The notes beneath the pieces were generated by a model. The model worked only from the letters and a program-made list of their open reading frames with translations, ran no database searches and was not told where the DNA came from. Below, piece after piece: positions 1-34,558 of a stretch of 34,558 bases of DNA. The stretch comes from Spirochaetaceae bacterium. GTDB taxonomy: Bacteria; Spirochaetota; Spirochaetia; DSM-27196; SLAA01. The stretch spans positions 1 to 34,558 of the forward strand of contig PUOW01000271.1 in NCBI GenBank assembly GCA_003552185.1, written 5' to 3'. The stretch's first letter is position 1. Every line of letters begins with the position of its first letter. Made by a program: the position numbers and the translations under genes.

Positions 1-16
1 CCTCGGTGAACACCGG

Positions 17-430
17 CTAGTGAGCTTGTTCAATGCGGCGAAGCACCCGTAGCGCTCGCTGCCACTCGCCTCGCCCAACCTGCCGTAACACGCGGTGTTG
101 CGCCTGTCGCCAGATCGGGACCGTGTCGTTCAGAATACGTCTTCCGGTCTCGGCCAGGCGGTAAACGCGCTCGCGACGGTCCTCACCGCGTTTCACGTCT
201 ACCAAGTTACGATCCTCGAGCGAGTCCATATTGCGAGAAATGGTGCTCGGGTCGGAGCCTAACCGCTCGGCAAGCTCCGCACTGCTGATCGGCTCGTACA
301 GCGAGAGGTGCACCAGAATTGCGAACTGCACCGAGGTGAGAGGAGAACTGCGGAACTCCTGCTCAAACACTCGCCTAACGGCCTTGTAGGCCATGTTCAA
401 ATGGGACGCCGGGCACACCTGCGGAAGCAT
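17..430 (-). CDS. MarR-family transcriptional regulator
   Basis: A 137-residue winged-helix repressor of the MarR family, which typically binds DNA as a dimer and is released by small ligands or oxidation. The helix-turn-helix is seen around SSAELAERLGSDPSTISRNMDSLE, given here only as positions about 47-70, followed by a basic wing (DVKRGEDRRERVYRL). A cysteine lies at residue 6, before the first helix, a place where some family members sense redox, but this is only a possibility. The open frame extends upstream to a TTG at 535, but that codon lies in a good -35 box, so I use the ATG at 430; its ribosome site is weak and ATG at 394 is an alternative. It follows rnfA in the same direction but appears to have its own promoter and operator (506-535), suggesting autoregulation and perhaps control by redox state. 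Confidence 0.8.
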   Translation of the reverse strand: MLPQVCPASHLNMAYKAVRRVFEQEFRSSPLTSVQFAILVHLSLYEPISSAELAERLGSDPSTISRNMDSLEDRNLVDVKRGEDRRERVYRLAETGRRILNDTVPIWRQAQHRVLRQVGRGEWQRALRVLRRIEQAH

Positions 431-505
431 CCAGAGGTCGCTCTGCCGGCGCTGCCCACGGCGCCGTCTTGCACGAGACACGATGTATGAATTGCTCACA
501 TCCGG

Positions 506-535
506 AACATACACCGTTAATCGATGTATCGTCAA
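506..535 (-). promoter_or_regulatory. Candidate promoter of the marR gene
   Basis: On the minus strand a -35 box TTGACG (530-535) and a -10 box TATGTT (506-511) are separated by 18 bp. The boxes sit about 75 bp upstream of the proposed ATG at 430. The match is good at -35 and fair at -10. The inverted repeat at 509-529 fills the spacer. Confidence 0.5.
509..529. promoter_or_regulatory. Inverted repeat, candidate MarR operator
   Basis: The plus strand reads ATACACCG, then TTAAT, then CGATGTAT: two 8-bp arms that match at 7 of 8 positions around a 5-bp centre. An exact third copy of the arm CGATGTAT is at 481-488, 41 bp (about four helical turns) from the arm at 522. Position between -35 and -10 is typical of autorepressing MarR proteins. 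Binding is inferred, not shown. Confidence 0.5.
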
Positions 536-549
536 CGATCTTGCCGTGC

Positions 550-574
550 GGGCCGCGTGGGCCGCGTGGGCCGT
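550..574. repeat. Short 9-bp tandem repeat after rnfA
   Basis: GGGCCGCGT occurs twice in tandem (550-558, 559-567) followed by a partial third copy that runs into the rnfA stop codon (574-576 on the minus strand). It is GC-rich and could simply be slippage. It separates rnfA from the marR promoter. Confidence 0.6.
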
Positions 575-1152
575 TACGCGAGGCCCTGAAAGCCCATGAA
601 CGCGAGCGCAAGCAGCCCCGCGGTAACGAGCGCGATCGGGCCGCCGCGCATCGCCTTGGGTACCGGCATCAGTGCGAGCCGCTCGCGGATTCCGGCGAAC
701 GCGACCAGCGCGATCGTGAAGCCGATCGCGCTCGCGATCGCGAAGATAATCGTCTCACCGAGGGTGTAGTCGTGCTGCACGATCAGGAGCGCGACACCCA
801 TGATCGCGCAGTTCGTCGTGATCAGCGGCAGAAACACACCGAGCGCTTGATGGAGCGGCGGGCTGACCTTCTTCATCACAATCTCGACAAGCTGCACAAG
901 CGAGGCGATCACCAAAATGAACGAAACGGTTTGCAAAAACTGCAACTCAAACGGTATCAAGAGAAACTGTCGAATCAAGTAGGTCGCGATCGCCGCGAGC
1001 GTCATCACGAACATGACCGCCGCGCTCATCCCGACCGCGGTTGAAAGTCGTGAGCTTACGCCCAGAAACGGGCAGATGCCGAGAAACTGCACCAGCACGA
1101 GGTTGTTTACCAGCATCGCCGCGATTACGATCGTCATATAGTCGCCGGTCAT
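574..1152 (-). CDS. rnfA: Rnf electron transport complex subunit RnfA
   Basis: A 192-residue, six-helix membrane subunit of the ion-translocating ferredoxin:NAD+ oxidoreductase, close to the 193 residues of E. coli RsxA. The family mark LVQFLGICPFLGVSS near residues 18-32 contains the conserved Cys used with RnfE to hold an iron-sulfur cluster within the membrane; a second conserved stretch TTNCAIMGVALL lies near 105-116. The open frame extends to 1251, but the ATG at 1152 has an AAGGAG site nine bases upstream and starts the protein at the usual place (MTGDYMTIVIAAMLVNN), so I choose it. It is the last rnf gene, starting one base after the end of rnfE. Confidence 0.95.
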   Translation of the reverse strand: MTGDYMTIVIAAMLVNNLVLVQFLGICPFLGVSSRLSTAVGMSAAVMFVMTLAAIATYLIRQFLLIPFELQFLQTVSFILVIASLVQLVEIVMKKVSPPLHQALGVFLPLITTNCAIMGVALLIVQHDYTLGETIIFAIASAIGFTIALVAFAGIRERLALMPVPKAMRGGPIALVTAGLLALAFMGFQGLA

Positions 1153-1153
1153 G

Positions 1154-1819
1154 TTAGCGTACTCCTTCGGTTGCGGGCTGCGTGCCGACCGCGCGCGACC
1201 GCGTCGCGGCGATTGCCTGCGCCTTTTTGATTCCGGTGTTGACCGCCGCAATCAGAAACCCGAGCGCGATGAAGGCGCCGGGAGGCATGATAAACAGCAG
1301 CATCGTGGTCGCGTCTTCCTCGACGAACGCCAAGCCGAACAGCGCGCCACTGCCGAGTACCTCACGCACCGCCCCGAGCATCGCCAACGCCATCGTGAAG
1401 CCGAGTCCCATCGTGAGCGCGTCTACCACCGAGGAGGCAAGCGCGTTGCGCGAGGCAAAGGCCTCGGCGCGACCGAGGATCAGACAGTTGACCACGATAA
1501 GCGGTATGAACAGCCCTAACGACTCGTGCAGGTCCGGTAGGTAGGCGGCCATCGTGAGATCTACGATCGTGACGAAACTCGCGATTACCACGATATAGGC
1601 CGGAATGCGAACCTTCTCGGGAATAAGATCCTTCACCACCGCGACTACTATGTTGGAGCCGAGCAACACGGCCAGGCTGGCGATTCCCATGCCGATCCCG
1701 TTGATCGCGGTGGTGGTAACACCCAGTACCGGGCACATCCCGAGCAGCATCGCAAACACCGGGTTTTCTCGGAAAAAGCCCTTGGTGAGCTCGCTTCGTA
1801 TACTCATTGCGTCGGACAT
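1154..1819 (-). CDS. rnfE: Rnf electron transport complex subunit RnfE
   Basis: A 221-residue polytopic membrane protein, homologous to RnfA in inverted topology. The conserved [18 protein letters not shown] (about residues 19-36) carries the cluster-binding Cys, and [19 protein letters not shown] (about 105-123) is the second signature half. Start at 1819 is supported by an AAGGAG site ten bases upstream. The gene begins one base after the rnfG stop and ends one base before the rnfA start, so translation of the three is probably coupled. Confidence 0.95.
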
Positions 1820-1820
1820 A

Positions 1821-2393
1821 TTACTCTACTCCTTCGGCGGTTTCGAACGCATCAACCGCGCGTTGCACAGCGTCGGCCACGGCGCGCGTCGAGACCGTGG
1901 CGGCGGTGATTGTGTCGATATCGCCTCCGTCGGCGCTTGCCCGGAGATCGACCTCGGCGGGGTCCATCTCGCGGAACTGCTGAAGAAAACGATCACGCGC
2001 GATGGCGTCTCCAAGGCCGGGTGTCTCGCTATGTTGCACAACCTGTACTCCGCTGATGGTTCCGTCGGGTGTAAACCCAACCATGACCTCGATATCACCG
2101 CCATAACCCTGGCCGCTATACGAGCGAATCGCAAGGCCGACCGGCTCACCATCCAGGGTTGCAGGGTGAAACCGCAGGCGCTCGAACTCTTCGCGTTCGT
2201 ACGCTTCTTCCATGGGGTCGTTATCGAACTCCGGCAGCACCTGCTCTATTGCCGCCCGCTGCCTCGCGGCCTGGTTCTCGGCAATTCGCTCGGCGGTCTG
2301 CAGGTGCGTAAACCCGAGGAGCAAGGCCGAGACGAGCGCGACCGTCGTAAGCGCGATCACCATGTTACGAAAGCTGGACTCGATTCTAGCCAT
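1821..2393 (-). CDS. rnfG: Rnf complex FMN-binding subunit RnfG
   Basis: A 190-residue subunit with one N-terminal membrane anchor (about residues 10-28) and an extracytoplasmic FMN-binding domain. The flavin attachment motif is seen as TITAATVST near residues 161-169; in the family FMN is joined by a phosphoester bond to the Thr at about 166 (usual pattern S/T-G-A-T-x-S/T; here Ala replaces Gly). The family's GxETPGLGD-type stretch is present as HSETPGLGD. The start codon overlaps the rnfD stop. Confidence 0.93.
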
Positions 2394-3394
2394 TACGACG
2401 CAACTCCTTTGCCGAAGCGGCGCGGGCGAAACTTGTTGTCGATCATCGGGACAAAGGCGTTCATGATCAGGATCGCGTAGGTGACGCCTTCGGGAAAGCC
2501 GCCGAACAGTCGTATCACCGCGGTGAGGAGGCCACAGCCGACCGCGAACACGATCCTACCGTTGCGCGACATCGGAGACGTCGTCATGTCGGTTGCCATG
2601 AACCACGCGCCGAGCATGGCACCGCCCGCGAGTACATGGAATAAAGGGTCGGCGTACGCGCTTGGATCAACGATCCAGAAGACGCCGGTGACCGCTGCCA
2701 GCGTAGCAAGAAACACAACCGGCGTTTCCCAGGAGATGAGCCCGCGGTACAGCATATAGGCGCCGCCGATCAGCACCGCAACTGCGCTGATTTCGCCCAT
2801 CGAACCCCCTATTGTCCCGAGAAACATCTCGCCGTATCCGGGGAGCTCGGCCGCGACGGTGGAGAGCGGTTCGCCCCGCGCCGCGGCGTCGGCGATTCGG
2901 CCCAACGGTGTGGCACCGGTCGCGCGGTCCACCCCGAGCGACAGCAGCGATTCACGGGGAAGCGCCCAGGTGTTCATGTGGACCGGGAAACTCACGGTCA
3001 TGAATGCGCGCCCGATTAATGCCGGATTAAACGGATTTGTGCCGATACCGCCGAACGCCATCTTCGCGACCGCGATCGCGACGACCGAACCCACCACGAG
3101 TTGCCACAGCGGGACCGCGACCGAGACATTGAACGCCAGCAGCATCCCGGTGACGACCGCCGAGCCGTCGTCGACCGTGGGCTTTTGCTTCAAGAAAAAC
3201 CGCTGCACGACATACTCGGTTACGACACACGCGGCCGAGGTAACGAGAACCGCTAGAATCGCGCGCACGCCGAACACATATGCCGATACCGCAAACACCG
3301 GCAGCAGCGCGATAACCACGCCCCACATGATGCTGCGCACCGTGAGGTCGCTCTTTGCATGGGGGGAACCAGATACGATTAATGTTTGACTCAT
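2393..3394 (-). CDS. rnfD: Rnf complex membrane subunit RnfD
   Basis: A 333-residue integral membrane subunit of the NQR2/RnfD/RnfE family. The covalent FMN site is seen as RATGATPL, with the modified Thr at about residue 162. The signature FGGIGTNPFNPALIGRAF is near 114-131. The open frame could begin at a TTG at 3424, but the ATG at 3394 gives the usual family N-terminus (MSQTLIVSGSPH) and has an AGAAG-type site upstream, so it is preferred. This leaves a 30-base gap from rnfC. Confidence 0.93.
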   Translation of the reverse strand: MSQTLIVSGSPHAKSDLTVRSIMWGVVIALLPVFAVSAYVFGVRAILAVLVTSAACVVTEYVVQRFFLKQKPTVDDGSAVVTGMLLAFNVSVAVPLWQLVVGSVVAIAVAKMAFGGIGTNPFNPALIGRAFMTVSFPVHMNTWALPRESLLSLGVDRATGATPLGRIADAAARGEPLSTVAAELPGYGEMFLGTIGGSMGEISAVAVLIGGAYMLYRGLISWETPVVFLATLAAVTGVFWIVDPSAYADPLFHVLAGGAMLGAWFMATDMTTSPMSRNGRIVFAVGCGLLTAVIRLFGGFPEGVTYAILIMNAFVPMIDNKFRPRRFGKGVAS

Positions 3395-3424
3395 AAAGCT
3401 GCTTCTTTTTGATGTTCCCTTCAA

Positions 3425-4762
3425 TTAGCCCGCCGAGGCTCGTCGCATCTCGTGCACCTTCACCTTGCCGAGCTTGATGTAGTCAAGCAGTGGGCGGTTC
3501 GAGGGGCAGATATAACTGCAACTACCGCACTCGATGCAGTCCAGCACATCGTGCTCGTCGGACTGCTCCCAATACTCCATTCGCGCAAGTTTCTCGAGCA
3601 GATACGGCTCGAGCCCGATCGGGCAGGCCGTGACACATTTGGAGCAGCGGATGCAGGCGACGGTCTCCTCTCGTTGAGCTTCGCGCTTGTTGAGAAGCAG
3701 AATACCGGAGGTACCCTTGGTGACGCTCACGTTGAGGTCCGGAACCGCTTTGCCCATCATCGGTCCTCCGGCGATGACCTTCGCGACGTCGCCGGGCATG
3801 CCCCCGGCGGCCTCAATTGCGTGCGAGAACGGAGTTCCGATGCGAATCAGAAAGTTCCCCCGCTTGTCGAGCGACGAGCCGGTAACCGTGACGACGCGGT
3901 CGATCAACGGCCGATTCTTTTGAATCTCGTGGTATGCCGCCAGAGCGGTTCCTACGTTGTTCACTACGCAGCCGACGTCGAGCGGTAGTTTGCCTCCCGG
4001 AACTTCGCGATCGAGAATGGCCTTAATGAGCTGCTTCTCGGCTCCTTGCGGGTACTGCACCTTGAGGCCGTACACCTCGATATGCGAAAAGCGCTCGGCG
4101 TGGGCGCTCATGACCTCGATTGCATCGGGCTTATTCTCCTCGATGCCGATCACCGCGCGCTCCACCTGCAGCGCGCGGCGCAGTACCTCTATGCCGACGA
4201 GAATCTCGTCGGTGTGCTCGAGCATAAGCCTATGGTCGGCGGTGAGGTACGGTTCGCACTCCACACCGTTGATAACGAGGGTATCGACCTGCTTGCCTTC
4301 CGGCACCATATACTTCACGTTGGTCGGGAAGGCGGCGCCGCCCATCCCGACGATGCCGGCCGCTTTGATACGCTGCACGATCTCTTCCGGCGGGGTGCCG
4401 ATCTCGGTGACGAGATCAGGTGAGCGGTCTATGCTCTCTTCCCATTCGTCTCCCTCAACCGAGATAACCACCGCGGGCTTGCGAAACCCTGCCGCGTCGA
4501 GCGCTTCGTCGACTCGCTTCACGGTCCCGGAGACCGAAGAATGTACATTGGCCGAGATGAAGGCCTTGCCCTCGCCTATGAGGGTGCCGACCTTGACCTT
4601 GTCGCCTTTCTGGACCACCGCCTCGGCCGGTGCTCCGATATGCTGCCCGAGTAATATCGCTACCTCATCAGGGGGATCAAGGACCTGAATCGCGGAATCG
4701 GCGGTGAACTTGTTTTCGGGGGGGTGAACTCCACCCATCGGAAAGGTTTTTACTACTGCCAT
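3425..4762 (-). CDS. rnfC: Rnf complex NADH/FMN and Fe-S subunit RnfC
   Basis: A 445-residue peripheral subunit that exchanges electrons with NAD(H). Seen in order: an N-terminal RnfC barrel domain beginning MAVVKTFPMGGVHPPENK, the glycine-rich nucleotide/FMN loop GIVGMGGAAFPTNVKY, and two C-terminal four-cysteine motifs, CIRCSKCVTACP and CIECGSCSYICP, each predicted to hold a [4Fe-4S] cluster. The open frame continues far upstream, but that part is antiparallel to nothing and simply reads rnfB out of frame; the ATG at 4762 has a GGAAGG site. It lacks the long Ala/Lys-rich C-terminal tail of enterobacterial RsxC. Confidence 0.95.
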   Translation of the reverse strand: MAVVKTFPMGGVHPPENKFTADSAIQVLDPPDEVAILLGQHIGAPAEAVVQKGDKVKVGTLIGEGKAFISANVHSSVSGTVKRVDEALDAAGFRKPAVVISVEGDEWEESIDRSPDLVTEIGTPPEEIVQRIKAAGIVGMGGAAFPTNVKYMVPEGKQVDTLVINGVECEPYLTADHRLMLEHTDEILVGIEVLRRALQVERAVIGIEENKPDAIEVMSAHAERFSHIEVYGLKVQYPQGAEKQLIKAILDREVPGGKLPLDVGCVVNNVGTALAAYHEIQKNRPLIDRVVTVTGSSLDKRGNFLIRIGTPFSHAIEAAGGMPGDVAKVIAGGPMMGKAVPDLNVSVTKGTSGILLLNKREAQREETVACIRCSKCVTACPIGLEPYLLEKLARMEYWEQSDEHDVLDCIECGSCSYICPSNRPLLDYIKLGKVKVHEMRRASAG

Positions 4763-4785
4763 ATTTTTCGCCTTCCTTTGCCGGA

Positions 4786-5670
4786 TTACGCCTGGGTATC
4801 GGCTGTTTCTTTCTTGGGTTCTTTCGGTCTGGGCGGCGCAAACGTCGCGAGTATTGCCTTTGTTGGGCAGACCGGGACGCATTTTCCGCAGGATATGCAT
4901 TTGTACGGATCTATGTACGCGAGATTGTTCTCCATACTGATCGCCTGCACAATTTCGTTGCAGACGCGCACGCATTTGCCGCAGCCGATGCAAGCGACCG
5001 AGCAGTTTTTGCGCGCCACGCCTCCCGGCTGTGTGTTTCGGCAGTTGATCCAGACACGACGTTCGGCTTTGCCCTTGCCGCGCGGTCGAATCTCGAACAG
5101 ATCGCGCGGACAGGCGTGAACGCACGCGCCACAGCTGGTGCACAGCTCCGGAATAACCTCCGGCAAGCCGGTCTCGCCGTTCATCTCGATGGCGTCGAAC
5201 GGGCAAGCCGTCTCGCAGTCTCCAAGGCGCAAACAACTGTGAGGACAGCCGTTGACGCCCACATACAACGAATGTGCTATCGCGCAGGTTTCGGGACCTT
5301 GATACTCGGTCTTCGCCGGTGCCGCGGCGAAGCTTCCGCCGCAGCGGAGCACAGCAATGGTCTTGTGCTCACTGCCGACCTCGAGGCCAAAGTACCGGCC
5401 GACCTGCTTCATGGTATCGGCACCTCCCGGTGGACAGGTCAGATGCGAGATGTCTCCCTCGTCGGCGGCGTCCACCAAGGCTTCGGCAAGCCCGGAGCAC
5501 CCTGGGTATCCGCACGCGCCGCAGTTAATTCCCGGGAGTAGCTCGGTTACTTCGCCGATCCGGGGGTCTTCCTCGACCTTAAAGCGTTGAGAGATAATGT
5601 ACAGCACGACCGCGAAGCCGGCCGCCACACCTCCCAGCGACAGTGCCGAGTATATCAAAAGCTCCGTCAT
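4786..5670 (-). CDS. rnfB: Rnf complex ferredoxin-like subunit RnfB
   Basis: A 294-residue subunit with an N-terminal membrane anchor (about residues 5-26) and a chain of iron-sulfur clusters; it is thought to accept electrons from ferredoxin. The first cluster motif uses C50, C53, C58 and C79 (GINCGACGYPGC ... CPPGG), followed by ferredoxin-like motifs CTSCGACVHACP, CIGCGKCVRVCN and CISCGKCVPVCP plus additional cysteines near residues 140-155. This is the long multi-cluster form. The tail is Pro/Lys/Glu-rich. Its ATG overlaps the stop of the upstream rseC-like gene (ATGA, 5667-5670), and a GAGGT site precedes it. Confidence 0.95.
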   Translation of the reverse strand: MTELLIYSALSLGGVAAGFAVVLYIISQRFKVEEDPRIGEVTELLPGINCGACGYPGCSGLAEALVDAADEGDISHLTCPPGGADTMKQVGRYFGLEVGSEHKTIAVLRCGGSFAAAPAKTEYQGPETCAIAHSLYVGVNGCPHSCLRLGDCETACPFDAIEMNGETGLPEVIPELCTSCGACVHACPRDLFEIRPRGKGKAERRVWINCRNTQPGGVARKNCSVACIGCGKCVRVCNEIVQAISMENNLAYIDPYKCISCGKCVPVCPTKAILATFAPPRPKEPKKETADTQA

Positions 5671-6122
5671 AGCGTACCTCGTTCATTAGGAGTCATACGA
5701 TAGGCCTCGATTCGTACGAATCGAGCCAAGCGGGTTCTTTGTGTGTATACAAACAGATAGTAGGGCGGAAGTATGCCCAGCGCCGCGAGACCTGCGCCGA
5801 GCTCGCCGGCGCCGCCGGCCTCGAGGCCGAAAAAGGTGCTTACCAGCAGAACGAACGGCAGCAGGAACGCGACAATTACCGCGAACCACCCGACCTGCGG
5901 AGCGAGCTCAAGCCGCACACGGTCGCCCGGCGTGAGCCGATCGCGGCAGGCCGCCTGAATCGTACCGACGCGCTCGTGACCGCCGATACACAACAGCTTC
6001 GCCCGGCACTCGTCGCATGCCGAGCGTTGCTCTATTGCAACCGATGCAACATCGTGGTCTACCGAGGTCGCTACCCCGGTATGGACGATCGGACGGCTTC
6101 CGGATGTCTTGTTCTGCCGCAT
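5667..6122 (-). CDS. SoxR-reducing system RseC-family protein
   Basis: A 151-residue protein with a soluble N-terminal half containing four cysteines in RSACDECRAKLLC (two C-x2-C-like spacings near residues 35-46, plus one near 59) and two adjacent membrane helices near 82-125. This is the layout of RseC, which in E. coli works with the Rsx/Rnf complex to keep SoxR reduced. It is first in the rnf operon and its stop overlaps the rnfB start by four bases. An AGGGG site lies upstream of the ATG. No soxR is in the window, so the physiological partner here is probably the Rnf complex itself. Confidence 0.82.
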   Translation of the reverse strand: MRQNKTSGSRPIVHTGVATSVDHDVASVAIEQRSACDECRAKLLCIGGHERVGTIQAACRDRLTPGDRVRLELAPQVGWFAVIVAFLLPFVLLVSTFFGLEAGGAGELGAGLAALGILPPYYLFVYTQRTRLARFVRIEAYRMTPNERGTL

Positions 6123-6307
6123 TGCGGTCTACCCCTATTATGCTCTGTGCGTTGAAGCGGTATTCGGCTGTTGTGCAGTGTCTAAAACTGATACCAGAAC
6201 GGTTAGGATTATAGCTCAGGCTCTGCGGACTTGCAACCGTTACAGGTTTATCCATATCTGTTTTTCCGTTTGTTCGTTCCGTAAGCATTGACCGCAAGCT
6301 TGACCGA
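6123..6307. promoter_or_regulatory. Divergent control region between rnf operon and unknown gene
   Basis: These 185 bases lie between two divergent genes and should hold both promoters. On the minus strand CATAAT (about 6135-6140) could be a -10 for the rnf operon but has no good -35. On the plus strand TTGCAA followed 18 bp later by TATCTG is a weak candidate. A 12-bp imperfect tandem pair beginning TTGACCG at 6288 and 6300 sits directly before the plus-strand start codon. No firm operator was recognised. Confidence 0.35.
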
Positions 6308-6994
6308 ATGCGTATCAAACGGTACAACGAGCGCGTGGTATATCGGTTGAAGCCTCTGGAACACAGCGACGAACGGTTGAAGCTTGGTTTTGGTCTCGGG
6401 TGGAGAGTGTTCTTTGTGCTTGTGGCACTCGGCTTTGGCACAACCGCGGCCGGTCCTGCCGGTGTAAGCGTGTTCCGGCTCGCGGTGGCGCTCGTCTCGG
6501 CCGGCGCGGCAATATATCGCGAGGAGTGGTTGTTTGACCGACCCGAAGACACGGTTCGTAGCCGAGTCGGGGTGTCGTTCTTTGCGGCCGTGCAACGCTT
6601 CGCGTTGAGCGAGGTGGCCGCGGTGGTCTGTCGTAGTAGTTATCCTCCCGGACTCGGCCCCGGAGCTCGCGAAGAGCCGTCGCGCGGGGGATCGGCGGGT
6701 GGGGGAGCGCCCGGCGCCGCACCGGCCGAGCGGCCCGAGTCTGCGGCGACCTACGGATCGGGCCGATACGGCACGCCCCCGGTCGGCACCAGCACCGGGT
6801 TCGAGTTCCTGCGGCGCAGCAGCGGCGGTATGTTGCCGCGAGCTATGCACCGAGGGCATGTGCGTCTCTGGCTGGAGCTCACCAGCGGCCGACGCGTGCA
6901 TGTGGTAACCGACTCGGTGCGCGGTTACGGCTGGGTCTCGGATCTGGGTCGCACGATTGCGCAGTTCACGCGCACCCCGTTCCGCGAAGAATAG
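6308..6994 (+). CDS. Unknown two-helix membrane protein
   Basis: I do not recognise this 228-residue protein. It has a basic cytoplasmic N-terminus (MRIKRYNERVVYRLK), two hydrophobic helices at about 28-47 and 54-70 joined by a short turn, and then a soluble part. The soluble part begins with EEWLFDRPEDTVRSRVG, which recalls small bacterial PH-like membrane proteins where a beta sandwich follows two helices. A low-complexity linker rich in Gly, Ala, Pro and Ser (about 112-160) splits this domain, and its end resumes with beta-rich LWLELTSGRRVHVVTD. The gene is divergent from the rnf operon and convergent with the importer ATPase, so it seems to be transcribed alone. No clear ribosome site precedes the ATG. 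Confidence 0.7.
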   Translation: MRIKRYNERVVYRLKPLEHSDERLKLGFGLGWRVFFVLVALGFGTTAAGPAGVSVFRLAVALVSAGAAIYREEWLFDRPEDTVRSRVGVSFFAAVQRFALSEVAAVVCRSSYPPGLGPGAREEPSRGGSAGGGAPGAAPAERPESAATYGSGRYGTPPVGTSTGFEFLRRSSGGMLPRAMHRGHVRLWLELTSGRRVHVVTDSVRGYGWVSDLGRTIAQFTRTPFREE

Positions 6995-7023
6995 CTCCGG
7001 GGGCCGGGGCTACCCGGGGCGGC

Positions 7024-9366
7024 TTACCGTTCGGCCTCCGGGCCACGGCCGGGTTCAAACAGGTAACACGCCACGGTGTGGCGCGGTCCCACCCGGTAAT
7101 GCTCGGGCTCGGGCTGCTCCGGGAAGCTTATCCGAACGGTGCGCCCTTCGGCCGCGATCGAGTCTACCGCCTGCTCGATCGGCTGATCGTGCTCCTCCAT
7201 AATGCGACGGGTAAGCGCAATCACCTGCTCGGCCTGGGCGTCGGGCCCGATCGTGAGCACGAGGTCGTGGTTCTCGAGCTCGGCGCGCTCAACGGCGTCT
7301 CGAAGCTCGCGGTAGCGTTCATCGTGATTCTCTTCGATCAACAGCTTCAGGTCGCGACCCTCGAATCCGCAGTGTGGCAGCGCAAACGGACACCGGCGAT
7401 GGAAGCGACATCCGTTCGGGATGTTCAACGGATCCGGAATCTCACCGCGTGCATCGACATGTTTGCGCTCGAGATCCGGATTGGGACTCGGCACCGCTGC
7501 GGTTAAGAGGCGTGTGTAGGGATGTCGCGGCCGCTCGATCACTTCTTCGGTGGGGCCTAACTCCGCCAGGCGCCCGAGGTACAGGATCGCGGTGCGGTCG
7601 CAGATATAGCGGATCGTGGCCAGATCATGCGAGATATACACGATCGACATACCGAGCTCTTCACGGAAACGCCGAAAGAGGTTGAGCACGCCCGCGCGGA
7701 TCGATACATCGAGCATCGAGACCGGCTCGTCGGCGATCAGCAGCGCCGGGTTGCTCACGATGGCGCGCGCAATCGCCACGCGCTGTCGTTGCCCGCCCGA
7801 TAGCTCGTGCGGGTAGCGGTCGAGGAACTGCTCGGCCGGGTGAAGTTCCACCTGCCGGAGGACCTCGGCCGCGAGCTCGTAGCGGTTCTCGGCCGTGCCG
7901 ATCCCGAAGTTGCGAAGCGGCTCGCGAATGGTTTGGAAGATCGTGAACCGAGGATTCAGCGTTTCGTACGGATCCTGAAACGCCATCTGAACCTCGCGGC
8001 GCAGCTCAGAGCGAAACTTCCCGTTGCTGAACAACGCGGCTCCGCGGTACGCGACCGACCCGCCGGTGACGTTCTGGAGCCCGGTAATCACCTCACCGAG
8101 CGTGCTCTTCCCGGAGCCGCTCTCACCGGCGAGTCCAAGGATTTCGGCTGCGCCCACCTCGAAACTCACGCCGTCGAGCGCCTTTACGACCGCGCTCCCG
8201 CGTCCACGAACGTTGTCGAGTACGCTGCGCTTGAGCTTGAACCATCGGAGAAGATCGGTAACCGTCAGGATCTCATCGCGTTGTTCGCTGAGCCGATCCC
8301 CGGCGAGCCGCTCCACCGGTTGCGCGCCGCTCTGCAGGCGCGCGGCCCGGTCCTCGGTTTGGGCGGCTTTTTGCCACTGAAGCTGCTCACCGGCCGCGCG
8401 CCGAAACTCGGCGGCGTTCTCGGCGTAGTGGCAGGCTGCGTAATGGTCTTGTCCGATATGGCGCAGTTCGGGAGTCTCGATGCTGCATTTCTCGGTCGCG
8501 AACGGGCAGCGTGCGGCAAACGGGCATCCCGGAAGAGCGACCGCAAGATCGGGTGGCGAGCCGGGAATCGAGATCAGCTCGCCTTTTGCGCTCTCGAGCG
8601 TTGGAAAGGCGTTCAGCAGGCCGATGGTGTAGGGGTGCGCTGCCTCGCTGAACAGGGTAGAGGTGGGTCCCACCTCCGCCATGCGACCGGCGTACATCAC
8701 CGCGACGCGCCGGCACATCTCCGCGACCAGCGAAACGTCGTGTGTGACGAGGATCATGGAGTTCCCGAGCTGCGACTGTATCTGCTCGAGCTGCTTCAGA
8801 ATGCCGTCCTGCACCACCACATCGAGCGCGGTGGTCGGCTCGTCGGCTATGATCAGCTCAGGGTTGAGCGCGAGCGCGAGCGCGATCACGGCCCGCTGAC
8901 GCATACCTCCCGAGAGCTGATGGGGATAAGACTTGAGGCGTTTCGGTTCGAGCCCTACGAGCTCGAACAACTCCGCCGCGCGCCGCATTCCGGCCTGCGC
9001 GCCGAGTTCGGTATGCAGCTGCAATGTCTCGAGCATCTGGTTGCCGACGGTGTAAACCGGGTCGAGCGAGTTCATCGCGCTTTGCGCCACCATCGAGATC
9101 TCACGCCAGCGAACCTTGCGCATCTCGGGTTCCGGCAGAGCGGTGAGGTCGCGCCCCTTAAACATGATCCGGCCGCCGGCGATGCGGGCGTTCGGCCCGT
9201 TGATCCGCAGCAGCGATTTCGAGAGCGTCGTCTTCCCGCAGCCCGACTCACCTACAAGCCCCAAGTTCTCGCCGCGCTCGAGCGAAAGCGAGACTCCGTC
9301 TACCGCGCGAACCTCCTGTCCGCGTGAGCTGTAATAGGTCTTGAGTTCCTGTATCTCAAGCAGCAT
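7024..9366 (-). CDS. Fused double ATPase of a peptide/nickel-type ABC importer
   Basis: A 780-residue protein joining a DppD-like and a DppF-like ATPase. First half: Walker A GESGCGKT near 39-46, signature LSGGMRQR near 150, Walker B ELIIADEP near 169-176, switch His in LVTHD. Second half: Walker A GESGSGKS near 413-420, signature LSGGQRQR near 521, Walker B ALLIADEP near 540-547, switch ISHD. Each half ends in an oligopeptide-transporter C-terminal domain with four cysteines: C280, C286, C293, C311, and C652, C658, C665, C766 (positions within a residue or two). The last spacing is stretched by a charged, helix-rich insertion of about 80-90 residues (about 675-755). All catalytic motifs are intact. 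GAGGAG precedes the ATG and the gene starts three bases after the permease stop. It powers the importer encoded upstream. Confidence 0.93.
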   Translation of the reverse strand: MLLEIQELKTYYSSRGQEVRAVDGVSLSLERGENLGLVGESGCGKTTLSKSLLRINGPNARIAGGRIMFKGRDLTALPEPEMRKVRWREISMVAQSAMNSLDPVYTVGNQMLETLQLHTELGAQAGMRRAAELFELVGLEPKRLKSYPHQLSGGMRQRAVIALALALNPELIIADEPTTALDVVVQDGILKQLEQIQSQLGNSMILVTHDVSLVAEMCRRVAVMYAGRMAEVGPTSTLFSEAAHPYTIGLLNAFPTLESAKGELISIPGSPPDLAVALPGCPFAARCPFATEKCSIETPELRHIGQDHYAACHYAENAAEFRRAAGEQLQWQKAAQTEDRAARLQSGAQPVERLAGDRLSEQRDEILTVTDLLRWFKLKRSVLDNVRGRGSAVVKALDGVSFEVGAAEILGLAGESGSGKSTLGEVITGLQNVTGGSVAYRGAALFSNGKFRSELRREVQMAFQDPYETLNPRFTIFQTIREPLRNFGIGTAENRYELAAEVLRQVELHPAEQFLDRYPHELSGGQRQRVAIARAIVSNPALLIADEPVSMLDVSIRAGVLNLFRRFREELGMSIVYISHDLATIRYICDRTAILYLGRLAELGPTEEVIERPRHPYTRLLTAAVPSPNPDLERKHVDARGEIPDPLNIPNGCRFHRRCPFALPHCGFEGRDLKLLIEENHDERYRELRDAVERAELENHDLVLTIGPDAQAEQVIALTRRIMEEHDQPIEQAVDSIAAEGRTVRISFPEQPEPEHYRVGPRHTVACYLFEPGRGPEAER

Positions 9367-9369
9367 GCG

Positions 9370-11046
9370 TTATCTCCTCGAAAGCCGTGGGTTGGCGATC
9401 ACCTCGAGCGCGCGCGAGATGAAAAATACCGATACCACGCTCAGCATAATGAGCACGCCCGGCGGAACCACCCACCACCAAGCGGTGCGCCACGCGCCCG
9501 ACAAGCGGGCTTGATGCAGAATCGTTCCCCAGGAATACAGCCGTGGCGGGCCGAGCCCAAGGAAGCTCAAGGTCGCCTCGGCGGTGATCGCAAACGCCAT
9601 CGCTACCGCCAGCTGCAGAAACGCGAGCGGCAGCACGTTCGGGGCGATGTGCTTGTAGATGATGCGAAGGGGCGAAGCACCCGCGATGCGCGCGGCTTTC
9701 ACGAACGGTCGGTCGGCAAGCGACAGCACCTGCGAGCGGATGATGCGCGCGGTGGTGCGCCAGGTGAGGAGCCCTACCGCAAGAATAATGATATGAATGC
9801 CGGGCCGCCACAGCAGCACCAGAACCATCGCGAACGGCTCGAGCGGGAGCGCGTACATGATATCGACGATCCGCATCAGCACGTTGTCGGTGCGCCCGCG
9901 TAAATACCCCGAGAACAGCCCGACGTTTGTGCCGATTACCGTGACCATCACCGCCGCGACGAACCCAACCAACAGCGCGGTACGGCTGCCGTGTATCACC
10001 TGACTGTAGATGTCGCGCCCGTTGTGCGTTGTGCCGAAAAAATGATCCGCCGAGGGCCGCGCGAGCGAGTTGATGTAGGGGTCGGTGCCTACTACTACGG
10101 TGGTCTCGCCGTCGCTCGTGATACCGCGGAAGTGACGACTGTAGCCGGTGGCCACCTGCTCCCAGGAACCGTCGACCCTGCGCATCATGTCGCCGTGGGT
10201 TCCCACTACCTGCACCTCATCGGCGCTCACCATCGCGATCGAACGCAGCGTGCGTGTCAGGACGCCTTGTTCCTCGCTCCATTCGCCGTCGCGGTAACGC
10301 AGAACCGTCCCGCGCTCACCGACGGCGTACCCCGCGCTTCGGTCGTAGAACGTGACGTTCAAGAGGTCGCGAAAGGTCGGCGAAGCAACCTCCTCCAAAC
10401 TCTCGCCGTCGAAACGCAGCAGCGTCCCGCGCGCGCCGACCGCGTAGCCGTAATCGGGCTCCAGCAGTGCAACCGCGCTAAGGTCTCGCGCCACCGGAAC
10501 CTCGAGCTGCGACCAAGTTCCGTCCTCGAGGTGCAGCGCGGTTCCGTCGGCGCCCACCGCCACCGCGGTGCCGTCTTCGGTCAACGACACACCGAACAGG
10601 TCGGCCTCGCTCGGGATATCGACCTGCTCGAACTCGCCGTCGCCGTACCACAGCACCGTACCGTTGTGACCCACCGTGATCGAGCGCCCACCGGCAAACG
10701 AGATCGCGCGGAGCGTTTCGGTGGTGGGTGTCTCGATATCGCTCCATGCGCCGTCGGCGTACCGGATGACCACGCCCCCGGCTCCGGCCGCGATGTAGTT
10801 CTCGGGCCCGTCGGCCGAGACCGAGTATAAGGTATCGGCGGCGATACCTTCCTCCAGACTCACCTGCTCGCCGTGAACCCAAAGCGCCGTGCCTTCAACG
10901 CGTTCGGTCATCACGTAGGGGTCGTGCGTCGCGAGCAGCGGCGCAAGCAGCGCCACCAGCACCAGCAAAACGACCACAATCACGCCGAAGGTCGCGAGGC
11001 GGTCCTGCGCGATAGACCTCCAAAGCAGCAGAAACAACTCTCGCAT
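9370..11046 (-). CDS. DppC/OppC-type permease with inserted seven-repeat propeller-like domain
   Basis: A 558-residue protein, twice the usual 280-300 of the family. Residues 1-45 hold the first membrane helix and the family's start of the first extracytoplasmic loop; residues 323-558 hold the normal permease core with loop PSADHFFGTTHNGRDIYSQV, five further helices and the ATPase-contact EAA loop (KAARIAGASPLRIIYKHIAPN). Between them, about residues 48-318 form seven copies of a 38-39-residue repeat with consensus V-G-x-x-G-T-x-L-x-x-x-x-G-x-W and a hydrophobic strand, as in BNR/YCF48-like beta-propellers. The insertion lies in the loop facing the periplasm, beside the docking site of the binding protein. 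Frame is open throughout and codon use resembles the neighbours. The start at 11046 is one base after the upstream permease gene. Confidence 0.92.
   Translation of the reverse strand: MRELFLLLWRSIAQDRLATFGVIVVVLLVLVALLAPLLATHDPYVMTERVEGTALWVHGEQVSLEEGIAADTLYSVSADGPENYIAAGAGGVVIRYADGAWSDIETPTTETLRAISFAGGRSITVGHNGTVLWYGDGEFEQVDIPSEADLFGVSLTEDGTAVAVGADGTALHLEDGTWSQLEVPVARDLSAVALLEPDYGYAVGARGTLLRFDGESLEEVASPTFRDLLNVTFYDRSAGYAVGERGTVLRYRDGEWSEEQGVLTRTLRSIAMVSADEVQVVGTHGDMMRRVDGSWEQVATGYSRHFRGITSDGETTVVVGTDPYINSLARPSADHFFGTTHNGRDIYSQVIHGSRTALLVGFVAAVMVTVIGTNVGLFSGYLRGRTDNVLMRIVDIMYALPLEPFAMVLVLLWRPGIHIIILAVGLLTWRTTARIIRSQVLSLADRPFVKAARIAGASPLRIIYKHIAPNVLPLAFLQLAVAMAFAITAEATLSFLGLGPPRLYSWGTILHQARLSGAWRTAWWWVVPPGVLIMLSVVSVFFISRALEVIANPRLSRR
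10093..10905 (-). repeat. Seven in-frame 39-codon repeats coding for a propeller-like insert
   Basis: Repeat units start at protein residues 48, 87, 125, 164, 203, 242 and 281 of the permease, that is near minus-strand positions 10905, 10788, 10674, 10557, 10440, 10323 and 10206. The spacing is 38 or 39 codons throughout. Middle units begin VGHNGT, VGADGT, VGARGT, VGERGT and VGTHGD. The DNA copies are diverged, so the array is old and held by protein selection. Confidence 0.88.
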
Positions 11047-11047
11047 C

Positions 11048-12037
11048 TTACACCCCCGCCCCTTGGCTCGAGTAACTCACGCGCGGGTCGAGCTTTCCGT
11101 ACACGATATCGGCTGCAAAGTTGAGCAACAGAATGATTGTGGCCATAAGCATGAACGCCGCCTGCGCGAGTGGGTAGTCGCTCGTTCGCACCGCGTTAAA
11201 CATCTCCAACCCTAAGCCCGGCCAGGAGAACACAACCTCTACCACAACCTGACCCCCGACCGCGAGGCCGGCCGTTATCGCGGCTTGTGTTACCACCGGC
11301 AGAAGCGCGTTACGGGCTGCGTGGCGATACATGATGCGCGCTTTCGAGAGCCCGCGTGCTTCAGCGAACTCGATGAAATCCTCGCCCATAACCTCGAGCA
11401 TGGTGTTGCGCATGATCAGCATCGGAAGCCCGGTGTAGTACAGCGAGATCACGATTGTGGGCAAAATAAGGTGATGCAAAAAATCGAGCGTAAAGATTTT
11501 ATCGAAGAAGTTCGCTGCTTCGTACGGGAAGGTTCGCATCCCGCTGGTGGGAAACCACCCGAGTTGGATCCCGAACAACATAATGAGGAGCATGCCGACC
11601 CAGAACATCGGGGCCGACCGAAACACTAAGCCGGTTGTTATCCCTCCCGCCTCGAGCCTCGATCCACGCTTCCAGGCGAGCAGCACGCCGAGTAGCGGCC
11701 CCACTGTATACGATATCAAGATTGCCGGGAGCATAAGGATCAGGGTGTTCGCCACGCGCTCACCCACGATCGCGGTGACCGGCGCGTTGTAGTGAAACGA
11801 GCGGCCGAACTCGCCGGTGAGAACGTTCCCGAGGTACATGACGTACTGCATCGGCAACGACCGGTCGAGGCCAAAGCGTTCGGTGACGATCGCTCGGTCT
11901 TCGGGAGAAAGGCCGTCGGTGACTAATGCGACGGTTGGGTCCGGAAGGCCGAGGCGAAACAGAAAAAACAGCACCGTCAAGATAACCCAGAGCGTGAACA
12001 GCATCTGGAGCAGCTTGCCGACGATATACCGTGCCAT
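11048..12037 (-). CDS. DppB/OppB-type permease of the same importer
   Basis: A 329-residue membrane permease with the normal family layout: first helix near 8-30, long periplasmic loop (TDGLSPEDRAIVTERFGLDRS), five more helices, and the ATPase-contact EAA motif FIEFAEARGLSKARIMYRHAARNA. The family C-terminal VEVVFSWPGLGLEMFNAV is intact. The open frame extends to 12148, but the ATG at 12037 has AAGGAG nine bases upstream and gives the standard N-terminus MARYIVGKLLQML. Unlike its partner permease it has no inserted domain. It follows the receptor gene after a 131-base gap that contains a strong hairpin. Confidence 0.94.
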   Translation of the reverse strand: MARYIVGKLLQMLFTLWVILTVLFFLFRLGLPDPTVALVTDGLSPEDRAIVTERFGLDRSLPMQYVMYLGNVLTGEFGRSFHYNAPVTAIVGERVANTLILMLPAILISYTVGPLLGVLLAWKRGSRLEAGGITTGLVFRSAPMFWVGMLLIMLFGIQLGWFPTSGMRTFPYEAANFFDKIFTLDFLHHLILPTIVISLYYTGLPMLIMRNTMLEVMGEDFIEFAEARGLSKARIMYRHAARNALLPVVTQAAITAGLAVGGQVVVEVVFSWPGLGLEMFNAVRTSDYPLAQAAFMLMATIILLLNFAADIVYGKLDPRVSYSSQGAGV

Positions 12038-12119
12038 GGTAGGGAGCTCCTTGATACACAGCTCTCGGAGCCGACCGGCCCGTCGTCCGTAGTCGCCGGC
12101 ACGAGAGCAAAGCGAAGGC

Positions 12120-12149
12120 CGTGCCGCGAGCATCGCATCTCGCGGCACG
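12120..12149 (-). terminator. Hairpin between receptor and permease genes
   Basis: An 11-bp perfect stem (12120-12130 with 12139-12149) closes an 8-base loop, 20 bases past the receptor stop codon. There is no T-run, so it is more likely an mRNA-stabilising or partial attenuating structure that keeps receptor transcript in excess, as known for malE-malF, than a full terminator. Confidence 0.55.
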
Positions 12150-12168
12150 TTTGGAAAACCGCCGAGTA

Positions 12169-13806
12169 TTAGTCTTGCGGGGCGTAAATGCGTCCCTGGG
12201 CGTCCCAGGTGTAGCCGGCCTGCTCGAGGAGGCTCCGGGCGGCGTCGAGGTCGTACTCGAACCGCTCGACGTCCGGATTATGCCAGAACGTGTTAATCGG
12301 TGCGATAACCGAGTATCCCGGTTCGCCGCGTCCTTCGAGCAATACGTCGATGATGGTGTTGCGGTCGATCGCGTGAGCAAGCGCACGGCGCAGCTCGCGG
12401 TCCGCAAACGGCTCCCGACGCAGGTTGTAGGTCAGGTGGTAATACCCGAAGTCACCGACCGTTACGACCGAGATATGATCCTCGGCCTCGGCGATCGGAA
12501 TCTGGCCCGGCTCCATGCGCCACGCGGTCATGTCTACCTCGCCGGTCAACAGGCCGGTGAACACACCTTCCGAGTCGGCATAGGTAATGTAATCGATACC
12601 GTCGATCGCGATATCGCCGGCGCTGAAGTGGTCTTCGAATACCGAAAGCGCTTTGTACTCACCGCGGTCGTAGGTGTCGAACTTGAACGGACCGCTTCCG
12701 ACGGTCGGAATTTCATCCGGCGTGAGGTCGGCGGGGTTCTCGATATCGCCCCAGATGTGTTCGGGGAGGATCACGATCTGGCTCAGGGTCACCGTGATGA
12801 ACGGCGAGTACGGCTCGGTGAGGTTGAAGCGCACCGTGCTCGAGTCCATCACCTCAACGCTCTCGATTGGGCCGAAGAACGGGCGGAAATACGCGAAATC
12901 GTTCTCGATGAAGTAATCGAAGCTGAACTTCACGTCGTCTACCGTAACCGGCTCGCCGTCGTGGAAGGTCATACCGTCGCGAATGACCACATCAACGGTG
13001 CGGTCGTCTACCTCGATAATGTCTTCGGCGGCCCAAGGTTCGGGTTCGATATCCGGGGTGAGGCGCACGAGCTTATCGTAGTACATCCGCATGAACTTCC
13101 AGCCCCAGACCGAGGTGGAGTCGAGCGGATTAATGGTGTCGGGCTCCTGCGAGGTCCCGATCGTGAGCACGGTGTCGTCGCCGAGCGGGGTCACTTCGTA
13201 CGGTGTCCACTCGTTGTAGATCGCCTCGCCCGCCATTGCGACGAAGTTCTCGAAGCGCTCGCTGTTGTACCCTACCACCTCGTCGCGGTAGAACAGCACG
13301 TCGAGCGGCGCGTCGGATGCCGCGATCTCTTGCATCTCGAGCACGATCTCGCGTCGTGCGTCGGGGTCGAACTCGCGCTCCTGGCGTACGAACAGCTCGT
13401 CGTACTCGGGGTTCTCGTAGCCGCCGGGATTGTTGGCGCCCAGATCGGTCTGCTCGCCGTGCAGCGTGCCGAGGAAGTGCTGCGGGTCCAAGCGGTCGAC
13501 ACGGCCCGACCAGCCGAGGATCGTGGCGTCGAAGTCCTGCTCATCGTAGAAGTACTGCAGCAGCGTGGAGAACTCCATCGGCTCCACGTTCACCGCGAAC
13601 CCGAGCTCTTCCCAGGCGTCCTGAATCATGAACGCCGCTTCGTAACGGATCGGGTCGTAGGACTCGGTGGTGGTGTAGATCGTGATCTCGGGTACCGGTT
13701 CGCCCTCGGGTTCCGGGGCTCCCCCGGCGAACCCGAGCGCGGCGGCAAGGGTCAGTATGAGGGCGGCCGTAACGGCGGTCCTCAATGTGCGGGTAGTGTT
13801 CGTCAT
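12169..13806 (-). CDS. Circularly permuted family-5 substrate-binding protein
   Basis: A 545-residue secreted binding protein of the SBP_bac_5 (DppA/OppA/NikA) family with its two parts in reversed order. After a signal peptide (residues 1-28, no lipobox cysteine), residues about 36-206 correspond to the normal C-terminal part (EITIYTTTESYDPIR ... FDATILGWSG ... GGYENPEYDELF ... DVLFYRDEVVGYN). Residues about 209-545 correspond to the normal N-terminal part (TVLTIGTSQEPDTINPL ... VIRDGMTFHDGEPVTVDDV ... VGSGPFKF ... RRALAHAIDRNTI ... ARSLLEQAGYTWD). The last residues (WDAQGRIYAPQD) would run smoothly into the first mature ones (EPVPEITIY) in a normal protein. The ATG at 13806 has AAGGAG nine bases upstream; a TTG at 13812 is less likely. 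The protein is strongly acidic. Substrate is unknown; peptides, nickel chelates or sugars are all possible for the family. Confidence 0.92.
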   Translation of the reverse strand: MTNTTRTLRTAVTAALILTLAAALGFAGGAPEPEGEPVPEITIYTTTESYDPIRYEAAFMIQDAWEELGFAVNVEPMEFSTLLQYFYDEQDFDATILGWSGRVDRLDPQHFLGTLHGEQTDLGANNPGGYENPEYDELFVRQEREFDPDARREIVLEMQEIAASDAPLDVLFYRDEVVGYNSERFENFVAMAGEAIYNEWTPYEVTPLGDDTVLTIGTSQEPDTINPLDSTSVWGWKFMRMYYDKLVRLTPDIEPEPWAAEDIIEVDDRTVDVVIRDGMTFHDGEPVTVDDVKFSFDYFIENDFAYFRPFFGPIESVEVMDSSTVRFNLTEPYSPFITVTLSQIVILPEHIWGDIENPADLTPDEIPTVGSGPFKFDTYDRGEYKALSVFEDHFSAGDIAIDGIDYITYADSEGVFTGLLTGEVDMTAWRMEPGQIPIAEAEDHISVVTVGDFGYYHLTYNLRREPFADRELRRALAHAIDRNTIIDVLLEGRGEPGYSVIAPINTFWHNPDVERFEYDLDAARSLLEQAGYTWDAQGRIYAPQD

Positions 13807-13949
13807 ACGCAAACTCTCCTTTTGTGGGGTGACGAAGATTTGCCCGATAGCGTCTCAGATACTGCTTGTACTGTCAATTGAAATCTGCCGGTTTTCCCGG
13901 GCAAACGTAGTTGGGTAACACGTGCAGAAGCGCGCGGGCGAGCGCCGGG

Positions 13950-14014
13950 TGTCGGCGCCGAGGTCGGTCCGCTCGCCGTGCAGCGTACCGAGGAAGGGCT
14001 GCGGGTCTAAGCGG
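13950..14014 (-). pseudogene. Decayed fragment of the receptor gene
   Basis: These 65 bases match 13431-13495 inside the receptor gene at about 58 of 65 positions, in the same orientation, 519 bp away. In the matching frame they code RLDPQPFLGTLHGERTDLGA, the counterpart of RLDPQHFLGTLHGEQTDLGA in the permuted protein. No start or neighbouring receptor sequence was recognised, so this is a relic of a second copy. Confidence 0.82.
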
Positions 14015-14016
14015 CG

Positions 14017-14041
14017 GGCGGCCCCACAGCACGGGGCCGCC
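14017..14041 (-). terminator. Candidate terminator hairpin after moeA-mobB
   Basis: GGCGGCCCC (14017-14025) pairs perfectly with GGGGCCGCC (14033-14041) around a 7-base loop, about 43 bases past the mobB stop on the minus strand. No T-run follows, so termination is uncertain. The structure abuts the receptor-gene relic. Confidence 0.4.
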
Positions 14042-14083
14042 GGCGAGCGCGGGCGGTTTGCGGTGCGTCCGGGAGGACCGCGG

Positions 14084-14596
14084 CTAAGGGTGCCCGGCCG
14101 ATTGATACACTAGATGCATATGGGCTTCAATTCGGTCGGCGAGTTGCTCGAGGTCTTCAAACGCAAACTGGGGAACGTCGTAAGCAACCGGCGTGTCGGT
14201 GACGATCGCAAAAAGCTCATCCTCGTTGCACAGCAAGGGTTCGCCGATATCGGCGCGGTAAACCTCGATTTTGGGCTTATCGGCGCTCTTGTAGCCTTCG
14301 GTCAACACAATATCGATGTCCTCGAGTTTGGCGATGATCTCGTCGAGCGCGTACTCCTGCTCGCGCTTCTCGATCATCGCGAATTTCCAGGGCGAGGATA
14401 TCATCACGACGTCCGAGCCCGCCTCGGCGTGGCGGTAGGTATCCTTGCCCGGCTTGTCGATATCGAATCCGTGGACGTCGTGTTTGACGGTTGCCACCCG
14501 CCGGCCGCGGCGTTTCAATGCAGCGATCAAAGCGCATATCACCGTGGTTTTCCCTTTGCGCGAAGACTTCCCGACAATTGACAACACTGGAATCAT
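14084..14596 (-). CDS. mobB: Molybdopterin-guanine dinucleotide biosynthesis protein MobB
   Basis: A 170-residue P-loop GTP-binding protein of the MobB family, which helps MobA attach GMP to molybdenum cofactor. The nucleotide site reads GKSSRKGKTT (residues 9-18), one residue longer than the usual G-x4-GKT, though such spacing occurs in some relatives. The family stretch RVATVKHDVHGFDIDKPGKDTYRHAEAG (positions about 33-60) and the LTEGYK motif (about 100) are clear. It begins two bases after the moeA stop with a GAAGGAG site, so the two genes form one operon. No mobA is in the window. Confidence 0.9.
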   Translation of the reverse strand: MIPVLSIVGKSSRKGKTTVICALIAALKRRGRRVATVKHDVHGFDIDKPGKDTYRHAEAGSDVVMISSPWKFAMIEKREQEYALDEIIAKLEDIDIVLTEGYKSADKPKIEVYRADIGEPLLCNEDELFAIVTDTPVAYDVPQFAFEDLEQLADRIEAHMHLVYQSAGHP

Positions 14597-14598
14597 TA

Positions 14599-15981
14599 CT
14601 ACTCCTTCTCGAGCTCCGACCGATTCTCGGCCCGGTCCGGCGTGGTTCGGATCGTAGCAGATAACTCGAGTTCGATGCTATCGCCCACCCGCGGCAGCGG
14701 CTCGCCCGGACGCGAAAGCCGAAAGGCGTTGGTTTCGCGGAGTTCTCGGTAGAGGTGTGTCCGCGGTACGGGACGCGCCCGGAGCTCGGCGCCTGCGGTA
14801 TAGAGCTGCATACGCCGGGGTCGCACGGCCACAGGAGAGCGGCCGCTCCTCGCAGCACCGCCGGCGCTTCGAGGCCGCTCGAACGGCTCGGAGAGTTTCG
14901 CGATGATCTTCGGATTCTCCGGCGCGCCGCTGCCGAGCACAATACGCGCGGCCGGTTGCAGGAGCAGCTCGCACACCATTGTCGCGGCGCCGGGGGTGCC
15001 GGGGAGGGCGAAACACGGCGTGCCCTGAAGCATCGTGAAGACCGTTCCGCCTCCGGGGCGCAACGCGAGCCGTGACACCAGGAGTTCACCAGTGAGCTCC
15101 ATGAGCACGCCGCGGATCAGGTCGTGATCGCCGCCGCCGGTGCCGCCTGTGGTCACGATGAGGCTATAGCCGGCGGAGACGGCGTGTTCGATCGCCCGCC
15201 GGATCACGTTTCTTCGGTCGGCAATCGGTGAGGATACCGTCGCCTCGAGGCCGTAGCCGCGAAGCAGGCTCGCGAGGATCGCAGCGCCGTCGTTATACAG
15301 CCGCCCGCCGGTCACCGGCTCACCGGGCTCGAGGAGCTCATCGCCGATGCCGATCACGAGCGCTCGAGGGCGCTCATAAACCGGGAGGGTAGCCTGCCCG
15401 AGCGCGGCCGCAAGGCCGATTATCGACGGGCCGATCTGCTCACCGCGCGCCACCACCGGTTCGCCGACCGAGACCTCGCTTCCGGCCCGGCGCAGATAGC
15501 TCCCCCGCTCCCGCGGTCGTTGTACTGCAATCTCGGTCTCGGCGGAGGCGTCTGCGAGCTCCTCAAACGCCACAACGGCGTCGGCACCTTCGGGAAGCAG
15601 CGCCCCGGTCATCACGCGGATCGCCTCGTTCTTGCCGAGCGGCGGACCCGACGCGGGAAACTTCCCGGCGGAGTCCCCGGCGGAACCTGCGGCGGCCCCC
15701 CCGGCCGCGTCGCCGCCGGCCGTCGCTACCCGGTCGAGGACACGCAGGCGCACCGGTCGCTCCGGGGTGGCTGTCGCGGTATCGACGGCACGCAGCGCGA
15801 ATCCGTCGCGCGTCGAGGTGGTGTCGTGCGGCAAGGCCCGGCCTGCGTACACCGAGCGTGCGGCGAATAGCCCGTCGCATTCGTGAAGCAAACGGTCGCG
15901 GACGCCGCCCGGCGAGAGATGAGAGCCGAGGATGGCGCGTGCCGCCTCTAAGGTAGTTTCCGAACCGGTTGTGTCCTTCAT
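14599..15981 (-). CDS. moeA: Molybdopterin molybdotransferase MoeA (divergent)
   Basis: A 460-residue MoeA-type enzyme, which inserts molybdate into adenylylated molybdopterin. Seen in order: the N-terminal signature ALPHDTTSTRDGFAL (usual PxxDxSAMDGYA), RVMTGALLPEGADAVV, the nucleotide-binding MoCF domain with TTGGTGGGDHDLI, and FALPGTPGAATMV (usual GLPGNPVSA). Several positions differ from the consensus. A Gly/Ala/Ser-rich stretch of roughly 20 residues (about 92-112) is inserted before the MTGA motif and may be a flexible linker. The gene is divergent from hslO, 88 bases away, and co-transcribed with mobB. No molybdenum enzyme or transporter is nearby, though the adjacent importer is a theoretical client. 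Confidence 0.88.
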   Translation of the reverse strand: MKDTTGSETTLEAARAILGSHLSPGGVRDRLLHECDGLFAARSVYAGRALPHDTTSTRDGFALRAVDTATATPERPVRLRVLDRVATAGGDAAGGAAAGSAGDSAGKFPASGPPLGKNEAIRVMTGALLPEGADAVVAFEELADASAETEIAVQRPRERGSYLRRAGSEVSVGEPVVARGEQIGPSIIGLAAALGQATLPVYERPRALVIGIGDELLEPGEPVTGGRLYNDGAAILASLLRGYGLEATVSSPIADRRNVIRRAIEHAVSAGYSLIVTTGGTGGGDHDLIRGVLMELTGELLVSRLALRPGGGTVFTMLQGTPCFALPGTPGAATMVCELLLQPAARIVLGSGAPENPKIIAKLSEPFERPRSAGGAARSGRSPVAVRPRRMQLYTAGAELRARPVPRTHLYRELRETNAFRLSRPGEPLPRVGDSIELELSATIRTTPDRAENRSELEKE

Positions 15982-16069
15982 CTATGTATCTCGCTCCCGG
16001 CGCTTGCCGGGGTCTCGAAGCAGCGGTCGGGTGACAAAGCACCGAGATTATCAGTACTCTATACCGTAT

Positions 16070-17002
16070 ATGGAGCTTAAGCCAATTGAAGATGAACAGT
16101 TGCGCGACCATCTCGAGACGATCTCGTCGGACGGGCTCGAGATTTTCGTGTTGGAGCGCGGAAACTATCGCGGGGCGATCGTGCATGCGAGCGCGATGGT
16201 GAACCAGATGCGCGTCAACCACGAGCTTGGAGTGCTCGAGACACTGTTGTTAGGACACGCGTATATCGCCGCCGCATTGCTTAGCTGCAATCTGAAAGGC
16301 CAAGACCGAATCGGCGTGGAACTCACATGCGACGGGCCCGCCGAGGGGTTCTCTGTTGAGGTGGATGCCTCGGCCGCGGTGCGCGGTTATCTCCATCGCG
16401 TCCCGATTGAGGTGAGCGCTCCGGTCGAGAGTTTTGACCCGGCGCCGTTCATCGGCGGCGGGGTGCTCGCGGTTACCAAGTATCTCGAGGACGCCAAACA
16501 GCCGTTCGTCGGCAAGACACCGTTGCAGTACGGCTCGCCCGCGCAAGACCTCGCGTTGTACTTCACTCAGTCGGAACAGACCCCTACCGCGTTTAACTTG
16601 AGTGTGCAGTTCGACCGCGACGGGCGCGTGGTCGGGGCCGGGGGGCTCATGATCCAAGCGTTTCCCGGCGCCGAGTCCGCGGTCGGTGAAAAACTCGATG
16701 AAACGGTGCGGCACCTCGATTCGCTGGGCACCCTGTTTGCCGGGGGCGACGCAACCGAAGCGGTCATAACGCGCGAGTTCGCCGCTTACGAGCCGATCGT
16801 ACTGGGGACCCGGACTCCGCGCTTCAGTTGCCGGTGTTCGAAGCGGCGCTTTGCGGATTTTCTCGCGGCATTACCGATAGACGAAATCAAGGATATCCGC
16901 GACAACGGCCCCTTCCCCTTGCGCACCACCTGTCACAACTGCAACACCACCTACGAGTTCACGCGCGCCGAGGTCGAGAACGCCTATGACATGGCCCGCT
17001 GA
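16070..17002 (+). CDS. hslO: Redox-regulated chaperone Hsp33
   Basis: A 310-residue chaperone, activated when oxidation releases zinc from its C-terminal switch. The four zinc cysteines are seen as CRC (about residues 255-257) and CHNC (about 288-291), the family's C-x-C and C-x2-C pair. The N-terminal signature VLERGNYRGAIVHASAMVNQMRVNHELG and the central GGGVLAVTKYLEDAKQPFVG are conserved. The open frame runs upstream to 15932 but overlaps the divergent moeA; the ATG at 16070 fits the family N-terminus. No ribosome site is visible before it, and TATACC lies only a few bases upstream, so a very short or absent leader is possible. Confidence 0.93.
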   Translation: MELKPIEDEQLRDHLETISSDGLEIFVLERGNYRGAIVHASAMVNQMRVNHELGVLETLLLGHAYIAAALLSCNLKGQDRIGVELTCDGPAEGFSVEVDASAAVRGYLHRVPIEVSAPVESFDPAPFIGGGVLAVTKYLEDAKQPFVGKTPLQYGSPAQDLALYFTQSEQTPTAFNLSVQFDRDGRVVGAGGLMIQAFPGAESAVGEKLDETVRHLDSLGTLFAGGDATEAVITREFAAYEPIVLGTRTPRFSCRCSKRRFADFLAALPIDEIKDIRDNGPFPLRTTCHNCNTTYEFTRAEVENAYDMAR

Positions 17003-17852
17003 TCCGGGAGCCGAGAACGCGCCTTTCGAGAACTCTCATGAGCCGGCCTTCAGCAAGTCCGGCAAGGAGTCGGCTCTGGAGCGCAGAATTCTGAGCTTGC
17101 TCGACGGGCGGCTCCGCGATCTGGCCGAAGAGCTGCTTGGGGACCACGAGATTCATCATTACCAAGAGTACGCCAACATCGTCGCGATCAAACGCCTCGG
17201 ATACAACGATCACGGCCCGGTGCACATGCGCAAAGTTGCGTTTAATGCGTTGACGATGGCCAAGCTATTGCGCGCGCGTTCGGTGGGGCTCAGTATGGAG
17301 ACCGAGGAGGCCGGCGGGCATGACGATAGCCTACTGGTTCTGCTGCTCGCGGCGATGCTGCACGATCTCGGTATGGCGGTTACGCGCGAGAACCATGAGA
17401 ACTACAGCGTGACGCTCGGACTACCACTCGCAGACCGCTATCTTGAGCGTTACTATCCTGATGATCGAAGGCGTCGCGTGATTGCGAGGTCGATGATCAC
17501 CGAATGCATAATCGGACATATGGCAACAATTCGGATACATTCCCGCGAGGCCGGCGTTATCCTGTTAGCCGACGGATGCGACATGGAGAAAGGCCGCGCC
17601 AGGATTCCGATGCTGCTGAATCGCGATCCGTCGGTAGGCGACATTCACAAGTACTCCTCAGCAGCGGTGAACAAGATCGAGATCACGGCCGGCACCGAGC
17701 AGCCGATTCGTATTACCGTTCGGATGGCTGAATCGGTGGGCTTCTTTCAGGTCGAGGAAGTTCTGTATCCCAAGCTCACGATGAGCCCGGTTAAACCGTT
17801 CGTTGAGTTGTATGCAGGAATCGTAGGCGAAACACTGCGTCGTTACGCCTGA
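16986..17852 (+). CDS. HD-domain phosphohydrolase
   Basis: A 288-residue protein with a metal-dependent HD domain. The metal ligands are visible: His in NDHGPVHMRKV (about 76-86), the His-Asp pair in AAMLHDLGMAVTRENHE (about 119-135), and an Asp in LLADGCDMEKGRAR (about 192-205). Such enzymes act on nucleotides or phosphate esters; the substrate here cannot be told. It begins inside the last codons of hslO (17-base overlap) with a GAGG site 12 bases upstream, so it is translated in the same operon. The N-terminal 30 residues are loosely conserved-looking and may be disordered. Confidence 0.8.
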   Translation: MTWPADPGAENAPFENSHEPAFSKSGKESALERRILSLLDGRLRDLAEELLGDHEIHHYQEYANIVAIKRLGYNDHGPVHMRKVAFNALTMAKLLRARSVGLSMETEEAGGHDDSLLVLLLAAMLHDLGMAVTRENHENYSVTLGLPLADRYLERYYPDDRRRRVIARSMITECIIGHMATIRIHSREAGVILLADGCDMEKGRARIPMLLNRDPSVGDIHKYSSAAVNKIEITAGTEQPIRITVRMAESVGFFQVEEVLYPKLTMSPVKPFVELYAGIVGETLRRYA

Positions 17853-17952
17853 GCCCCTTGCAGCGACGGACTGGCCGATCCGCAGGAGGGAGCAGTATTT
17901 TAATATCAGAATATCGGACACAAGATTACCGGATATAACGGACGAGGTTAGT

Positions 17953-18549
17953 ATGTCTTCCGACGGTCGACACCGCGGCGAGCTTGATCAATACGCCGCG
18001 ACAGCTTCCGAGCTCGTAGAGCACGGTCGGTATGGTGAAGCGCTTGAGTACCTATTGTTGGTGCTTCAGGAGCGGCCGGATGATCCGGGTGCCTTGTGGG
18101 AACTCGCGATGGCGTACAGCAATCTCGGCCATAATACCGAAGCATTGGCGGTTTTGGAGCAACTCAACAGCCGGATACCGTCGAACGCCGAGCTGCGTAC
18201 CGCTATGGGGTGCGTACAGCTTCGCCTCGGGCGCTATCAGGACGCCAAGATCAATCTCCTGCGGGCCTACGCCTTCGATCGTGAGAATGCGGTGATTCTG
18301 AGAAACCTCGGGCATGCGTATCAGGGACTCGGCGACGCGGCCTCGGCCGAGCAGGCCTTTCTGGCGGCACACGAGATGGATTCGGACGACAACCGTACCG
18401 TGCATGCCTTGGCACGGTTTTACATGAGTAAGCCTGATCTGCGCATGGCGGAGCACTGGGTGAAGCTGCTGCTCTCGCGGGAACGCGACGGAGAAGCGGC
18501 GCGCGACGGTGAGCGGTGGCTGTTGCGCATACAGTCCGGTTGGGCGTAG
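17953..18549 (+). CDS. TPR-repeat protein
   Basis: A 198-residue soluble protein made almost wholly of tetratricopeptide repeats, about four to five units of 34 residues from residue 10 to 170 (for example YGEALEYLLLVLQERPDDPG, GHNTEALAVLEQLNSRIPSN, GRYQDAKINLLRAYAFDREN, GDAASAEQAFLAAHEMDSDD). Such repeats are protein-binding scaffolds. No signal peptide, so it acts in the cytoplasm. GAGG lies five bases before the ATG. It is followed 24 bases later by a lipoprotein gene in the same direction; the function and partner are unknown. Confidence 0.85.
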   Translation: MSSDGRHRGELDQYAATASELVEHGRYGEALEYLLLVLQERPDDPGALWELAMAYSNLGHNTEALAVLEQLNSRIPSNAELRTAMGCVQLRLGRYQDAKINLLRAYAFDRENAVILRNLGHAYQGLGDAASAEQAFLAAHEMDSDDNRTVHALARFYMSKPDLRMAEHWVKLLLSRERDGEAARDGERWLLRIQSGWA

Positions 18550-18573
18550 AATAGTGGTGGACGTAGAGTAGCG

Positions 18574-19152
18574 ATGAAGGTTTTCGGCATGCTCTCGGCA
18601 TTGCTTACGATGCTCGTGCTGCTCCCGGGACTCAGCGGCTGTGCTACGGTTCGTGACCACGACAGGCTCGGTCCGGAGCTCGACTGGGAGTATCGCGTCC
18701 GAGAACAACCTCGCATTGGTTCGCCGAATCTCGAGACCGGTGAGCTTTGGTATCGGAATCGCGCGATACCCACGGTTTTTTCCGAGGTAGTGCTGTTCGG
18801 TGAGCGGTATACATACCGGTACCGCACCGAGTACGACCCGTTTCAGGGCTACCGAAAGGATCCGGAGTTTGAGCCGCCGGAGATAACCGAGGACGGACCC
18901 GAGCTCACGCGCCGTGAGCGAAACCGCGGATGGTACCTATCGGAGTTGGAGGAACGGCGTCCCGGCACTCCCAGCGGTTGGGTGTGGGTGAGGCGCGAGA
19001 ACCTCGGCGCGTATATCGACCCGCGTGAGATGCGCGAGTTTGCCGAGTATTACGGGCTGCACGAGCTCTCGCGGCGCCCGCCGGCAACCGATGATGACCG
19101 GCGATCCAACGTGCAGTTTCGGTTTTCGGTGCATCAGTCGCTCGCTCGGTAG
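18574..19152 (+). CDS. Predicted lipoprotein of unknown function
   Basis: A 192-residue protein with a lipoprotein signal peptide: hydrophobic core followed by GLSGC, the acylated Cys at residue 23. The mature part is charged and aromatic-rich, with many Tyr, Trp, Arg and Glu (YRVREQPRIGSPNLETGELWYRNRAI, residues about 40-65) and no domain I can name. GRPGTPSGWVWVRRENLG resembles SH3-like surface strands only loosely. It likely sits on the inner or outer membrane facing the periplasm. It lies between the TPR gene and a membrane GGDEF protein. Confidence 0.72.
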   Translation: MKVFGMLSALLTMLVLLPGLSGCATVRDHDRLGPELDWEYRVREQPRIGSPNLETGELWYRNRAIPTVFSEVVLFGERYTYRYRTEYDPFQGYRKDPEFEPPEITEDGPELTRRERNRGWYLSELEERRPGTPSGWVWVRRENLGAYIDPREMREFAEYYGLHELSRRPPATDDDRRSNVQFRFSVHQSLAR

Positions 19153-19249
19153 GTCTCCGACCGGGGGCGCGACCTGCCGCGGAGCAACATGTCTGTACCG
19201 ACGCAAGTTCTCCGGGGGCTACGGAGTATCCCGGAGGCCTACCCACGGA

Positions 19250-19304
19250 ACTCGTGTCATTACTCGTGTCATTATATTGACGTGTAGGCAAACTGACGTA
19301 TAGG
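19250..19304 (+). promoter_or_regulatory. Candidate promoter with 12-bp tandem repeat
   Basis: ACTCGTGTCATT occurs twice in tandem (19250-19261, 19262-19273). Just after it TTGACG (19277-19282) and TATAGG (19299-19304) are 16 bp apart and resemble a -35/-10 pair for the GGDEF gene. The TAGGGG at 19301-19306 could instead be a ribosome site for a start at 19315, so the two readings compete. Confidence 0.42.
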
Positions 19305-19356
19305 GGCATTCTTCATCAAGAAAGCTGCAGCTGCGCGGAAAGCTCAAGCAGTTCTC

Positions 19357-21021
19357 GTGTTCTCGGTCGTTGCCGTACTGTTTGTAGTCGGCGCGACGGT
19401 GTTCAAGACCGCCACAATATTCGATACCGTCCGGCGCATCGAGCTCACTGATTTTTCGTATCATGGCGGCGTAGACGACCTGAGCCACCGGTTCCAGCCC
19501 GACCACGAGATAAGCGCACACGTGTTTCGCACCGAGCTCTCGGTGGATGAGGTGCTCGATCTGGGTGTACGTCCGGCGTACCGTATGGTGGTGTATCGCA
19601 TGGCGGCGGCTGCGTATCAGGTGCGTTTTAACGGAGTGCTTCTCGGGTCGGTAGGTGCGTTTGAGAACCCGTCGGGGAATCTCTGGAACGCGTATCAATC
19701 CTTCACGATCGATCCTAGCGTGCTGCAACGCCGAAACGTCGTCGAGATAGAGGTGCTCGCTTCCGGGGAGTTCGGGCTAACCGCGTTCCCGGTCGTGATT
19801 ACCGATTCGCAGTCGGAACAGCGACTTTCGCTCTGGCTCGCGAGTATCATAGGCAACGTCCCGACCTTTGCGATTCCGGTTCTGCTGCTGATGTTCGTGA
19901 TCTTTCTGGTGCTCGGCGCGAGCCCGGGGATGAGCCTTGGCGACGAGACGCTGTATTTCGCGCCCGCGGTCCTCTGCTCCGCTGTGCACATGCTGTACTA
20001 CGTGACGATCCACAGCCTCCCGATCCCTATCTTCTTGTTTTACCGAATCGTGCTCTCGGCCGTATATCTCTCGGGATTCTTCTTCGGGCTCGCGATCTAT
20101 GCACGGTATCGCTACCGCCCCACCGCGGTGCTGACCTGGGCGCTTTTGCCGGTTGTCATCGTTCCATGGCTCGCAAGCTCGTCCTGGGAAGAGTTTCACG
20201 GTTGGTTTCCGATTATGAACCTTGTGCTGCTTGCCGGGATCTTATCCTGGGCGCTCGCTGCACGTCGCCGCTTCCGGTCGGACCTCAAAGCTCGAGTATT
20301 GGTGCTCGCGAGCGTGGGGGCGGTGCTGTTCGTTGGCTCGGACGTGCTCCTGCGTTTGCTGATGGGGTACCGAACCGTCGGGCTCGGGGTGTTCGGCATC
20401 CTGGTGCTGATCGCGGCCCTGGTCGTGGTGGTGCTCGATGACTACTTCTCACTGTACCACAAAGCTACGCACAATCGGGAGCGCGCCGCGCTGATGTACG
20501 AGAAGTCGATCCGCGACAGCATGACCGACCTATTCAATCACGGCTACATGTTCGAGATCTTACGCGGATTGCGCGGGAAGTACGCGGTCTTGATGCTCGA
20601 TCTCGACAACTTTAAGGAGCTCAACGACGCCGCGGGGCACGCACTCGGCGACGATGTGCTGCGATTCGTGGCCGGTAAGATGAAAGAGCTCGCGGGCGAC
20701 GACACATTTCTCGGTCGTTACGGCGGTGACGAGTTCATCGCGATCATGCTCGACGCCGGGCAGCCGGCCGCGGAGCGCTTCGCGCAGGCGTTGAAATCAA
20801 CCATCGAGAGCAAGGTTCTGGAGACCGACCAAGGGTGCTTCGGAGTTCAAGTTTCGATCGGCATCGCGGTGCACAGCGGCAACGTTCACGGCGGGGAAGC
20901 GACGATGGAGGCGGCCGATGCCGCGCTTTATCAAGCGAAGCGGTCCGGCAAGGGGTGCATCACCGCGGTGTCGATGGTGCGGCGTCGCGGCGGTGCCGCC
21001 GGCGCCGAAACCCCGGCTTAG
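19357..21021 (+). CDS. Membrane-bound diguanylate cyclase with 7TM sensor
   Basis: A 554-residue sensor. Residues 3-19 are a first membrane helix; about 30-160 form a periplasmic beta-rich domain (VRFNGVLLGSVG, FTIDPSVLQRRNVVEIEVL) like a carbohydrate-binding jelly roll; about 163-360 hold seven membrane helices as in 7TMR-DISM receptors; about 385-540 form a GGDEF domain with the active site RYGGDEF (454-460) and metal-binding DLDNFKELND. The product would be cyclic di-GMP. The RxxD inhibitory site is absent, with GDDT in its place. The first legal start in frame is GTG at 19357, without a good ribosome site. The bases before it stay open and code for a basic stretch (IKKAAAARKAQAVL) that looks like the true N-terminus, so the start is uncertain. 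Confidence 0.85.
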   Translation: MFSVVAVLFVVGATVFKTATIFDTVRRIELTDFSYHGGVDDLSHRFQPDHEISAHVFRTELSVDEVLDLGVRPAYRMVVYRMAAAAYQVRFNGVLLGSVGAFENPSGNLWNAYQSFTIDPSVLQRRNVVEIEVLASGEFGLTAFPVVITDSQSEQRLSLWLASIIGNVPTFAIPVLLLMFVIFLVLGASPGMSLGDETLYFAPAVLCSAVHMLYYVTIHSLPIPIFLFYRIVLSAVYLSGFFFGLAIYARYRYRPTAVLTWALLPVVIVPWLASSSWEEFHGWFPIMNLVLLAGILSWALAARRRFRSDLKARVLVLASVGAVLFVGSDVLLRLLMGYRTVGLGVFGILVLIAALVVVVLDDYFSLYHKATHNRERAALMYEKSIRDSMTDLFNHGYMFEILRGLRGKYAVLMLDLDNFKELNDAAGHALGDDVLRFVAGKMKELAGDDTFLGRYGGDEFIAIMLDAGQPAAERFAQALKSTIESKVLETDQGCFGVQVSIGIAVHSGNVHGGEATMEAADAALYQAKRSGKGCITAVSMVRRRGGAAGAETPA

Positions 21022-21065
21022 CAGCCGGTTCGTCGGCGGTTGCGACGAGAAAGGCGGAACACGGG

Positions 21066-21968
21066 TTGAGAGCGGTGCTTCGGTTCGGGATGTATGCCGG
21101 CGCTATGGCGTTGGTGATCGTAACGGCGGCCGGCGTGTCAGGGTGTGCGACCGGCGTGACCGGCAGGAGCGGCGGGAGCGAGGCGCCGGACGCGAGCCGT
21201 GGCGCGGGATCGGACCTCGAGGCGGTTCGAGCTCACAGCCTCGAGGAACTCGCACTTACCCATGGCCTCGATGCCGACACAGTTCTGAAGTACTATCATA
21301 TGGTGCTGGCTTCCTGGCGAGAGCAGGATGAGTATCGCGACACCGGATGGTCGCTCGAGTACTTCGGGTCGGACGAGACCAACACGCTCGCATTTGCCTC
21401 CAGGTTCACATCGAAACTGGTGGTAACCTTTCGCGGTTCGCAGATCCCGGGCAACCGTACCGACCTCCGGCACAACTTCCGCTTCCTCCCCCGAAGGGTG
21501 CCTTTCGAGCATACACCCGAGGCGGTGCGCGCTCATCGCGGCTTTCTCGAGAAGTACCTCTCGATCCGAAAAGACCTGCACGCGATCGTGGAGCGCTCCG
21601 GCCGGCCCGAGATCGTGCTGAACGGGCACAGCGCGGGAGGCGCACTCGCAGCCCTGGCGTACTTCGACCTCAAACGCTCATACCCCAACCGGCGTGTGAG
21701 CGCGGTTACCTTCGGTATGCCGCGTGTCTTCAACCGGCGCGGGGCCGAGATCATCAACCGCCGGCGCGACCGCCTGATTCGGATCGTGAACGGCGACGAT
21801 CTCGTGCCGCGGGTCCCGTTTCGCGTCTTCGGGTATCGGCACGTCGGGAGAACCGTGGTGCTCACGCGCGGCCGTTGGTATAGGCCGTTTTCGCAGCACG
21901 ATCATCATCCCGGCTATCGCGAAGAGCTCGAAAGTCGCGCAAGCAGCGATGCTCCGTGGCTCCGGTGA
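21066..21968 (+). CDS. Class 3 lipase-like lipoprotein
   Basis: A 300-residue alpha/beta hydrolase of the Lipase_3 family. A lipoprotein signal ends in GVSGC. The nucleophile elbow GHSAGGALA (about 180-188) gives the catalytic Ser, with Asp in VNGDDLVPRVPF and His in SQHDHHPGY as likely partners; VVTFRGSQ supplies the oxyanion-hole stretch. It would split acyl esters at the cell surface or in the periplasm. The start is not firm: TTG at 21066 gives the best signal peptide with two Arg; GTG at 21075 and ATG at 21090 are alternatives. It follows the GGDEF gene by 44 bases, and the glycerol-phosphate-type uptake genes lie downstream. Confidence 0.82.
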   Translation: MRAVLRFGMYAGAMALVIVTAAGVSGCATGVTGRSGGSEAPDASRGAGSDLEAVRAHSLEELALTHGLDADTVLKYYHMVLASWREQDEYRDTGWSLEYFGSDETNTLAFASRFTSKLVVTFRGSQIPGNRTDLRHNFRFLPRRVPFEHTPEAVRAHRGFLEKYLSIRKDLHAIVERSGRPEIVLNGHSAGGALAALAYFDLKRSYPNRRVSAVTFGMPRVFNRRGAEIINRRRDRLIRIVNGDDLVPRVPFRVFGYRHVGRTVVLTRGRWYRPFSQHDHHPGYREELESRASSDAPWLR

Positions 21969-22025
21969 ACATCCGGCTCGCTCAGCGTACGCACGCGCAC
22001 CTCGCTGTGCGCCGGTTTCTTTTAC

Positions 22026-22103
22026 GGTGTTGCGCATGGTGTTGCGCGTTTCTTGACCTCGCCTTAATCGGGTGCTTAAATGGGGCGTGCTCAAATGGGG
22101 CGT
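22026..22103 (+). promoter_or_regulatory. Candidate promoter with two kinds of tandem repeat
   Basis: TTGACC (22053-22058) and TTAAAT (22076-22081) are 17 bp apart and make a good promoter for the FGGY kinase gene. Upstream, GGTGTTGCGC is repeated 12 bp apart (22026, 22038). Over the expected transcription start, a 15-bp unit GCTYAAATGGGGCGT is repeated in tandem (22074-22088, 22089-22103; 14 of 15 identical). Either could bind a regulator. Confidence 0.5.
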
Positions 22104-22137
22104 GCTTATATGACGCCGGAGCTTGGAGGTAGCAGCA

Positions 22138-23592
22138 ATGTCGACCGACCCATCACTTTATCTCGCGATAGATCAAGGCGGGCACGCGACGCGCGCGATA
22201 GCGTTTGAACCCCAAGGCGTAGCGATAGCCGAGCACAGCGCCCCGATCAGCACCTCGCGTCCTGCTCCCGATATGGTGGAGCATGACCCCGATGAACTCG
22301 CCGGTTCGGTCGCTCTCGCGGCGGCGGGGCTTGCCGAAAAGTTGGGGCGGCGGGTGCACGACGTAGTGGCCGGCGGATTCGCGACGCAGCGCTCGAGTGT
22401 CGGGTTCTGGGATCGCGAGACCGGCGAGGCGCTCGCTCCGATCGCGTCGTGGCAGGATCGCCGTGACGCCGCTCATCTCGAGCCTATTGAGCGCACTCGG
22501 CGTGCCGAGATCGCGCGGATCACCGGGTTGCGCGTCTCGCCCCATTACGGTGCCAACAAACTGCGATGGTTTCTTGCGCACAACGAACGCGTTCGGGCTG
22601 CCGCCGAACACGGCACGCTCTGCTGCGGTCCGTTGGCGAGTTATCTGCTCGCGCGTTCGCTTCAAGAGCAGCCGCTGTGCGCCGACCCCGCCAACGCCTC
22701 TCGAACCCTTCTCTGGGACCTCCATAGCAAAGCCTGGTCGGAACGGTTGCTCGATCTATTCGGTATTCCGAAAGGGGTGCTGCCGAGCTCGGTGCCGAGT
22801 AGATACGATTACGGTACGATCGTACTGGGCGATCACACGATCCCGGTAACGGTTTGCACCGGCGATCAGTCGGCTGCGGTCTTCGCTTCGGGGGCGCTCG
22901 ACCTCCACGCAGCGTACGTGAACATCGGCACCGGCGCATTCATACAGAAACCCACAACCGCTTCTCATGAGGACGCCGCACCGTTGCTGCAGAGCGTGGT
23001 GTGGGACGATGGTCACACGAGCTACAGAGTACTCGAGGGCACGATAAACGGCGCCGCCTCTGCGATGGAGGAATGGATTGCGCCCGAGGATCCTCAATGG
23101 GCCGAGCACCTCGACGGTCTGCTCACCGAGATAAACGATCCGCCTCTGTTTCTCAACGGCGTCTCAGGGCTCGCCGCGCCCTACTGGGTGCCGGATTTCC
23201 CGACGCGCTTTGTCGGCGCGGAGCGGGCCGGGGTAGGTGAGCGTGCGGTTGCGGTGCTCGAGAGCGTGGTGTTCCTGCTGCAGGAGAACCTCATCGCCCT
23301 TGCCGATAAGCAGGAGCCGGTGGAGCGGATCGTTATGACCGGTGGGCTCGCAAACAGCGACGCCGTCTGCGCACGAGTCGCCGCGTTGAGCGGGTGCCGG
23401 GTCTTGCGCCCTCGCTACAGCGAAGCAACCGCTCGCGGCTTGTGTTACCTGCTGCGGCCGGACGGAGCGGACGAAGGGGCGTGGCGAGCGGCCCTCGGCC
23501 CGCCGCTGGAGTTTCTTCCACAACCGGATCCGGCGTTGGAGGCTCGGTATCGGCGCTGGCGCGAGGAACTCCAGCGCCTGTTGCCCGGCTGA
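22138..23592 (+). CDS. FGGY-family carbohydrate kinase, glycerol-kinase-like
   Basis: A 484-residue sugar or polyol kinase. The N-terminal phosphate loop LAIDQGGHATRAIAF and the catalytic Asp in CTGDQSAAVFASG (about 242-254) are present, as are FWDRETGEALAPIASWQDRR and MTGGLANSDAVCARVAALSG. Compared with E. coli glycerol kinase, the Arg of the QRET glycerol site is kept but the Glu is Ser (ATQRSS), while the Tyr (SPHYGANKLRW) and catalytic Asp remain. Substrate is therefore probably related to, but perhaps not, glycerol. The ATG at 22138 has GGAGG eight bases upstream. Next comes an MFS transporter, then ugpBAE, forming a polyol/glycerophosphate gene group. Confidence 0.86.
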   Translation: MSTDPSLYLAIDQGGHATRAIAFEPQGVAIAEHSAPISTSRPAPDMVEHDPDELAGSVALAAAGLAEKLGRRVHDVVAGGFATQRSSVGFWDRETGEALAPIASWQDRRDAAHLEPIERTRRAEIARITGLRVSPHYGANKLRWFLAHNERVRAAAEHGTLCCGPLASYLLARSLQEQPLCADPANASRTLLWDLHSKAWSERLLDLFGIPKGVLPSSVPSRYDYGTIVLGDHTIPVTVCTGDQSAAVFASGALDLHAAYVNIGTGAFIQKPTTASHEDAAPLLQSVVWDDGHTSYRVLEGTINGAASAMEEWIAPEDPQWAEHLDGLLTEINDPPLFLNGVSGLAAPYWVPDFPTRFVGAERAGVGERAVAVLESVVFLLQENLIALADKQEPVERIVMTGGLANSDAVCARVAALSGCRVLRPRYSEATARGLCYLLRPDGADEGAWRAALGPPLEFLPQPDPALEARYRRWREELQRLLPG

Positions 23593-23620
23593 TCGGCGCC
23601 TTCCGCACAAGAGAGCGATT

Positions 23621-24937
23621 GTGTCCGGCAGCGTTCAGCTCAGTCCCGAGAAAGTATACCGTCGTGCGTTCGTGATCGGGAGCGGATTCTTCACGGTCGC
23701 TCTGATAGAGCCGATGTACAGCGCCTATGTGCCGCTGATGTTGTACGATCATCTGGAGTCTTCCGGCGCTGTCGGAGTTGTGCTTAGTCTGCTCAATACC
23801 ATCGCTCCAGTCGTGATCCCGTTCTTCGCCGCTCTCTCGGACCGTACCAGCACGCGAATCGGTAAGCGTATGCCGTATATCGTGCTGTTTCTCCCGCTTG
23901 CCGCCCTCGCTCTCGCGCTGGTGCCGATCGGCGCGCGGGTTGGGCTTGCTGCGCTGGTGCTCGCCTTGGCCCTCATGAACTTTTTCCGACACGCGGCACG
24001 CGGGCCGGTGGTTTCTCTCATGCCGGATTTGGTGCCGTCGAGCCTGCGCTCCCAAGCAAACGGGGTCATCAACACGATGGGAGGACTCGCGGCGATCACC
24101 GCTACGGTGCTGCTCGCGCCGCTGATAACCGCGAAACCGGTCGTGCCGGTGTTCGGGCCGATTCCGCGTGCGCTACCGTTCTGGATAGTCGCGGTTCTCA
24201 TTATCTGTGCCACGGCGTTCCTTTACCGAAAGGTAAAAGAGCCTGCCGCGACGCGATCGCGCCGCGAGAACGACGGGAGCGAACTCGGCCTCCAAGACCC
24301 GAATCCGCCTCCCGAACCGCGCCCCCAGATCGGCGAGGCGCTTGCTCAAGTCTACCGTTCCGGGCGCCACGGAGCGCTGCCGATTCTGGCGGCGGTCGCG
24401 CTGTGGTTCCTCGGGTGGAAGCTCATCACGCCGTTTATCACGATCTACGCGCGAGACTATCTCGGCGCCGGTGAAGCCGCAGCCGGGTTGTCGTTCGGGA
24501 TGCTCGCGGTTTCACAGACCGTCTGTGCCGTTCCTGCCGGGCTTCTCGGCGCTCGAGTCGGGCGGCGTCGTGTCATGGGGTGGGCCCTGCTTGTGCTGAT
24601 AGCGTTCGGGGTCGGCGCCGGCGTCAACCATGCCGCCGTAGCAACGGTTGGAAAAGGTGGGCTGGTTCCGTTTTGGGGGTTGTTGGTGTGTCTCGGAGCC
24701 GCCTGGGCGGTCTTGATTACGAACTGTCTGCCGTTGCTGTGGGAGTTCGGCGGGGCGGGGGCGGTGGGGCTCTATACCGGGCTGTACTACTTCGCGTCGC
24801 AGGCGGCTCTTGTTCTGGGGCCGAGCCTGGGAGGAAGCCTGATCCAGCTATCAGGGTTCGGCGCTTTGTTTGTGAGCTTCGGCTGCGTAGTGTTTCTTGC
24901 CGCGTCGCTTCTGCGAATAGCGGCGGCGGAAGGTTAA
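23621..24937 (+). CDS. Major facilitator superfamily transporter
   Basis: A 438-residue carrier with about 12 membrane helices. The first cytoplasmic loop has SDRTSTRIGKRMPYI, typical of the GPH cation symporter and sucrose-transporter-like branch, where it reads SDR...GRRRP. A long charged loop (about 205-250) separates the two six-helix halves, and the second half repeats the loop as LLGARVGRRRVMGW. The start is GTG at 23621 behind an AAGAGAG site, 28 bases after the FGGY kinase, so it is probably co-transcribed and imports that enzyme's substrate. Confidence 0.84.
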   Translation: MSGSVQLSPEKVYRRAFVIGSGFFTVALIEPMYSAYVPLMLYDHLESSGAVGVVLSLLNTIAPVVIPFFAALSDRTSTRIGKRMPYIVLFLPLAALALALVPIGARVGLAALVLALALMNFFRHAARGPVVSLMPDLVPSSLRSQANGVINTMGGLAAITATVLLAPLITAKPVVPVFGPIPRALPFWIVAVLIICATAFLYRKVKEPAATRSRRENDGSELGLQDPNPPPEPRPQIGEALAQVYRSGRHGALPILAAVALWFLGWKLITPFITIYARDYLGAGEAAAGLSFGMLAVSQTVCAVPAGLLGARVGRRRVMGWALLVLIAFGVGAGVNHAAVATVGKGGLVPFWGLLVCLGAAWAVLITNCLPLLWEFGGAGAVGLYTGLYYFASQAALVLGPSLGGSLIQLSGFGALFVSFGCVVFLAASLLRIAAAEG

Positions 24938-25013
24938 GGTTGTGTTAGTATTGGGGGGAATGGGTGGCGAGAATCGGCTCGTTATGGTACTATATGACTA
25001 ATTTGAATGTATT

Positions 25014-25053
25014 TACCGGCCGGATGCCGGTAGATCGCTCAGTTTCAGAAACT
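25014..25053 (+). promoter_or_regulatory. Two inverted repeats in the ugpB leader
   Basis: TACCGGC (25014-25020) and GCCGGTA (25026-25032) form a 7-bp perfect inverted repeat around 5 bases. AGTTTC and GAAACT (25041-25053) form a second around one base, followed by TTTT and the AAGGAGG site. They may be operators or leader hairpins. No convincing -35/-10 pair was found in 24938-25069. Confidence 0.5.
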
Positions 25054-25069
25054 TTTAAGGAGGTGCCAT

Positions 25070-26416
25070 ATGCGCAAACTCGCGCTAATGGTCGGAGGTC
25101 TTGTACTGGTGGTTGCTCTCGTGTTCGTCGCGTGCGCCCCCGAGGAAGAGCCGGAAGCCGAGTATCCGCTCGAGATCGAGATGTGGATCGGGCTCGGCGG
25201 CGATCTCGGTGAGCGCATCGAGGACATGGCGGCTGATTTCAACGATATGCAGGATCGCTTCATCGTCAACGTGATCGAGCAAGGCGATTACGAAGAGGCG
25301 ATGATGAGCGCGATCGCGGCCTACCGCGCCGACAATCACCCGCATATCCTGCAGGTGTACGAGGTCGGCACCGGGACCATGATGGGCAACCAAGAGGTGG
25401 TGTATCCGGTTCACGAGCTCATGGCCGATTTCGGCATGCCGTTCGATCGAGAAGACGTGCTCGAGCAGGTCTCGGCCTACTACTCCGATCTCGACGGCAA
25501 CATGATCTCGTTCCCGTTCAACAGCTCGACACCGATTTTCTACTACAACGTAGAAGCCTTCGAGAACGCCGGGCTCGACCCCGACAACCCGCCGCAAACC
25601 TGGCCGGAGGTCGAGGAAGCCGCACGCGCCTTGTTGGACACCGGAGATTACACCGCCGGGTTCACGTTCCAGTGGCCCTCCTGGACACAGATGGAGACGT
25701 TCTCTGCGTGGCACGATCTTCCGCTCGCTACCCAAGCCAACGGCCTCGACGGCTGGGACGCCGAGCTCGTGTTCAACGACGACGCGCGCGTGCAGCATGT
25801 TGCTCAGCTCGCCGAGTGGTCGCAGGAAGGTCTGTTTGAGTACGGCGGCCGCGGCGGAGACGCCGGTCCGCTGTTCAACACCGGCGACGTCCCGATGTAT
25901 ATCGCGTCCTCGGCGGCCTACGCCGGAATCGAGGCCGGGACCGATTTTGAGTTCAACGCTACCTTCCTGCCGTACTGGCCCGATATCGCAGACGAACCGC
26001 AGAACTCGATCATCGGCGGCGGTTCGCTATGGGTGATGGACGGGCACACCGAAGCTGAGTACGAAGGCATCGCGGAGTTCTTCGATTACCTCTCTTCGCC
26101 CGAGGTTCAGGCCGAGTGGCATCAGTTTAGCGGGTATCTGCCGATTACCAACACCGCATGGGAGCTTTCGCGCGAGCAAGGCTTCTACGACGAGATTCCG
26201 ATTCACAACACCGCGATCGAGCAGATTACCTTGAACGAGCCGACCGATAACTCGCGCGGGCTGCGCTTGGGCAACTTCCCGCAGATCCGTAACGAGATCC
26301 TCGACGGCATGGAGTCGGCGTTTACCGGCGATATGAGCGCTCAGGAAGCGCTCGATCGCGCGGCTGAGCGCGGTAACGAGCTGCTTCGCGAGTTCGAGCA
26401 ACAGATCGCGCGTTAA
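25070..26416 (+). CDS. ugpB: Glycerol-3-phosphate/sugar-type ABC binding protein
   Basis: A 448-residue family-1 extracellular binding lipoprotein. The signal peptide ends in LVFVAC with acylated Cys at about residue 22. UgpB-like marks are IIGGGSLWVMDGHTEAEY (about 324-341), SGYLPITNTAWE (about 363-374) and FNSSTPIFYYNVEAFENAGLDP near 145-167. UgpB binds sn-glycerol-3-phosphate or glycerophosphodiesters, but related receptors take sugars. The protein is very acidic. AAGGAGG lies seven bases before the ATG. A palindrome covers its stop codon and a 12-bp hairpin separates it from the permease genes, probably raising its mRNA level above theirs. Confidence 0.82.
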   Translation: MRKLALMVGGLVLVVALVFVACAPEEEPEAEYPLEIEMWIGLGGDLGERIEDMAADFNDMQDRFIVNVIEQGDYEEAMMSAIAAYRADNHPHILQVYEVGTGTMMGNQEVVYPVHELMADFGMPFDREDVLEQVSAYYSDLDGNMISFPFNSSTPIFYYNVEAFENAGLDPDNPPQTWPEVEEAARALLDTGDYTAGFTFQWPSWTQMETFSAWHDLPLATQANGLDGWDAELVFNDDARVQHVAQLAEWSQEGLFEYGGRGGDAGPLFNTGDVPMYIASSAAYAGIEAGTDFEFNATFLPYWPDIADEPQNSIIGGGSLWVMDGHTEAEYEGIAEFFDYLSSPEVQAEWHQFSGYLPITNTAWELSREQGFYDEIPIHNTAIEQITLNEPTDNSRGLRLGNFPQIRNEILDGMESAFTGDMSAQEALDRAAERGNELLREFEQQIAR

Positions 26417-26423
26417 CGCGCGA
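26406..26423. repeat. Perfect 18-bp palindrome over the ugpB stop codon
   Basis: TCGCGCGTTAACGCGCGA is its own reverse complement. It contains the ugpB TAA at 26414-26416. In RNA it could form a short hairpin at the end of the reading frame. Confidence 0.75.
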
Positions 26424-26460
26424 CGCCGAAGCTCGAATGTAACACACCATAGCGACATCA

Positions 26461-26489
26461 GCCGGCTCGGTCCTCGCGACCGAGCCGGC
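26461..26489 (+). terminator. Strong hairpin between ugpB and ugpA
   Basis: GCCGGCTCGGTC (26461-26472) pairs without mismatch with 26478-26489 around a 5-base loop. Only a broken T-run follows. It lies 45 bases after the receptor stop and 24 bases before the ugpA start, like the hairpin after the other receptor gene in this window, and probably acts as a partial terminator or RNA-stabilising end. Confidence 0.62.
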
Positions 26490-26513
26490 ATCTGTTTACG
26501 GAGGCGTTGCCAC

Positions 26514-27407
26514 ATGGCGACAGGTAAGCGAGTAACCTTCACTAACAAGGGGCTGCCGTACGCACTCCTTACCCCCGAGTTGGTTTTGACCTTTACGTTC
26601 TTCTTATGGCCGGCGTCGCAGGCGCTTCTGCAGTCGCTGTACCGCGAAGACGCGTTCGGCATCTCACGCGTCTTCGTGGGGCTGGCGAACTTCCAGCGCG
26701 TGCTCAATGACCCACAGTACGTTCGGGCGATCTGGACAAGTATCGCGTTTGCGGTGGCGGTGGCGGGGTCCACGATGCTGTTGGCGCTGTTTTTGGCGTC
26801 GCTTGCAGACAACGTAGGCCGGGGCCGGCGCGCGCTCGCGTATCGCACGGTCATTATCACGCCGTACGCGGTAGCGCCGCTGGTTGCGGGTGTGATGTGG
26901 TTCTTTCTCTTCAGCCCGGCTGTCGGCATAGTGTCGTACGCGTTGCGCGTGTACGGCATTCGATGGAATCACACCATTATACCGGGGCAGGCCTTCCTGC
27001 TCGTTGTGGTTGCCGCGTCGTGGCAGCGCATCGCGTATAACTTCCTGTTCTATCTGGCCGGAATGCAGATCATTCCGGACTCCTTGATCGAGAGCGCCGC
27101 GATAGACGGCGCGAGTCCGGTGCGGCGATTCTGGAAAATTACGTTCCCGCTCCTGTCACCGACTACGTTCTTCCTGATGATCGTGAACTTCATCTATACG
27201 TTCTTCGAGACCTTCCCGATTATCCATCAGTTAACGCAGGGTGGGCCCGGTAACGCGACCGCTACCATGGTGTATCGCATCTATCGTGACGGGTTCAGAA
27301 ACCTCGACTTCGGCGCTTCGGCGGCACAATCGGTCATTCTCATGGCGTTTGTGCTGGTTGGGGTGGCTTTGCAGTTCCGCTTCGTGGAACGCAAGGTCGT
27401 GTATTAG
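26514..27407 (+). CDS. ugpA: ABC importer permease UgpA type
   Basis: A 297-residue permease of the MalF/UgpA family with six membrane helices; the first is at about 19-40. The ATPase-contact EAA loop is ESAAIDGASPVRRFWKITFPLL (positions about 193-214), and PGNATATMVYRIYRDGFRN near the end is typical of the UgpA branch. GGAGG lies nine bases before the ATG. The partner permease follows after 12 bases. Together they move the ligand delivered by the upstream binding protein through the inner membrane. Confidence 0.88.
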   Translation: MATGKRVTFTNKGLPYALLTPELVLTFTFFLWPASQALLQSLYREDAFGISRVFVGLANFQRVLNDPQYVRAIWTSIAFAVAVAGSTMLLALFLASLADNVGRGRRALAYRTVIITPYAVAPLVAGVMWFFLFSPAVGIVSYALRVYGIRWNHTIIPGQAFLLVVVAASWQRIAYNFLFYLAGMQIIPDSLIESAAIDGASPVRRFWKITFPLLSPTTFFLMIVNFIYTFFETFPIIHQLTQGGPGNATATMVYRIYRDGFRNLDFGASAAQSVILMAFVLVGVALQFRFVERKVVY

Positions 27408-27419
27408 GAGGGCGGAACG

Positions 27420-28277
27420 ATGTTTGCCGACTCGAAACGCACGAAAGTGTTCCGCCACGTGTTTTTGATTCTCGGTTGTCTGCTCGTGATGTTCCCGGTG
27501 TACGTCACCTTTGTGGCCTCTACGCTTAGCTTGGGCGAGATCATGACTCGGCCGATGCAGCTCATCCCGGGTCGACACGGGTTGCAGAACTACTATCAGG
27601 CGCTGTTTTTCGGTGGCCGGGGGCTCGGGGGTGCGCAGCGCATCGGCGCCCTGGTCATGATTCAAAACAGCATGATCATGGCGGTAGGCATCACGGTCGG
27701 AAAGATCATCGTATCGCTGCTGTCGTCGTTTGCGATCGTGTTTTTCCGGTTCCCCGGTAGAACCCTGGCGTTCTGGATCATTCTGGTGACCTTGATGCTT
27801 CCGGTAGAGGTCCGCATTGTGCCGACCTACCAGTTGGCGTCCACGCTGGGGCTTCTGAACTCGTATATGGGGTTGATTCTGCCGCTTGCGGTATCGGCTA
27901 CCGCTACCTTCCTGTTCAAGCAGTACTTCATGTCGATTCCGGATCAAATCGTGGAGTCTGCGAAGATAGACGGCGCGAGTGCGATGCGCTTTTTCCGCTC
28001 TATTTTAGTGCCGATGTCGCGAACCCCGATGGCTTCGCTGGTCGTGATTCAGTTCGTGTACGGCTGGAATCAATACTTGTGGCCGCTGCTCGTTACCACG
28101 CAGCGACGCTTCTACACCTTGATGATCGGCATAGCGCGCATGCTCGCAACCGGAGACCACCAGGCCGAGTGGCAGGTGGTGATGGCGATGACGATACTCT
28201 CGATGATTCCCACAATTATCATCGTGATCGGCATGCAGAAAGCGTTTGTACGTGGCCTCACCGAGGCCGACAAATAG
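27420..28277 (+). CDS. ugpE: ABC importer permease UgpE type
   Basis: A 285-residue permease of the MalG/UgpE family with six helices. The EAA loop reads VESAKIDGASAMRFFRSILVPM (about 179-200), and YGWNQYLWPLLVTTQRRFYTL is characteristic of UgpE. A GGAGGG site precedes the ATG. No ATPase gene (ugpC) follows: the next gene is convergent. Import must use an ATPase encoded elsewhere, as with MsmK-type shared ATPases. Confidence 0.88.
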   Translation: MFADSKRTKVFRHVFLILGCLLVMFPVYVTFVASTLSLGEIMTRPMQLIPGRHGLQNYYQALFFGGRGLGGAQRIGALVMIQNSMIMAVGITVGKIIVSLLSSFAIVFFRFPGRTLAFWIILVTLMLPVEVRIVPTYQLASTLGLLNSYMGLILPLAVSATATFLFKQYFMSIPDQIVESAKIDGASAMRFFRSILVPMSRTPMASLVVIQFVYGWNQYLWPLLVTTQRRFYTLMIGIARMLATGDHQAEWQVVMAMTILSMIPTIIIVIGMQKAFVRGLTEADK

Positions 28278-28433
28278 CCGGCCGGTAAGACGGCCGCTAT
28301 CTGCACGGCGGGGCGGGTCCGGGGATCTCCGGGGCCGCCTCTCCCGCTGTGCGCCGCCCACCGTCCATGAGCGTACGGCCGGCCGGGGGCATCCCTTCAG
28401 ACGCGGCCATCCCTTCACGCGGCGAGCGGGTGA

Positions 28434-30188
28434 TCACGCGCCCACCTGCTCCATGATCGCGTTGATGGTTTCGCGATACTCTATGAGTTCCTTCCAGACA
28501 TGCTCGAGTTCCTGATAGCGTTGCTCGCAGAGCGTTTGCTTGTTGAGGCGAAAAGCGTGCAGCAGCTCGTTGTAGCACTCGTGAAACCGGTTGTGGAGAC
28601 GCTCGAGCGCCGCTAACGACTCACGCGTAGAGTCATCCGAACGTTGTCGCTTCATCACCACGATCACATTACCGAGCGGACAGTCGATGCCGGCGTTTTG
28701 CTCTGGCAGATTCTCGAGCGGTACGCGCCCGTCGAGCAACAGCCGTGAACCCATGACACGTTTTTTGTGGTCGAGGATGACATGCCGCAGCACCGAGACG
28801 TATCGGTCCCGGGCGGTGTCGCCGCCGGACTCTATGCGGAAATACTTGAGTTCGGTGCCGAGTTGCGTCATCTGCTTGTTGCTCTCGGTGCTCATCGATG
28901 CGATCGTCTGCTGGGCGTCTTGAATCTCCTTCGCGGCGGAGGCGAACTCCTCGATCCCGGTGACGGTGGTGTGCGAAAACTCTCGGATCGCGCTGAGCGA
29001 GCTGTTGATATCCTGCACGCCTCGTTTCATCTCCTCCGAGCCTTCGCCGATTTCCAGCGATATCTGCCGTAACGATCCGACCGCCTGAAGCATCTGGTCG
29101 GTCCCGGACGCAACTTCGTCGGTGCTGCGCGCAATTTCGCCGAATGCCGCCACAAAGGTCTCTACCTCCGATTTGATCGAGCCGAAGACTTCACCGGTCT
29201 GCATACCGGCGTCATGCGCCTGTTGGATGCGCTCGACGAACTCCTTGAGAGAGCCGGTTATGCGCTTTGTGTTTGCGGTGGTTGATTCCGAGAGGCCTCG
29301 GATCTCCTCAGCGACCACGGCGAACCCGCGGCCGTACTCACCGGCGTGGGCGGCCTCTATTGCGGCGTTCATCGCGAGGAGATTCGTCTGCGCTGCCACG
29401 TGGTTGATAACCGATATCATTTTGAAAAGGTCGTTCATTCCGGAGGACACTTCCTCCATCACGGTCGTCATCGCGCGTACGTGTTCGCCGCCGCGTTCGG
29501 TCGTTTCGATCAGCCCGGCGGTAGCTTCGCGTTTCTCGGAAGCGATCTTCGCGACGCTTGTTATCGAGGCCGACATCTCCTCAACGGCGCTGGAGGTTTG
29601 TTCCACCGCGGCGGAATGGCTTCCGATCCGGTCTCCGAGCTGTGAGATGCTCGAGGTCATCTCCTCGATCGCGGAGGAAGACTCCTCGATCTGATTGTTA
29701 AGCTTGCTCATCTGCCGACCGGCCTCATCCGCGCGGTCCGCGATCCGAGAGGTGTGCTCGAGCGACCGATCGGTCTCCTGTTTGAAGCGTTCGCTCAGCG
29801 CCATGTTCTGATCCACGAGCTCCTTCATGCCGAGCAGCGTTATCTGCAACCCGGCTACGAGGCCTTCGTCGAAGCGATGCGACAACCGGGCGAACTCCGG
29901 CAACCTGGAACGCAACCGGACCCGGGTTGTAAGATCACCGTCGCCGACTGCGTCCACGGCTTCGCTCAGCAGTGTGATCGGGCGTGACACCATGCGGTTC
30001 AGTAACGTCCGGATAACGACCGCCAGCACCACGATCGTGCCGAGCGCGAGTATCGTGATCTGGGTTGCGGCCTCGGCGGCAACGCCGTGCGCACCGGTGA
30101 CGGTAAACAGAACTGCGGTGGCGCCGGTCATGATCGCAACGATCGCCAAAACGATCCAGGTAGCGAGTGATAGTCTCATTGTGCTCAT
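28434..30188 (-). CDS. Chemoreceptor with C-terminal CZB-like zinc-binding domain
   Basis: A 584-residue methyl-accepting chemotaxis protein. Two membrane helices (about 8-28 and 43-63) are joined by only some 15 residues, so there is no periplasmic sensor. A HAMP-like segment follows, then the coiled-coil signalling domain with its tip near NAAIEAAHAGEYGRGFAVVAEE. The C-terminal 115 residues resemble a CZB domain: H474, C503, H532 and H536 have the His-x28-Cys-x28-His-x3-His spacing of the known three-His/one-Cys zinc site. The domain likely senses zinc or hypochlorite-type oxidation in the cytoplasm. The open frame extends to 30620 through the divergent gene; ATG at 30188 (or 30179) fits the first helix. 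It is divergent from a metal importer operon. Confidence 0.88.
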   Translation of the reverse strand: MSTMRLSLATWIVLAIVAIMTGATAVLFTVTGAHGVAAEAATQITILALGTIVVLAVVIRTLLNRMVSRPITLLSEAVDAVGDGDLTTRVRLRSRLPEFARLSHRFDEGLVAGLQITLLGMKELVDQNMALSERFKQETDRSLEHTSRIADRADEAGRQMSKLNNQIEESSSAIEEMTSSISQLGDRIGSHSAAVEQTSSAVEEMSASITSVAKIASEKREATAGLIETTERGGEHVRAMTTVMEEVSSGMNDLFKMISVINHVAAQTNLLAMNAAIEAAHAGEYGRGFAVVAEEIRGLSESTTANTKRITGSLKEFVERIQQAHDAGMQTGEVFGSIKSEVETFVAAFGEIARSTDEVASGTDQMLQAVGSLRQISLEIGEGSEEMKRGVQDINSSLSAIREFSHTTVTGIEEFASAAKEIQDAQQTIASMSTESNKQMTQLGTELKYFRIESGGDTARDRYVSVLRHVILDHKKRVMGSRLLLDGRVPLENLPEQNAGIDCPLGNVIVVMKRQRSDDSTRESLAALERLHNRFHECYNELLHAFRLNKQTLCEQRYQELEHVWKELIEYRETINAIMEQVGA

Positions 30189-30353
30189 ACGGCGTTTCGC
30201 TCCAAGGTTTGCCGGTATAGTACCATGATCGGTGCACCGAGCGGTTTGCTGAATCCCGGGAGCATACTGAACGGCAATTGAGCGGACTTGTCGACAAACG
30301 GACGAGCGGTTTGGCGTAGCACGTTCGTGTGGGTTCGTGTTACTATGCGGCCT
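30189..30353. promoter_or_regulatory. Shared control region of chemoreceptor and metal importer
   Basis: This 165-base divergent region has three copies of GAGCGG (30239, 30280, 30304), two of them as GAGCGGTTTG, and a perfect palindrome TTGTCGACAA (30288-30297). CAAAC and GTTTG flank 30295-30313 as a further inverted pair. No standard -35/-10 pair or NikR consensus (GTATGA-n16-TCATAC) was found. These repeats are the likeliest binding sites for the NikR-like protein. Confidence 0.4.
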
Positions 30354-30782
30354 ATGAGTGATACCGTGAGATTCGGCGTCTCGATGGAGAAGTCGCTTGT
30401 TGAGCTGCTCGATCGTCTGAGCACCGAGCAGGGCTACGGCAATCGATCGCAGCTGCTGCGATCGGTGGTGCGGCAAGAGGTGGTGCGCTCGGGGGCGGCC
30501 GCCGATGAAAACGAGGTCGCGGCGGTGTTGACGCTCGTGTATCGGTATGGAACCCGCTTGCGGCGCGTCTCTACCGGCGGCTACGCGACACTCCGCATCG
30601 TGGCCAATATGCAGTTGCATCTTGATGACACGGTCTGTCTAAAGGTCATGATTCTCACCGGTAGCGCCGGCGAGGTGCGCTCCTGGGCTAAGCCCCTGAT
30701 AGCGCAACGCGGGGTGGTTGGAAAACTCAATGTCACCGCAACCGAGGAGCTGTATCGTGAGCTCAGCGGCAGTACTGAATGA
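30354..30782 (+). CDS. NikR-like metal regulator with altered metal site
   Basis: A 142-residue regulator with an N-terminal ribbon-helix-helix DNA-binding domain (DTVRFGVSMEKSLVELLDRL, then NRSQLLRSVVRQEV) and a C-terminal ACT-like metal-sensing domain (AAVLTLVYRYGTRL ... MQLHLDDTVCLKVMILTG). By position it aligns directly with E. coli NikR, whose nickel ligands are H76, H87, H89 and C95. Here G76 and Q87 replace two of them, while H89 and C95 remain. Nickel binding in the known square-planar way is therefore unlikely. It is the first gene of the metal importer operon and overlaps the ATPase gene by 26 bases. The ATG at 30345 is an alternative start; neither has a visible ribosome site. Confidence 0.8.
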   Translation: MSDTVRFGVSMEKSLVELLDRLSTEQGYGNRSQLLRSVVRQEVVRSGAAADENEVAAVLTLVYRYGTRLRRVSTGGYATLRIVANMQLHLDDTVCLKVMILTGSAGEVRSWAKPLIAQRGVVGKLNVTATEELYRELSGSTE

Positions 30783-31473
30783 TCTCACGGTGCGCCCGCA
30801 CCCCGAGGATGCGTTGTCTCTTGAGGACGTTACCGCCGGATACGGCACCGGTCCCGTGTTCGATCGGCTGTCTTTACGTCTTCAATGCGGGCGCATCGTA
30901 GGGGTGCTCGGGCCGAACGGCGCCGGAAAGACAACCTTGCTGCGGCTCACCATGGGGCTCCTGCCCCCTGCGTCGGGAACCGTCACGGTGCTCGGCCGAG
31001 AGCTTCGTAGCGATGCAGACCGTGCGTGGGCGCGGCTGCGTATCGGTTATGTGCCTCAGATTCAGTCTCCCACTGCGCTCCCGATCACGGTGGCCGACTC
31101 CGTGTTGCTGGGGCGGTGGGGCCGCTCGTTTCGGTTTCTGAAGCGACCTAATCGTGAAGACCGTGAGGTGGTTCAGGAAACGCTCGCGCTGGTAGGAATC
31201 TCGGAGCTTGCCGAGCGCGACCTGGCGACACTGTCGGGAGGGCAGCGCCAACGAGCTGCGCTTGCGAGAGCGCTGGCGCGCCGGCCCCGGCTGCTGCTTA
31301 TGGACGAGCCGACGACCTATCTCGACCGCGAAGCGCAGCAAGAGCTGGTGCAGTTGATCGAGCGCCTGCACGAACGGTTGCAGATTACCACGCTCGTGGT
31401 GACGCACGGCCTCGAGGCCGGCTGGCGATTCGACCGCACGGTGCAGTTGGGCGAGGGAGGGCTCGATGAGTGA
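30757..31473 (+). CDS. Metal ABC importer ATPase (ZnuC/MntA type)
   Basis: A 238-residue ATPase with Walker A GPNGAGKTT (about 57-65), Q-loop VPQIQSP, signature LSGGQRQRAALARAL (about 160-174), Walker B LLLMDEPTTYLD and switch TH in LVVTHG. It belongs to the zinc/manganese/iron group with an ABC-3 permease. A GAGGAG site (30744-30749) lies seven bases before the GTG at 30757, deciding this start inside the end of the regulator gene. The permease gene overlaps its last eight bases. Confidence 0.9.
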   Translation: MSSAAVLNDLTVRPHPEDALSLEDVTAGYGTGPVFDRLSLRLQCGRIVGVLGPNGAGKTTLLRLTMGLLPPASGTVTVLGRELRSDADRAWARLRIGYVPQIQSPTALPITVADSVLLGRWGRSFRFLKRPNREDREVVQETLALVGISELAERDLATLSGGQRQRAALARALARRPRLLLMDEPTTYLDREAQQELVQLIERLHERLQITTLVVTHGLEAGWRFDRTVQLGEGGLDE

Positions 31474-32281
31474 GGCGCTGGAGCTGCTTTCGATCCCGGT
31501 GATTCGCCACGCCTTCCTCGGTATGCTGATCGCCGGCGCTACGCTCTCAACGCTCGGAGTCGTGATCGTGTCGCTGCACCTGATGGCGTTGCGATTCACG
31601 CTGATGCATGTCGGCTTGTTGGGGGCCGCGGCCGGCTTGAGCCTCGGGTTCTCGGCGACCGCCGGGGCGTTTGTGCTTGTCCCGACCGCGTCGGTCTTGA
31701 TGGGAACTCTCGGGCAGCGATATCGCTTCACCGCGAGCTCGATGACCGGATTCTTCATGACCGGCTCGCTCGCCGGTGCCTTTCTATTGCTGGCGCGCGC
31801 CGGCGTCCCGGCGATGGATGTGTTCGGGATCTTCGCGGGCAACATCTTGATGCTGACGCGGACCGACGTCGTGATGGTCGCTGTTTTGGGCGTCGTTGTG
31901 GTGCTTGCGTTTGCGATCGGGTACCGCGAGATACAGGCCGTGCTGCTGGATCGCGATCTCGCCCTAGCGCTCGGAGTGCCGGTTGAGGCCGTGATTGCCG
32001 GGATGTTCTTGCTGCTCGGCGCTGCGGTAGCAATTGCGCTGCGTTTAGTCGGGGCGTTGCTTGTGGACGCCGTGATCCTGTTGCCCGGCATCGCGGCGCT
32101 CCGGTTCGCGCGAGGTTTCGGAAGCGCGCTGCTGCTTTCCTCGCTGTTCGGCACCATCGCCTGTGTCGGCGGCTTCGTGGTTGCGTTGCAGTTCGATCTG
32201 CCGATCGGAGCGAGCGCCGCGGCGGTGTCGAGCGCCTTGCTCGGGCTCTCGGCGCTGGTAACGAGAAAAGCGGCGCGTTGA
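31466..32281 (+). CDS. Metal ABC importer permease (ABC-3 family)
   Basis: A 271-residue membrane protein with about eight helices, of the ZnuB/MntB/TroC family. The loop SLHLMALRFTLMHVGLLGAAAG (about 36-57) and DRDLALALGVPVEAV near 163-177, which contacts the ATPase, are clear; LRLVGALLVDAVILLPGIAALRFAR (about 192-216) is the family's late helix. It starts within the ATPase gene by an 8-base overlap, so translation is coupled. Confidence 0.9.
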   Translation: MSEALELLSIPVIRHAFLGMLIAGATLSTLGVVIVSLHLMALRFTLMHVGLLGAAAGLSLGFSATAGAFVLVPTASVLMGTLGQRYRFTASSMTGFFMTGSLAGAFLLLARAGVPAMDVFGIFAGNILMLTRTDVVMVAVLGVVVVLAFAIGYREIQAVLLDRDLALALGVPVEAVIAGMFLLLGAAVAIALRLVGALLVDAVILLPGIAALRFARGFGSALLLSSLFGTIACVGGFVVALQFDLPIGASAAAVSSALLGLSALVTRKAAR

Positions 32282-32368
32282 TGACAAGGCCGGCGGAGCC
32301 GGATCGCCCGAATCCACCGGGCGGTTCGGCGGGTTACACGAACTATACGACAAACGGAGGTATCGAGA

Positions 32369-33154
32369 ATGAGTTCATTACAGATCAAGACGCGGCGGAA
32401 CTCGGTGCGGTTCGGCGCGGCGGTCGTGGCGGTTGCGATTCTATTGAGCACGACCGGGCTCGAGGTTTTACACGCCGGTGACGATCTCCGCGTGGTGGCC
32501 TCCACCTCCTGGGTTGGGGCAATGGCGGAGGCGGCGGGCGCCGAAGATCTTCGCGTCCTTGCACCGGTTGAGCTTCGTCACCCGGCGGAGTACGACTTCA
32601 GCCCCCGTGACATAGGGTTTGCCGCCGAGGCCGATCTTTTGGTGTGGGGCGGCTACGAAGGCTTCATGCGCAACTTGTTCGCAGCTGCGGAGATCGGTGA
32701 TGATCGGATCGTGCAGATACGAACCAGCAATAGCCCCCCGTTGATGGCCGAAGCGGTTGAGGTTATCGCGGAGCACCTCGGCACCGAAGATCGCTTTGAG
32801 GACTGGAAGCGCCGACTCGACGAGGTTTCGAACGAGCTGCTGGCGGCCGCGGAGGACGCCGGTGCCTCCGAGATACCGGTTGCGGTGCACCAGCACCAGC
32901 GCGGATTCGTGGAATGGCTCGGATTCGAGGTCGTCGCCGAGTTCGGCATGGAGGAGCTCACTCCGTCGCGACTACGCCGGATTCTTGCGGACGACCCGAA
33001 GATCATTATTGACAACTGGCATGTCCCGAGCGGAGAACCGCTCCGTGGCGAGGGTCGCGAGTACGCCGGCCTCATAAACTTTCCCGGCACGCACGGCACC
33101 GCCGATCTATTCGAGGTGCTGCGGTACAACGCGCGTGAACTCGGGCTGTTTTAG
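32369..33154 (+). CDS. Metal-binding periplasmic receptor (TroA/ZnuA-like)
   Basis: A 261-residue exported binding protein with a signal peptide (about 1-36, no lipobox). The fold of cluster A-I metal receptors is indicated by VVASTSWVGAMAEAAGAEDLRVL and RHPAEYDFSPRDIGFAAEADLLVW, where the usual motif is DPHxYEPxP; the His there, a His in VAVHQHQRGFVEWLG, and His or Asp in IIDNWHVPSGEP are candidate ligands. It is short and has no His-rich zinc loop, and its motifs differ from ZnuA, so the metal is uncertain. GGAGG lies eight bases before the ATG, 87 bases after the permease; CGCCCG/CGGGCG in that gap could form a small hairpin. Confidence 0.82.
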   Translation: MSSLQIKTRRNSVRFGAAVVAVAILLSTTGLEVLHAGDDLRVVASTSWVGAMAEAAGAEDLRVLAPVELRHPAEYDFSPRDIGFAAEADLLVWGGYEGFMRNLFAAAEIGDDRIVQIRTSNSPPLMAEAVEVIAEHLGTEDRFEDWKRRLDEVSNELLAAAEDAGASEIPVAVHQHQRGFVEWLGFEVVAEFGMEELTPSRLRRILADDPKIIIDNWHVPSGEPLRGEGREYAGLINFPGTHGTADLFEVLRYNARELGLF

Positions 33155-33155
33155 C

Positions 33156-33206
33156 GCCTGGGCTCGCGTCGGCGCGCTGTGGGCGGCGCCGCCGACGCGT
33201 TCAGGC
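33156..33206. terminator. Long hairpin between convergent genes
   Basis: CGCGTCGGCG (33165-33174) pairs perfectly with 33190-33199, and outer arms GCCTG (33156-33160) with CAGGC (33202-33206) extend it after a small internal loop. It fills the 53-base gap between the metal receptor and the convergent dehydrogenase gene. It lacks a T-run but likely acts in both directions. Confidence 0.5.
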
Positions 33207-33207
33207 C

Positions 33208-34416
33208 TCAGTCTGTCTGCAGGTCTACGAGCTCGACGCTGATTATTTCGTCGTCGCGACTGCGGATCTCTGCGAGCATCTCGTCGGTGGGCCGGTCGTC
33301 GAGCTGTATGATACAGCACGCGGCCTTACGGCCGTCGAAGATTACGTTTTCGATCTCCTCGGCGTTGATCGACCCGTCCTTCAGCGTGGTCATGACGTTC
33401 GCGAGAACGCCCGGGCGGTCGAAGTGGCGCACCACCAGCTGCCAGCGGGCCTCGGTGAAGAGGCAGCGGTTGACCCAGTTGCGTACGCGACCGGTTCGCT
33501 GATACTCACGCACGATTGTTATAGCTTCGGCGGCGACCGCGTTCTGAGCTTGCTGCGTAGAGGCCCCAATGTGGTGCGTAATATAGGCGTCGGCCACGCC
33601 GCTCCACGGAGTCTCGACCGCTCCGGCTTTACCCTCAGGCTCGTCGCGAAACACATCGAGCCCGGCCCGTATTTTACCGGCCTGCACGGCCGCGAGCAGG
33701 GCGTCTTCGTCCACCACCTCGGCGCGGGCGGTGTTGATGAAGATCGTGCCGGGTCGCATGCGGTCGATAAGATCGGCCGATACCAACCCACGGGTGTCTT
33801 GATTGAGCGCCAGGTGAACCGAGATTATATCGCAGCGCTCTACGAGCTCCTCGAGCATGGCGCAGTGGCGCACGCCGAGTTCTGCGGCGCGCTCGGCGGT
33901 GAGCGATCTCGACCATGCCTCGAGTGTGAGTCCACAGGCCTGTGCGCGACGGATCAGCTCGATCCCGATCTGTCCCACTCCGATCACCCCGAGACGTTTA
34001 CCGTACACTCCGTCGGCTTTCGAGTACTCGCCCTTGTTCCAGGTGCCGCCGCGAATATCTACGACGTTGTCTGCGATTCTACGATCGAGCGCGAAGATAA
34101 GCCCGAGGGCCAGTTCCGCGACCGCGACCGAGTTCTTGCCCGGGCAGTTCGCCACATACACGCCGCGTTCGCTGGCGGCCTTGACGTCGATGGTGTTGAC
34201 GCCTGCGCCGGCGCGGATAACCAAACTTAGATTGTTGCTCGCTTCTATGCAGTCCGCGGTGACCTTAGTGGACCGCACGATGAGTACGCCGGAGTCTTGT
34301 ATCGCCCCAGGAAGCTCCACCGCAGCGAGCTTCGGCTCGTAGCGCACCTCCTCGGCGATCTCGCGCAGCCGCTGAACCGCAAACTCAGGGAAACTATCGG
34401 CAATAAGAATCTTCAT
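33208..34416 (-). CDS. serA: D-3-phosphoglycerate dehydrogenase-like (SerA) with ACT domain
   Basis: A 402-residue NAD-dependent 2-hydroxyacid dehydrogenase. The nucleotide loop GVIGVGQIGIELIRRA (about 142-157), the catalytic Arg in FINTARAEVVDE, the Glu in RDEPEGK and the His in THHIGASTQQAQ are all seen, and a C-terminal ACT domain (about 325-400: HFDRPGVLANVMTTLKDGSINAEEI) is typical of SerA feedback regulation by serine. It probably makes 3-phosphohydroxypyruvate for serine synthesis, though other 2-hydroxyacids are possible. GGAGG lies seven bases before the ATG. No other serine gene is in the window; it appears to be a single gene with its own promoter. Confidence 0.88.
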   Translation of the reverse strand: MKILIADSFPEFAVQRLREIAEEVRYEPKLAAVELPGAIQDSGVLIVRSTKVTADCIEASNNLSLVIRAGAGVNTIDVKAASERGVYVANCPGKNSVAVAELALGLIFALDRRIADNVVDIRGGTWNKGEYSKADGVYGKRLGVIGVGQIGIELIRRAQACGLTLEAWSRSLTAERAAELGVRHCAMLEELVERCDIISVHLALNQDTRGLVSADLIDRMRPGTIFINTARAEVVDEDALLAAVQAGKIRAGLDVFRDEPEGKAGAVETPWSGVADAYITHHIGASTQQAQNAVAAEAITIVREYQRTGRVRNWVNRCLFTEARWQLVVRHFDRPGVLANVMTTLKDGSINAEEIENVIFDGRKAACCIIQLDDRPTDEMLAEIRSRDDEIISVELVDLQTD

Positions 34417-34436
34417 CTCTCCACCTCCGGCTATTC

Positions 34437-34489
34437 GTGTTGCGTGATGCGTGATGCGGTTAGTATAAATCGGCCGGTGCAGCTGTCAA
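34437..34489 (-). promoter_or_regulatory. Promoter of the SerA-like gene with tandem 7-bp repeats
   Basis: On the minus strand a perfect -35 TTGACA (34484-34489) and a -10 TATACT (34462-34467) are 16 bp apart. Just past the -10, GCATCAC occurs twice and GCAACAC once in tandem (34437-34457), covering the expected transcription start and forming a possible regulator site. The remaining bases to 34558 show no gene. Confidence 0.68.
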
Positions 34490-34558
34490 GCGTAGATACG
34501 AGCGACCGGGCCCGTGAGACGCACCCGGAGCACGGCGGTGACCCGGCGGTGCCCCGGC

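Follow-up and report, generated by a model that had tools for sequence, protein, structure and literature searches.

A predicted seven-bladed propeller inserted in the DppC-type permease of a Dpp/Opp-type ABC importer

Dpp/Opp-type (cluster C) ABC peptide importers, such as DppABCDF and OppABCDF of E. coli, are built of two permeases, a SBP_bac_5 receptor and two ATPases with oligo_HPY tails. ABC importers are textbook modular machines with small permease loops. In E. coli DppABCDF, the receptor caps DppB and DppC, and a scoop motif of DppB enters the receptor cleft (PMC12136057). A large periplasmic domain in one permease subunit of a type I importer has a precedent in MalFGK2-MalE: the P2 domain of MalF, residues 91-271, contacts MalE (PMC3150292). 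P2 has a fold other than the propeller described here and lies between other helices. A further point of comparison is YCF48/HCF136, a free lumenal photosystem II (PSII) assembly factor. YCF48 is a seven-bladed, protein-binding propeller with an arginine patch that forms salt bridges with Asp170 and Glu189 of D1 (PMC10403576).

We analyzed a 34,558-nucleotide stretch, the whole of contig PUOW01000271.1 of a Spirochaetaceae bacterium, here called the window. A first-pass annotation made from the sequence alone had proposed that a DppC-type permease of the window carries seven propeller-like repeats in its first periplasmic loop. This observation is confirmed. The interpretation placed on it is partly supported: the closed seven-bladed propeller, its YCF48/BNR relationship, its place in the first extracytoplasmic loop, the permuted receptor in the same operon and the same layout elsewhere are supported, whereas it is not shown that the domain lies next to the docked receptor or that it acts as a built-in receptor, a gate or a holder for the permuted receptor. 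The importer differs from E. coli DppABCDF and OppABCDF in three respects: a propeller of about 271 residues in permC, a circularly permuted receptor, and fusion of the two ATPases into one 780-aa chain. The features are collected in the table. No description of a propeller in an ABC permease, or of a naturally permuted receptor, was found in literature searches that did not reach most subscription papers; many such permeases already in print had been named beforehand as an outcome that would count against the proposal.

Features of the importer operon in the window (coordinates in the window, all on the minus strand)
Position	Strand	Feature
7024-9366	-	Fused double ATPase (DppD-DppF type, 780 aa); single gene in propeller-bearing operons where the gene is complete
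9370-11046	-	permC, DppC/OppC-type permease with inserted propeller (558 aa)
9403-9924	-	BPD_transp_1 transmembrane domain of permC (residues 375-548)
9838-9840	-	E403 in predicted TM3 of permC; invariant in propeller-bearing permeases, Leu/Ile in most others
10075-10887	-	Inserted, predicted seven-bladed β-propeller (residues ~54-324); absent from the sister permease
10087-10125	-	C-terminal half of split blade 7 (strands A and B, residues 308-320), closing the ring with residues 52-69
10126-10431	-	Arginine patch on the top face: R206, R226, R245, R265, R304, R307 (R187 and R268 more variable)
10840-10893	-	N-terminal half of split blade 7 (strands C and D, residues 52-69)
10915-11025	-	OppC_N/TM1 of permC (residues 8-44)
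11048-12037	-	permB (DppB type); the conserved part starts at Met38 of the listed ORF 11048-12148
11477-11554	-	Predicted periplasmic TM3-TM4 loop of permB (ORF residues 199-224), enriched in propeller-clade-specific residues
12169-13812	-	Circularly permuted SBP_bac_5 receptor (547 aa)

The inserted domain and its predicted fold

The assignment of the locus to the Dpp/Opp type rests on profile matches above curated cut-offs. OppC_N and BPD_transp_1 are found in permC and BPD_transp_1(_N) in permB, the receptor matches SBP_bac_5 (9e-74), and the fused chain holds two stretches each of the ABC ATPase and oligo_HPY regions. Transport of peptides was not assayed. The locus is not GsiABCD, the glutathione importer, by the NCBIfam equivalog cut-offs, as the scores are 456 vs 1077 for GsiA, 85 vs 594 for GsiB, 173 vs 463 for GsiC and 138 vs 484 for GsiD.

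Between OppC_N and BPD_transp_1, permC displays a repeat with a period of exactly 39 residues. The BLOSUM62 self-score at lag 39 is +154, whereas the best of lags 20-59 in 2000 shuffles averages -141 (SD 18) and never exceeds -41, so that chance repeats are rejected. There are six contiguous units of 38-39 residues, plus a seventh that is split between the two ends of the insert. A profile search against the BNR/YCF48 families, one of the checks proposed with the original observation, was positive: Pfam finds HVO_0234-like and YCF48 propeller families above their curated cut-offs, with hits to PF23366 (1.9e-9) and PF14870 PSII_BNR/YCF48 (5e-8; 33.0 bits vs a gathering score of 27). The score of 33.2 bits is far below the cut-off of 326 bits for the NCBIfam YCF48 equivalog, PRK13684. 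A profile built from 31 inserts found YCF48 first (5ojr, E 1e-21), and PSII_BNR hit 21 of the 31 inserts singly. Unlike YCF48, the insert is embedded in a transporter of prokaryotes that are mostly not oxygenic phototrophs.

Structure prediction, for which the absence of a propeller had been set as a refuting outcome, gave a closed ring. AlphaFold2 with 55 relatives returned a mean pLDDT of 89.9, with block means of 92-97 through most of residues 52-320. Twenty-eight strands make seven four-stranded blades. Blade 7 takes strands A and B from the C-terminal end of the insert and strands C and D from the N-terminal end, a molecular closure. Both chain ends therefore leave the ring at the B-C junction of blade 7, on the same face. 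Foldseek matched the transmembrane part to E. coli DppC (8z1w_B, E 1.8e-14) and the insert to a designed seven-blade propeller (7bif, TM 0.83 on target) and to YCF48. A cytoplasmic location, also named in advance as contrary evidence, is not indicated: OppC_N homology and the positive-inside rule place the N-terminus in the cytoplasm and the insert in the first extracytoplasmic loop, between TM1 and TM2.

Six spirochaete genomes of the same order carry a propeller-less sister importer (loci L138-L143), which shows the empty site. The receptor of this importer is permuted and colinear with that of the window (39-43% identity), permB is ~50% and the transmembrane part of permC 55% identical, the loop is short and ordinary, and the two ATPases are separate genes. 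Aligned with L138, the window permease has one clean insertion between EG(S/T) and the stretch leading into PS...FGTT-GRD. The first-pass annotation is corrected in small ways: the insert is about residues 54-324 rather than 48-318, the ordinary loop from TM1 to the GTxxxGRD motif is about 25-30 residues rather than about 50, and the Trp of the repeat motif is present in only some blades. The six other DppC permeases found in the same genome match the query only in its transmembrane part, and in the four whose loop was read it is ordinary.

Distribution and history

The search for the same layout elsewhere, likewise suggested at the outset, identified about 65 loci in the genome collection, from a scan seeded with query peptides. 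Recurrence in independent loci rules out an assembly artefact or a frame accident. Receptor, permB, propeller-bearing permC and fused ATPase occur in this order wherever contigs allow. Carriers come from about ten bacterial and archaeal phyla: Spirochaetota, Thermotogota, Atribacterota, Actinomycetota, Bacillota, Chloroflexota, Deinococcota, Pseudomonadota, a candidate division and Bathyarchaeota. Binning of metagenome-assembled genomes (MAGs) could misplace some of these, but cultured strains of Halanaerobium, Rhodobaculum, Mesorhizobium, Aquamicrobium and others hold the layout. As read from isolate codes, over 40 of 66 loci appear to be soda-lake MAGs.

Sampled frequencies, in which the query's centre genome is included each time, are as follows. 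The layout was matched in 6 of 9 genomes of the window's own family at E 1e-50, in 2 of 295 in the order of Rhodobaculum, in 13 of 59 in the class of Halanaerobium, and in 1 of 151 in the phylum of the Bathyarchaeota carrier. In a phylum sample of 296, the window's own genome was the only one with a match near 1e-100; other hits were weaker, and those opened were not permeases. The patchy pattern suggests horizontal transfer.

A maximum-likelihood tree of the transmembrane domain, using 230 columns of that one domain, places all 66 propeller rows in one clade (support 100/98; one change; 0 of 500 shuffles as low). This clade lies inside a larger one (100/100) that also holds 12 plasmid-borne permeases without propeller. 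The ten full-length receptors checked among those twelve are colinear with the window receptor, that is, permuted in the same way. When the propeller-less spirochaetes were added in a quick FastTree run, they became the sister group (node support 0.999; the propeller clade itself 0.75). Thus, permutation came first, and propeller and ATPase fusion came later, on the branch to the clade, with no order resolved between those two; the propeller was acquired once. In most propeller-less relatives the ATPases are encoded by two genes. The idea that the permuted receptor and the propeller arose together is rejected, as permuted receptors occur without propeller in haloarchaea, alphaproteobacteria and the sister spirochaetes.

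As to the source of the propeller, a search for a donor gene in the same genome gave only one weak hit (8.8e-6). Other spirochaete hits of the insert profile, loci L100-L109, were examined with the four operon proteins and showed no permease; the remaining hits were not examined. L100 lies in a spirochaete genome with long ORFs that have multiple propeller matches close to the profile of this insert (4.6e-49) and are not permeases; these are possible donor-type proteins.

The receptor itself is a natural circular permutant of the SBP_bac_5 fold. Residues 216-535 of the window protein align with AppA 24-345, and residues 49-180 with AppA 366-493. AlphaFold2 gave a mean pLDDT of 83.5, but the other four models scored only 55-65, so this model is less secure than that of the permease. 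Foldseek, which aligns in chain order, covers only about 350 of 547 residues against ordinary receptors, as expected. The receptor's conservation, 72% mean column identity over 22 sequences, suggests one shared substrate.

The arginine patch and possible roles of the propeller

The insert is strongly acidic, with a net charge of -28 in the window and -7 to -53 in the family. It nevertheless keeps an arginine patch: R206 is present in 53 of 55 sequences, R226, R245 and R265 in 54 each, R304 in 52 and R307 in 50. All lie in D-A or B-C loops, that is, on the face from which the membrane linkers leave. Loops of this face are more conserved than those of the other (0.482 vs 0.375, permutation p 1e-4; 0.459 vs 0.378 without Gly). 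The profile alignment places VGxRG and fRdL on YCF48 VSSRG and TSRRL. By spacing, our own matching, these are YCF48 Arg196 and Arg219/220 of the patch that binds D1 carboxylates (PMC10403576). The predicted TM3-TM4 loop of permB holds 7 of 21 propeller-clade-specific residues (p 5e-4, one of four segments tested), five of which are also absent from the propeller-less sister. This hypergeometric test and the permutation test above are uncorrected and partly post hoc. Six acidic residues fixed only in propeller-clade receptors, D53, D177, E178, D225, D413 and E434, are candidates for salt bridges but are not clearly more than expected by chance.

The insertion, the predicted fold with its split seventh blade, the single clade, the fixed operon and the conserved arginine patch on the linker face are demonstrated by sequence or model, and we hold this structural and evolutionary part as close to certain. 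What follows on mechanism is inference. We tentatively favor, as the most likely role but short of an even chance, that the propeller sits beside the pore entrance with its arginine face toward the membrane side and works as an extra docking platform in the manner of MalF-P2. In this view, it would hold the permuted receptor, the TM3-TM4 loop of permB, or both, through salt bridges to carboxylates, so that delivery stays efficient in salty, alkaline surroundings. The holder reading is favored by the arginine patch and the MalF-P2 precedent. No complex with the receptor and second permease was modelled and neither coordinates nor PAE were inspected; the orientation of the domain is unknown, and its contact with the receptor and its function were not tested. 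In addition, the propeller is not needed to handle a permuted receptor, because propeller-less relatives use permuted receptors too, and E. coli DppB already has its own scoop motif for the receptor cleft.

The main rival, which we consider unlikely, is that the propeller is a second, permease-bound receptor or a gate, whose arginine face binds carboxylates of the substrate itself, for example γ-glutamyl peptides, and passes it to, or withholds it from, the pore. If so, the permuted receptor would hand over the substrate and the importer would have a two-step extracytoplasmic relay. The carboxylate binding of the YCF48 patch, the clade-specific E403 and a γ-glutamyltranspeptidase beside the operon in 10 alphaproteobacterial loci agree with this reading. 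Nothing shows the patch near the pore or a ligand in it, however, and a dedicated, highly conserved receptor is always encoded where the contig reaches. Docking of another extracytoplasmic protein that feeds the importer, such as a peptidase or the γ-glutamyltranspeptidase, is also unlikely: peptidase-type neighbors exist and YCF48 is itself a protein-binding propeller, but no single neighbor is conserved across the clade and most loci have other neighbors. No more likely is a mainly structural role, in which a rigid cap stabilizes the permease or its assembly in haloalkaline media, as YCF48 helps assemble PSII. The acidity of the insert and the soda-lake bias of carriers would fit. Against it are the strong conservation of a specific surface, the presence of the layout in genera not tied to soda lakes, such as Mesorhizobium and Aquamicrobium, and the lack of the insert in the other DppC permeases of this genome.

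The clade shows three rearrangements in one operon, in a partly resolved order and with the empty-site sister available in related genomes. It offers a natural experiment on how receptors dock to importers and on how a propeller with a YCF48-like carboxylate-binding patch was reused outside photosynthesis. The number of loci, cultured strains included, makes it testable.

Neighboring genes

The substrate class is inferred from neighboring genes. The γ-glutamyltranspeptidase-type gene of the ten alphaproteobacterial loci is found in both orientations; the cluster was defined by BLAST, and one member was confirmed by Pfam. M20, M24 and amidohydrolase genes are found elsewhere. Propeller-less relatives have M28, M20, TldD, oxoprolinase, D-aminoacylase and γ-glutamylcyclotransferase genes. 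Small peptides are likely substrates; γ-glutamyl compounds are a guess.

In the window, MobB and MoeA genes (14084-15981) lie directly upstream of the operon on the same strand, and MoeA is seen at the same place in a close relative (locus L014). Molybdenum uptake was considered on this basis but was not retained, as MoeA was seen beside the operon only in close relatives. In Neorhizobium galegae plasmid pNgVX (locus L096, 7098-8693), one annotated CDS of 531 aa spans permB and permC, next to a receptor annotated at only 392 aa, indicating either a fusion or a frame disruption.
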